Source: Cyathus striatus (taxonomy: Eukaryota; Basidiomycota; Agaricomycetes; Agaricales; Nidulariaceae). From it: 64,000 nucleotides of DNA. Position numbers and translations under genes: made by a program. A model generated the notes under the pieces. The model was not told where the DNA came from and made no database searches. It saw only the letters and a list, made by a program, of their open reading frames with translations. This document shows, one piece after another, positions 1 to 64,000 of this stretch. Within the stretch, counting starts at the first letter, position 1. Every line of letters begins with the position of its first letter. The stretch lies in assembly GCA_025738555.1 (NCBI GenBank), contig JAOVFP010000001.1:5456001-5520000 (forward strand), given 5' to 3'.

Positions 1-2237
1 TTTTATAAAACTCCTGGATACAAACAGTGAGTATATTTAATATGATCTCATATACTACTAACACGTACACAATTTCTTCTGGCCATTCTCGATAGAGGCC
101 TTCCATCAATTCCAACACCTCAATTGCATATTTGCTATTTCCACCACCAATAAACCGATATAGCAGGTGCGGCAGCATACTTTCCATTATACCTACATCC
201 CCGTTCTTTATTGCTTGACCAAGAACAATATACTGTAGTATGTCACGGTTCCACATTACAATTTGCCGAAATTCTTCATCCATGATCCCACTGCCGGTGC
301 TGTCAAGTTTATCTATGGCCTCACTTGAAGCACGCTTTTCAACTAGCTCAGATGCTAGAGACCTCAGCTCGTCTCCTGTTTTATCTCGCAGCTGCACAAT
401 ATTTTCAATGTCTGAAATCTGAATCCAATCTTCTCGAATATGGGCTTGTGCTATATGGTGAAGTGCTTCATCTAAGTTATGATGAAATGGACCTTGAGTC
501 ATAACCTTGGTTAAGCCCTTTCTATTCAAGAGATCAAAAGCTTGCTGCAGACCCCGACCCTTGCCAGTTCCAAGATATTGTTTGTGCAGTGAATTTGCAT
601 GTGCCATCTGGAGATGAAACCATCCAAACATGAACACAGAATAGTCCATACGGTCATAGGAATTGTCATCCCTGCCACGGAAGATGTACAAATGTCGAAG
701 CCGGTCCATTGTGAGTTGGTCACCAATCCATGTTACAATCTTGTTCATTGCAAATTCCCTTTTATCAGCAGCTGTTGTCCATCCAAGTTGTTGAACCCAC
801 TCATCAATAAGACGACTGTTATCTTGGTAGCTGGCTTCTGCGATATTAAGTGTGCCCAAAATCCACTGCAGGGTAACGTGCTCTTCACCTGTTGGCATTC
901 GATCAATGCCTAACGGTTCTTGAAGGACTGGATTCTTCTTGTCCTTGTACGTTTTCAAGTTGAATTCAGGAGTATCAAGCAAAATCTGAAGAACAATATA
1001 CTTCATCTGTTCTTGAACTTGAGAGTACGATGCTTTTCCAAGTTTAAGAATATCACGTTCGGTAAGAGGTGTTTTCATTCCTGCAGCCCGCCTTTCCCTC
1101 AATTGTTTATTAATTCCCTCTCTCAGATTTGGGGCATCTCGTTTAATATATACGGTGGCTGCTGTCCCATTCCCAAACTCACCCTGATTATCAATGCGCT
1201 GTGAGAACACCCGGAATGGAATGTTTATATTATCGTAAGAAATCATCCATGGGTGAATCTTGATTTTTTGCACAACCTCAGTCATGCAATGTCGTGACAT
1301 TCTATCCACAGAATTGCAGGTCCATTTGTGGCTCATTGTCAAACCCAAAGCATGTAGTGTATCAAAGCCTTTGGATGATATGCCACGGAACTTGAGGTAG
1401 ATAGCAAGGAGTTTTTGAAGACGATTGTGATTATATGACTGTGTATATAGAACCATTGAAATGATAGTGAGTGCAATCTATATTTCATTTTGTCAGATCC
1501 TTCCTTTACCAATATAACTAGTTACGAACTGGCTCCCACTTCTCCTCATTCTTATTTGAGACACAAAGTGTTTCCTTCAATAAATTCCACAATGTTGGTG
1601 AACTTACTTTGGCAAGTTCAATAAGTTCATCCAGTCCGAGCTTGGTCAGTTCAGCTGGTTTGATATCATCTTCAGTCTTCATATGAAGCTTAGGACCAAG
1701 CTTCTTAAGCTCCTGATTGATATTTTTAGTTGTGATTTTGAGGGACATGTCATTAAATATTGTGGAAGCACCAGCTGGTCTGGTCATTGAGTGAGAAGAG
1801 CGTGGTGGTTTCTGCCATCGCCCAAGAATAGATGATAACTCCTTGCTGCGTAGTAGTGAAGTGCGCTCAAATCGAATATTATTGTCTTGTGTGCAGTCCT
1901 TGTTTCCCCAACTGATAGCATTGAGAAAGATAGGTAGGTCAATGCCTACTGCTTTCATTGTCATTATCACCTTGAGGCACCGGTCATATATATCATGGGA
2001 GCTCAGTCCATGATATTTTGCTTGGGTTATTCGTTGGTAAAAGTCAGGGACTTGTGGGGTTATTTCTTCTGAGTCAGATGATAGATCTGTTGACTCGGAG
2101 CTCATGTCAGAAATAGAGTCTACATCACTTTCTAAATCAGAGGCTGATCCAGATAACACAATAGAGCCCTCTTCATCAGATAATTCTTCATGTCCATCAT
2201 AAGGGCTCTCAATAAACTCAGTATCAGAAGTTGCCAT
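1..2237 (-). CDS. DUF6589-type protein, partial (C-terminus beyond window edge)
   Basis: I place the start at the ATG at 2235-2237, because the frame upstream of it has no other ATG. The first exon (about 237 codons) opens with an acidic Ser/Asp/Glu-rich stretch. A 48 bp intron at 1478-1525 (GTAACT...ATATAG on minus) then joins in frame to a long open exon running off the left edge. I read that exon without a stop from 1477 to about 900. Landmarks after the intron are SYDNINIPFRVF, IGDQLTMDRLRHL and DRMDYSVFMFGWFHLQMAH, the signature of DUF6589 proteins, a multi-copy family of unknown function in mushroom-forming fungi. The family's role is not known; its copy number suggests a link to mobile DNA, but that is inference. 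Expression and the true C-terminus cannot be judged here. Confidence 0.75.
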
Positions 2238-2691
2238 GAGCGCAATTTTCAAGGAGTGTTAGACTTTGTCATATGCTCTCTTGCCCCTACTTAATATGGG
2301 CTCCAACACTCGATCATTTCTTCTTAGGTCACTTTACTGTACAACACAGTTATATAATTGCGAGTTACAACTGCTAATCTGTTGTACAAAGTATTATGTG
2401 TCTACCAAACAAAGAGTTGATACCAAGTTGACGCGTCGAATATTGGCCTTGACGCGACCGCACGTGCAATTGTGACAGTGATGTGACCTAGAGGTATGGA
2501 TCGCGGCCCCAAATGCCCCAGACGTTGTAGGAAGGCTCGTGCAAGCCACAGGCGCAGAATTTTCAAATTCTCACGAAGTTACTTCCTAAAACGGATGGGT
2601 ACGAGACTACCCGCGATCTATCTTATTGTCTTTCTGCTTACCCAACCAACCCACCTCAAAACTCTAAACCTCCTCCTAAACTCCCAGCACC
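2238..2691. other. Divergent intergenic region between the DUF6589 gene and FTase beta copy 1
   Basis: About 450 bp separate two divergently transcribed genes and would hold both promoters. I see no clear TATA box. The short reading frames here overlap the FTase beta first exon in other frames and are shadows. The FTase start has a good context (CACCATGTC). Confidence 0.5.
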
Positions 2692-4909
2692 ATGTCCACC
2701 AAACCTCTCCACCCCACCCCCATCGACGCCTTCCCAACTCCCACCTCGGATGTCCAATACGAAACGGAGAGCATCCTCCTGAAGCACTTCCCTCCCACCC
2801 CAAACGATACACCAGAGCTAAACAAGAACGCCCACCTCCAGTATCTCGTTCGGAACCTTGTACAAGGCTTCCCGGAGAGATACACAAGCCAAGACGCGAG
2901 CCAGCCATGGCTCCTATTCTGGACTCTGCAAGGGTTCAGTGCTCTGCAGGTTGCGATGGATCCGGGGAATCGCCAGAAGTGAGTACTTATGATCCTCATT
3001 CTAAAGAGGGGAAAGAAGGAGCTGATAGACGAGAACTGTTAGGGCGATTGATACGATTATGACTTGGCAGCATCCTGATGGTGGCTTTGGAGGTGGACCA
3101 GGGCAGGCTCCCCATTTGCTCGCTACGTATGCTGCTGTTTCGGCTTTGGCTATTGTGGGTCGTCCTGGACCGAATGGAGGGTGGGATCAGATTGATAGGT
3201 GTGTGCTCTCTCTCTGTGATTGTCCCTTTGGTGCCTTCTCGTTTCTTGTTGGACATTGGAAGCTCTTCTTGGTGCCTCTCCCGACAGCGGGGTATGGCTC
3301 TGTCTACCGTGACCCCTGCTTGGACAAAGGCGACTCTACCATGCATCTGTCTGGATCTTAGCCACTGGTAACGAAGCTCCTAGCCTTCTGCGCGTCTTTG
3401 TCTACGTTGCTAGCTTCTACCGTGATAGCTGCTCGTTGACTGAGGACAGGCGGTAGAGTGCAGCTGTATGCTTTCTTTTGGCTACAGCCCTCCCTTCTCC
3501 TTCCTTCGCCTTTCAATTTGTTCCATAACATGTTGATCCTATTGTCATCCGTTCCTCTACCACATATGCTAATCACGCTCACACGACAGAAAGAAACTCT
3601 ACTCCTTCTTCATGTCCGTCAAACAGCCTGATGGCTCGTTCCTCGTAGCGAAGCATATGGAAGTTGACGTGCGGTACGTCTTGTCTCATCTCCCCTCCCT
3701 CATTCCTGCGCATATAAGCATCGGCTGATATCTTTTCAAAGCGGGATCTACTGCCTTCTCAATACTGCTACTCTACTGGACCTTCTTACGCCTGAACTGG
3801 TGAAAGGAACCGCGGACTTCTTGGCCTCTTGCCAGACGTACGAGGGCGGATTCGCGTCCGCTTCGCATCCCAGCTATGAGGTGAGCTTGATCTTCAGGGT
3901 CTCTATGAGAGGACGAAAGCGTAGAGCAATGTCTCTAGACTTACGTTAAACCTACACTGCCCCTTTCATCTTTGCAAACTTTCATACATCTTACTGAAAT
4001 CTTCCCTCTCAGGTCCGCCCACCCCGCCCAGAATACAGAACAAGCAGCAAACCGCGCGTCCTCGCCTCTCCACGACCAGCACTAGGCGAAGCCCACGGCG
4101 GATACACATTCTGCGCTCTCGCAGGCTGGGTCCTCCTCCTCCCCTTCACCGCCTCCTCCGATACCGCACCCACCCTCTCCCTCCGCATCAAACCACTGCT
4201 GCGCTGGCTTACCTCTATGCAATGTACGCGCGCTTCCCTGGGAGGTTTCAGAGGCCGAACGAATAAACTTGTAGATGGGTGTTATTCGTGGTGGTGCGGG
4301 GGTAGCTTTGCGCTTTTGGAAGCGCTTGGTGTGGGTGGGATTCAGAATGCCAGTTTGCGTGCGGTTGAGGAGGAGGAGAGGGTGTTGAAGGATGAGGATG
4401 GGAAGAAGGAGAAGGTGGGGGGGAAGGAGAAGGAGAAGAAAGAGGCGGATGAGGATGGGTGGGTTGACGTGGATGATTCGTTGTATGATCAGAAGGCTCT
4501 GCAGGAGTATTTACTTTATGCCGGGCAGCATCCTGCTGGTGGATTGAGGGATAAGCCGCCCAAGTGAGTCTTCTCTTCTTTTTGTGTCTTTTCGGGATTG
4601 GGGCTGATGCTGTGGGGGTAGGAATGCGGACGCGTATCATACCCTGTACTGTCTTTCTGGGCTTTCGGCTGCGCAGCACCATGTGTTCCCTTCTAAAGCT
4701 AGGCAGAAGGAGATTGAAGATGCGTGGGTTTCAAAGGGTCATTGTACGTTCTCTTCTGTCTAACTCGCGTTCAGCTGTTGATGTTTGGGGAATTACGTTC
4801 TGTAGATGAAGAAGATAACCTCAGGAGACGTGTCTTTTCGTCCATGTTGTCATGGGTCGAGGAGGAGGGTGCGTCGAGGATTTTAGGGGAAAGGGGAATC
4901 GTGTTGTAA
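2692..4909 (+). CDS. RAM1: Protein farnesyltransferase subunit beta, copy 1 (near-complete; C-terminal tail frameshifted)
   Basis: FTase beta attaches a farnesyl group to CaaX-box proteins such as Ras and lipopeptide pheromones, acting in the cytosol with the alpha subunit. Seven exons join in frame to 480 residues: 2692-2978, 3043-3198, 3590-3673, 3742-3880, 4013-4563, 4622-4743 and 4806-4909. Family landmarks are GGFGGGPGQAPHLLATYAAV, EVDVRGIYCLLN, GGYTFCALAGWV and the zinc site: Asp and Cys of KLVDGCYSWW and His of AYHTLYCLSG. An acidic Lys/Glu insert follows the zinc loop. Intron 2 is unusually long (391 bp). Compared with copy 2, one base is missing in the purine run near 4887-4898, so the frame ends at TAA 4907-4909. 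The ancestral last exon (4958-5083, NATHPVTNLTMTHTEGI...) is out of frame. This may be a real mutation or a homopolymer assembly error. Confidence 0.9.
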
Positions 4910-4957
4910 GTCCCATTCCAAGGTTCTGTTATTGTCGTTGCTGATAGGCATTTGTAG

Positions 4958-5083
4958 AATGCCACACATCCAGTGACCAATCTCACTATGACACATACCG
5001 AGGGTATTATGTCGCATTTTTATAACCAGAGGGTGCCACCGAGGGGGTGGACGCCTGGGCTAACAGGTGGTACTAAGATTTAA
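4958..5083 (+). pseudogene. Orphaned last exon of FTase beta copy 1
   Basis: After the acceptor at 4955-4957 the sequence reads NATHPVTNLTMTHTEG, then FYNQRVPPRGWTP, and ends at TAA 5081-5083. It corresponds to the C-terminal helix region of FTase beta (compare HPVYN in animal enzymes). Copy 2 carries the same exon in frame. Here the upstream one-base loss makes a spliced transcript stop after a few codons. Confidence 0.7.
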
Positions 5084-5860
5084 CTAAGTTTCTATAAAGG
5101 GTTTAAACTTCAATTGTATAACATTCATCATACATATACATCGAGTAAGATTAGAAGGTCAATGTAAAGTGTACTGCTTATTTCGTTTGAATTGGCATAT
5201 TATTTTATTAGCTTTGAGGAGCAAGTTTTTTGTATAGGATGGTGAGTGAGTGTATATTATTGATGTGTATAGACGGTGGTGACTTGTTCGCAGGTTTCCA
5301 GTCTAAGCTATTTCGTATGATTTATTGCGTTATTCATGCAATGAGCACGAACTCCGGATTATTAACATGTAAGTGGAATCTGGATTAAGAAAACAGTATC
5401 TGTGACAGTACATCAAAACTCAAAGAAAGTTTAATCGACCCTAATGATCCGAGCTAGACGAGGATATCCCAGAAAGGTGAAGACTTCATTATGAACTGCC
5501 AGTCTGGATAACATATGATAGGATAAAAGGGGTAATGGAACTTGACATGGACATGGAGGCAGCGGCGTAGCAGCCGCTACTACCAGGTACATCACAATTG
5601 TAGTTGTGAGGTTACTGTTCATTCCGTTTCACCAACTGTCTGTGGCACATGTCATCTAAAGAACAAAAGTAACGATATTGCACTACACGTCATCGCAGAA
5701 AACAAAAAAGAATGGCGACTTAGTTCATTGGTTTTCATTTAGGCGCCTGTGTGCTCACGTCCGACATCTAAGCGGATCATAATGGTATCCTAATCGGGAA
5801 ATACTTATTCCCCTAGACAACGAGCAATAACACGCCACACTATATAGTCAAAGGTCCCTC
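5084..5860. repeat. Duplicated spacer downstream of FTase beta copy 1
   Basis: This stretch is closely similar to about 21988-22720, and its second half to 35440-35750. A shared landmark is the segment around GCAGCGGCGTAGCAGCCGC (about 5557 and 22440) and the following text up to ATACTTATTCCCCTAGACAA. In the other two copies it leads into the promoter of an LRR-like gene. Here the similarity stops near 5830 and the gene is absent. No coding region is seen. Confidence 0.75.
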
Positions 5861-6132
5861 CCTCCCCCCTCTCATAAGCTCAAACTAATGCACCCCCAAG
5901 AACAGCCCTTGAAGCCTTTTACACATGCTTACTCCTAACAACCAGATCCACAAGCTTCCCCTCCCCCAGCTTCCAGTCTATCCACAATGTTGTGTGCAAC
6001 ATCGAGCTCCTTTGTCTGAATCCCATGAAAGATCAAGGCTTAGCTAGAGCCATGAGCCAAGCCAACAAGGGCCGAGCTGAACTTTGCCAGACTGCACCGT
6101 TAACAACACTAGATAGTGCTGGATCTGAGTGG
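5861..6132. other. Non-coding spacer left of the Ty3 element
   Basis: Pyrimidine-rich at first, then mixed sequence. No gene was recognised. The last five bases (6128-6132, AGTGG) are the left target-site duplication of the retrotransposon. Confidence 0.5.
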
Positions 6133-6515
6133 TGTTAGCGACAGACGAGCAAAAACTCGAAGTCGAACTCAAACACTCGAAAAGAAGGAAGCGAAGTGAA
6201 TCTTATTGCAAGTCTGGAATAAACTAGCACAAGAATAGAGAAATAGTAATTAAAATGACCGTATTAATAGTAAAGTCCTCAAGGTAGCTGCATGTAACTA
6301 TTGCCTACACTACAACACGTGGAACTGTGCTTCTACTGTGCAAACTCATGTATTCTACGTGTTAAAGGCCTGGCCGAACTGCGCACTGTGCCCGTAGTCT
6401 TAATGAATGTCATATGTTGATACGCAAGGTGTCTGCATTGTATGTCACATGACTAGTCACGTGGTGATAAGATAAGATAAGCGGATTAGATAAGATAAGG
6501 GGTGAAATCCTAACA
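6133..6515 (-). repeat. 3' LTR of the Ty3 element
   Basis: 383 bp, TG...CA ends. Its only visible difference from 12714-13096 is at 6145 (C here, T there). It contains the AGCACAAGAAT block at 6227-6237. Confidence 0.96.
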
Positions 6516-6518
6516 TTA

Positions 6519-6528
6519 CCCCCCCTTT
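6519..6528 (-). other. Polypurine tract of the Ty3 element
   Basis: Minus-strand AAAGGGGGGG, three bases upstream of the 3' LTR. This is the expected place and composition for the plus-strand DNA primer in reverse transcription. Confidence 0.85.
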
Positions 6529-6758
6529 AAGAGTCGTGTCCTCACGACATTTCGATTCCGATTGTCTGTTCGAGATCATGTAATCGTTGATTCTCTCTTC
6601 GTCGGTCTTGAATTCGATAAAGGAGTCGGATGAGCCATGGTGAAATGGCGAAAGCGAATAAAAAGGCAAAGAGAATGAAGAGGACAGAAACAATAATGAG
6701 CGTTTGGGAAGAATCCATAGTTGGGAATAATAATTTCTGGTAAAGGAATGTCGTTTAT

Positions 6759-8378
6759 TTATATATTTAGGGCTTCCGGATGTTCCCGATGAAATTTATT
6801 AAGTAAGCTCTTGGCTCCCGTTAGTGCGTCGATCGGTTCCCAAGTGCAATCTTCCATCGAATAACCTTTCCATTTTATTTTATATAATATTCGTTTCCGG
6901 TTCTTTTTCCATGCTAAAATAGACTCTACTTCGTATTGTTCTTGATCATCAATTAAGATAGCGGGTGGTGGTTTAGGTTTACTTTGAGATGGATATTGAG
7001 CCAGCGTGAATTTAGATAATAATTCTACATTAAATGTTGGATTTTTTCTATTCCACGATTTCGGTAATTCGAGTTTATAAACCGATGGTGCAATTTTTTC
7101 AATAATTTTAAAAGGTCCGTAACGTTTGTCATCCAATTTCAAGACCGGTCGATCGGATTTAATATTAATTCCTTCAAGGTAAACTTTATCGCCAATCTGG
7201 TATTCGGGTGCTTCTTTTCGATGTTTATCATAGTAACGTCCCATTGTTTCGTTTGCCAAGGATAGGGCTGCTTTCGCATTTTCTCTTGCTTTTTCCATTG
7301 TTTTGACAAATTCTTCAACACCTATGGCTCTTGTTTTCCCGGATGGTCTAATTCCTGTGTAAGGGTGGTATCCGTACATTAAATAGAATGGGGTATATCC
7401 GGTTGTTCTATGAACGGTATTATTATAATTAAATTCACAAATGTTTATTTTTCGAGCCCAATCATCTTGATCGTAATTTACGTAAATTCGCATATATTGT
7501 TCTATTTCTTGGTTCACCCTTTCTGTTTGTCCGTTGGTTTGTGGTCGGTAAGCTGTTGATAGATTCATTCGAACACCAAGTTGTCTTGTTAATTCTTTGG
7601 TGAAAAATGAAGCGAATTGTGATCCTCGATCGCTGATTACTCGTTTTGGAACACCGTAATGTGTAAATACTTTTTCAAGATATTTTTCCGCTACTCCTGC
7701 ACTATTTATTTCTTTATTACATGGTATGAAGGCGGCCATTTTCGTGAATCGATCGACGATTACCATTAGAAAGTCAAATCCTTCTGATAATGGAAGAGGT
7801 CCAATGAAGTCTATGGATATCGTATGCCAGGGATGTTCGGGTACACTGTTCGGGATGAGTTTTCCTACTGGAGCAGATCTATGGATATTTGTCCTTTGAC
7901 ATGCTTCGCATCCGGATACATATTTCTTTATGTCTGCCATAAGTCTAGGCCACCAATAGTCTCTTGTGATAAGTTCCATGGTTTTGTATTCTCCTCGGTG
8001 TCCAGATATCTCTGAGTCATGACATAATCTTATTATGCGTTCTCTCAGTTTGGCATTTTTAGGAACATAGACGCGATCTTTCCACATAATAATACCTTCT
8101 TGAGATTCAACCCAATCCTTAGATTCAAGATTAAGCATCTTAATTACTTCTTTGTCTCGGTTTTTTCTAGATTTACGAATTTGTTCCATGATTTCTTCGT
8201 CTTCTCCATGGACTTCATAAGTTTGTCTGAAATGTTCTGGTTTAAGTAATATAAGATCCTCATTATCTTGATTTCCCTGGTTGTGTCCTGCTCTTCGTGA
8301 TAAAAGGTCTGCTTTTGTCATCTGATTGCCTGGTTTGTGATGTAGTGTGTAATGGAATTCTTGTAGTTCTGTATTCCA
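6759..8378 (-). CDS. Ty3 pol, distal part: integrase with chromodomain
   Basis: This is the same reading frame as the proximal pol, separated from it only by the TGA at 8379-8381. It shows a zinc-binding HHCC module (LCHDSEISGHRG ... GCEACQ) and a DDE core: Asp in SIDFIGPLPL, Asp in VISDRGSQF and Glu in NGQTERVNQEIE. A GPF/GPY-type region (DDKRYGPFKII) follows, and then a C-terminal chromodomain (VESILAWKKNRKRILYKIKW ... DCTWEP). Chromodomains of this class steer integration to particular chromatin. The first ATG after the stop is at 8319-8321, but in the intact element this segment is made as part of Gag-Pol. Confidence 0.93.
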   Translation of the reverse strand, partial: WNTELQEFHYTLHHKPGNQMTKADLLSRRAGHNQGNQDNEDLILLKPEHFRQTYEVHGEDEEIMEQIRKSRKNRDKEVIKMLNLESKDWVESQEGIIMWKDRVYVPKNAKLRERIIRLCHDSEISGHRGEYKTMELITRDYWWPRLMADIKKYVSGCEACQRTNIHRSAPVGKLIPNSVPEHPWHTISIDFIGPLPLSEGFDFLMVIVDRFTKMAAFIPCNKEINSAGVAEKYLEKVFTHYGVPKRVISDRGSQFASFFTKELTRQLGVRMNLSTAYRPQTNGQTERVNQEIEQYMRIYVNYDQDDWARKINICEFNYNNTVHRTTGYTPFYLMYGYHPYTGIRPSGKTRAIGVEEFVKTMEKARENAKAALSLANETMGRYYDKHRKEAPEYQIGDKVYLEGINIKSDRPVLKLDDKRYGPFKIIEKIAPSVYKLELPKSWNRKNPTFNVELLSKFTLAQYPSQSKPKPPPAILIDDQEQYEVESILAWKKNRKRILYKIKWKGYSMEDCTWEPIDALTGAKSLLNKFHREHPEALNI

Positions 8379-10595
8379 TCATGCCTGGCGTCTGTTCAGT
8401 TTCTGAGGTTTCCTAAAATATTGAAGATTCTTATGATCGGTCCAGATTTCAAAGATTTGCTTAGCTCCTAAAAGATATTGTCGCCAAGTATCTAATGCTC
8501 TTATGATTGCGAGCATTTCTTTATCGTAAATCTCATAGTTCCGTTCCGTCGGGCTTAATGCATGGGATAAAAAGGCGATTGGCTTCCATTTTCCATCGGG
8601 TTGTTCTTGAGATAAAATGGCTCCATTTGCGAAGTCAGATGAATCAGCTTCTACTCGGTATTTTCCATCATCACTTGGCATAGCTAGTATTGGTGCCGAA
8701 ATGATTTGGTCTTTTAATTGAGAGAAAGCGAGTGCTTGCGATAATTCCCATTTCCATTCATTTTTGCCTGTAAGTTCGTGAAGTGGTTTAGCAATCTTGG
8801 CAAATCCTTCAATAAATCGTCGATAGAAATTTATGAAACCTAAGAATTGTTGGAGTTCTCTTTTGTTGTTCGGAACTGGCCAATCGATTATTGCTTTAAC
8901 CTTTTCCGAATCCATACGTACAGAATTCTTAGAGATTATAAGACCTAGATATTCTACTTCAGCTTTTTCAAAGAAACATTTTTCCGGTTTAAGATATAAT
9001 TCGTGTTCTTCTAGTTTTCTAAGGACACGTTTTACCATCTTTCGATGTTCTTCCAAAGTTTCCGTAAATATCAAAATATCATCCATGTATACAATCACTG
9101 TTCCTTCATTGATTTCCATTCTGAATATGTCGTTCATCATGGTTTGAAAGGTTGCTGGGGAATTGGTAAGACCGAAGAACATTACTAAAGGTTCGAATAA
9201 TCCTCGATTAGTTCTAAACGCAGCATACTGTTCATCTCCTTCCTTTATTCGGACATTGTTGTATCCCCATCGAATATCCAATTTTGTGAAATAGCGTGCT
9301 TTCTTTAATTTATCTACTAACTCCTGAATTAACGGTAAAGGGTATCTATTTTTAACCGTCATTTCATTCAGTTTTCGATAATCTTGAATTGGTCTAAGCG
9401 AACCATCTTTCTTCTTAATAAAAAAGAATGGAGATGCCCATGGTGATTTCGAAGGTCTAATGCGTCCTGAATTAAGGTTTTCATCGAGGAATTCGTCAAG
9501 TTGCTTCTGTTCATCGAGATTCAATGGATAAATTTTGCAGTCAAATGAAGTGGCTCCTGGTAGTAATTCAATGGCGTGATCCCAAGGTCTTCGAGGTGGA
9601 AGTTTATCGAAGGATTCTTTGGTGAATACTTTTTCGAATTCATGATAATACATTGGAACGGTTTCCTTCCAATGCTTCTTAGGTTTTTGTTGATTTTGAG
9701 CTTCAGCAATTTTAGAAGCAGTTGTTTGGAATGCTCGTATTTCAATTTGTTCGAACAAATTCACCGCAATAATTCGATCATCTGATTCTAGATTAATTGG
9801 TTCATCTAGATCTGATTCGTCTTCTTCTGGGTTCATAGTGTTAATCAATGGAGTACATTCTATTGGACAACGTGTGAATTTGATTGTGTTTTCTTTCCAA
9901 TCTATTTCCGGATTGTGAATTTTTAACCAATCGTGTCCAATAAACATAGATGCTTTCCCAAGATTGGAGACGGCGAATTGAATTATTTCCACATGCCTTC
10001 CAAGTCTAACTCGAAGTTCAACGTAATCAGTGATAGCTCCATCACTATTTAGAGTTCCATCGGCGTTATAAACAGGAGTAGGGCGTGGAAGCTTTTTTGT
10101 AGTGATATTGTTGTTTTCCACAAATTTCCGATCAATGCATGTTCCAGTACTTCCGCTATCAAGTAATGCCTTAAGTCCATAGGTTCGTTGAGTGTCTAAA
10201 GTGGTAATCATTAGGTCAAGATCCATTTGATTTCCTTTAGATCCTCGAATGAACTTTTTGGGTCCTTTTAATTCGTTTAACACTTGAATTACATCCTGAT
10301 CGGAGAGATCATTCAGTTCATCAATTGTTTTCGGAGTTACTTCTAGTTTCCGTTTCGAGTGTGTCCAAATGCTAAGTGATGCTAAAGCAAGTTCCGGTGT
10401 TTGGTCTTTTAATCTCCGTGCGACCCAATACACGTTTCCAGGTTTTACTTCTTGATCAGGGAAGGTGCGCTGTGATATCTTTTTCTTGAACGATACGAAC
10501 TTAGATTCCAGATCAATTGTAGGTACAGTTACAGAAGAAGCTATATAAGTAGAGGCCGGCGAGTTCGCGCTTACTGCTGGCCCTGGGGAAAACCC
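8379..10595 (-). CDS. Ty3 pol, proximal part: protease, reverse transcriptase, RNase H (ends at an in-frame TGA)
   Basis: The frame is open from the gag slippery site (10589-10595) to the TGA at 8379-8381. In order it shows an aspartic protease (LLDSGSTGTCID), a reverse transcriptase (LDIRWGYNNVRI and the catalytic YMDDILIF) and a Ty3-type RNase H (EADSSDFANGAI, YDKEMLAI, WTDHKNLQYF). The frame lies -1 relative to gag and has no ATG near its beginning, so expression by -1 frameshifting is the natural reading. The TGA follows NRRQA, where related elements carry Arg then Trp. A single CGA to TGA change would explain it. Downstream pol remains open, so this is one recent nonsense mutation rather than general decay. 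Confidence 0.93.
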   Translation of the reverse strand, partial: GFSPGPAVSANSPASTYIASSVTVPTIDLESKFVSFKKKISQRTFPDQEVKPGNVYWVARRLKDQTPELALASLSIWTHSKRKLEVTPKTIDELNDLSDQDVIQVLNELKGPKKFIRGSKGNQMDLDLMITTLDTQRTYGLKALLDSGSTGTCIDRKFVENNNITTKKLPRPTPVYNADGTLNSDGAITDYVELRVRLGRHVEIIQFAVSNLGKASMFIGHDWLKIHNPEIDWKENTIKFTRCPIECTPLINTMNPEEDESDLDEPINLESDDRIIAVNLFEQIEIRAFQTTASKIAEAQNQQKPKKHWKETVPMYYHEFEKVFTKESFDKLPPRRPWDHAIELLPGATSFDCKIYPLNLDEQKQLDEFLDENLNSGRIRPSKSPWASPFFFIKKKDGSLRPIQDYRKLNEMTVKNRYPLPLIQELVDKLKKARYFTKLDIRWGYNNVRIKEGDEQYAAFRTNRGLFEPLVMFFGLTNSPATFQTMMNDIFRMEINEGTVIVYMDDILIFTETLEEHRKMVKRVLRKLEEHELYLKPEKCFFEKAEVEYLGLIISKNSVRMDSEKVKAIIDWPVPNNKRELQQFLGFINFYRRFIEGFAKIAKPLHELTGKNEWKWELSQALAFSQLKDQIISAPILAMPSDDGKYRVEADSSDFANGAILSQEQPDGKWKPIAFLSHALSPTERNYEIYDKEMLAIIRALDTWRQYLLGAKQIFEIWTDHKNLQYFRKPQKLNRRQA

Positions 10596-11926
10596 AGTTG
10601 AGCAATAAGGAGAGCCCGTTGTTCCTCCGATAATCTAGTAATGTCCGGTAGTTCTACGATTCCACTAGTGGATGCTACTGGTATAGGGTTATTTATATAC
10701 TGAGTGTCTATATTTACATTTCGTTGTACATAAGGGCCTCGGTTTTGCTTTTTAGGGCATGCGTTGGCCATGTGTCCTTTTTCCTTACAATAGAAACAAC
10801 GTCCTTCTCGTTTCAAGGCATTCATGGTGTCGACATCCATACGATCTCCTCCTTGCGATACCGTGAGGTTGGCTCGGTTTGGGGGAGGTGCAGGGTTCTG
10901 AGGAAAATGGGGTCCTTGATTCTGAGATTGGAATTGATTTGGTCGTGGTCCACCCTGTTGGGTATTCTGCACGCCTTGTCGTTGTCCAAAATTCTGGTTT
11001 TGTCCGGGATTGGATTGTTGTCCTTGTCGTGGGTTTTTGTTTCTAAAAATATTCCGACATTCTCGATCAATTTCCTGAGCTGTATCGTACCATTTTTGAA
11101 GGGTGTTCGGAGTTCCTCGCATAACAATCATTTCAAGTAATCGAGGGTCAAGTTTGTCTTTGTATTTTCTAATAACCGCGGCGTCATTATATCCCGTTCG
11201 TCCAGCAATGGTTGAAAACCTGACAGTGAATTCTTCAACTGTCCAGCGTCCCATGTATAAATTATCGAGTTCGTCCTGAGCGTCCTGAATTTCTGAATAT
11301 ACTCCGAAAAAATGTAAAAAGTCCTCCTTAATCTGTTCGTATTTGGTTCCAGGGGTTTGTTCCATTATTACCATAATTCGATCAACCCAGCTAGCTGCTG
11401 TTTGATTCTTTGATCCGTCTATAAGGCTCAACATGAACCTTATCTTCATCTCATGCTCAAGGGGATTGACACGAGATCCGGTGAAGTACGACTCCAGCGA
11501 TCTCATCCAAGCTCTCGCATGTTTACGATCTCCCGTATATTTCTCAGGCTTCTCAATTTTGAGAGCCTTATCTGTGACTGCATCACGTTGTCTGTGTGCC
11601 ATCATTGAAGTGGCTTGGGCTGTTTCGATTACTGGGTTATGTAATCCATATATGCCTCTTCCAACAAATTTGATAGCGTCTACAATCATGTGTACCCAAC
11701 CTCCTCGTTCAGATGAAGTTGGAGGGTTAGGTGGGGGCGGTGGTGGTTGGTTGGGGGTGTTAGGGGGTTGTCCGAAATTTACTGGTAGCATGAGGGGTGA
11801 AGGAGATCCCTGTGGAGTAGGAGCTTCCGTGTGAATTGTCGGAGTGGTATGATGTGTTCTGGGATTATTAATATAATCGGTTCCTGGTACCGGTACCTGG
11901 TTCCATGGATTTCCTGGTGTATCCAT
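10571..11926 (-). CDS. Ty3 gag (capsid and nucleocapsid)
   Basis: A 451-codon frame from the ATG at 11924-11926. The N-terminal part is Pro-rich (PPPPPPNPP). The central part is a retrotransposon Gag capsid domain (KYTGDRKHARAWMRSLESYF ... WTVEEFTVRFSTIAG). A Gln/Asn-rich linker leads to one CCHC zinc knuckle (CFYCKEKGHMANAC) near residue 385. The stop is TAA 10571-10573, and the pol frame begins upstream of it in the -1 register. Gag assembles the cytoplasmic particle in which reverse transcription occurs. Confidence 0.92.
   Translation of the reverse strand: MDTPGNPWNQVPVPGTDYINNPRTHHTTPTIHTEAPTPQGSPSPLMLPVNFGQPPNTPNQPPPPPPNPPTSSERGGWVHMIVDAIKFVGRGIYGLHNPVIETAQATSMMAHRQRDAVTDKALKIEKPEKYTGDRKHARAWMRSLESYFTGSRVNPLEHEMKIRFMLSLIDGSKNQTAASWVDRIMVIMEQTPGTKYEQIKEDFLHFFGVYSEIQDAQDELDNLYMGRWTVEEFTVRFSTIAGRTGYNDAAVIRKYKDKLDPRLLEMIVMRGTPNTLQKWYDTAQEIDRECRNIFRNKNPRQGQQSNPGQNQNFGQRQGVQNTQQGGPRPNQFQSQNQGPHFPQNPAPPPNRANLTVSQGGDRMDVDTMNALKREGRCFYCKEKGHMANACPKKQNRGPYVQRNVNIDTQYINNPIPVASTSGIVELPDITRLSEEQRALLIAQLGFPQGQQ
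10589..10595 (-). promoter_or_regulatory. Candidate -1 ribosomal frameshift heptamer between gag and pol
   Basis: On minus, gag codons CTG GGT TTT contain G GGT TTT, which fits X XXY YYZ. A slip of -1 here enters the pol frame, which I read without a stop up to the protease. The gag stop lies 15 bases downstream. A possible stem follows (GGCC at about 10578-10581 with GGCC at about 10553-10556, minus strand). No functional evidence is available. Confidence 0.55.
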
Positions 11927-11928
11927 AT

Positions 11929-12360
11929 TTATAGTTCGAAATCGGGGTAAGTAGGCGTAGGAAGTTCTCTACCGTCGTTGTGAACGGTGTTAAGAAGGGT
12001 TTCGTATCCTAATGGAGAATAGAAATCCTGTGATAATGGGGATATGTATCGGGTGGGAGTACTGAATCTTAGACTGTCGTCGTGTCCGAGTTCGGTGATG
12101 ATAGTGAGGATACGGGGAATAGGGATAATGGGACGGGGTAGAGGTGGAATGTAATCGGGGATTTGATGGAGTGAAAGGTATGTGTTGGGATCGAAGTCTG
12201 AGTCGTCGGAGTCCACCGACACGGCTCTCAGATTACGAGTGTAAGGGGTAGGGCGAGATCGAGGGGTGTAGATTGGCGTGGAGGATGAGGGAATGTGATA
12301 GGATCGGTTACGAAGAGTACGGAGGGTTTGGGAACGGGTGATAGGTGCCAGAATGAGAGA
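11929..12360 (-). other. ATG-less open frame upstream of gag in the retroelement leader
   Basis: The frame is open from just after a TAA at 12361-12363 to the TAA at 11929-11931, two bases before the gag ATG. It has no ATG; GTG codons occur at 12220-12222 and nearby. The translation is Ser/Pro/Arg-rich, then acidic (VSVDSDDSDFD), with no recognised domain. It could be leader RNA open by chance, or a peptide begun at a non-ATG codon or reached by splicing. Confidence 0.35.
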
Positions 12361-12700
12361 TTAGGTAACAGATGCTCTTGAAGGGGCTCGGAGATTAGCG
12401 AGACGTCCTAAGTCTCACACACACCGATTTGCTGATAGAACCAGCTGGGGCAACACGTGGTAGCCTCCCCAGTCACTGGCGCCGTGCCAAACTCAAGGCA
12501 GAGGGCCTAAGATGTTCAGTAATTCGGAAGAGTCGGGCTCAACGTTACTCTATCCTCTCGTGCGTCCAAGCACAACGAACAAGTCTATCGAATGAGGTGT
12601 ACGTCTAAGGATCCGAAGGTCCAAAGAACGGGGAACGAGGTAAGGAGAAAAGTGTGCCGGGGGTCGGCGGAAGAGAGTTCGAGGTCGAGAAACGAGGTAG

Positions 12701-12711
12701 ATTCTTGTGCT
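12701..12711 (-). other. Primer-binding site, apparently self-priming
   Basis: Two bases inside the 5' LTR, the minus strand reads AGCACAAGAAT. It is perfectly complementary to ATTCTTGTGCT, found on the same strand inside the LTR (12807-12817). That is the arrangement of Tf1/sushi elements, where the first 11 bases of the transcript fold back to prime minus-strand synthesis in place of a tRNA. I did not check the site against individual tRNA 3' ends. Confidence 0.7.
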
Positions 12712-12713
12712 TT

Positions 12714-13096
12714 TGTTAGCGACAGATGAGCAAAAACTCGAAGTCGAACTCAAACACTCGAAAAGAAGGAAGCGAAGTGAATCTTATTGCAAGTCTGGAA
12801 TAAACTAGCACAAGAATAGAGAAATAGTAATTAAAATGACCGTATTAATAGTAAAGTCCTCAAGGTAGCTGCATGTAACTATTGCCTACACTACAACACG
12901 TGGAACTGTGCTTCTACTGTGCAAACTCATGTATTCTACGTGTTAAAGGCCTGGCCGAACTGCGCACTGTGCCCGTAGTCTTAATGAATGTCATATGTTG
13001 ATACGCAAGGTGTCTGCATTGTATGTCACATGACTAGTCACGTGGTGATAAGATAAGATAAGCGGATTAGATAAGATAAGGGGTGAAATCCTAACA
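12714..13096 (-). repeat. 5' LTR of the Ty3 element
   Basis: 383 bp, TG...CA. A TATTAATA at 12843-12850 lies roughly 26-33 bp upstream of the presumed transcript start at 12817 (minus). This supports transcription beginning exactly at the self-priming block. Confidence 0.95.
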
Positions 13097-13102
13097 AGTG
13101 GC

Positions 13103-13696
13103 TGTTATGATCTGAGCTGGTCTCATGATGTCTTCTGGTCTTGTGATATAATAATCACGTGACTTGTCACTACACTCGTAAGTCGTATGATGAAGTCAAA
13201 GTCTAAACAGTAATAACGTAGAGTTATTCACTAATGGACTTGTGGCTATCTCACAACAACGTTTGAGATGCGATCTAGGAAGTAGCAGTGTTCTGGGTTT
13301 GAGGGGTTCTCAATGAGGATAGAGGGGATTAGCCAGCTATATTGGATGATAGCTAAACTAAGATCAAGCTGAAGAAGCTTGATTGGAATACATGAGCTAT
13401 TTATACAAAAGAAGCATGGTCCGTTCGCAGAAAGGTATGCTACTATAAATAGAGTCCGTGACTTGCCATGACTTGGCAGAGGTCTATAAATAAATGCGCA
13501 GCAGTATCAGTAAGCGAGTCTGAGGAGATAAGAGAAGTCCATGCTCGTAGTATGACAAACCAGAGGAGTGGGGTCGGGGATGATGAGTAAGTATGTAGTT
13601 ATAAATAGAAAGGGATGAGTAAGTGAAAAGATATAAATAGAAGGGTCACGTGAAAAAGAGGTGCTCTGGCAGGGTTGAGATGGAAAAAGTGTAACA
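13103..13696. repeat. Solo LTR of another LTR retrotransposon
   Basis: 594 bp beginning TGTTATGATC and ending GTGTAACA, with TGTTA/TAACA inverted tips and a perfect 5 bp duplication GTGGC on both sides (13098-13102 and 13697-13701). No internal retroelement genes adjoin it, so it is a recombined solo LTR. The Ty3 element landed inside or next to its left target duplication. TATA-like ATTTATAC and TATAAATAG lie inside. Orientation is undecided. Confidence 0.8.
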
Positions 13697-13701
13697 GTGG
13701 C

Positions 13702-15100
13702 CCCATCATACAACACTCTCAAGGACTTCCACCTCAACCACGCCATCCTCAGCAACATCCCCACTTCAGTCACTCCACGTTCCCCACCTCAAGACCTACA
13801 GTAATGTCCACAATGTGGACACATCACCCACATGCATTCTCCCCAGGTAAGCCCCCAGCTCAATTTCATTTTCGCTCACTTTGACATTCACCACTGCCAC
13901 CCCCACAGGCTGATGACATCAATGCAACATAGGATCCACGATGTTACCCAGCCTGCCATCCCACACCAATTGTCCCTCACCCATTGTCCCCCACCTCAAT
14001 GCCCCACCACACCTCAGCTACAGCATTGTCGACGCTTCATCAATCATCCCCCACCTCTGCTACATCAATGTTCTCCACCTCGGTCCTCAACTTGTCCCGT
14101 TCTCTGACTTCCACATATCCCCTCACCCCTTCCTCCCTCAAGACCTACAGAGATGTTGCCCACATGCATTGTCACAAGGTAAGCCCCTTAGCTCCACCGC
14201 ATTCTTGCCCTTGCTTATCCCCACAGTGTCATTGACCCCACATAGGACCTGCCACGTCCTCCAGATCACCACAACGTCCCCTCTCAAGTCCCCATGGCTC
14301 ATCAACACATGAAGCTCTCAACCTATACATCACATCTAGGTAAGCAAGCCCCCTCTCCCTGCCTCAACCTCGCCCACTAGTCCCCACAGTACTGTATGTT
14401 TCATAGATGGCCACGTCATCTCTTCAAGCAGCCCTCATCCATAATGCTGTCTTGCCTACAATGGCACCTACTCCCTCCTTCTCCCTGCATCACAATGACG
14501 ATGACGCCACTGGCAAGGACAGTGTTGACATTATGTCATCCAGCACCCCCTCATTCCTCCTCCCCTACATTATGATGACAACCAGCCACCACCCCTTCCC
14601 TCATTGCCTCCTGTGCCATGATGATGATGATGCCAGTGTTGTTCCAACATCTCCAACACCACGTCCTTCAACGTCATTGGCATTCTCAGAACAGCGTTCA
14701 CATAATGCCACCCACCTCATGTCCCCTGTCTCCCCATACCTCCCCCCTCCACCACATCATATCGCTGATGACGGCCACACCACTTACTTCTCCTTCTCCC
14801 CTAATGATGAATGCCAGCCCAGTGCATTGCAACATCCCCCACCTCAAGCTCCTTCTGGCATAAACGGCGTCGCACTACGTTGCCCACCTCAATGTTCCCC
14901 CTCTCAACTCCTTGGAGGTCATGGACATGCATGCTCAATGCCGCCACATCCACCTCAATGCCCCATTTCTAGTGTCGTCGGGGTCTGTCGTCAGGGTCCT
15001 TTTAAAGTCGACAATGCCACATCACCACGTCATCCACCTCCCACCCTTTTGTCCCTAACAGCATCGCAACCATTTCACCAACTGGGAGTGGGATGAGGGA
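13702..15100 (+). repeat. C-rich, low-complexity block with repeated intron-like modules
   Basis: The plus strand is dominated by CCACCTCA, CCCCAC and CCTCAA words. Long Pro/Ser/His-rich frames (for example 14407-15096) follow from this composition and I do not call them genes. Three GTAAG...CACAG segments (13847-13908, 14179-14226, 14340-14389) look like introns. The text before the first two is also shared (CAAGACCTACAG and CACATGCATT). The block may derive from a duplicated exon-intron unit, but no product was recognised. Confidence 0.5.
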
Positions 15101-15539
15101 AGTGGCTGGGCTGAGCTGGCTAAAGGATGTATGGATGGGGGGTTATTCTACTTGATGTGGCTCGAGTACGCTTTATCATGCTCGATTCCAGTTGATTCCT
15201 CTTGATAGCCATACACTCGTAGAGTACCAGAGGAACAAATATTCGGTTCAATCTTACCTTGTTTAATCTGAGCTCATTTCTGTTTGATCTAGCTCAATTC
15301 AATTGAGCATTTGAAAAAAATTGAGCTAGAACAAGTGTGAGTGATCCAGTTGATATCAGCTGGTCCTGCTCGTTTCTACTTGTTCATGCTTGTCATTGGC
15401 TCATTCTCACTGGGTGGGAAATTTGAGGTTTGAAAATGCTGTATGTTCCACGTTATATGTTCTAAGTTATAGGAGTCTTTCCAGGCTTCATGCCATTACG
15501 TAGGTATATAAAAGTACAGAGAGAAATGTCCTGTGCTAA
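15101..15539. other. AT-richer spacer, no gene seen
   Basis: It contains repeated GAGCT/GCTC words (TTGAGCTAG, GAGCTCATT, CAATTGAGC) and no open frame of note. It separates the C-rich block from the 3' end of the next gene. Confidence 0.4.
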
Positions 15540-16683
15540 TCACCCCTCCCTATTGTTCCTAACAGATAGCTGTTCAATCTGCTTCTTGAGTTTCGTCATT
15601 CTTTTCAAAAGTTTTGGAATGCCAGTGGTGTCCTTGTCATCTGATACTGGGAAGAGCTCTTTGCCATCCTTTCTCCGTGGGCCTGAATCGATGAAAGTTT
15701 TAAAAATGAAATCAATATCCTGAGGCCACGAGAGAACTTCTAATAACTCCATTGCTGTTTGATGATATAGGACAGGATGCTGCATCCGATTTCTTTCGTC
15801 TTTGATGTTTCTATGAAGGATATTGGCCAGTAGTATGGGACCATGGTACTCTTCAGGCAACCTGGAAAGAACTAGATCGGCGGATTCCTTGTGAGATCCG
15901 TCATTATCAAACTCATTGACAAGCTGCGTGACTAGAGAATATTAGTTCAAAGATGCAAGATAGAGTGATATAAATACTCACTGTAGGTCAGGTTTAGTGA
16001 TTTAAGACTGGATTTGATATCCACGTTCATCGGGTAGCACTCTGAGTCATACTCATAGTTAAATATGATTTGATTATTCAGTCCTACAAGTATACAAGAG
16101 GTTAGTGGTATTCAACCACACTGTACATATGAGAATGCATACCCTGCAAAAACCCAGATAACAATTCAAAACAGCCGACAAACATTCTACCCTCAAAATC
16201 TTCCTGTGCATCCTGCAACGTGTCACAAAGGTGATCGATAAGGATGTCCTTGAGCGCATCACACTCTTGCTTCTGGATGATAAAGGCGTTCTCTAGTGCA
16301 TCATATCATTGCTTTTTTTCCTGCATATCGCTTTTGATGGTTCTTAGTAACGACTCTCTCTCCTCCTCCTTCTGGAAGTATCTGAGATAAATGAACTTAT
16401 CAAATGAAATAAAACCAGTAATTTCAAAGACCTACCCTCGTAAAATCTCTTTGCATTGGACTGCTCTAATATCTTGATCTTCATTTCGAATCACATTAAA
16501 AGTGGTGCGGCTCTTGTCTGCCGCTTTTGCTAATGCAGTATCCCAAGATTTAGATGCTGGGATGTGTTGTTCGGCAAGGTGGATGATCTGGTAGGGTGAT
16601 GGGCTATCAGCCCCAAAAGGAAGAATAGCTTGAAGCGATATTGTTTCCGTTTTTAACGGATAGTTGAGGGTAATGGTTGACAT
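15540..16683 (-). pseudogene. Hypothetical four-exon gene with an in-frame TGA
   Basis: I do not recognise the family. Exons 16436-16683, 16143-16381, 15982-16083 and 15540-15931 join with correct GT-AG sites and phases to 327 codons. Exon 1 reads MSTITLNYPLKTETISLQ. Exon 2 has a charged coiled-coil-like stretch (FQKEEERESLLRTIKSDMQE). Exon 4 is Leu-rich and ends in a basic helix (LLKRMTKLKKQIEQL). Within exon 2 the frame is broken by TGA at 16306-16308. Everything before and after it is consistent, so it looks like a recent nonsense mutation, perhaps CGA to TGA. Without it the product would be about 326 residues, soluble, with no signal peptide or membrane segment. Confidence 0.55.
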
Positions 16684-17714
16684 CTTAGAGTAAGAGTAGT
16701 GGTAACCAAAATTTCCTTTTTAAAAAATGAACATGTTGAGGCAAACAAACAATTCGGCACCTTCCGGAACTTGTAATACAAATTATTTCTTCCTTTCTTT
16801 GAATATAAAAAGAAGTCAGAGGGACGAGTATCGACTCATCCAGTCAAACAAGCTTGGTGAGATTTGAATCACTTTCATTGTAACTTAGAATGCTGGTCGC
16901 GTACGCTGTACACGCATTCTCGACCCTGTGGCATTTGGTGGCATGCTGTGACATACGGGACTAAATGTGGGATCCTAGTGCGATCTCGGTAATGAGTCCC
17001 CTGTTAGATCTCGTTTGGATCTTCCCACATACACGTGACCTTCCATGCGGTAGTTCGCAGGTATGAATGCGCGTTTACGAGAAGTTCAGGCGTCTATCCC
17101 GTGAGCCAGCGTGATAATACTACCATGTTCGAGTTTATCTATTGTGATAACTAAAGGAGCTGTTGTTTTATAATATTTAATCATGAGCCACAACATAACA
17201 CACGTCTCCCATAATCTACAACATATTTGACTACTTATTATGTGTGATCAAGTGCAGTTATAGGGGATGGGTTCAACTGTTGTTGGCGCGGCTTCTGTGT
17301 GAAACGACCCTGTCCCGGAACAATCCGTTTCCGCATATGGTACAGATCCGTAAACGAGATTTAACAGGACTACAAACTCGGTCTCGTGCCACCTTTGCAA
17401 GGTATTATTATTACTACGACTGTCTGGTGGGCCATCGATTTCTCAAGTCTTATACACGAAACACCACCCATTCCGCTCAAAAGCCTGCCACCACAAGACG
17501 ATCTAGTCTCGGCTGGCTGGGTAGCCGAGACTAAAGACGATCCAGCTCTCGCAGATTTGCTGACAAAAGTGCAACGTTGACGTCGAAAGGCCCAGAGTCA
17601 TATCCTCCTGTGTGGAAGCATTGGAGCCCGCGGGCTGGGTCGTAGGCTTTACTACGTCCACGTCCGTCCCGTTATCAATTTTTCTTTTCACTTATCGTAT
17701 CAATTCAGTTGTAA
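16684..17714. other. Intergenic, no supported gene
   Basis: AT-rich near 16700-16830, then mixed. Short frames on plus (17244-17580) show no family features. The stretch may include decayed 5' parts of the following monooxygenase remnant, but I could not identify them. Confidence 0.4.
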
Positions 17715-18880
17715 CATCGAGTTTGCAGACCTTCACCAAATGCTCCTCGACCTCGCTCTTCCACACACCACACTCGCATGGATTCCAAAATAACTTCCAT
17801 AGACCCAGCGTAATACTTCAATCAGGAGAAACAATTCACGTAGACCTCATCTTTGGCGCCGATAGCGTGAAGATCCACCTCAGAAGCATTGTCGTCGGAC
17901 CTCCTGATCGCCCCAAGCCCACAGGCGATGCAGCGTACCAAGCGTTAATCCCGACAGACGAGACGATCAGGTGACAAGGACCCGGAGTTGAAGATCCTTG
18001 TGGATTAGCCTGCTGTGACTATGTGGATGGGGCCTATGAAGCATTTGATTGGGTATTGCGCGGTATGTCTAGTCGTCTATTATGTGAGGGGTATGAGCTG
18101 ATGGTGTTGTAGCAGTTGAGGAAGATGTATAAATCGTGATGCTTGTTCCTTCGCGAGATGGTAATGAGACTGCGAAGTTATGCGGGATGAATTCGAGCCT
18201 CGGTGTGTTCCCTTTTCTCAGCTTCGCAGGTGGAACTGACATGTTAGACAGCGTCATGAGACTGTTGAAACTCGTTCCTTTGATGTTGATTTCATCGTTG
18301 ATGGACCGCTAGCTGCTAGACACCTGGACACATCCTTCAGGCAAGCTCACTCTCCTTGGGGATGGATGTCACCCTATGCTCGTAAGCCCGTTCTATTCTC
18401 ACTTTCCGCCTTCCTGTTGCCTTCCTGAGCACTTCACAGTCGTACCCTGCACAAGGAGCAGCAATGGCCGTACGTCCCCTCATTCCCCACTAAATCCCAA
18501 CTAATTAACACCCCACAGATCGAAGACACAACAGCCCTAGGCACACCCTCACCCAGCCAAATCCCCGCGTTTCTCAAAGCATATGAACAAATCCTCAAAG
18601 TGAACGCAACAGAAACACAGCTTGCGTCCTGCATGAATCAAGAAGTACTCCATTATCCTGATGGGCTGGGGCAGGACGTGCGGGACGTGTCGATGCGCCT
18701 GGGTATGGAGATTGTTCTTGAGGGAAGCGAAGGGGGGAAGTGCGGCTGAGGAAGAGTGTGTGGGGATGCTAATTTGTGAGCCGAAGGAGCTAGGAGTCTG
18801 GTCTCGTTTGGGTATGATGCCGAGGCGGAGACCGAGAGGTGGTGGGTCGAGAATGGGGGGGAGGGGGGAGGTTTAGAAGG
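17715..18880 (+). pseudogene. Decayed FAD-dependent monooxygenase (salicylate hydroxylase-like)
   Basis: Pieces of a class A flavin monooxygenase occur in order but in different frames: ADLHQMLLDLALPHTT (about 17726), then FGADSVKIHLRSIVVGPPDR, PTGDAAYQALIPTDE and a WMGPMKHLIGYCAR-like segment near 18025. These are followed by LTLLGDGCHPML (about 18350, the FAD-binding GD motif), PAQGAAMAIEDTTALGTPS across two intron-like breaks, IPAFLKAYEQIL, HYPDGLGQDVRD and a terminal FGYDAEAETERWWVENGG. Stops and frameshifts interrupt the protein (for example TAA and TAG near 17790-17800), and the N-terminal Rossmann motif is missing. Such enzymes hydroxylate aromatic acids with NAD(P)H. Nothing suggests this copy works. 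Confidence 0.8.
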
Positions 18881-19000
18881 GGGGATATAGTGTTTTCTTC
18901 GTATTTGGCTATGCTCGAAGCTTCTGCTCACTCTAGTCCTAGCACGTCGCCAGTGCCTAGGGTACCTCCTAGCAGGACACGTCGGTAGGATGATCGAGCG

Positions 19001-19288
19001 CTATATACCGATACGCCCCAGGCTACACCACATGAAGTCCAAATCTTGTGTAACCATACTAGTATCTATTACAGTCAAGTCAAGAGGATCATCATACGAA
19101 GAGTTTAGGGCAGCAGGGGCGAAGCAGGGATTGTATCCTGCATATAGACTGCGATAGAAAGAGGGTACATATACAGTATTCTGTTTCGCCTCTAAAACTG
19201 ATTGGTTTATGGTAGACGCCAAAGGCGGGGGTCGTTTTAACTTGTTACTTGGATATGGTTCATTGGGAAATGATGCGTTGGATGTCAT
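19001..19288 (-). CDS. Small hypothetical ORF
   Basis: A 95-codon frame from ATG with no recognised domain; Pro/Ser/Tyr composition (for example PYPSNKLKRPPPL). It lies just downstream of the monooxygenase remnant in opposite orientation. Neither splice partners nor a promoter are clear, so it may be spurious. Confidence 0.2.
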   Translation of the reverse strand: MTSNASFPNEPYPSNKLKRPPPLASTINQSVLEAKQNTVYVPSFYRSLYAGYNPCFAPAALNSSYDDPLDLTVIDTSMVTQDLDFMWCSLGRIGI

Positions 19289-19744
19289 GGAGGAGTAGGG
19301 TACGGAGAACTTTCGTTCGTATTCTGTTGTTTCTGCTGCAAGGTGTTACGCTGACCAGCATGCAATGCAGAGAACACACATACAGCAGTCACTATCCATT
19401 GTAGCCTGCGAGAAGTGTTAGTCATTGTTCTTTTCTGTTAGATAGTGTGGGTGTAAAACACACAGACGGCTCCGACTAGTGAGCATAGGCGGTGAGAATA
19501 CGAAGATAGTCTACCTAGAGCGACATAGTCTTCCACTGTTACTATCATAACCTAACAGATTTTTTGAGAACTAGGCTTAACGGAGACACAAACCTAAGAC
19601 AGCCTCAAGACTCGCGATTCCCAGACAAGATGCCAGCCACCGGTGCGAAACTCTCCACCTGACGCGCTATTAATTTCCTCCGTCCCTCTTCCACTGTCAT
19701 CCTCCACCTCTTACTGTCATACTATCATCCTCCGCCTCTTACCC
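19289..19744. other. Intergenic, no gene seen
   Basis: Mixed composition. A short pyrimidine-rich duplication (CATCCTCCACCTCTTACTGT and CATCCTCCGCCTCTTAC) occurs at about 19700-19745. Confidence 0.4.
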
Positions 19745-20187
19745 TCTTGCTGTGGCCATCGCACCCACTATCGGTATGCCTAGAGAGTTTCTGGGAACCC
19801 AAATTTCACTAATGACATTGTTAAACATACAGATGTGCCAACCACGCTCTACACATAGTCAAGGCTCGCCTCCTCTCTCGGGCGGCCGTAATTCTCCCGA
19901 TATTCGTACACTCGACGATGGGCTTCCGGTTACTTTATCAGCACGCCTAGAGAGTTTCAGAGTATCCAAATCTCACCAATGACATTGTTAGGGCACGCTT
20001 GTCTCCCGCCGCCCCCGAAGTCCCGCAAATGAGGCGGATGCAGATTTGCTATTGCCAACTCAAGGCACTTCTCGTTCGCCTGACACGGCTACCCCATCGG
20101 TATGCTCAGAGAGTTTTCAAGTACCTAGATCTCACTATTGGCATTGTTAGGGCACGCCTGTCTCCCGCCGCCCCCGAAGTCCCGCAT
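19745..20187. repeat. Degenerate tandem repeat, three units of about 150 bp
   Basis: The words TCGGTATGC, AGAGAGTTT, ATCTCAC, GACATTGTTAGGGCACGC and CCCGAAGTCCCGCA recur at about 19770, 19941 and 20097. The last unit fuses directly to the truncated FTase beta copy 2 at about 20188. No coding meaning was recognised. Confidence 0.65.
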
Positions 20188-21987
20188 TGGACATGGGAAG
20201 CTCTCCTTGGTGCCTCTCCCGACAGCAGGGTATGGCTCTGTCTGCCGTGATCCCTGCTTGGATAAAGGCGACTCTATCATGCATCTGTCTGGATCTTAGC
20301 CACTGGTAGACGAAGCTCATAGCCTTCTGCGCGTCTTTGTTTACGTTGCTAGCTTCTACCGTGATAGCTGCTCGTTGACTGAGGACAGGCGATAGAGTGC
20401 AGCTGTATGCTTTCTTTTGGCTACAGCCCTCCCTTCTCCTTCCTTTGCCTTTCAACTTGTTCGATAAGCTGTTGATCCTACTGTCAACCGCCCTTCTATC
20501 ATACATGCTAACCACTCTCACATAACAGAAGGAAACTCTACTCCTTCTTCATGTCTGTCAAACAGCCTGACGGCTCGTTCCTCGTAGCGAAGCATATGGA
20601 AGCTGACATGCGGTACGTCTCATCTTCTCTCTCCTCCCTCATTCCTGCGCATACAAGCATCGGCTGATATCTTTTCAAAGCGGCCTTCTCAACACTGCTA
20701 CTCTACTGGACCTTCTTACGCCTGAACTGGTGAAAGGAACCGCGGACTTCTTGGCCTCTTGCCAGACGTACGAGGGCGGATTCGCGTCCGCTTCGCATCC
20801 CAGCTATGAGGTGAGCTTGATCTTCAGGGCCTCTATGAGAGGAGGATGAATACGTAGATCAATGGATCTATATATGCGTACCTTTGTGAACTTTCCTACA
20901 TCCTACTGATATCTTCCCTCTCAGGTCCGCCCACCCCTCCCAGAGTACAGAACAAGCAGCAAACCGCGCGTCCTCGCCTCTCCACGACCGGCACTAGGCG
21001 AAGCCCACGGCGGATACACATTCTGCGCTCTCGCAGGCTGGGTCCTCCTCCCCTTCACCGCCTCCTCCGATACCGCACCCACCCTCTCCCTCCGCATCAA
21101 ACCACTGCTGCGCTGGCTTACCTCTATGCAACGCACGCGCGCCTCCCTGGGCGGCTTCAGAGGCCGAACGAATAAACTTGTAGATGGGTGTTATTCGTGG
21201 TGGTGCGGGGGTAGCTTTGCGCTTTTGGAAGCGCTTGGTGTGGGTGGGATTCAGAATGCCAGTTTACGTGCGGTTGAGGAGGAGGAGAGGGTGCTGAAGG
21301 ATGAGGAGGGGAAGAAGGAGAAGGGAGAAGGGGAGGGGAAGGAGAAGAGGGAGGCGGATGAGGATGGGTGGGTTGATGTGGATGATTCGTTGTATGATCA
21401 GAAGGCTCTGCAAGAGTATTTGCTTTATGCCGGACAGCATCCTGCTGGTGGATTGAGGGATAAGCCGCCCAAGTGAGTTTTCTCTTTTTGTGTCTTTTCG
21501 GGATTGGGGCTGATGCGGTGGGGGTAGGAATGCGGACGCGTATCATACGCTGTATTGTCTTTCTGGGCTTTCGGCTGCGCAGCATCATGTGTTCCCTTCT
21601 AAAGCTAGGCAGAAGGAGATTGAAGATGCGTGGGTTTCAAAAGGCCATTGTACGTTCTCTTCCGTCTAACTCGCGTTCGGCTGTTGATATTGGGGAATTA
21701 CGCTCCTTAGATGAAGAAGATAACCTCAGGAGACGTGTCTTTTCGTCCATGTTGTCATGGGTCGAGGAAGAGGGCGCGTCGAGGATTTTAGGGGGAAAGG
21801 GAAATCGTGTTGTACGTCTATTTTCCAAGGTTCTGTTATTGTCGTTGCTGATAGGCATTTGTAGAACGCCACACATCCAGTGACCAATCTCACTATGACA
21901 CATACCGAGGGTATCATGTCGCATTTTTATAACCAGAGGGTGCCGCCGAGGGGGTGGACTCCTGGGCTAACAGGTGGTAAGATCTAA
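20188..21987 (+). pseudogene. FTase beta copy 2, 5'-truncated
   Basis: Similarity to copy 1 begins inside its long second intron (copy 1 about 3251), so the start codon and the two exons with GGFGGGPGQ are missing. The remainder is well preserved: exon 3 (KLYSFFMSVKQPDGSF), exon 4, exon 5 with the zinc loop KLVDGCYSWW, exon 6 (AYHTLYCLSG) and the last exon in frame to TAA 21985-21987. Exon 4 has lost nine bases near 20692, removing three residues of RGIYCLL. The purine run that is short by one base in copy 1 is intact here, which exposes the copy 1 frameshift. It has no own promoter and is unlikely to make an active subunit. Confidence 0.88.
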
Positions 21988-22811
21988 CTAAGTTTCTATA
22001 AAGGGTTTAAACTTCAATTGTATAACATTCATCATACATATATATCGAGTAAGATTAGAAGAAGAAGAAGGTCAATGTAAAGTGTACTGTTTGTTTCGTT
22101 TGAATTGGCATATTATTTTATTAGCTTTGAGGAGCAAGTTTTGATGTGTATAGACGATGGTAACTTGTTCACAGGTTTCCGGCCTAAGCTATTTCGTATG
22201 ATTTATCGCATTATTCATGCAACGAGCACGAACTCCGGATTATTAACATGTAAATGGAATCTGGATTGGGAAAACAGTATCTGTGATAGTACATGAAAAC
22301 TCGAAGAAATTTTAAACGTTCCTAATGATCCGAGCTAGATGAGGATATCGTAGAAAGGTGAAGGCTTCATTATGAACTGCCAGTCTGGATAACATACGAT
22401 AAGATACAAGGGGTAATGGAATTTGACATGGACATGGAGGCAGCGGCGTAGCAGCCGCTACTACCAGGTACACCACAATTGTAATCGAGAGGTTACTACT
22501 TATTCCGTTTCACCGACTGTCTGTGACACATGTCATCTAAAGAACAAAAGTAACGATATTGCACCACACGTCATCGCAGAAAACAAAAGAGAACGACGAC
22601 TTGGTTGATTTAATCTTTGTTTTCATTTAAGCGCCCATGTCCGACATCTAAGCGGATCATAACGGTATCCTAATCAGGAAATACTTATTCCCCTAGACAA
22701 CGAGCAATAAGTAACACCGTCGTTCGCGTTGAACAACGCCTTGTTTAATTCGACATAAGGACGTTAAGCTGCATAGCGGCCTTATGTACGGTAGCCATGC
22801 TCTCAGAAGCA
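21988..22811. repeat. Duplicated spacer and upstream region of LRR-like gene 1
   Basis: Matches 5084-5860 and 35440-35847. A short GAAGAAGAAG insertion occurs near 22060. The last 100 bp (from GACATAAGGACGTTAAGCTGC) are shared with the 36 kb unit and lead into the TATA box. Confidence 0.7.
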
Positions 22812-22819
22812 TATATAAG
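22812..22819 (+). promoter_or_regulatory. TATA box of LRR-like gene 1
   Basis: TATATAAG inside AGAAGCATATATAAGTGAC, conserved at 35848-35855 in the paralogous unit. An untranslated first exon and a 53 bp intron (22898-22950) may follow before the ATG at 23066. Confidence 0.7.
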
Positions 22820-23065
22820 TGACGATCCGGGTGCAAGAAGGGATACTTCACTGACCTCAACGACTCCGACACGCAACGCGCTATTTGTTTGATACAGGTG
22901 AGGTTGTCTATCGTTTTCCGGCGATCATACTGTAACTAACGGGCCCATAGAAGCTACGAATACTTTGATACATACACTTACGGAACTATCATCAAACACA
23001 ATTATCGTCGTACGTTCATTTCTTATTGTTTCAAACATCTGACATTCTGATGGAGGTTCCAGAAC

Positions 23066-24245
23066 ATGTTTTCTTACTTTTTAAATTTCGCAAAAACCAT
23101 GAATTCCACGATTTTACAATACAACAAATATAATTATACGAAGGACGAACCGTCCACTTCAACGATAATCACTACCGTGGCTAAAGACCTACATGACATC
23201 CAGTTTGGCAAACCAATGCACAGTATTATACCTCCCTTAGCGCAGTCTGTCTGCAATGGGCGAGCGATGCTGAATAAACACGCTGTATCATCAAATGTTT
23301 CCCTGCCATGGACACTTAACCCAGTACCGGGGATAAGATTGAATCTTAAGCATATACTGCCGTATCCTCTTGTCATTTCTAACCACGACAATCCTATTAC
23401 ATCTGAAATCAATCGACGCATGAAAGCAGGTTTGTCTCATTCTACGTGGTTACTCGATGTATAATTAATGATTTGTACGCAGTGGAGTCCGGAGAAGGCC
23501 CAATTGAAGACACAGTGTTGGATGGCTGGAAGGTATCTACGTCTCCTCCCAGGACCACGCGCCCATCATCGGGGACAAACGCTCTCGGATTAATCTTACG
23601 TAGGTCACTGAAACGCAATTATAAAACGGTCGTCGTTAACGCTAAACCACAGATCCGCCTGTTGTATCGCCCCAACGTCTGTACCTCAAATGCGGAATCA
23701 CGATGGCACTTTTTAAAGAAATTCTTGATGCATATGCCGGAACACTTGAGTATATCGACGTGACAATCATCGCAGACAAGAAGCCGAGGAGTCCAACAGA
23801 ACCCCATACGTTTAGACTTCCGCAGCTCATAACACTGAAGATAACCAGCTCCGTTCCTTTGGAAGGCATAGAACTCAACGATATGAATGCGTTACGGATT
23901 TTGAAACTAAAAATTCCCGGACAGTGTTTCGACCTATCATCTACACACACGTGGTTATCATTCGATCCGCGAATTTTGGGAAAAATTGAAATGCACTGTG
24001 ACGTGGACGTTAATCAATTCGCTGTATTCCTCGCGACGCTGAGTGGTTTGTGCTCCATTAAATGGAGGGGATGCATATCCGGCTCAGCTACGACAGACCT
24101 GAAAAAATACGTTGCGTCGAAGTTAAATCTGCGGGTTATTCGCATTGACTGCACTAAACATTATGAAGACCTACTGGAGATGCTGATTTTGTCCAACTCA
24201 ATGAAGAAATTTGCCCTAAGAACCATACGCCTCGACAGAATGTAA
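23066..24245 (+). CDS. LRR-like array gene 1, N-terminal and C-terminal frames offset
   Basis: Exon 1 (23066-23429) reads MFSYFLNFAKTMNSTILQ... A 53 bp intron (23430-23482) joins in frame to exon 2. That frame runs through NYKTVVVNAKPQIRLLYR and SRWHFLKKF to a TGA at 23761-23763. The next 180 codons (to TAA at 24243-24245) continue in the -1 frame from about 23703: FKEILDAYAGTLEYIDVTII, then RLPQLITLKITSSVPLEG and other leucine-rich strands. The natural continuous protein would switch frame near 23706-23716. The paralog at 36109 has the same switch. Either an unrecognised intron lies here, two proteins are made, or both copies descend from a frameshifted parent. No F-box is visible; the C-terminal half resembles LRR parts of fungal F-box proteins. 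Confidence 0.55.
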
Positions 24246-24682
24246 TATATATAAATATCACAATAATATTAATCATCATTACTTCTTGTTTGCGTTACGC
24301 ATTTTAAGCCGTTTTGATTTGGTTGGTTTCATCCTTATGTTCTATGAACCTTAGTTATTGTTGATCTCTTTAGGCTTATTGTGCCGACGATTGATGATAT
24401 TTCTTCAAGTGCCATGGCAACGAACTTCGAAGTAATTTTCAGAACGTCCAAGTTGGATAAACAATTGGAAGTCTACCACATAAATCTCGCAGAACCAGTG
24501 GTGGCTTGACATTCCAATGCCTATATACTCATCATCGAACACCCTCAATTTCAAACTATGGCAAAGACACTCTGGTGTATTGAAGTCATCACCTCACCTT
24601 GATGTCCGACGAACATCGGTAAGCCAATCGATGACTCGTTCCTTAACCTTTAAGTCCATTAAATTTACATCTGTTGTAGCAA
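24246..24682. other. Spacer between LRR-like gene 1 and F-box-like gene 1
   Basis: About 440 bp, similar to 37276-37713 in the paralogous unit. A probable 5'-UTR intron of the F-box gene (GGTAAGCC near 24619 to TTGTAG at about 24679) ends just before its ATG. Confidence 0.5.
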
Positions 24683-25795
24683 ATGATTAGCCCTTTCGAT
24701 AAATTACCGACAGAACTCATACAAGAAATATTTGACCGATGCATTGACTGGGAGGGATCCCGCGATCTTCGCTACCTACCACCACCAAGACGGTGGACTA
24801 CGATGGCAATATCGCAAGTTTGTCGGCGATGGCGTTTTGTTACGCTCGATATGCCTCGCTTATGGACCTGCATTTACATGACCAATACGAACTTCATTCA
24901 ACTATGCCTACAAAGATCAAAGAATTATCCTTTGTACATCACAACTACACGCAGCACCAACACCCGTCCGACAAAAGTGAGCGGAGATGTCATTTCTTAC
25001 GCGATTGACCATGTTACGCAGTGGAAAACGGTGAAGATAGCAGTGGATTGTTGTAATCCAGACGATTTATCTGGCCTCCGAGGGAAGTCCACTCCGCTTT
25101 TAGAATCACTTAATGTGGAAGGAATGGGGTTTCCTCCTGAAGGACATCTACCTTTTACAGACGCGATTTTCTCCCTCCTGTCGTCTTCTTCTCAGATACA
25201 ACATCTTCGCCTAGCAGACTTACGTCTTCCTTCGCTCTTGGATGCTAACGTGTGGTCTCGGTTGACTTCCATTGCACTATGCGATTTGCACCCTCTTACA
25301 TCGGATGATTGCATCAAGTGCTTATCCATGTGCACTTCAGCAACAGAAATTATCTTCACCGGCGTTACTGTAGACTTACCCCCACCTTCCAAGACGCATC
25401 CAGTGACACTCCTCCCGAGACTAGCTAAATTGGATTTAAGCATTCGTTCCGACGCAGCAAAATTCTTGCAATACTTCTCCCTCCCGCACCTCAAACAGCT
25501 GTACATCGGTCGTAATCAGGGGCCGCACGATTATGATGCGCTGGATCGATTTTACGTGCAGTCAAATTTCTCCCTCGAATCATTCCGATTCATGCTGGAT
25601 GATAGACGTATGGAAAATATCGTCCTCTTCTTTCAGCTTCCATGGTTAAATCATATTCCGCATGTTTCGCTCATTTGCTTTGGAGTATCGGAGAGGACAA
25701 AGTCAAGACTTCTTTTGAGGCCGGAGATATCCCACATCGTAAAGGAAAAGCTGACGGTCGACGGGGATCTCATTGGATGGGGGAAACATATTTAA
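24683..25795 (+). CDS. F-box-like protein with leucine-rich C-terminus, array gene 1
   Basis: An intact single exon of 370 residues. The N-terminus is an F-box-like domain of the basidiomycete type (LPTELIQEIFDRCIDW ... AISQVCRRWRFVTLDMPRLW). The rest has leucine-rich strands (LLESLNVEGMGF, IQHLRLADLRLPSLLDA, LPRLAKLDLSI, LPHLKQLYIGR). F-box proteins normally bring substrates to SCF ubiquitin ligases through Skp1; the target here is unknown. The paralog at 37714-38820 is closely similar over its whole length. Both being open while neighbouring FTase copies decay suggests selection on the F-box genes. Confidence 0.85.
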   Translation: MISPFDKLPTELIQEIFDRCIDWEGSRDLRYLPPPRRWTTMAISQVCRRWRFVTLDMPRLWTCIYMTNTNFIQLCLQRSKNYPLYITTTRSTNTRPTKVSGDVISYAIDHVTQWKTVKIAVDCCNPDDLSGLRGKSTPLLESLNVEGMGFPPEGHLPFTDAIFSLLSSSSQIQHLRLADLRLPSLLDANVWSRLTSIALCDLHPLTSDDCIKCLSMCTSATEIIFTGVTVDLPPPSKTHPVTLLPRLAKLDLSIRSDAAKFLQYFSLPHLKQLYIGRNQGPHDYDALDRFYVQSNFSLESFRFMLDDRRMENIVLFFQLPWLNHIPHVSLICFGVSERTKSRLLLRPEISHIVKEKLTVDGDLIGWGKHI

Positions 25796-26139
25796 TATAT
25801 ATATTTGTATGTAGACGGTGAAATGAAACTTACTTGATGTGTTTGTGGTACGATATGGCATATGTCCACTACTTCCTTTTAAACCTCACGGAATTGAGTG
25901 AACGGACCATTTCGAATAGCGTTGATAATGTCATAATATGTTATACCTTAAGTCTTTCTTTGTCGCTTGAGCGACCAGACCGTGGATGAACAGTGTCCCC
26001 ACAAGATTTATGAATATCTGTCTGCGCGTCATCATGTCATGCTATATAGGACCATCAGATTTTCGAGGGGTCTGTAGGGATTTAAATTATTGGTTCCAAC
26101 AACCCAGCTTTATGCTTATCTATAGTAGTAAATCATCTC
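25796..26139. other. Convergent spacer between plus and minus F-box-like genes
   Basis: AT-rich 3' regions of two converging genes. No gene seen. Confidence 0.45.
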
Positions 26140-27380
26140 TCAATTCTCCCATATCCAATCCATCATACCCTTCCCGTATAAGATAGGAAATTTGTCCGCC
26201 ACCCATGCGTTCATGTGATCCAAATTGTGCACTTCTTTCATGGAAACATTAGAGAGGTAAACCTTCTTCAGTTGCGTGAATGGAAAGCCTGACAACATGC
26301 CATCAAAAATCTCCCAGACATAAGTATCTGCAAGTATCAAGTCCGTTGACGTGCCGAGAAAGTGGATAACAATTTCTTGTAGATCGTTTCCATCCTTTAC
26401 TTTACTAAGGATGCCCCTCCCAGTTTCAAATGATTCTCGCTCGATGAGGTTTGCCCAAAATTCAACTCTTTTAAGACGAGGAAGACTGCTAATATCAATG
26501 TTCTGTAAGTCATCTGGTAAATTCTTGTGGTAAGTACCCGTTCCGCATAATATGGATATCTCACATTACCATGTGATAAATTATAGGGAAGACTGAGCGC
26601 AGTCATAAAAATTCTGCATTTTCCACCCGTCGAAAATGCCAACGGAATTTCAGATGCAGTTCTAAGGTCGAGTCTTTCTAGTTGGGAATTTTGAGGTAGT
26701 AGACCGTTCATGAGTAGGTTTGAATCATCACAGTGTACTCGGCATAGCGCTAGTGATTTACGAATACGACACTGCGAATTCGTTGTTGGTTTCTGTAAGA
26801 ATTTTTCCTCTTCTTCTTGGTCTGTGCTAAACCGGGTGAACCGAAGTTCAAGGTTTGGGATAAGGACGAGCCATTTGAATAGCATTGGTGGAAGATCAGA
26901 AACACTGACAAGCGTCATTTTAATAAGGGTAGAAGAAGCGCAAATGGTGACAAATGCTTGCTTCAATTCAAGTGAAAACTTCTTCCAGCTGCAAACACGT
27001 TTGTTGATGAATACCAAATAAAAATATTCCAGGTTCGAGAGCATGCTAAGTATGCTAGGAAAAGTAGGCTGATCAAAGATAATATTTGCGACACCACTAT
27101 ATCCGATGTGTAGTATGCGAACGTAGAGTGCGATTTCGGGTGACGATTCCAGTGCCGCTACACAGCGCTGTAGTCTTCTTGAAAGATTCGAGAATACAAG
27201 AGGGTCGACGCTCCTTGGGCAGAAAGCAATTGTGTGGAAGAGATGTCGTCGCGCAGGCTCCAAGAATTCTTTGCACGTTAGAGCACACGCTTGTAGATCT
27301 TTCTGCGGATCTTGGCTTGTCGATGAAACGTAGTCTATAATAAGAGTAAAAATGTCGAAAGGGATTCGGATGGGACACAT
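26140..27380 (-). CDS. F-box-like protein, minus-strand array gene 1
   Basis: The start is the ATG at 27378-27380 (MCPIRIPFDIFTLII). The N-terminus fits an F-box-like domain (DLQACALTCKEFLEPARRHLF), followed by leucine-rich strands (MLSNLEYFYLVF, LPPMLFKWLVLIPNLELRF, SQLERLDLRT). The first frame loses sense after RYPYYAER. Removing 35 bases at 26503-26537 (GTACTT...TTACAG, phase 0) joins it to NIDISSLPRLKRVEFWA ... GMMDWIWEN, giving 401 residues. The homologous copy at 39804-41065 has the same 35-base unit at the same place. The third copy (42566-43809) reads through the region in frame instead. Confidence 0.75.
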
Positions 27381-27651
27381 CGTGATTCGTTGCTCCGGAT
27401 TGAGCTTGATCTTTGGTAACAATTACTTCCTGAGTGTAGTATTCAGGTAATGTTTGAGTAATGTTATAAAGTTTATACTAAGAGCTTTGGAGTCTCACTT
27501 ACAGTACAGTTTAAACAGAATCAAAATACAATATGTGGATTTCACTGTTGACGGGCTGGTAGACAGCTGTTGTCGTGCGCGTGAGCTCGGTAGCATTACT
27601 GTAAGGCCGCCTTAGCTGAGTCTCTTGCTGAGTTTTACTTCGGAGTTTAGA
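27381..27651. other. Upstream region of the minus F-box-like gene 1
   Basis: About 270 bp, the likely promoter on minus. It is similar to 41066-41300 upstream of the paralog, and no separate gene is seen. Confidence 0.4.
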
Positions 27652-29437
27652 AATGGCTCAGAGCTATCCATTCGTCACGGGCCCGGGCTCCGGGCCATCC
27701 TCGCGTCTCCTCTTTCAATTGCTGCTTTCCACAGGCTTTACGCAGCTCGGATGTCCAATGCGAAACGGAGAATATCCTCATCTCGTAAAGCACCTACTGT
27801 CTACTCAAGCAAAACGATACACCAGAGATAAACAAGAATACCCTCTAGTATCGGTTCAGTTTGGGTTCAGTACAATAATTGCAGCATTGCATTGAATGTA
27901 TCAAGGGAATCGCAAGAGGTGAGTATTGTCACGCATTACTCGTGCTATAGCGGGAAAGGGCTAACGAACGAGAACTGTAGGGCGTTTGATATATATAAGG
28001 CTTGCCTGCTGTTTCGAATTCAAACGACGGGTGGCATCATATTGATAGGTATGTTTTCTCTTCGTTGTTGTTCTATTCATCTTCGTGCTTTTCGTTTGGC
28101 TGCTTCTTGCTGTGCTGTATCTCTGGTTTTCCATGTCGTGGGGCGATTTCGTCCTTCGTATCGTATCTTCCACCCTAGCGCTACAAGACGATTCTGTCGT
28201 TCATAATTGGCGGCCTAGATTTCATGCAGTAAGGGCGAATGGGCCAATGCTAGCGCCAGACGCGTATTTATCTGCTTCACTAGCATCTGCCAAAGCCGGT
28301 GCTGTCCACTGCTGTCCGAAGACGTTACAGAGTGCCTTGCGCTGGTCGTTTTGTTATCGTTCTTCGGAAGCTTCCATACCGCTCTTTCGGATTTCAACCA
28401 CAGATCGTCCCTCCGTTTGTTCCTCGAAATTGCCACGTGTTGTTCCATCTTTTACCATTCGCTCTTCTACAGTCTCTTTGAACACTTATACTAACCAAGC
28501 CACATTACAGAAATTTCATTCCCTTCATCCTTCGTCCCCTGTTACTAACTCTACGCCCTTCACTCTTCCCGTTCCTTTTGCTCCACTTCAAACGCTCTCT
28601 TGGCACAGGCTTTCAATCGCTGTCATTAATCCTTAATGAACACCACTACTCTTGTGGATCTGTACCTGCATGAACTGGTAGAAGGCACCGCGGACTTCTT
28701 AGTGTTACGAGAGCGGATTCGCATCCCCACTGTGGGGTTAGTTTGAGATTTAATGCATAGAGGATGGAGGGGAAGAAATATGTCATAAAGTCCCATTCCT
28801 ATACGCAGTTCGTACGTCCTCCGCCTCTCTACCTTCCTCTTCACGATGTTTACCAACTCGCCTCAGGTCTTCCCCTCTCGGCCCATATTGTGATACACAT
28901 GAAGCGGCAAGCCTCACGTCTTCGCCTCCTCACGCCCAGCACTAGGCGATGCCCACAGGTATTATACGTTCTGCTCCCTCGCAGGCTCGATCCTCCTCTA
29001 CCGGGTCTACTTCACCTCCGCCTCCACCTCCACTACCACCTGCACCCCAGTACCACCTACATCCCATTACCATCTGCACCCCACTACCACCTGCACGTCC
29101 ACTACAGCACCCACCCTCCTCCCTTCGTCTCAAACCACACCTCCGCTGGCTTGCATGCGTACCTCACTGGGACCCTTCAAAGGACAATTGAATGATCTGT
29201 GGATGAGTGCAATTCGTAGCGGTGTGGGATAGTCTTGCGCCTTTAGAAGCTGGGCTTGGGAGGGATTCAGAATGGTAGTTTGCGTGCAGTGGAACAGGAA
29301 AGGATGTTGAAGGATGAGGAGAGGAGGGAGGTGGATGAAGATGGGTAGGTTGATATGGATGATTCGTTGTATGGTGAGGCAGGAGTGTGCGATTTATGCG
29401 GAGCAGCATTCTGCTGGTCCGATCAAGTGCTACCCGG
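27652..29437 (+). pseudogene. FTase beta copy 3, heavily degenerate
   Basis: Fragments of the gene appear in the right order: the exon 1 stretch TCGGATGTCCAATGCGAAAC (about 27747) and AACGATACACCAGAG; exon 2 start GGCGTTTGATATATATAAGG; exon 4 block CTGGTAGAAGGCACCGCGGA (about 28674); and exon 5 block CCCAGCACTAGGCGATGCCC (about 28937). A GATGATTCGTTGTATGGTGA block (about 29357) follows. Frames are broken repeatedly and most conserved residues are lost. A GC palindrome-rich segment (GGGCCCGGGCTCCGGGCC) near 27680 is shared with copy 4. Similarity ends where the oxidase fragment begins. Confidence 0.8.
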
Positions 29438-29990
29438 GCTGGATCCATACGGGAAACTTAACTTTCATGCCAGATACCTTGAACAGTTCGTAGTCTTTTT
29501 TATGTTACTTATGTTGCTCATCTTCTGTGCGGTCCAGCAGATATGGGTGTGCTGCGATGAACGTAGAAGAAAGTAGTGAATATGCTTGCCATATGAACTC
29601 CTACCGAGGCGAATCACTTATCGACCATTCCCATTTTCCTCAAGGCAGCGAAGGCTCTGTGAAGCCTGTAAACAAACCTGTGGACATACAGCCCTCTGAC
29701 ATCTCTTATACGGCAGCGGATAATAAGGCTATTGACGAGTATCACGGAAAAATAGGTAAGTATGGTTGGTATCTCTAATCAAGGCTGATATGTATACTGA
29801 CCCAATAGCGTAGTGGAGACGGCATGGCACTCGGTAGCTGCTACTTGTTTTCTTCTGTTTGATGTTCACTCATGTAAGATGAGAACCTGCGCCATGAAAC
29901 CTCGGGAGCAAGGAGAGGCTGTTGATACGCGCCTTAACGTCTATGGAACATCAAATTTGAAGGATCTGGGGATTCGAATCAATTGAAGTA
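29438..29990 (+). pseudogene. 3' fragment of an alcohol oxidase-like GMC gene
   Basis: Starts in register with the exon encoding GLDAYGRLDFKPGYLE of the intact gene (here GLDPYGKLNFHARYLEQ). It continues with SYRGESLIDHSHFPQG, KPVDIQPSDISYTAADNKAI, an intron, VETAWHSVA, a second intron-like segment, and CAMKPREQGEAVDTRLNVYG. The His-bearing segment is kept, but the N-terminal FAD domain and the last exon are absent. It abuts FTase beta copy 3 directly. The intact gene abuts copy 4 on its 3' side, so unequal exchange within the array is likely. Confidence 0.82.
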
Positions 29991-30642
29991 TCGTGCTCTA
30001 CTATTGTAATATTACTTACAATGATCTGCGCGTGCACACGCTTTCTATCTGCGGGACATTGCGGCTGAGATAGATCAGATAAATAGGTTCGCATGGGAGA
30101 CTCTTTCCAATGTTTTCCCGAGTCTCTAGGCCATCACCCAGCGTTAGAATTGGTTTGTCACTTCCAAGCGACAAGCAAACCTAAGCACCGCGCTTATTGC
30201 TCCAGATTTAGTATGCATGTTGGCCTGATAAATAAAGATTAACGCTCAGGGGCTATATGACGTTCAGCTGACACCGAAGAGAGAAACGGCGTATTCAAGC
30301 TTTGAGCGCTACGCTCACGACAGGCAGGTTGAATGAACTGTGATCATACTTCTTGAAAGATGATATGTTCGAAAATAACTACTTATCAGATCTTCCAAGC
30401 CATATTACGACTACATATATATCAATGGAAGGTGAAGCAAATCTACGATATGGCTCTAGAGTGACCATGTATGTCAAACGCAGGAACCATGTCCTAACAA
30501 TGTAACCAGGTTAGTGTGATCGTTCACATGGTCGACTGGGAACTTATCGCAAAGGCCCTGGATGGAAATGGACTTATATTTCAATAAACTCCATCTGCTT
30601 ACCTCTAGCACATGATCCCGTTTTCAATCCGTCAGATCGTCC
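29991..30642. other. Upstream region of the GMC oxidase gene, no other gene seen
   Basis: About 650 bp of mixed sequence between the oxidase fragment and the intact gene. It presumably contains the regulatory region of the oxidase. Confidence 0.4.
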
Positions 30643-30650
30643 TTTATAAA
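30643..30650 (+). promoter_or_regulatory. TATA box of the GMC oxidase gene
   Basis: TTTATAAA, about 72 bp upstream of the ATG at 30722, with a pyrimidine-rich stretch (CATCTTTTCCTC) in between, as is common for fungal promoters. Confidence 0.6.
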
Positions 30651-30721
30651 GACAGAGGAGCTCACCCAATTTCTGCACCATCGACATCTTTTCCTCTACG
30701 TGCCAATTGAAAAGCTTGAAT

Positions 30722-33521
30722 ATGAGTGAAACTACCAACAGCGAAACCTACGATATCATTTTTGCAGGAGGTGCCCATCGTAGACTCTTTCAAGTTTCTG
30801 GCACTCATTTCTGACAATATCTAATATCTCAGGAGGAGCTGCTGCATGTATCACTGCAGGGCGACTTGCACAAGCTGATCCTTCTTTGAAGATTTTGGTA
30901 ATTGTCATAGTTACCTTCGTTTAACGTTTTTCGTTCTGGACAACTATTACGCAGGTAATTGAGTCAGGCCCTCATACTCAAGAACTCCAAGATCATGTTC
31001 AGCCTGGGCGTTATTTCAGAAATCTCACGCTTCCCGGAAAGACGTTCACATTTCATGTAGCACAGCCCAGCGATTCACTTGCAGGTCGCTCTGTCATTGT
31101 ACCATCTGGAAGATGCTTAGGGGGTGGTTCAAGTGTAAACTGTGTGTTTGAGTGTACCTTGCTACCTATAGCTTTAATGAAGGGCTGAATGCTTGTTTTT
31201 TAGTCGCTGTGTACACACGTGCAGCCGCCTCAGATTATGATGATTGGGAAACAGTATTTGGGAACAAGGGTTGGGGTTCCAAAGATCTAATTCCCCTCTT
31301 AAAGAAGGTATATTGTATTTCGTTTCTTTCGACTATTACTAAGTCTAACTTGATATCTCTATTCAAGGCCGAAACGTACCAAAGCGAGATATTCAATTCT
31401 ACCCATGGAACTTCCGGGCCGATCAAGGCTTCTATGGCGGCATCAGAGATCAACATCGCTGAGCAGTTCCTCGAGGTTGCAGTACAGTATGACAAGGAAC
31501 GCACCTTAACGGAGGACATTAATGACTTTTCGACCACCAATAAATATGGCGTATGCGTCAACATTCGTTAAGTCTTAGATGAATGCTAAATATGATTTTG
31601 CTTTTTGCAGAGATGGGCAAGGTAAGGCATACTACAAATCTCCGTTCTGTACTAGTATTCTGATAAAAATAAGATACATTGATGCAGAGTCTGGAAGAAG
31701 GTCGGATGCTCCCCATCATTACATTTACAATCAGCGATTGGATGGGAATCTACGCATCCTCGACCGCAAACGAGTTGTAAGGGTTATCTTTGAGTACGTT
31801 GATTTCAATTCTATTTGAAGAGTCTTATTACTCAGTTCGACCAAAATAGAGGAAACAAAGCAGTAGGGGTTGAGTATGTCGACGACATCGTTGGCGATGG
31901 AACCGGAAGAACTCGTACATCCATTGTTCGTGCGTCACGCTTAGTGGTTGTCTCTGCGGGTGCCTTCGGCTCTCCAGCAATTCTTGAAAGGTACTTGTTA
32001 AAATTTTGGTGTACTTCATCTCTTCCTTACATCGTGTGGCAGGTCCGGAATTGGTGCTCGTTCGATTCTGGAAAAGAATGACATTCAAGTACTTGTTGAC
32101 CTCCCCGGAGTAGGACAAAACTACATGGGTCCGTCTCTATTATATATTGGATCGCGAAGATTGCATTTGCTTATTGGAATATTTTTAGATCACAATCTTA
32201 TATTTGTTCCTTATTTCGCCACCGAGGATTCCGATACATTGGATACATTATTTAGGGGGAGTGAAGAGGAAGTTGAGCGTATGTATTCACTATATATTCC
32301 ATATCAAATATACTAATTCAAGATATGAAGCATATGTAACCCAATGGAAGAATGAAGGCAAAGGCTTAATGGCTCACAAGTAAGCCTTGCTTCAATGAGC
32401 TCCAACTTCGTCTTACTTACCTTATGCTATCTACCTCCAAGTGCAGCCGATGCTGGGATTAAACTTCGACCTACCGCGAGTGAACTGGAAGAATTGGGGC
32501 CTGAATTTGAGGAAAGGTGGAAATCGTACTTTGCAAACGCTCCTGACAAGCCTGTCATGCTTTTTGCACCATTCGCAGTGTAAGTGATGTTGAGTCTCAA
32601 ATCCCCCTGTGCGTTGGCTAATGTAAACAATGTATAGTTATGCTGGTTTAAACCCTAACACACCTCGTGGCAAATACTTCAGCATGTGCTACTTTACAGT
32701 ACGATGTTACTTCACCGGGTAACCCTGATGGAATGCTCACGCCAACTATAGGGATATCCTGTAGCCTCTGGGCATGTGCATATCACCTCAGGCCTGGATG
32801 CATACGGAAGACTTGACTTTAAGCCTGGTTACCTTGAAGAGTGAGCGCATTTCTAGCATTCTTGGCTGTTTATCACTGATAAAACTATAAAATAGCATGG
32901 CAGATGTGGTAGTCCTACGATGGGCATATAAGAAAGGGCGTGAAATAGCAAGGAGAATGAATGCTTACCGTGGCGAATTGGATCTTGGTCATCCAGAGTT
33001 CCCTACTGAAAGTGAGGCTGTGCCCAAGCCCGCAGACGGCCCAGTAGACATCAACACAACAAAGATTAAATACACTCCAGAGGATGATAAAGCAATCGAC
33101 GAACATCACAGGAAGACAGGTGACTTACTCTCATTATTCCCATGGCAAAATTGAAACTGACCTGTATTAACAAAGTGGAAACATCCTGGCACTCCGTAAG
33201 GATTTAATCCGTGTACTGTATTCTCTTTAAGTATTCTGACGGATAAAGTAGATGGGTACTTGTGCCATGAAACCCCGCGAAAGCGGGGGTGTGGTAGATG
33301 AAAGATTGAATGTCTACGGTGTCCAAAATCTAAAGGTCGCTGGTACGTTAATGCATTCATGTTTCCAATAACCTGAATGGCTAAGCAACCCTTCAGACTG
33401 TAGTATCTCACCCGGAAATGTTGGCGCAAATACTTACAACACTGCAATTGCGATTGGTGAAAAATCTGCAGTTATTATCGCAGAGGACTTGGGTATTAAA
33501 GGCGTGACGACCAGCGCTTAA
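30722..33521 (+). CDS. GMC-family alcohol oxidase-like flavoenzyme, 18 exons, intact
   Basis: Eighteen exons (30722-30770, 30833-30897, 30955-31141, 31204-31307, 31368-31550, 31611-31621, 31674-31793, 31850-31990, 32043-32128, 32189-32282, 32323-32379, 32442-32579, 32638-32698, 32752-32840, 32896-33119, 33176-33195, 33252-33342, 33397-33521) sum to 1,845 bp and encode 614 residues. It shows the N-terminal FAD motif (IIFAGGGAAACITAGRLA ... LVIESG), the GMC signature RCLGGGSSVNF..YTRAAASDYDDW, VVSAGAFGSPAILERSGIG, and the C-terminal catalytic pair: His of ETSWHSMGTCAMKP and Asn of GNVGANTYNTAIAIG. Such enzymes oxidise short or aryl alcohols, making H2O2. The HVQPGRYFRNL region resembles basidiomycete alcohol (methanol) oxidases. 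No signal peptide and no SKL-type peroxisomal end are seen. Exon 6 is only 11 bp. Confidence 0.92.
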
Positions 33522-33864
33522 GGCACTGACAATAGTGCATGGTGTTTTGTATGCTATCAGAACTAAGTTTTAGTGATCATACAAATTCTGAATGACAATG
33601 TACTTGTGGTGGCTTGTGGTTCTTGTGTGGTTTTCTGAGTTGAAAGAAAATGATACCTACGGTTCGTATATGGCCGTCGAGTCATGATTGATGTTTTAGT
33701 CAAGTGTTAGTGGTAACAAACAGGTGGTTCGGCCAAGCTAATTGTGAAGCTCTAGTCAAGACAGAACCTAAGTCGTTAGTTTCGTTCTCAAAGTTTGAAG
33801 CTTGAAGGCTAAGTACACTGTTTGTGAATAGTAGACAGCTGTTGTTGCTAAGACCATTAGAGAC
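33522..33864. other. 3' region of the GMC gene and array spacer
   Basis: AT-rich 3' flank without a gene. From about 33826 it reads TAGTAGACAGCTGTTGTTG, akin to the sequence before copy 3 (about 27551). Confidence 0.4.
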
Positions 33865-35040
33865 ATGGCCGCCTCAGCTGAGTTGTTCTCGGAGTTTAGA
33901 AATGACTCGGAGTTATTCATTCGTCTCGGGCCCGGGGCCATCCTCGCGTCTCCCGAGTCCCTTCGACGCTCTTACTTTCTACACAAACCAAACGATACAC
34001 CAGAGATGAACAAGAACATCCTCCAGTATCTTGTTAACTTATACAAGACAAGGCGTGAGGCAGTCAATGATGGCTCTTGTTCTGGACGTTGCAGAGGTTC
34101 GTTCAGTACATTGGTTGCATTGAATGTATTCGAGCATTAATCACGGTAGGACTTACTGTCTCTTCAACGAATACCGCCACCCTTGTGTATTTGCTCTCGC
34201 CTGAACTGTTATAAGGCTCTGCGGACATCCTAGTGTTATGAGAGTGGATTCGCATCCCAGCTATGAGGTTAGTTTGGGATTCGCTGCATAGAGGATGGAG
34301 GAGGAATAAAGACCTCATAAAGTCACTCTCGGCCACAACTACGTGCAGATCGTGCGTCCCCCGCTTTTCTACATTCCCCTTCACAACTTTTACCAACTCC
34401 TCTCAGGTCTTTCCCTCCCGGCCCATACTATCATACACATCAAGCAACGAACCTCGCGTCCTCGCCTCCCCTCGCCGTACTAGGCTAAACCCTCCGAGGA
34501 TACACATTTTGCGCCCTCGCAGTCTGGATTCTCCTCCATCAGGTCTACTTCACCTCCACCATCGCACCCACCCCCCTCCCTTCGCCTCAAACCGCACCTT
34601 CACTGGCTCGCATCCATGCAATACACGCGTACTTCACTAGGAATCCTCATAAGATGAATGAATGATCTTGGGGACGAGTGCGAATCGTGGCAGTGCGGGG
34701 TAGTTTTGTGCCTTCGGAAGCTGGGCGTGGGAGGGATTCATAATGGTAGTTTGCATGCGGTGGAAGGGGGGGTGTTGAAGGATAAGGAGGTGTATGAGGA
34801 TGGATTGGTTGGTGTGGGTGGTTCGTTATGTGGTCGGGGGGCACTGCACTTGGAGTGTTTCGTTTATGCGGAACAGCATTCTGCTGGTCGGTAGAGGGAT
34901 GGGCGATCCAGGTAGGTCTTCTCTTCTTGTGTCTTGGCGGGTTTGTGCTGATGTGTTGATAGGAATGCAGATGCGTATCATATTCTGAATCGTCTTTCCG
35001 AGCTTTCACTGTTCAGCACCATATATTCCCTTCTAAATCC
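33865..35040 (+). pseudogene. FTase beta copy 4, heavily degenerate
   Basis: Ordered remnants: AACGATACACCAGAGATGAA (33990), CTGAACTGTTATAAGGCTCT (exon 4 relic, about 34201), TGCGCCCTCGCAGTCTGGAT (exon 5 relic, about 34510), CATTCTGCTGGTCGGTAGAG (exon 5 end, about 34877), and GAATGCAGATGCGTATCATA (exon 6 start, about 34962). Frames are broken throughout. It is most like copy 3, with which it shares the GC palindrome near the start (33920), so the two probably arose by one duplication. Confidence 0.78.
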
Positions 35041-35847
35041 CTTCTACGAGTGCTCGTCAACCGGCAGTGCTTCCGCCACCCTCAAATTGGAGCTGGTTCT
35101 ACTTGCGGATCCGGGAGCTTTTCTGCAATGTTTTACCGGAATAATTTCATGCGCAGCGGAATTTCACTCATGAAAGGATCCACTCTGCACTGGGCTATAA
35201 TAATAGAGGGCTTATAGGCGTTATTGACTTCTTCGAATTATCCTGGCTAGACTCATTGCTCGCGTTTCATGACTAGTCTCAATACATTGAGCACGAAGTC
35301 GACGCTTTGTGAAATACCATATATATCAAATGCTGTTGAAATGAAACGACCAGCTAACTTGATTACACTATGAAATGAACTTCAAGTCATAGTTCCGGTA
35401 ACATAATTGACGTCATGAGCAGTTGGGTACCATGAGTGCAGGAAGGAAGTATGTAGCACTGCCTAGCCGTGACTACTACCAGGTACATCCACAATTGCAA
35501 TCGCGAGGTTGCTACTTACGCCGTTTCCCAGACTGTCAACGACACATGTTATCCAGAGAACAAAAGTAACAATATTGCGACACACGCCATCGCGGAAAAC
35601 AAAAAGAGAACGGCGACTTAGTTCATTTGATCTTTTGTTTTCATTTAGACGCCTGTGCGCTTATGTCCGACATCTAAGCGAATCATAACGGTACCCTAAT
35701 CCGATCGGGATGCAGTGCTTCTACATACTCCCATAAACAACGAGCAATGACACCGTCGTCCGTGTTGGACAACGCCTTATTTAATTCGACATAAGGACGT
35801 TAAGCTGCTTAGCGGCTTTGTGTACGGTAGCCATGCTCTCAGAAGCA
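35041..35847. repeat. Array spacer; second half duplicated from the 5.5 and 22.4 kb spacers
   Basis: 35041-35440 is unique-looking with no gene. From about 35470 (ACTACTACCAGGTACATCC) it matches 5575-5830 and 22458-22710, then runs into the shared promoter of the LRR-like gene. Confidence 0.6.
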
Positions 35848-35855
35848 TATATAAG
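35848..35855 (+). promoter_or_regulatory. TATA box of LRR-like gene 2
   Basis: TATATAAG in the same context as 22812-22819, about 254 bp upstream of the ATG. A 5'-UTR intron is likely between. Confidence 0.68.
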
Positions 35856-36108
35856 TGACATTCCAGGTACAAGAAGGGATACTGCACTGACCTCAACGAC
35901 TCCGACACGCAACGCGCTACTTGTTTGATACAGGTGGGATTCACTATTGTTTTCCGGTATTCACACTGTAGCTAGCGAGTTCATAGAAGCCACGAATACT
36001 TCGATACATACATAATTGATACGGAACGATCATCAAACACAATTATCGTCGTACGTTCATTTCTTATTGTTTCAACTTCATCTGACATTCTGATGGGAGT
36101 TCTAGAAC

Positions 36109-37275
36109 ATGTTTTCTTACTTCTTAAATTTTGCAAAAACGATGAATTCCACGATTTTACAATACAACAAATACAATTATACGAAGGACGAACCGTCCAC
36201 TTCAACGATAACCACTACCGTTGCTAACGACCTACATGACATCCAATTTGGCAAACTAATACATAGTATTATACCTCCCTTAGCGCAGACAGTCTGCAAT
36301 GGACGAAAGATGCTATCTAAACACGCTATATCATCGAATATTTCCCTACCATGGACACTTAATCCAGTATCGGGGATAAGCTTGAATTCGAAGCACATAC
36401 TGCCGTATCCTCTTGTCATTTCTAACACCGACAATCCCATTATATCTGAAATCAAGCGACGCATGAAAGCAGGTTTGTCTCATTCTATGTGGTACTCGAT
36501 GTATAATTAATGATTTGTACGCAGTAGAGTCCGGAGAGGGCCCAGTTGAAGACACAGCGTTGGATGGCTGGAAGGTATCTATGGCTCTTCTCAGAGCCAC
36601 GCGCCCACCATCGTGGGCAAACTCTCTCGGATTAGTTTTAAGTAGGTCACCGAAACATAATTATAAAACGGTCGTTGTTAACACTAAACCACAGATCCGC
36701 CTGTTGTATCGCTCGAACGTCTGTACTTCAAATCCGGAATCACAATGGCACTTTTCAAAGACATTCTTAACGCATATGCCGGAACGCTTCAGTATATTGA
36801 CGTGACAATCATCGCAGATGAGAAGCCAACAGAAGACGATACATTTAGACTTCCTCAGCTTAAAACACTGAAGATAACCAGTTCAGTTCCTTTGGGAAGC
36901 CTCAAGTTGCTCGATACGAATTTATTAGAGACATTGAAGTTAAAACTTCCAGGGCAATATTTCGATCCATCTGCGGACTTGTCATTGTCATTCGATGCAC
37001 GAAGATTGACAAAAATTGAAATGCACTGTGACGTGGAAATTAATCTATTTGTTGAATTCCTCGCGAATCTTGATTTTTCCTGCTCCGTAAAATGGAAGGG
37101 ATGTATATCCGGTTTGGCTACAACAGATACGAAAAAGTACATTGCGTCCAGGTTAAAACTGCCGATTATGCGTATCGACTGCGCTAAACACTATGAAGAC
37201 GTACTAGATATCCTGATGCTGTCCAATTCCATGAAGAACGTTGCCCTCAGAAGCATACGCATCACCAGAATGTAA
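36109..37275 (+). CDS. LRR-like array gene 2, with the same frame offset as gene 1
   Basis: Paralog of 23066-24245. Exon 1 is 36109-36472, with an intron at 36473-36524 and exon 2 from 36525. The first frame ends with QWHFSKTFLTHMPERFSILT and a TGA at 36803-36805. The second, overlapping from 36745 in the -1 frame, gives FKDILNAYAGTLQYIDVTII and a leucine-rich tail to TAA at 37273-37275. Amino-acid conservation with gene 1 continues across both frames, while the frame switch is also retained. Whether one fused or two separate products are made is unresolved. The product's role is unknown. Confidence 0.55.
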
Positions 37276-37713
37276 TATGCATAAATATCATAATAGTATT
37301 AATGCCGGTTTGTGTGCTACCATAATTTTCAGTGCTATGTATATATTTGACATGTTCTAATAATACTTAACCTTGGTTAGTTACCAAGCGATGGAGACTA
37401 GAGTTGATCCTAAGTTGATCGCCCGCTGATATTTCTTATGCTGTGCCATGGCAACGAATTAATTGTCTGAACTTGGTCTGAACGTGAAGTTGAGTAAACA
37501 ATTAGGAACTTACTAGATATATCTCGTGAAATAAGTAGGTTATTATTCCAATGCCTCTATACGTATCTTCAAACTTTCTCAACTTCAAATTATGGCAAAC
37601 CCACTCTGGTCTGATGAGATCGTCGCCTGATCTTGTAGTCCGTAGTGCATCAGTAAGCCGAGAGGGTGACCTGCTCCTTAACTATTAATTAAAATCTACA
37701 TTTGTTGTGGCAG
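37276..37713. other. Spacer between LRR-like gene 2 and F-box-like gene 2
   Basis: Paralogous to 24246-24682. No gene. A likely 5'-UTR intron ends at the CAG just before the ATG. Confidence 0.45.
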
Positions 37714-38820
37714 ATGATTAGCCCATTCGATAAATTACCGACAGAGCTCCTCCAAGAAATATTTGAGCTATGCATCGACTGGGAGAGAACACACGATCTC
37801 TTCGATGTAGTCATACGACCAGGACGATGGATCACAATGGCAATATCGCAAGTTTGCCAACGATGGCGTTCTGTTACGCTTTCTATGCCTCACTTATGGA
37901 CCTACATCTACATTAATAACAACACGAACTTCATTCAATTATGCCTTCAAAGGTCAGAGAACCGCCCTCTGTATCTTACCACTCCGCACGGCGCCCGGCG
38001 CAAAGTGAGCAGAGACACCATTTCTCATGCAATTGATCACGTCACGCGCTGGAAAGCGGTGAAAATGGTAGCAGAACGTTGTGATCCAGATGATATATCC
38101 GGTCTCAAAGGGAAATCCACTCCTCTTTTAGAATCACTTCATTTACATGGAATGGCGTTTCCGTTCGAAAGACGTCTTTCCCTCACAGACACCTTTTTCT
38201 CCCTCCTGTCGTCCTCTTCACAGGCACAACACCTTCGCTTAACAGACTTGCCCCTACCCTCATTCTTAGATATTAAGATGTGGTCTCGTTTGACTATTAT
38301 CATACTACGCGATTTGCACCCTCTGACATCGGACGATTGCATCAAGTGCTTATCCATGTGCACTTCGGCGATAGAAATTAAATTCACCAGCGTTTCCGTA
38401 GACTTACCCCCACCTTCCAAGGCGCATTCAGTGACACTTCTTCCGCGACTATCTAAATTGGAGTTGGGTCTTCCTTCCGACGCAGCAAAATTTTTGCAAT
38501 ACTTTTCCATCCCGCACCTCAGAGAGCTGGATACAAGTCGTAATCAGGGACCATACGATTATGATGCACTGGATCAATTTTATGTGCAATCGAGCTTCTC
38601 TCTAGAAACATTCCATTTCAAGTTGAGTGATAGAGGACTTCAGGATATCGCCCGCTTCTTTAGACTTTCATGGCTGGACCACATTCCTAACGTTTCGCTC
38701 TTCGTCTATGGAATCTCGGAGAGAACAAAGTCGAGACTACTTCTGAGACCGGACATATCTCGTACTATAAAAGAGAGGTTGGTACTCGACGGGAACTCAA
38801 TAGGCTGGGGGAAACAATAA
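37714..38820 (+). CDS. F-box-like protein with leucine-rich C-terminus, array gene 2
   Basis: An intact single exon, 368 residues from the ATG at 37714. The frame is open a few codons further upstream, but without another ATG. Domain order equals that of the 24683 gene: F-box-like LPTELLQEIFELCIDW ... AISQVCQRWRSVTLSMPHLW, then leucine-rich strands (SLHLHGMAFPF, LRLTDLPLPSFLD, LPRLSKLELGL, IPHLRELDTSR). Differences from gene 1 are scattered substitutions with no shared break, so both appear maintained. Possible role: substrate receptor of an SCF ubiquitin ligase, inferred only from the F-box. Confidence 0.85.
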   Translation: MISPFDKLPTELLQEIFELCIDWERTHDLFDVVIRPGRWITMAISQVCQRWRSVTLSMPHLWTYIYINNNTNFIQLCLQRSENRPLYLTTPHGARRKVSRDTISHAIDHVTRWKAVKMVAERCDPDDISGLKGKSTPLLESLHLHGMAFPFERRLSLTDTFFSLLSSSSQAQHLRLTDLPLPSFLDIKMWSRLTIIILRDLHPLTSDDCIKCLSMCTSAIEIKFTSVSVDLPPPSKAHSVTLLPRLSKLELGLPSDAAKFLQYFSIPHLRELDTSRNQGPYDYDALDQFYVQSSFSLETFHFKLSDRGLQDIARFFRLSWLDHIPNVSLFVYGISERTKSRLLLRPDISRTIKERLVLDGNSIGWGKQ

Positions 38821-39803
38821 ATAGATTATGTTGAAATACTACAGCTAGCGTACTTAACCTCGTTTAATCTATTGCGAAACACGAAATCCTGGCAGAGCAA
38901 TCGCGATATCAAAACTTCCAGGGGACTTCTCCCCGTTTGGAGTCGTTGTCGTACATCTTGAGGTAGGTTTGTGGTAGGGGACTATAGACGACACATGACC
39001 AAGCTGTGAAAAAGGCAGAGAAATGGATGTATGTGAGGTTGCAGTATGGACTGGGAACCAATTACAGAAGTAAGAAGAGGATGCCTCTGCCTTGACCCCG
39101 TAGGTCCGACCCAGTCACGAGTGTTTGAACAGTCGATATCGTGAACTGGAAGCCAAATTTCGGAACGGTCTGGTTTATTGTTCATGGTGTTTAACCTAAT
39201 GCTTAAAGCCAAAATACACAAGTAAGACTTGCCTAGTGGTAACGAACGACACTGTAATGCCAAAAAGCTCGTCTTACATTCTTCGCCTTCCTTTTCCACT
39301 TTTTGTTGTAACAAATCACTTAAAACCACAGTTTGGGGTGCCGTTGGTATTTGAGGGGGTATGTTATTTATGAGCGGGAGTATATGGTGGAACTTGGGAG
39401 AATAGCCTTGAGGTCATGCGTCGACTTACAAGAAAGACTTGCTTAGTGGATAGTCATGAAGCTGGCCTTGACTCTTATATATAGTAAGGAAATAATTCAC
39501 AATTATATTTTTGGAACTTTGAAGAGGACTTGGTGAGTAAAGACACTATATTCAGCAGATGTGGTACTGACGATGCAATATTATGTAAGTACTATATTTT
39601 AAGTTTTTGGTGACAGTGAGCTTTCAGGAGGAAAATAAATCCCTTTATGATGACAGTGGCGCTATGTAAAATTAGTATATGTCCCAAAACTACAAAGAGA
39701 TTGGCATGTTTGGAATGACATGACCATGTCATGCTAAATATGGCCATCAACCTTTCGATGGTTCTACTTATACTATCGGTTCCAGCAACCCATTATGATT
39801 ATA
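38821..39803. other. Intergenic with short tRNA-like repeat words
   Basis: No gene. The segments GACTTGCCTAGTGGTAACGA (about 39228) and GACTTGCTTAGTGGA (about 39436) match box-A-like sequences also seen at 44431 and 45175. They are probably fragments of a tRNA-derived repeat. Confidence 0.45.
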
Positions 39804-41065
39804 TTAGATCAGGATTTCGCCTCTTTTTATCCATATCCAGTCCATCATCCCTTTCTTGTGCAAGGCAGGAAAATTGTCCGCCATCCATGCATCCATGAGC
39901 TCCAAATTGTGCGCTTCTTCCAAGTAAACATCGGAGAGGTAAACCTTCTTCAGTTGCGTGAACGGAGAGCTTGATAATATTCCATCCAAAATCTCCCAGT
40001 TATCAGTATCAGTATCTATCAGGTTCATCGTTGACGTGCCGAGGAAGCGGATAGCAATTTCTTGTAGAATGTTTCCGTCGTTTACTTTGCCGAGAATGCT
40101 TCTCCCAGTTTCAAATGATTCTTGCTCAGCTTGGTATGACCAAAATTCGAGCCTTCGAAGATGAGGAAGACTGCTAATATCAAATTTCTGCAAGTCATCT
40201 AGTAAACCCCCGCGGTAAGTACCCATCTCGAATAACATGGATATCTCACATTACCTTGAGATAAAGTATATGGGAGACTGAGCGCAGTCAAGTAAATTCT
40301 GCATTTTCCTCCCATCGAAAATGCCAACGGAATTTCAGATGGAGCTCTGAGGTCAAGTCTTTCTAGTTGGGAATTTTGAGGTAGTAGACCGTTCATGAGT
40401 AGATTTGAATCATCACAGTCTACTAGGCATAGCATTAGCGATTTACGAATGCGATACTGCGAAGTTATTGCTGGTTTCTGTAAAAAAATCTCTTCTTGTT
40501 GTTGATCTGTGCTAAAATGGATGAACCTAAGTTGAAGGGTTGGAATAAGGGCGAGCCATTTCATTAGCATTGGTGGAAGATCGGAAATGCCGACAAGCGA
40601 CATATTGAAAAGGGTGGTTGAAGCGCAAATAGTGACCAGTGCTTGCCTTAATTCACGTGAAAACGTCTTCCAGTCGCAAGCATATTGGTCTATAAATGCC
40701 AAATCAAAAGATTCCAGGTTCGACAGCATGCTAAGCATCCGAGGAAAAGTAGGCTGATCAAAGATGAGATTTTCGGTGCTGTGATTCTCGATACACAGTA
40801 TGCGAACGTAGAGTGCGATTTCGGGTGATGATTCCAGTGCTTCTGTAAAGCGCTGTAGTCTTTTTGGAAGATTCAAAACTTCAAGATGGTCGAAGGTCAT
40901 TCGGGAGAAAGTAACTGTGCGGAAGAGATGTCGTCGCGCAGGCTCCAAGAATTCTTTGCACGTTAGAGCACACGCTTGTAGGTCTTTTTGCGAATTTTGG
41001 CTTGTAAATGAAACGTAGGATATAATAAGATTTGATATGTCGAAAGGGATTCGGATAGGATACAT
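39804..41065 (-). CDS. F-box-like protein, minus-strand array gene 2
   Basis: The start is the ATG at 41063-41065 (MYPIRIPFDISNLII). F-box-like N-terminus (DLQACALTCKEFLEPARRHLF), then a leucine-rich body as in the 27380 gene. The frame breaks after YPCYSRW; excising 35 bases at 40188-40222 (GTACTT...TTGCAG, phase 0) restores it to KFDISSLPHLRRLEFWS ... GMMDWIWIKRGEILI. The product is 408 residues. The identical position and length of this unit in both paralogs argues for a real mini-intron, or for a break inherited from their common parent. Confidence 0.75.
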
Positions 41066-41429
41066 CGTTGGTTGGCTGATCTTTGAAAAGTGCAACAACT
41101 GCTTCTGATTTGCTTCTGATGGTAGGTAATGAATGTTACAAACTGTTTAGTAAAAACTTTCGAGTTTTACTTACAGTTTAAATATCAAACTAAATACAAT
41201 ATGTAGATCCCAGTGCTTGCGAACTGGTAGGCAGAGTTGGTGTAGTACTAGTAGTAGACACAAAGTAGACAAATGAAGGAGCGATTTCGTGGATACTAGT
41301 GACATGAAGCAACATGAAGTGACACCTTGTCTGGCTGAGTTTAATTCGGAGTTTCGAAACCAAGTCAATTGATCCTTGGCACATTCAACTTGGCACATTA
41401 CGCGAACATTCTGCCTGCGCCAAAGGATA
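41066..41429. other. Upstream region of the minus F-box-like gene 2 / array spacer
   Basis: Promoter side of the minus gene, similar to 27381-27650. No separate gene seen. Confidence 0.4.
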
Positions 41430-42470
41430 CACAAGACATTTTCTCCTGGCAAAAGTATTCAATTACCGACCATAATTACATAGGGCCTTACTATCGCCTC
41501 CTCATATACGTCTACTCTAATGGATATGTACACATGTGAAATGGCAGAAGGAACCTTGGACTTAGTGTGCTGCCAAACTTACGAGGGCGATTAAACATAT
41601 CCGCTACGAGGTGAGTCAATTTTCTACTATTTCTGTAGAGCAAATAGAGGGGTGGACACACTTATCGCACGTTCTGCACCCCTCCCTACGCTCTACCTTT
41701 CCTTGCAAGGCTCTTAGTAACACCTCCCAGGTATCCCCATCGCTCCCGGAACCGGGAATATATCCAAACTCCAAACCACACGTCCTAGCCTCTTCACGGC
41801 CCATGCTAAGCGAATTCCACGGGTGATAAACAGTCTGTGCCCTCGCGGGCTGGATCGCCCTTCACCACTGCACTGCACCTACCTACCCTTTGCCTCAAAC
41901 CGCTTCTCCACTGGCTTAGTATCTCCCTGGGAGGCTTCAGAGGGACGAACGAATTAACACGTGACGGGTGCCATTCGTAATGGAGTGGCAATGCCAGTTT
42001 GTGTGTAGTTGAAGACAAGGGAGGGTGTTGAAGGATGCGGAGGAGAAGAAGGGGATGAGGATGGGTGTCATGATCGGAAGGCGCGACATGTGTATTTGCT
42101 TTATGAGGAGCAGCAAGGAGCAACGTCCTGCTAGCGGATTGAAGGATAAACATCGATAAGCCGCCGATGTGAGTATTTGACTTTCCTGTCTTTGTTCTGG
42201 GTTTTGGCTCATCTGTTGCGGGTAGGAATGCTGAAGCGTATCATACGCTATATTGTCTTTCTGGGCTATCAGCTAAGCAGCACCGTGTGTTCCCGTTCAA
42301 AACAGGCAGAAGAGATTGAAGAAGTGTGGGTCCCGAAGGACCAACCAACGTGCGTCTCCTCTATCTCACCGTGTTCTCGGTCTCGTTTACCATTTGAATT
42401 TTGCGTTTTGCAGATGAACAAGGCACCCTCATTAAACATATCTGGTCGTAGTACAAGGTCGTACGGGGCA
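41430..42470 (+). pseudogene. FTase beta copy 5, heavily degenerate
   Basis: Remnants in order: AAATGGCAGAAGGAACCTTG and CAAACTTACGAGGGCGATTA (exon 4 relic, about 41540-41590), CACGTCCTAGCCTCTTCACG (exon 5, about 41783), TCCCTGGGAGGCTTCAGAGG (zinc-loop exon, about 41925), and GAATGCTGAAGCGTATCATA (exon 6 start, about 42225) followed by GCAGAAGAGATTGAAGAAGT. Exons 1-3 are absent. No usable frame remains. Confidence 0.78.
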
Positions 42471-42565
42471 GCTTTGTGTCTGGAGTTTTGTGTAAGAACT
42501 AAGTTCGACGTATAGGCATAGCATCAACATGTATGTATTCGGAGAGTACGTTAGTCTCTCAATGA

Positions 42566-43809
42566 TTACTGTACCGATATCCAATATATCATCCTTTTCT
42601 CGTGCATGGCAGGGAGCCTTTCCGCCACCAAGGCATCTACATAGTCGAGATCATGGTCTTCAAACAAGGACTTAGACGAAAGGTAAACCTTCTGAAGTTC
42701 CTTGAAGGGAGAGGCCGATAGCATTTCATCCAGTGCTTTCCAACCATAGGTATTTGTAGATTGCAAGGCCTGAATTGTTAACGGGCTCATGAAATTGATA
42801 GCAACTTCTTGCAGTTTATTTCCACCCTTTACCCTGGAAAGAATACCTCTTCCTTTCTCAAATGGGTCTTGACATATGTATCCGACCAAAATTCGAGTCT
42901 TTGAAGACGGGGAAGACTGCTGATATCGATTTTCCACACGCCATCTGGTAAATTCTTGTGGTCAGAACTTGCACAACATGGGTAGGCCAATATAGCATTA
43001 CCATGAGACAAATTCATGGGGAGACTGAGCGTAGTCAGGAAAATTCTGCATTTCCTTCCCACCGAAAATACCAAAGGAATTTCGGATGCTGACTCGATGT
43101 CAAGCTTTTCTAGTTTGGAATTTTGAGGAAATAGTCCATTCACGACTAAGCTTGAATCGTTACAGCATATATTGCTTAGTGTTAATAATTTACGACTTCG
43201 ATACTGATGATATATTGCTGGTGTCTGCGACAAAATATTTTCTTCTCGGCCTGTGCTGAAGTGAATTCTCCGAAGTTGAAGGTTTGGGATAAGGGAGAGC
43301 CATTTCATGAGCATTGGTGGGACATCATACATGCCTGTGACTGACAGATCGGTAAGGGTAGAGGATATGCAAGTTGTGACCAATGCCTGCTTCATTTCAG
43401 GTGAAAATGCATTCCAGCTGCAGCCACGAGGGTCGCCGAATGCCAAATCAAAAGTTTTCAGGCTGAAGAGCATGCCAAGCATTCTAGGAAAAGTAGGCTG
43501 ATTAATAATACTATTTTCTATGCCACTGTCCCGAATGTGTAGTTCGCGAACGTAGAGCGCAATGTTCGGTGATGATTCCAGTAAAGCTACAAAGCGTCGT
43601 TGTCTGCTTGGAAGATCAAGAACTTTAAGATAGTCCCATCGTATGGAGAAAGAAATCGAGTGGAAGAGATGTTTTTGGGCTGGCTCCACGAGTTCTTTGC
43701 ACGTTAGGGCACACGACTTCAGATCTTGACATGGGTTATCGCTCGTCAATGAAACATCGTCTATAATAAGAGTCAATATGTCGAACGGGATACGAGTGGG
43801 ATACGCCAT
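42566..43809 (-). pseudogene. F-box-like protein, minus-strand array gene 3, frameshifted late
   Basis: The ATG at 43807-43809 begins MAYPTRIPFDILTLII, and the F-box-like segment DLKSCALTCKELVEPAQKHLF follows. The frame is continuous through the place where paralogs 1 and 2 need a 35-base intron (CCASSDHKNLPDGVWKIDIS). It then fails in LEFWSDTYVKT near 42875-42882: the continuation DPFEKGRGILSRVKGGNK ... ERLPAMHEKRMIYWI lies in another frame to 42566. A one-base loss explains this. Function is unlikely unless the C-terminal third is dispensable. Confidence 0.75.
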
Positions 43810-45167
43810 TTAGTAGCAATAACTTCTATTGAAATGTTTGTAAAGCCTTTCTCAGAGATATCATTACGGTTTGGGGTAAAAAGTTTCGCTTCACCTCCAG
43901 GTTTCAGGAAGCACTAGCCTAAATATGTAATATGTTGAGTTCTCTGTGGCAACCTACTAGACAGTGGACAGCGGTTGGCGGCAAGTTGGCGGTACTTAGG
44001 TAGAACACGGTTTCGTGGCGGCACGCATGAAATTTTTTAATACTTGACAATCACGTGAATGTATGATGCTATCTTGGTCATAGGGCTGTGGCAGCTGACA
44101 AGGTAGACAACTAGTACAGCTGTTTCTGATCAGATGTAAAGTTTGGTTTTAAAAATTTGGTCTCTACTTGACGATTTAGATTTTAAACGTACTAGCATTT
44201 AAGAAATTGGCACCGACATGTGAGTCAAATTTTTTTTTTAAAAACCAGCGATTTTCTCAAGGTGGCACATCGGAACCAACACAGAACTACTAAAGCATCT
44301 TGGAACTATCCGACCAATATCCGACGTCCGTGTCTTTAGTATCATTTTCAGTATTGCAGTTCTTACGCAGAACTAGATGGTTAGAAGTCCATTTTTTCTA
44401 GAGCTTAAGGCCAATAATGGACATGTAGGACTTGCCTAGCTGTAATGAATCGGATACTGTAAGATACTACTAAAACGACAGGGTCTTACACTACATGTAG
44501 TACTTCCAGACATTTTTCTAGTTTCTTTCGCATAATGCATATCAATTGTGTGAGACAAGCTTGAAGTCGGCAGGTCTTATACGGTATTCAGTACGGAGAA
44601 ACTCGTCTCTAGAAAGCAGATAATTTTTTTTAAATGAAAATGTATATGATTGACTCCCATTATTGTAAGAGTAGTTATAACTATTAAGCTATAACTAGCC
44701 AAAATACCCACTTTAAGTACTATGAGAGCGATATAAGTTTCCATTCATTCGCTCTCCAAAAAAGATACAATTTTACCCGTATTTGTTCAACTCACCTCGC
44801 AGCCTCGCAAAGGACGACTCCGCTAATGGTACGCTTATTCTCAGTGCAGGTAATGATAGTGAAACAATTGGACTAAAAAGAAAATGAATGAAATCTTCTA
44901 CAGACTAGTCAGAACGATTAGACCATGACTACCCAATAGTACTTCCAATGAAACAGGAACATATAGCGTAGCGTAGGCCACCGTCAATAATTCTAGTGTA
45001 ATTCTGTTTATGTTCGACCTGCATGATTCACATTTCAAAATACTATTTCAGAAATTCGAACTGACAAATGAGTCAGACTCAGCCTATTATCGATTTATGG
45101 TTTGAAAGTCAGCGAGTTTATAAAGTGAAAATCATAAACCTTCAAGGTGACATAAGTGCTACGGTAA
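43810..45167. other. Intergenic, AT-rich, no gene
   Basis: No supported frame. A box-A-like word (GACTTGCCTAGCTGTAATGA) occurs at about 44431. A TATA-like and pyrimidine-rich stretch appears near 44720-44790, with no recognised gene after it. Confidence 0.45.
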
Positions 45168-45330
45168 CAAACAAGTAAGACTAGCCTAGTGGTAACTGGT
45201 AACATGTTAATCTTGCATACAAGGGGAAAGATTTCTTTTTCGAGTTTCTTCCTTGGTGTGCGGTACCGGCATCTATTGGTATTTGCACTGCGTGCATGGG
45301 TTCGAATCCCACTCTCATCATTCTTTTCCA
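45168..45330 (+). repeat. tRNA-derived, SINE-like repeat
   Basis: TAGCCTAGTGG (about 45180) fits an RNA polymerase III box A, and GGTTCGAATCC (about 45300) inside a TGGG/CCCA stem fits box B. The spacing (about 115 bp) is too long for a plain tRNA, and the ends do not form an acceptor stem. Related pieces are at 39228, 39436, 44431 and (CGGCATCTATTGGTATTTG) 50031. A SINE or decayed tRNA is the best reading. Confidence 0.45.
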
Positions 45331-45542
45331 CTCGCCCAAACTCACTGTCAAATACATGGGTTAAGTAAACTTTCAGAAGCGGCAATGCGCAGTAGTACAA
45401 GAAATACTCATATTTTACAAAGTAGTTCATAATTCCAGACTTCAATAAGCTACATGCCTGGAATAAGGAAAGAATCGACTACTAAGGATGAGTGGAATGA
45501 ATATCAAATGCTTATGAAAGACCCAGAATCATGAAGTGTTAA

Positions 45543-46676
45543 TTAGTAGTTTGGCAGAGGATACATATTTTTCATCAACTTTTTGAACTTCTTCGGCAAC
45601 TTCTTCACCACACTTCCTACGTGGTCAAAAAGCTTCCCCTGTATGCATGCCTGGTGAAGCATGACTGGGTCCCCATTTGAAGCAGAGAAATACACATTAT
45701 AAACTGCTTTCAACCCATTTTTATCATCATCATTTTTGCAATTGATAAGCCCATAATCCACCGTTATAGACATCGTAGGTTCCACCTGACTTCCATCAGC
45801 AACGACAAATTGTTTGAGATCCCATACAGAGTAACGCATTAACCGACTCCCTAGGAAATCCTCTAAATGTGGAGGAAGATCCTTGGAAGCTCCTAAAACT
45901 TTGAGTTTTTGGAACAATGTGGCATTTATAAATGCATCACAGAACTCGTTGAAGGTGCAATTATGCAGCAGCATTCGATAGCAACCTCCGAGGCGTACTT
46001 CATCTTCTAGTTGCTTACATGTACAAAACCCAAAGTCAACCCATTCAGGTTGGATTGGGTTTGGATGAAGCTGTGACAAAATCGACATACAAAAGAGGAA
46101 GCATGTGCGCCGTTCAGGTGGCCAGGTATCAATCGCACTTTTGCCTTCCTCTGTGGAGTTAACAGTTCCCTCACCCCCAGCGTACTCCCAACCACGGCGA
46201 AACATGTCTAGCAACGGGTCACCAGGAGCAGGAACTGAGTTTTCTAATATCCATTGATTCTTTAGGAACCACGCATAGTATTCCCCTCTGTTATTGACAG
46301 GGATCTTGCTATACGCAGCTTTGATCTCTGGAATCAATCTGCCTTCAATTCTCCATTTATGCAGAGACTTCGAAGGGATTTCAATGACGCATATGAGCCC
46401 GATATATAGCCCCAAGAGCATGCTCATGTTGTGAGATGTAAATGCCTTCGAAAAACCGAAGTCATCAAGAGTTTGCTGATCCTCTGGACAGATATCACGT
46501 CGTGCGGCATGAGCAAGGTGGTGAGCGGTGTTGATAGGACATCGCGGGTTACAATCGAATATATGGGAATCCCAATCTAGCTTCTGGCAATGGGAGCCAC
46601 AATACCAGACTTTAGAACATCCTGAACATCGCTTCGTTGCTGGTTCTTCACAGTATTTACATTTGTGATCTGGCAT
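45543..46676 (-). CDS. MYND zinc-finger protein
   Basis: I place the start at the ATG at 46674-46676, directly before the finger; an in-frame ATG 48 bp upstream would add MSLTLCDFSCQLRFLT. The MYND finger lies at residues 4-42: CKYCEEPATKRCSGCSKVWY then CGSHCQKLDWDSHIFDC, with all seven Cys and one His ligands present. The remaining 330 or so residues have no recognised domain but match the layout of the many basidiomycete MYND proteins of unknown role. The single exon of 377 residues ends KKLMKNMYPLPNY. MYND fingers bind proline-rich partners; the partner here is unknown. Confidence 0.88.
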   Translation of the reverse strand: MPDHKCKYCEEPATKRCSGCSKVWYCGSHCQKLDWDSHIFDCNPRCPINTAHHLAHAARRDICPEDQQTLDDFGFSKAFTSHNMSMLLGLYIGLICVIEIPSKSLHKWRIEGRLIPEIKAAYSKIPVNNRGEYYAWFLKNQWILENSVPAPGDPLLDMFRRGWEYAGGEGTVNSTEEGKSAIDTWPPERRTCFLFCMSILSQLHPNPIQPEWVDFGFCTCKQLEDEVRLGGCYRMLLHNCTFNEFCDAFINATLFQKLKVLGASKDLPPHLEDFLGSRLMRYSVWDLKQFVVADGSQVEPTMSITVDYGLINCKNDDDKNGLKAVYNVYFSASNGDPVMLHQACIQGKLFDHVGSVVKKLPKKFKKLMKNMYPLPNY

Positions 46677-46892
46677 GGTCAGAAACCGGAGCTGACAACT
46701 GAAGTCACATAGAGTAAGCGACATATAGTAGCATGGGACTCTGAATACTCACCAGAACTGACGGGGTAAGAACCTGAAAACAGTTTGAGAACACAGGCTA
46801 CAGGAAAATAAAGCTAGTAGACTGGAGAGAATCTCGAGTTGAGAGGAAGCGGGTAGGCACCTGCGTGGTAATGCGTATGTAAGTTCTTATTA

Positions 46893-47147
46893 TTGTAGAG
46901 CACGCAGTTTGCCTGCGATGCGAAACTCATGTTTTTCATTACCGTACCACATTTCATTCTTTCTGTCGCTTACTCATACATACCGCATTTATTAGCTACT
47001 TAAATTGTCATACCTACTCTCATTCAACTCAGGTTTTCGTTACCCCCCATTTCAATTCTCATCAAGCCTCACTAGAACTGGTGGATGGACGGACGTCCAT
47101 CGACTCGCAACATTTCTTTGTGTTGAGGATATCGCCAAGCAAATATT
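46893..47147 (+). repeat. Anonymous repeat, direct arm (copy 1)
   Basis: Matches 62966-63232 in the same orientation with scattered differences (start TTGTAGAGCACGCAGTTTGC; end near CCAAGCAAATATT). Confidence 0.82.
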
Positions 47148-47443
47148 ATGACCTTACAGCCTCATGCATCATGAGTCAACCAGAGATGTACAGCATGTGT
47201 TGATGCACGTAAGCCATGTGCTGAGCACTCGACCGTAATTGGCAGTGGAAGTACTTAGTAGAAGACGGCATCGCAAGTTTATGTTATGTGGACGAAATGG
47301 AAATACCAAGGGGTTTAGAGGTGCCGGTGAATAGTTAAACTTAAAGGCACCTAGAGGTTATCTCATGATACATTCATTACCATCCATGTATCAACAGGTC
47401 CAACTCTTCGATTCATGACAATCCCCCATGCATCAGGAAAAAT
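47146..47443 (+). repeat. Anonymous repeat, arm inverted relative to the second copy
   Basis: Reverse complement of 63375-63682 (shared words GACCTTACAGC, ATGCATCATGAGTCAACC, CCAAGGGGTTTAGAGGTGCC, CCATGCATCAGGAAAAA). The junction with the direct arm lies in AATATTAT. Confidence 0.82.
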
Positions 47444-48479
47444 CCAATGTCCAATTTCAACATAATAATGGTATAATTACTTATAATTCGATGTTGAACC
47501 GTTTGGGATCAGCATAATTCTGACAGCGTGAGCAACCAGTGAGGTGATAATTGAACCTAAGTTCGTCATCATTACAACCCATTCAACATGTTGCAGAACC
47601 TATCATTCGATTATGCTTTTATGACAATGCAAGTAGTAATATATTGAAGATAAATATAATACAAAGAGTGGCAATTTAATATACACCATAGTTCAAGGTT
47701 AGTTAAACAGTGTAAAATCCTTCACAGCGCACGGTTGACATGTATATATGCCACTCCATACTCAACGCAACATAACATCTACAGGTTGGTTATATCTCGC
47801 TTCTAAACAGCGCAAAAGCTTAACGTTGGAATAAGAATAATAAAGAACTCACGGTCATATCTGAACAGAACTTCTCAGAACCTCAGCACGAGAAATAGTG
47901 CACCACTCGTACGAACCCCTTTCCCAGAGAAACATGTGGTATGTCCATCCTGAGTCTATTCATATCATGTTTCTACACAAATGCAGCATTAGCATATAGA
48001 TTAAATGAGAACAAGGTCATACATGTATTCTTATCTTGAGCATTAAAGCTTCACCTCAAGAGCGAGAGTGAAGTTGGTGTTCTCAGATTTACGTCCAGAG
48101 TTGTCCACAAGAGACAGGAAAGGAAAGAAGCGGGGTGGACAGGATGGTTAATGGGAAGGAAGCAAGGAGTCGAAAGGACTAATAAAGGGAACATGATGGT
48201 AGTACGAAGAAATATTTTGCTGGGAAGCCGAAACAGTTCAGAAAATTTCTCTCAGGACCAGCTTCATCAAGCATGTGATTATACAGCGAAGATAAACAAC
48301 AATATGCGAGACTAAGCGAGAGCCAGACTGTGTAGGACTGTGCTAGATTTGGTGCTAGACCAACGGCATGCCTCTCAAGACTTGCTCGAGACATACATGT
48401 AGAACATTTCCAGAAGCTATTTATTGCTACACATGATAAAATACAAGTTAACTTTATATATGAAATATGATTTAAACGT
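47444..48479. other. Intergenic, AT-rich, no gene
   Basis: No open frame with family features. Mostly low-GC sequence. Confidence 0.45.
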
Positions 48480-49140
48480 GCTTTTGGTCAACTTGAAGCT
48501 GATGAAAGCTCCAAGTCTAAGCCCGGCAACCGCGTCAAGGTAGCACGAGGAAGGGACACACAAAGGTATCCCCACCTACAACCGGGAAGAAGACACCTAC
48601 CTCTTAGGTTACCAAGTTAGCGGATACCCCCAGCTTTAGCATCCCGTTCAAAAAGCGCGCCAGCACGCTGCTTCACTGGCAATATCAACTTACAGTCTTG
48701 ATAATCTTGATCCATGGATCCAGGGTGGCGGCTAAGGGTAGGTAGCCCCGCACGGAGACTGCAGCCGCATTAAACAACTGCAAAGAATCCCCCTCGCGCC
48801 TCAGGATGGCGGGTCATGACTAGAGCGTCTACACCACAGCGAGGGACCACCAGCTTCATCCCTACATACTGCTCTGCGGATCGGACCACATAACTGGGGT
48901 TTCCTGCCCAGTCCCTCGCGCCTACACGGTGATCGACTGGGTTGATCTGAAACCTGTGTACCGTTGGCCGACAGTACACAGGGACCATTCCACTACGAGG
49001 AAGACAGTACACGGGGACCACTCCACTGCGAGGAATCGTAACCTTATCATAGCTCTATCTACTCCATCATCCAGGGTGTGCTTCAGGTTACTAACAGGCA
49101 AGCTTTCTTTTGAGTACATCCTCTTCTTCTAAGGCACGAT
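48480..49140. repeat. GC-richer island, probable transposon relic
   Basis: Sharply different in composition from its AT-rich surroundings. It contains a short imperfect tandem duplication (GACAGTACACAGGGACCATT and GACAGTACACGGGGACCACT, about 48970-49030). No protein motif was recognised, so the element class is undetermined. Confidence 0.35.
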
Positions 49141-51647
49141 ACGTCAGCCACGGGTATTAAAGAAATGGATGGCAGGAAAGAATAGATAAAAACTCACTGT
49201 GACTTATCAGGATAAACTCGACCGCGATATTTTCCTTTCTCACACGACGTAATTCAGACCATCCACTTCTCCTCGTCTTAATTTCGTTTCACTATGGGGG
49301 TCAGGTGTTAGCCACCAGATTGGAAAAATAATATCGGACGACGACTTACTACATCCTCATTTGATTTCTTTCCTATCTCCCCCCCTAATGTGCAGTACAT
49401 TAGCCATACCGTATGTTAAAGGATAGAACGAGGACTGACTTTTTCACGATCATTTTTATGCATATGTTACTCAAAAATGATTTGCTTGAAGCAACCATGT
49501 CAACCACCAAGATTATGTGCCCCGTAGATGTAGAATTAGTTGAACTTGAGGTTTACTTGAGGTAGTAAGATTCTGTAAAGAGGACACCAGTGAGACAACG
49601 AAAGTAGGAGAGAGAGGTGGATGTTACGAGGTTGTGGTATGGAGGAAACAGAGGTAATACGAGACTGGCCTCTTTATAGATAATCGGCCTGGTGTATGGC
49701 CTTGTTGTCGTCTTCCATCTGAGCTATGCTTGTCCTTGTAGGTCCCCATCGCGAACCGCATGTTCGAACAGCATTTCCTAAAATTGCTTGTTCTCCTGAG
49801 GAGCTACAACGAGGTGTCTAGATCTAATCCACCGTCCCGCATGACCCTCTGACAGCCAAAGCGGGCAGTGGTCTTCGATGGTCCAAGTTTGGGATTTTTC
49901 CATAATAAGTTATGGGACAATGCAGAGAGGATCTCTATAGAAACGTGTCATACACAATTTTGTTAACGAGCAGAGCTTACCAACACCTTGCCATTGAATA
50001 AATCATTTGTTCTCTTGGGACGTGTGGCACCGGCATCTATTGGTATTTGGTACATGATTATCAGTGATCATAATCATGGATCATCAGGGACCCACAAGTG
50101 AATCGACCAACTATACAACAAGGCAATTGTTGTTCTGGTATCAGCTACCATAGGACAAGAGTAAAATGTGTGTTTTCTTACAGAGCTTTGAGATGATGTC
50201 GATGAAGCTGAAGCATCGCTAGGACGACGCGAAACGGCGTAATAGCCATCATACTCCTGGTCTTGTTCTCTTGGCTTGCAAAAAATACTTCTCCTAGTAC
50301 GTACCAAACAAAAGGCATCGGTGACTCGTTGGCTACGGCCCCCGGGACAACATCTCTTGTCTCATCAGCATCCATGAGGGCGCATACTTCCAACCTTCAC
50401 AGGAATCGAAGACGCGTAAGTAGTCCAACCCGAGGTCCGAGGGGCGTATAATTGCCTGCAATCCATTTCATGGGCGCGATAAGATGGAAAGTGCATCAAT
50501 TCGCGGGGTGGGCAGTGGATGTTTCTGGGTGACTCGTTTTTATTGTCAGCTGAGTGCGTCACCACGAAGTAACCGTCATGTCGCCAGGCAATCAGTAAGC
50601 ATTTCAGGAAATTGTCAATCCGGTCAGAGTCGTCTGAGCGAGATTCATTCACTTGAGAATGAGAAATTGGCTTCCCAGTGACTCGACTCTGAAGTCAAGT
50701 TTTGCGAACTTCGAATCTGATAACAGCCTTCTATCAGTGAATGTCCGAAGCTGTAGCATTGATTCAAGAGAGGCCGATAAAGATGCATAGCTGTCTTATC
50801 TTTTCCGTCACACGAAGCAGGGTTTTCAGACCGGAATTTGTAGAATTGTGGACGAAAGAGTTGGTTAAGTACGAAGATAAGTATGACAATTTTCAAGGTT
50901 CGAAAGGTGGTTGAATCATGTGATGCTTACTAATACTTACTTAGGTGCTAAGTCCGAGTCCAGCGCTAGCGACGCGCCGTGGATCAGGGTTGCGTTGCAA
51001 CATTGTCACTGTTAACAGTCTCTACAGAGGATTTCGGAGAACTTCTCTATTCTTTCTTGACTTCTACTCAGAGAATCATTCAACGAGCAGCTTAGCGAGG
51101 TCATTTCTCAGGCTACTGAATTACAGCCTATTCGATTTCAAGGACGCTTAGCAGGAATTCGCGCACAACGCGTCATATCTATACGGCGCTGGCTTGAAAC
51201 AAAGACGATCTCGGAGGACTATCGTGGTGATATCAGCATAGTTATTTGCGGCTCTGGTTAGCGAGAATTGGTTAGTTGGTAAGTACAACGATCCAAGTAC
51301 CGATATCGGGTTGATTTTTCGTCCCATGATAGGCTAATGATTTGCTGTAGTGGGGTAGCAGTACGCTATTTCTGGGTTGACATGGACAATTCGACTGTTA
51401 AGATCAGAAACCAACCATAACCGGCCGCAGCGTCTATGTTTATCTCTGAGGAGCCTCTAAGATTCTGCGAAATTAGCTATTCTTGGGCACTATTGCAAAG
51501 ACAGGAAGTGGCGGATGACCTGTGCGTGTAATGATGAACTGTCCTGTGTTCTTGAAGTGAGTTATCGTCGCTATTCATCGAGATGTTTAACGTAAATGGC
51601 CTATCTGTACTGGACAATGTTTGGTGTCATTAATCCACTATTCGAAG
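49141..51647. other. Long region with no supported gene
   Basis: Short frames on both strands (for example 50365-50652 minus, 50645-50896 minus, 50945-51151 plus) show no recognisable domain and no convincing splice chain. A fragment similar to the repeat words at 39106 and 45264 occurs at about 49740 and 50031. An unrecognised hypothetical gene cannot be excluded around 50.1-50.9 kb. Confidence 0.35.
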
Positions 51648-51655
51648 TATAAAAG
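51648..51655 (+). promoter_or_regulatory. TATA box of the repeat-peptide precursor gene
   Basis: TATAAAAG, about 250 bp before the ATG at 51897. Two intron-like segments in the leader (51726-51781 and 51821-51874, both GT...CAG) would shorten the 5' UTR. The second also removes an upstream ATG at 51862. Confidence 0.7.
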
Positions 51656-51896
51656 GTGGCACACATCCACCTCAATCCTTCAGCAGTGCCCGGTGCATTC
51701 TCATACCACTCATCTCAATCAGCTGGTATGTTCCTTCTCTTACTTGATCCCTACAATGTACTGATAGACAATTTTTCGCAGAAACAGGGCCGGTCCCTTC
51801 ATAATCCACTTAAACTCTTTGTACGTCTATCCCATCTTCAACGACATCTCCAACGACTTATCATGCCCTTACAGATATCTGATCTATCTCATAAAA

Positions 51897-53399
51897 ATGC
51901 GTTCTTCAGTCCTCGTTTTTGTTATCTGCGCCGTCTACGCTTCCCGTGTAGCGGGTGTCCCGTTGGTGGTGTGTACTTCATTTTCGCACTCGCCGTACGC
52001 AGCTAAAGTACTCTTCTAGGACTCCAATGCTATTGAAGCCCGATCTCCGGCACGCGATGGTCGTGGAAGCGTGAACCTCCATGTTGGGCTCCCACCCATC
52101 AACATCGGTGCTCCACAGGTTCGTATCCCACCCAATGGTCAAATATGCTTGACTCATATAGTACAGCCTCAGCAACGTTCCCTTGAGGATATGGAACTTG
52201 AAGCCAGGGGTTGCGGTGGATACAACAGCGTTAGTGTTCTTCATTTTTTACTGCTAATCATGATACTGAATGATTCGTCAGCCCCATCACCATGCCCGCT
52301 CTGTGGACGAGGAACTCGAAACCAGAGGTCGTGGAGGATACAATCGCGTTAGTATCCTTCTTTACGCACTGCTACTCGACATGCTGAACTTTCTCTAGCC
52401 ACACGCGCGCTCTGTCGATGAGGACCTTGAAGCCAGAGGTCGTGGTGGATACAACCGAGTCAGCGCTCTTCATTGCATGCTACTAATCATGATACTGAAC
52501 AATTTTAAAGCCCCATGCCCGCTCTTTCGACGAGCTTCAGTCCAGGGGGCGTGGTGGATATAACCGAGTACGTGCCATATTTGCTTATAATTGTTAGCCA
52601 TGGCTCTGAACAATCCGCTAGCCCCACGCGCGCTCTGTCGACGAGGATCTAGAAGCCAGGGGACGTGGTGGATACAACCGAGTAGGTTTTCTTATACGGT
52701 TCTCATTGAAGACATGCTAAACATTTCGTAGCCCCACGCACGCTCTGTCGATGAGAACCTTGAAGCTAGGGGTCGTGACGGGTATAATCGCGTAAGTTTT
52801 CCTATTACCTCAATGTAGTCCGTCATACTGAGCAATTTTACAGCACAAGCGATCTGTAGACGACATGGACCTGGAAGCCAGGGGGCGTGGCGGCTACAAC
52901 CGCGTAGGTGTTCCTAGTTATTATGTTAACAATCATACCAACATTTCTTAGCACAAGCGATCGGTCGACGACATGGACCTCGAAGCTAGGGGTCGTGGTG
53001 GATACAATCGAGTAAGTGATATCCCTTGCTTGCTGCTGATCATGATGCTGAATGATTCGTTAGCCCCACGCCCGCTCTGCCGACGAGGAGCTTGAAGCTA
53101 GGGGACGTGGAGGATACAACCGAGTAGGTGCCCTTATTTGCTTATCGTTGCCGACACTGAACAATTTATAGCCCCATGCGCGTTCTGTCGAAGAGAACCT
53201 CGAAGCTAGAGGTCGTGGCGGATACAACCGCGTATGTGTTCCTATTAGTTCAATGTAGCCCATCACACTGAACATTCCTTAGCACAAACGATCCGTCGAA
53301 GAGAACCTCGAAGCTAGGGGACGTGACGGGTACAACCGCGTAGGCATCACTCCTCTCTTACTATAAACCATCATGCTGAACACCTCATAGCACAAGTGA
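51897..53399 (+). CDS. Secreted precursor with 11 one-exon peptide repeats
   Basis: Fourteen exons, all phase 0, encode 280 residues: 51897-51968 (signal peptide MRSSVLVFVICAVYASRVAG), 52020-52118 (pro-region), eleven repeat exons (52167-52229, 52282-52347, 52399-52458, 52511-52567, 52622-52681, 52732-52791, 52844-52903, 52952-53011, 53064-53123, 53172-53231, 53283-53339) and 53391-53399 (His-Lys-stop). Repeat consensus is PHARSVDEDLEARGRGGYNR. The tail RGRGGYN is nearly invariant and the N-terminal half drifts. Three repeats start HKR instead of PHAR. Arg-rich junctions (NRPHAR, NRHKR, EAR) suggest kexin-type or related cleavage. Known fungal parallels are alpha-factor, Kex2-processed repeat proteins and dikaritin RiPP precursors with Tyr in the core. 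No known family was recognised; the mature product, any Tyr modification and the function are unknown. Confidence 0.85.
52282..53390 (+). repeat. Tandem exon-plus-intron repeat, unit 108-117 bp
   Basis: Ten successive unit lengths from exon 4 to exon 14 are 117, 112, 111, 110, 112, 108, 112, 108, 111 and 108 bp. Introns (48-54 bp) are alike too: most have a CTGAAC/CTGAAT branch-like word about 15 bases before the AG, and some share GATCATGATGCTGAATGATT-type text. The expansion unit was therefore the whole exon with its intron. Intron 5 starts with the unusual donor GTCAGC. Confidence 0.9.
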
Positions 53400-53562
53400 A
53401 GTCTCGTGGCAGTACATAACAGATATATAGCAACATGTAAACATCTGGATAGTGCAAGGCACTGCAGAATCAAAATTATTTTCAGCTGAGCTGATGAATA
53501 CTAAGATACATTAGAAAACGTTTTACGATAAGATTCTTTCTACGACTGAAATACTCGATCGG

Positions 53563-54446
53563 TTAATGGATATGCTCCTTGGACTCTTCCATCATCTCCT
53601 CCGTCGGGAACTTTGTGAATTCGTCTTTGAGCTTATCGATTGGAGCAGCCAATAGCCCAGCGAGAGTCTCGAAGGGGGGCGTGTTGGGCGCCATTGGATG
53701 GGGCCTACGCATCCTCACATCAACACCACCTACAACTTGGAAGGAAAAGACAAACCTCGTAGGAGCAAACTTTTTCGTGCGAGTGAACGACTTGGCTGCA
53801 TTGATGCTATCTTCCTCGTTCAGCACCGCCTCGAGCATAGGCAGATCGTCCGTCTCCTCACGATCCATATGTTTCCGGATGGCAGACATCATTTTATTGA
53901 TCTCACTATCGTACTCATGCGAGCCAGGTTGAAGCTCTGTGAGTTTGTACAGCCGTTCTTTTACTACCTACATCCCCCATTACCCATTAACAGAGAAAAG
54001 GGGGAAAAGAAAAGGACGAACCTGATGCTCTCCACGATCCGTCTCAGCCATCTCAGCACCCGTCTCACCAAGGTACTTTTGCAAAAGTGGATAAACGACA
54101 ATTTCCTCGCCTACAGAATGACGGGCGATGGCCCAGGTAAGCTGGTTCCCCCATCTTTCCTGTGCGTCTGCGTTGCCTTTTGCGCGTTTGTATTCGTCTG
54201 CGTATACGTGGATCTGCATTGAAGTGAGTACGGGGAGAAGAGGGAGGAGGGGGAGGGGGAGGGGGAGGGTACCTGTTCATGGTCCCCGATAATAGCCTCA
54301 GAGAGCTTAAGTCGGGGAGTTGCCAAGCCCCGCGCACCGAGAGGGCGCAGCGTGGCTAGGGGATACATCATAGGTTTGGCGGCTGTACAACCAAACGCCA
54401 ACGCCTGTTGTGCATTGCGGTACATTGCAGTTAGCTTCAGAGACAT
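53563..54446 (-). CDS. Hemerythrin (HHE) domain protein, probably mitochondrial
   Basis: Three exons (54273-54446, 54022-54213, 53563-53967) give 256 residues from the ATG at 54444-54446. The N-terminus is basic, hydroxylated and free of acids (MSLKLTAMYRNAQQALAFGC ... GARGLATPRL), as in a mitochondrial presequence. The body has the His/Glu pattern of a hemerythrin-like four-helix bundle: IIGDHEQI, AIARHSVGEEIVVYP, ETDRGEHQVVKERLY and IRKHMDREETDDLP. Such domains bind a di-iron centre and take part in oxygen, NO or iron handling; the substrate is unknown here. The C-terminal half (RMRRPHPMAPNTPPFETLAG) is typical of fungal members. It is transcribed away from the repeat-peptide gene and tail-to-head behind LPD1. 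Confidence 0.88.
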
Positions 54447-54705
54447 CTGTACGTAGAAAAGAATGGGAAGAAACACAACCCTGAAAGACCCGTAGAAAAA
54501 CGTAATAAGTGGTGCTCAAAAGGTCTCGTACCAAGAAATCGACCAAACTGACTTCACCTCAACGTCACCTCCTTCGTTCATCGACTATTGTCATACCTTC
54601 CTTTTTCTGCCATCTCAATCGCGCACGTTTTGATCGTTAAAAAAAATCCAAATAGCGTATATTATGAGTAGCGAAACTGTCTATCAGATTAGTTACGAGG
54701 GAAGT
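54447..54705. other. Short spacer between LPD1 and the hemerythrin gene
   Basis: About 260 bp: promoter of the hemerythrin gene plus the 3' end of LPD1. A pyrimidine-rich tract (CACCTCCTTC region on plus) lies near 54560. Confidence 0.4.
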
Positions 54706-56772
<2,067 letters not shown>

Positions 56773-57582
56773 GGGTGTTGGGTGGTGGTGGTGGTTGGGG
56801 TTCGGATGCTGGGGACGGGTGCATCGAGGGTGACATATTTGGTCATGTGATTCCACGAAAATTGTGATGCGTGCTTACCCGTCGCTTACGGAGACTTCGG
56901 GCTGCCGTTGGCTCGGCCCGAGGCTGATGATAACGAGCACAATGGACAACTTGTTGAACCACGTCAATGCAGGTGGTGGACTAGGTAAAGTTCGTTTTTC
57001 ATTATCGTGCTAGTATATTCAATCTGACTGATTCTGATAATTATAGATATGTAGCTCAACGTCCAATTTGGTGCAGTCAAACATTATGGTTTTCGCAAGC
57101 TTGAGCTTCATGATGAGAACGAGTGTTGTTGACTGGAAGTAGCTCGTTAAACAGTCATACTGTCACTGTCACTAGCGTAAAGCAGTGCAAAGGATTTAAG
57201 ACTCTGGTTCGTCGCTCTCATTTACGCCGTAGCAGCAGCATTTTATGTAACGACCATGTATCGTGTAGAACACGCATGCAACCACGATTACAGAGCGTAA
57301 ACAAGTAATGCTTGAAGGTAAGAGAGATGAAGATCTAACACATATATGCTCTAGAACGTTTTAGTTCCGAACGGTCTTATTTGAACGCACCATTGAATAG
57401 AACGATAACTACTTAAAACTACAAGCAGAACTGAGACACCACCCACACCAAACTCAATGGCAGCCACCCGTGTCCTCTTTTCCTCTTGCCCTCCACCTCC
57501 CACCACCACCACCACCACCACCACCACCTCTCACTCATCAACGCTCAACTTCAACGCACCCTAGGACATCCATCACCCATAC
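56773..57582. other. Divergent intergenic region right of LPD1
   Basis: The promoter of LPD1 (minus) and of the proline-rich gene (plus). A CAC trinucleotide run (about 57503-57528) lies just before the plus gene. No independent gene is supported. Confidence 0.4.
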
Positions 57583-58616
57583 ATGCAGACGCCCTACATA
57601 TCAGAGCAGCTCACAGAAGAAGAGCGGGAGGCGTACGAAGCGGGGTATGCGGCGGGTTGGTACACCGCCATGCTCGAAGTCGCCCTTCAACGCGAGGAAG
57701 AAGAAACCATTGCAAGAACACTCTCATCTAATCCGCGCTTCGTCGCCGCTCCCGAAGTTCAATCCCCCTCAAGCGAAGTTCCTCCACGCTCCCAGCCATC
57801 CGTGAACCTCAACACCTCACCTCCAAAGCAACCAAGCACACCGACGACCCAGCCTATCCAGGAGACGCTTTCGCCTTCCCCACTCTCGCTCGATCAAGGT
57901 GGTGGAAGCGAGTCCACAGCTGCGCCTCCCCAAGGCGGGAGAAACAGAAAGGCATCCGACGACGGGGTCAGCCTCAAAACAGGAAGAACCTCACCCACAC
58001 CACCTCCATCCCCACCCTCACCCACGCCCTCCCGCTCCCTCCTCGCAGAAGAACAAAACACACGCATGACAGTGCGGCTGCTCCAGCGCGCACAACTCAC
58101 GTCCCCCGCAGAATCTCCGGCACAGCGTACAAGTCCCTCACCACCACCTACGCCTCCCCGCTCCGAGTCCCCAGCACACCCCGACACATCGATATCAAAG
58201 CAACACCCAGCACCAGGGAGAGGTGTCTCCCAACTATTCAATAACCCCTCGCACCCCGCGTTCGAAACGAGGGGACGCAGTCGGGATGTACGTATTATAA
58301 ATGGGAGTCAGGTATATGGTGTCCAGGAGCGTGTTGATTCGTCCGTGGCGTTGGAAGGACAGAAATGTACACTTGTAGATCGTATTCCGAGTAAGCTCCC
58401 ATTTCATTACCTACCTTTGTGTCTATTTAACTTGTGTGTGTGATAGGTGAACCACCTCGGGGCCGACCGTGTTCGAATGCTATTCTTCAAGGTCAGAGTG
58501 CTCTTGAGGTGAGATCGAAGTTGAGTGCTGTGAATGAAAGTGCAGGTGCAGGTGATGGTGATGGTGCAGAGCAAGATTCAGATGGGTTTGGTGCGAGTTC
58601 TCCGTTTTGTGGTTGA
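57583..58616 (+). CDS. Hypothetical proline/serine-rich protein
   Basis: Two exons (57583-58390 and 58447-58616; intron GTAAGC...GATAG) give 325 residues. A short acidic helix-like N-terminus (SEQLTEEEREAYEAGYAAGW) is followed by a long disordered region rich in Pro, Ser and Thr (PTPPPSPPSPTPSRS, SPSPPPTPPRSESP). The end is Gly/Ala/Asp-rich. No catalytic motif, signal peptide or membrane segment is seen. The N-terminal EEEREAYEAGYAAGWYTAM could be a small conserved motif, but I cannot name it. The start is the ATG at 57583; the longer frames further upstream are in other registers. Confidence 0.65.
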
Positions 58617-58846
58617 GCGTTTGGATTTTAACGCAATGTGATGAGGGGTAAGCCTTTTTCTTTTTGGGAGGGGTTCATTAAAGCTGATACTTTTGTTAGC
58701 TTTGGTGTATATTAAAATGATTAAGAGGCGGATTCTAGAATGTACTTGCATATGCCTTCCAAATGCGACTTTAGTTGAGCTGCTCCCTTTTTTTTTAACT
58801 AGATGATATAGGTTGAAATCAGTAAGTAAGTACATTATTAAACTCT

Positions 58847-60004
58847 TCATCGGTATTCCATTTCTCGAGCAAGAATCTCGCGCTCTAACCTTTCCTTCTC
58901 TATTTTCCTCTGCACCAAGTCGTAATCCATCTTGGGCTTATAGTTAAGCGGGAATGTAGTACGGAGGCCACTTTTATGCAAATGCGATGCGGAGTCTTCA
59001 ATAATCCCACAAGCTACCCGTGCCTTGTGTGCTTGTCTCATTCGTGCTAACGTCATCGCTTCATACTCTGGATCGACGCCTTTAGAATTTGACGCTTTCT
59101 GTCCTGTAAACGCATCAGTTGTGTGCCTTTGTGAATGATGTGAGTCCTCCCTGTCCTCCTCAACCCACGAAATCTCGACTCCTTCAAGACCTAGATCCGA
59201 TCGCCCACTCGCACGTATAGCAGCCAAAGCACATTCAACCCTTCTAAAGGGAACCAACGCAATACAGTATTCTCTCGATTTTTTCTTCAAAACAATCAAC
59301 TCTTCGTCAATGTCACCAAAGGGACTTAGCACCCTCGCGATTGATTCGGCCGTTCCGAGATCCGGACGAGTCTTGATCCCGAATCGAAGACGGACTATCG
59401 TATTGAGCAGACCTGCAAATTTAAACTCTGGACGCCCAGTGTCTAGCGAGGACGATTCATGAACATCACCTGGTGCATCGAGACGCATACCATGTAACCT
59501 CTCCTCCCAGTCCCTCTGTTCCCGCCTTTTCTTCTCCATTAAAGTCCTATTTTGGTCTTTAATACCTTGCGCACGGAACATCTCCTTTTCTTGCTCTTTC
59601 TTTCTCTGGTTCTCTGCTGCCTCTGCCTCTCTGCGTTTAAGATCAGCTATCATCTCCTTGCGCTTGACTTCACGCGCTTTATCACGGGCCCTAGTCATAT
59701 ATCTAGCAACATCAGCATCGTGCTTCGTGCGAGCTTGTGCTGCTTGTCGAGCGGCATCTGCTGCCTCCTTCGACTTTGTTGTTTGCCTTCCGGAAGTGTT
59801 TAGTAGCTGATCATGCGCTTGTTTAAGTTCATGGAACTTCATACCTGCTGTTTTTGGATCATCGCGATTTTTATCGGGGTGGTAGAGGAGTGATAGTTTG
59901 CGGTAGGCTGTTTTTATTTGTTGTTCTGTTGCTGTTTCGTTTATGCCGAGGAGCTCGTATGGTGTTGGTTTGAGTGTCCAGAAGTTGGACTGGTCTTTTG
60001 ACAT
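58847..60004 (-). CDS. J-domain protein with RRM-like domain (DNAJC17/Cwf23 type)
   Basis: A single exon of 385 residues. The J domain occupies about residues 14-70 (YELLGINETATEQQIKTAYR ... LYHPDKNRDDPKTAG) with the HPD tripeptide needed to stimulate Hsp70. A long charged coiled coil (about 80-170: KAREVKRKEMIADLKRREAE ...) leads to a C-terminal RRM-like domain (IVRLRFGIKTRPDL ... IARVLSPFGDIDEELIVLKK ... CALAAIRASGRS). This J-coiled-coil-RRM order is that of human DNAJC17 and yeast Cwf23/Cwc23, which act with the spliceosome in the nucleus. The ending KERLEREILAREMEYR is highly charged. Confidence 0.88.
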   Translation of the reverse strand: MSKDQSNFWTLKPTPYELLGINETATEQQIKTAYRKLSLLYHPDKNRDDPKTAGMKFHELKQAHDQLLNTSGRQTTKSKEAADAARQAAQARTKHDADVARYMTRARDKAREVKRKEMIADLKRREAEAAENQRKKEQEKEMFRAQGIKDQNRTLMEKKRREQRDWEERLHGMRLDAPGDVHESSSLDTGRPEFKFAGLLNTIVRLRFGIKTRPDLGTAESIARVLSPFGDIDEELIVLKKKSREYCIALVPFRRVECALAAIRASGRSDLGLEGVEISWVEEDREDSHHSQRHTTDAFTGQKASNSKGVDPEYEAMTLARMRQAHKARVACGIIEDSASHLHKSGLRTTFPLNYKPKMDYDLVQRKIEKERLEREILAREMEYR

Positions 60005-60841
60005 CTTTGATTTGTATGTGTAGGCGAAGAGATAGCCTGGAGAATTAGAGGAGAGTTTTGAAGCGTTGGTGATGGAAGTTGGAAAGTATCATCCGAACAA
60101 CAGCAACTATTTATTTAAATATCGTTAATATGAGTCATGTGCTCATGTAAGACGATGGTGTAGATTCGTTTCCTGTAAATGCAACGCGAACAGTCATGAT
60201 GTATCGTCCTTGTAATTTACAAACGACTCTGTAATAGGAAGGTTATAATTAAGAAAGATACATCAGCTGCTGGCAGTTTGCAGTGACCGACGCAGATGTA
60301 CTATCAGATGCGCTGTATTCAATTGGAGTTATCCTATTTCTTAATATAATTGAACATAACAGCAGAAGAATACAGAATTAAATTACTCGTAGGCGCCGAT
60401 TCCAATTTCTTTTGGGCGCTTATACCACTAGGACTTTCATTACCAATCCCCTCCCACGAGACTGGAAGGTCTCGGTTTGCACTCCTTTCGACTTCCTCTC
60501 AAAATCATTGCCTGTATTTAATTCGTGCAACTTCCATCTTTCTTGGATCGTAACACGTGGATATCTGATGACGGATTGTTATAACTGAGATAATAACTCC
60601 CCACTGACTAAATCAAGACTTGACGACCTGTGAGATTCCGCAGTGTACGAATATTCCTGGAACACCTTTGAAACCCGCTTTTAAATTTATCGTTTTTTTA
60701 TTCCAGCAATCGATGTCCCTGCTACCTTACCAGCCCTTCTGGAGGACAATGTTCTCATACGTTATAAGAAGTACACATACGTGGCTGCTACACTACCACA
60801 GGTACTCTCCAAGTTCTCAGATGTATCACAAATCTCAACTC
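60005..60841. other. Divergent intergenic region, no gene
   Basis: Upstream regions of the J-domain gene (minus) and the lactonohydrolase-like gene (plus). A frame at 60620-60841 reads into the latter's start but has no family features. Confidence 0.4.
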
Positions 60842-62366
60842 ATGTACGTCATAATCTTTGCCCTAGCACGTAGTACTGCTTTGGCACAGGAAATAAACTC
60901 CAATGACGCAAGTGTGTTAGACGTTAGTATTAAGCTTCATCTCGTTTTATTACTACTAATCTCAACCACTATGATCAGTTTATTTCACCCAAATCGTTCA
61001 ATGTACTAGGGGAGAACGCCACATTCCGCCAATCCTCATTCAACACCTCACAGGCATTTAACCCTAACGGAAAAACGGCTCCCTTTATCCAAGTCTTCGA
61101 CAAGTCATTCTCATCCGTTCTTGGTCCCATCCCATATTCCGCCAAGTGTCTTTCAACACATCATTCGGTTTCGCGTTCGAGGCACCTATTTATATCCCAG
61201 AAACCGATAAGATATTTTTCTCGACCGGCCCTATTTCGGTTCCAGCACCCGCTCCGCCTATTAATAGTATCGCTAAAGTAAAATTGGCAGATGTGGAACG
61301 GGCTTTGACAAATGACGATGGAAGTGAAATCAACGTTCGAGTAGAAATCGTGAGACAACAAATTATTGATCCAGATATATTTTTTACTAACGGTCCTAAC
61401 AAACCTAGCTCAGTGACCTCCTCGGGACCCTCAATATGACAAACGGTGGAACCGGTCCTTTCCATGGGTCGTTCTTGGTTTGTACCGATGGATACCTCAG
61501 TAATCCGCCTGTAATTGCACTGGTCAATCCAAAGTCTCCGAATAATGTTACAGTATTACTGGACAACTACTTCGGGAGACAATTCAATTCCATTGATGAT
61601 CTTAAGTTGCACCCAAGCGGTAAAATATTCTTTACAGACTTAATGTGCGGCAACGATTTTAAATTTCTGAAAGGGTGTATTGAGCTGCTAACGTACTATC
61701 TTATAGTTATGGCTCTACATTCGGGTTTCGGCCGCCTCCGTTGATGCCTCCTCAAGTGTACATGTTTGATCCTGTAACAGGATATGTACAAGTTGCTGTG
61801 GGCGACATCGAAACGCCAAACGGTGTAGCTTTCTCTCCAGACGGAAATATCGCGTATATGTATGTACATATAAGAATCTAATGTTTCGAATTATATATTA
61901 CTTTGATAGTTCCGATACTGGTGCGTTTGTCGGACCTAGCGGGGAAAATCAATTACTCCCAGCTCTCATGTGAGCCGTTATAATTTTTATATTCCTATGG
62001 CTGACCTCGAATTTATCAGTTATGCATTCGATGTCGATCCCCACTCACAACTTTTTTCAAACAAACGAGCATTCGCGTTCCCCGATGCTGGAATTCCAGA
62101 TGGGATACAGGTCGATAGCCAAGGGAATGTGTACGCTGGTTGCAACGATGGAGTTCATGTATGTTGAGTTTTCCTTTGGTTGCTGATTGGCTTACATTTT
62201 TTGAAAGGTTTGGAATTCGAAAGGGAAATTACTCGGAAAATTCTTTGTCGGGGCGGGAAATGTGGCAAATATGGCGTTCGCCGGGGATGGAAGACTGGTC
62301 ATTTTAGCGACAAATGCCTTGTTGGTAGCAAAAATTGCTGCCAAGAGTGCTTTGTTCACTTTGTAG
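60842..62366 (+). pseudogene. Lactonohydrolase / gluconolactonase-like (SMP-30 type) gene with one frameshift
   Basis: Seven exons (60842-60922, 60979-61349, 61409-61644, 61707-61859, 61910-61969, 62020-62158, 62208-62366) fit a secreted beta-propeller lactonase. It has a signal peptide (MYVIIFALARSTALAQE), FRQSSFNTSQAFNPNGKTAP, FAFEAPIYIPETDKIFFSTG, NSIDDLKLHPSGKIFFTD, VYMFDPVTGYVQVAVGDIE, TPNGVAFSPDGNIAYI, and IPDGIQVDSQGNVYAGCNDG. The family hydrolyses sugar or aldono-lactones using a metal-bound propeller. Exon 2 changes frame between SVLGPI and FRQVSFN at about 61127-61137, where one base is missing; the exon sum (1,199) is one short of a multiple of three. It is otherwise intact (about 399 residues), so a very recent lesion or a sequence error is likely. 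Confidence 0.82.
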
Positions 62367-62965
62367 GTTGAAATTGCAACGCGAACACGAACACGGTGCA
62401 TCATGGTCTTGTATATATGATTACTGATAATCAATGTATGTACACACGATCAGAGGCAGCAGTGTGTTTAATTGAGAATTGAGGGATAGCGTTGGTATGC
62501 TCTGCTCACCGCTGTGCTGAAAGGCCATCTTGGAGACGTATTCGACATTCGACCTAGGTAAAAATATATAAAGGTTTTGGTTCCTCAAAAGAATAAATTG
62601 CTATTCGAACATGAGGTCTGCGATCGTGCGAGTCTGCGACTGGGACCTACTGACTCCTGAGACATGCATAGCGATGACAACAAAGCCACACAACGCGTCA
62701 AGTGTTATAAACAGGTCAGCCCCGTTTACCCCTCTGTTTCCTCCATACCACCACCTCGTAAACACTCACCCCTCTCTCATAAATTCGTTAGCTTATGTGT
62801 TATATTTACAGAACCGTACCTCAAGCAAACTTCAATCATCAGCCTCAAGCAGCAGTGAGTCCACGTCCACGACACTCATTTGACTGGTTGTCTGTGGGGA
62901 TTTCTCAATGCGCTCTCTTATCACAACTTCCTCTATCCTTTCGTTCAGCTATTATGACTAACGTG
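62367..62965 (+). other. Spacer with a TATA box and a small unsupported ORF
   Basis: ATATATAAAGG at about 62564 precedes an ATG at 62611 that opens a 90-codon Ser/Thr/Pro-rich frame (MRSAIVRVCDWDLLTPETC...). No domain, signal peptide or CaaX end is seen. It could be a small gene, but the support is weak. Confidence 0.25.
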
Positions 62966-63232
62966 TTGTAGAGCACGCAGTTTGCCTGCGATGCGAAACT
63001 CATGTTTTTCATTACCGTTACACATTTCATTCCTACTGTCACTTACTCTCACAATTCTCACACATACCGCATTCCTTACCTACATAAATTGTCATACCTA
63101 CTCTCAGTGAATTCAGGTTTTTGCTTCCCCCTATTTCAACTCGAATCGTACCTCACTAGAACTGGCGGATGGACGGATGTCCATCAACTTGCAACATTTC
63201 TTTGTGTTGAGGATATCACCAAGCTAATATTC
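62966..63232 (+). repeat. Anonymous repeat, direct arm (copy 2)
   Basis: Same orientation as 46893-47147. The 89-codon frame at 63002-63271 is a by-product of this repeat. Confidence 0.82.
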
Positions 63233-63374
63233 TCCTCTACAGTGTTTTGCTTTCAGGGATATCTCAAGTAAGCCTCAAGCTCACTAGCCTTGAGTAATCA
63301 GTCTACTAGTATCGATGGGACATATAATTTTGGTGGCTGACATGATTGCCGGCATCATGTAAGTCTTCATTTGA

Positions 63375-63682
63375 GTTTTTCCTGATGCATGGGGGATTGT
63401 CATGAATTGAAGAGTTGGACCTGTTGATACATGGATGGTAATGAATATATTATGAGATAACTTCTATGTTCCTTTAAGTTTAACTATTCACTGGCACCTC
63501 TAAACCCCTTGGTATTTCCATTTCGTCCACATAACATAAACTTGCGATGCCATCTTCTACTAAGTATTTCCATTGCCAATTACGGTTGAGCGCTCAGCAC
63601 ATGGCTTACATGCATCAACACATGCTGTACATCTGATTGGTTGACTCATGATGCATGATGCATGAAGCTGTAAGGTCATAAT
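63375..63682 (-). repeat. Anonymous repeat, inverted arm (copy 2)
   Basis: Reverse complement of 47146-47443. About 140 bp of extra sequence (63233-63374) separate it from the direct arm in this copy. Confidence 0.82.
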
Positions 63683-64000
63683 GGGTGACTTCCCGCTGCA
63701 TTTAGAATCCTAGAATAAATTTCTAAACACCTTAAGCGAGATTGGCCGTACTGCCGTTGTCCTAATTTGTCTTAGCTGACAGCTGAGCTTAAAACTGACC
63801 CCATCCTAGATGCCAATCTACAGGAGGCTTCCCAACCCCCCCTTCCAGTTCTAAACAGCACATTTTCGACCCCCGACGTCAACTGTCCCTGCAGGACCCT
63901 TTCATCTCAAGATTCCCAGCACTGTATTCCCTCCTCCATAATAGTGAAAACTGTAGCTTTGACAACAAGTTTCCAAAGTTTCCATTGAGATTATTTGTTG
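63683..64000. other. Right edge, no gene seen
   Basis: Mixed sequence with C-rich words (CCAACCCCCCCTTCC). No frame or repeat was recognised. Confidence 0.4.

Follow-up and report, generated by a model that had tools for sequence, protein, structure and literature searches.

The gene at 51897–53399 of the window, that is, of the whole 64,000-nucleotide stretch analysed (5456001–5520000 of contig 1 in the 107.45-Mb, 24-contig genome of Cyathus striatus), is best explained as the precursor of secreted repeat peptides and as a member of a small family built from phase-0 exon units, a reading to which, judging from the sequence, we assign a probability of roughly 0.6. The gene has 14 coding exons and 13 introns on the plus strand and encodes a protein of 280 aa. 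The arrangement proposed in the initial sequence-only reading, namely a hydrophobic leader and a pro-region followed by 11 one-repeat exons of 57–66 bp with phase-0 introns of 48–54 nt, is confirmed by splicing of the sequence: all 13 introns are in phase 0, fall within that length range and run from GT to AG, with a YAG acceptor in 12 and the weaker AAG once, before exon 6. When scored with a matrix derived from the introns of the sibling gene, the donors rank at the 85th–99th percentile among the 3814 GTs of the window, and the acceptors lower, at the 21st–94th percentile, being ordinary with one weak.

Exon 1 (51897–51968) encodes the leader MRSSVLVFVICAVYASRVAGVPLV, a putative signal peptide recognized by eye, with a matching start in three further genes, and exon 2 (52020–52118) encodes the pro-region DSNAIEARSPARDGRGSVNLHVGLPPINIGAPQ, the counterpart of which in the C. 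striatus protein BDQ17DRAFT_1425758 (P0001) is NAVEARSPGRGGRLNLHVGLPPINIGSPP. The 11 repeat exons lie within 52167–53339, and every one is a multiple of three in length. Eight repeats end in GRGGYNR (exon 4, 52282–52347; exon 5, 52399–52458; exon 6, preceded by the weak acceptor, 52511–52567; exon 7, 52622–52681; exon 9, 52844–52903; exon 10, 52952–53011; exon 11, 53064–53123; exon 12, 53172–53231), two in GRDGYNR (exon 8, 52732–52791; exon 13, 53283–53339) and one in the divergent form GCGGYNS (exon 3, 52167–52229); exons 9, 10, and 13 start with a dibasic HKR. The last exon (53391–53399), which reads HK-stop, looks like the stub of one more repeat of the HKR type. In an alignment of four upstream regions, a TATA-like element, tataaaagg, is found on the plus strand at 51648–51656, with similar elements before the C1 and C8 paralogs described below. 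Two probable 5′UTR introns were recognized by eye on the same strand, one (GT..AG, 51726–51781) between CAGCTG and a stretch containing GGGCCGGTCCC, and the other (GTACGT..CAG) at 51821–51874; both have counterparts, again by eye, in the C1 and C8 paralogs. The number of 14 splice junctions given earlier is therefore close, the coding introns numbering 13 and the probable 5′UTR introns adding two.

The repeats bear a clear mark of selection on the encoded peptide. Over the 11 repeats, pN/pS is 0.19 for the whole repeat, 0.08 for the seven-residue core, and 0.27 for the nine-column linker preceding it, with synonymous sites differing at 0.59 versus non-synonymous sites at 0.11. In the last 12 codons of the 11 repeats, diversity at codon positions 1, 2, and 3 is 0.10, 0.03, and 0.45, respectively, as compared with 0.52 in the intron interiors, and the third-position excess was reached by none of 10000 column shuffles. 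For the same 12 codons, pN/pS is 0.14 in the true frame and 1.9–6.6 in four of the five other frames; the exceptional frame, on the minus strand (0.16), contains stops, and its third position is the same base as that of the true frame. The core Tyr and Asn are constant in all 11 repeats, and the conserved Tyr-containing core pointed out in the sequence-only reading is upheld by this constancy together with the low core pN/pS. Since third positions are nearly as diverse as the introns, the copies are unlikely to be recent: this is an old coding array in which the peptide was kept while the DNA drifted, and the repeat copies are either old or fast-evolving.

In a genome search, exon 1 matches DNA at three further genes, designated L006 (the C1 paralog), C8, and C18 (the last two after their contigs), so that homologs with repeats, as anticipated, do exist. 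Two of these paralogs (L006 and C8) have the exon-per-repeat layout, which C18 lacks. L006 lies 45 kb downstream of the window gene on the same strand. Its alignment with P0001 yields 14 exons and 418 identities in 438 aligned residues, the two sequences disagreeing in a short stretch where exon 10 ends; as the aligner permitted phase-0 introns only, it is the near-gapless fit, and not a free test, that speaks for this phase in L006. P0001 comes from a separate annotation and hence lends support to such splicing; it also places the genome in C. striatus (Nidulariaceae, Agaricales) or beside it. It was the sole match in the protein search (E 4.1e-48), its residues 1–110 used as a protein query returned P0001 alone, and, when compared with the genome, it retrieves the two C1 genes and C8, C18 being absent. 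For the window gene itself the protein search gave no C. striatus ortholog, perhaps because tiny exons are missed in the gene models, and the protein searches returned no relative of the exon-per-repeat genes outside C. striatus. The C8 paralog carries, by eye, one repeat per exon and a long RGG-rich cargo; its second exon (L004, about 1728–1820, contig C8) is slipped by 1 nt relative to its siblings, through damage or an assembly error, and is the exception to this layout. The C18 paralog has the matching exon 1 and retains the intron that follows, but its nine GRSGYNR copies all stand in a single 456-nt exon; eight of the copies are preceded by LEAR or IEAR and the ninth by LETR. Its origin as a processed retrocopy is not favoured, with intron 1 being retained and a donor-like GTTAGT following the last repeat. 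With both the matching exon 1 and one phase-0 exon per repeat, the window gene belongs to the Cyathus one-repeat-per-exon family.

In the three exon-per-repeat genes, most repeat exons follow one rule of construction: they open with a few variable residues, the last of them Arg, and continue with an acidic linker, S-[FVL]-D-D/E-..-L/I-E-A-R, and the cargo. The linker pattern, devised after inspecting the exons, fits 11 of 11 exons in the window gene, 9 of 12 in L006, and 9 of 9 offered from C8, the slipped C8 exon being excluded. In the window gene the linker is of the type S-V/F-D-E-D-L-E-A-R placed after an Arg, and both the Arg before Ser and the Arg at the linker end are present in all 11 repeats; a dibasic KR occurs in three repeats, and the other eight have single Arg only. 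The cargo differs from gene to gene, consisting of GRGGYNR in the window gene and RGG-rich sequence in C8, and including LHVGLPPINIGSP, TPRGGFRGGFRGMGRHPS, and SPKLLGGVRLPKLHIPIPTFDL in L006, where one exon also carries GRGGSNRH after the common linker, similar to the cargo multiplied in the window gene. These paralogs are of interest as one-repeat-per-exon genes that retain the linker while the cargo differs. The linkers carry a net charge of −1 to −3 and the window cores one of 0 to +2, and an acidic linker beside a neutral-to-basic core is the pattern of many cationic-peptide precursors.

A protein search with C18 revealed five further proteins with GRSGYN repeats: P0002 (E 1.6e-16), with 10 copies of GRSGYN or close forms, and hypothetical proteins (P0003–P0006) of Apiospora kogelbergensis (E 9.0e-6, 6 copies), Colletotrichum aenigma (E 2.5e-4, 6 copies), Durotheca rogersii (E 7.2e-3, 4 copies), and Colletotrichum tamarilloi (weak, E 0.057, 3 copies). 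The three species looked up among these matches belong to the Sordariomycetes (Ascomycota). Because the 7994 candidates scored were those sharing exact words with the query, the shared core word was itself selected for. Like the window gene, the five proteins contain several core copies, and their spacers are mostly acidic; unlike it, the named ones come from another phylum, and by eye no leader, spacer, or pro-region is evidently common to them and the Cyathus genes, so that convergence and common origin are indistinguishable here. P0005 and P0006 have no clear leader, so that secretion may not extend to all GRSGYN proteins. A basic residue directly follows the core in 1 of 10 copies in P0002 and in 16 of 29 over all five proteins; with the P0002 copies mostly lacking basic brackets, release would not be needed in every member. 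The window protein, P0001, and P0003–P0005 are without a Pfam match, and those of P0002 (CopK) and P0006 (TrAA12) fall under the cut-off; the C-terminal extension of about 100 aa in P0002 (residues about 170–274) has no Pfam match over the cut-off. A literature search for the letter strings GRSGYN, RSGYN, GRGGYN, and SGYNR gave, among the papers listed, none on fungal peptides, as judged by title.

The occurrence of a related core type in two gene architectures of one genome and in another phylum points to the core as the functional part. We tentatively propose, as a reading with the odds against it, that GR[SG]GYN may be a secreted peptide occurring across the Dikarya, ancient or passed between phyla and having a common target, for which bird's-nest fungi would use two precursor designs, the first giving each copy a separate exon and the second keeping the copies together in one, the exon-per-repeat genes being a cassette system of constant linker and interchangeable cargo. 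To our knowledge, the products of most fungal repeat precursors are not known. The cross-phylum core is accordingly the part most worth following, as it offers a concrete peptide for synthesis and testing.

As to how the precursor may act, we read the window gene, by analogy, as working like Kex2-processed repeat proteins. In the predicted pathway, the protein would be secreted via its hydrophobic leader, kexin-type proteases would cut at single arginines and additionally at KR in three repeats, the C-terminal Arg would be trimmed from the released cores, and about eleven GRGGYN-type peptides would be set free to act outside the cell as a signal, an antimicrobial, or otherwise. The constant arginines flanking the linker, together with LEAR or IEAR before eight of the nine C18 cores, suggest cutting at these places, and L-E-A-R, with Leu or Ile at P4, would be a suitable kexin site. 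Two loci with a kexin P-domain are present in the genome. Products apparently arising from cuts after single Arg are described for Coprinopsis KEPs (Kex2-processed repeat proteins) expressed in Pichia in the portion available of PMC9769878. The window gene resembles the fungal KEPs, as the consulted parts of the report on Coprinopsis cinerea (PMC9769878) and of two surveys (PMC7329392, PMC6339444) present them, in its leader (hydrophobic by eye, with exon 1 matched at the three further genes), in its near-identical short peptides (11 repeats with a conserved core), in the basic repeat borders, and in having no Pfam match; it differs in that these borders are mostly a single Arg instead of KR, RR, or KK. 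With KR in just three of the 11 repeats, it is KEP-like and not a proven KEP.

The main rival to the released-peptide reading is a secreted protein that remains uncut, its disordered Gly/Arg/Tyr-rich repeats presenting GR[SG]GYN as a multivalent binding motif in a cell wall, matrix, or adhesive. Eight of the 11 repeats indeed lack a dibasic site, the C8 cargo is a long RGG-rich sequence, and P0002, in which basic residues seldom flank the 10 core copies, has the long C-terminal extension; an uncut protein would nevertheless leave unaccounted for the arginines kept on both sides of every linker in the window gene, and the LEAR/IEAR preceding eight of nine cores in the C18 array, which is intronless. 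We consider an uncut protein unlikely, though it deserves to be kept in mind.

The exon-per-repeat design of the predicted precursor is worth comparing with known systems. The sequence-only reading held that fungal precursors normally carry their repeats inside long exons. This does not hold as a general rule, in view of the animal genes below, and for fungi no statement either way was found: in the main texts of the three KEP papers, as far as available, the word 'exon' is absent, and 'intron' appears once in PMC9769878, in connection with cDNA cloning, and not at all in PMC7329392 and PMC6339444. The honey bee apidaecin gene has several exons with one peptide each, and the ant hymenoptaecin precursor, of similar build with RR sites and EAEP spacers, encodes its peptides within one exon, as stated in the sections seen of PMC3415428; this contrast resembles that between the window gene and the C18 gene, although the animal peptides are unrelated to those of the window gene. 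The caerulein and magainin genes of Xenopus likewise contain tandem peptide-encoding exons, which can multiply through unequal crossing-over and, according to the excerpts consulted (PMC3731216, PMC3899252), are nearly identical when duplicated, in contrast to the window gene with its third positions near intron-level divergence. SP7-like effectors of arbuscular mycorrhizal fungi share with it a leader, imperfect hydrophilic repeats, and a paralog family; the passages available of PMC11333574 describe for them a conserved intron ahead of the first repeat, rather than an intron for every repeat. Tandem peptide exons are therefore already known from animal defence-peptide genes, at least as these partial sources describe them, and the fungal exon-per-repeat design is a variant of that theme, of which no description in fungi was found in the open-licence literature, most subscription papers lying outside it.

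The earlier suggestion that the Tyr-containing core could be a modified RiPP core of the dikaritin type, cyclised through Tyr by UstYa-family oxidases, receives no support, and we regard it as improbable. The core Tyr is constant in all 11 repeats, as such a core would have it, and 32 UstYa matches are listed in the genome, but UstYa (DUF3328) genes, sought near the four genes of the family, are missing beside the precursors: among the matches listed, none lies within 1.4 Mb, the nearest being about 2.9 Mb from the C1 genes, 1.5 Mb from C8, and 2.3 Mb from C18, which makes a UstYa-modified RiPP unlikely. UstYa neighbours were counted for 103 of 1680 basidiomycete KEPs in the part available of the survey by Umemura (PMC7329392), and are thus uncommon but occurring. 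Elsewhere in the genome, four UstYa matches fall within about 4.3 kb (G000, contig C3:2564951–2569288), possibly an RiPP locus. In the neighbourhood of the window gene, the scan covered 20 six-frame ORFs out of 84 with at least 110 aa, a set in which intron-broken genes may be missed; outside the retroelement described below, none of them was listed with a UstYa, peptidase, or P450 domain.

The array would have grown by duplication of exon-plus-intron units of about 110 nt. In agreement with this part of the sequence-only reading, six copies of 118-nt stretches spanning an exon and an intron align at 62–100%, and the introns are 63.5% alike, as compared with 54.6% after shuffling of their interiors. 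Exon and intron divergence across copies show no significant correlation (Mantel r 0.14, p 0.15; r 0.27, p 0.07), so that inheritance of the whole unit is not demonstrated.

It has also been suggested that one repeat per exon serves as a dose switch, regulated exon skipping setting the number of peptides per transcript. Skipping would stay in frame, since each of the 11 repeat exons has a length divisible by three and lies in phase 0, but beyond this symmetric phase nothing supports the proposal, and the C18 precursor has every copy of its related core in one exon. Furthermore, short fungal introns are usually recognised as introns, and retention is the commoner alternative to normal splicing, which also counts against a dose switch. 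As predicted from the sequence, retention would mostly break the protein, disrupting the frame or meeting a stop in 12 of the 13 introns: five are not a multiple of three, seven of the remaining eight have an in-frame stop, and only the intron at 52119–52166 could be read through in frame. We therefore think a dose switch most doubtful.

Least credible of all is a non-coding tandem satellite or a dead gene merely resembling exons, which the repeat unit of about 110 nt, as in satellites, and the frame slip in the C8 paralog might suggest, but against which stand the strong third-position bias with a core pN/pS of 0.08, the conserved upstream region, and the spliced sibling matched by a C. striatus protein, the codon-position bias rejecting a non-coding repeat and refuting it for the coding part.

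A search of plasmid DNA gave no match and is uninformative for a fungus. Other features were observed in the window. A Gypsy-type LTR retroelement (6762–11968, minus strand) has gag, reverse transcriptase, RNase H, integrase, and chromodomain matches over the Pfam cut-offs and an aspartyl protease match under the cut-off. Two separate F-box-like ORFs (24680–25792 and 37693–38817, both on the plus strand) score over the Pfam cut-off, and a MYND-finger ORF lies at 45546–46748 (minus strand). Downstream of the window gene, part of an ORF for a pyridine nucleotide-disulphide oxidoreductase is found 1.5 kb away (54932–55429, minus strand), and a DnaJ-domain protein is encoded at 58850–60088 (minus strand).
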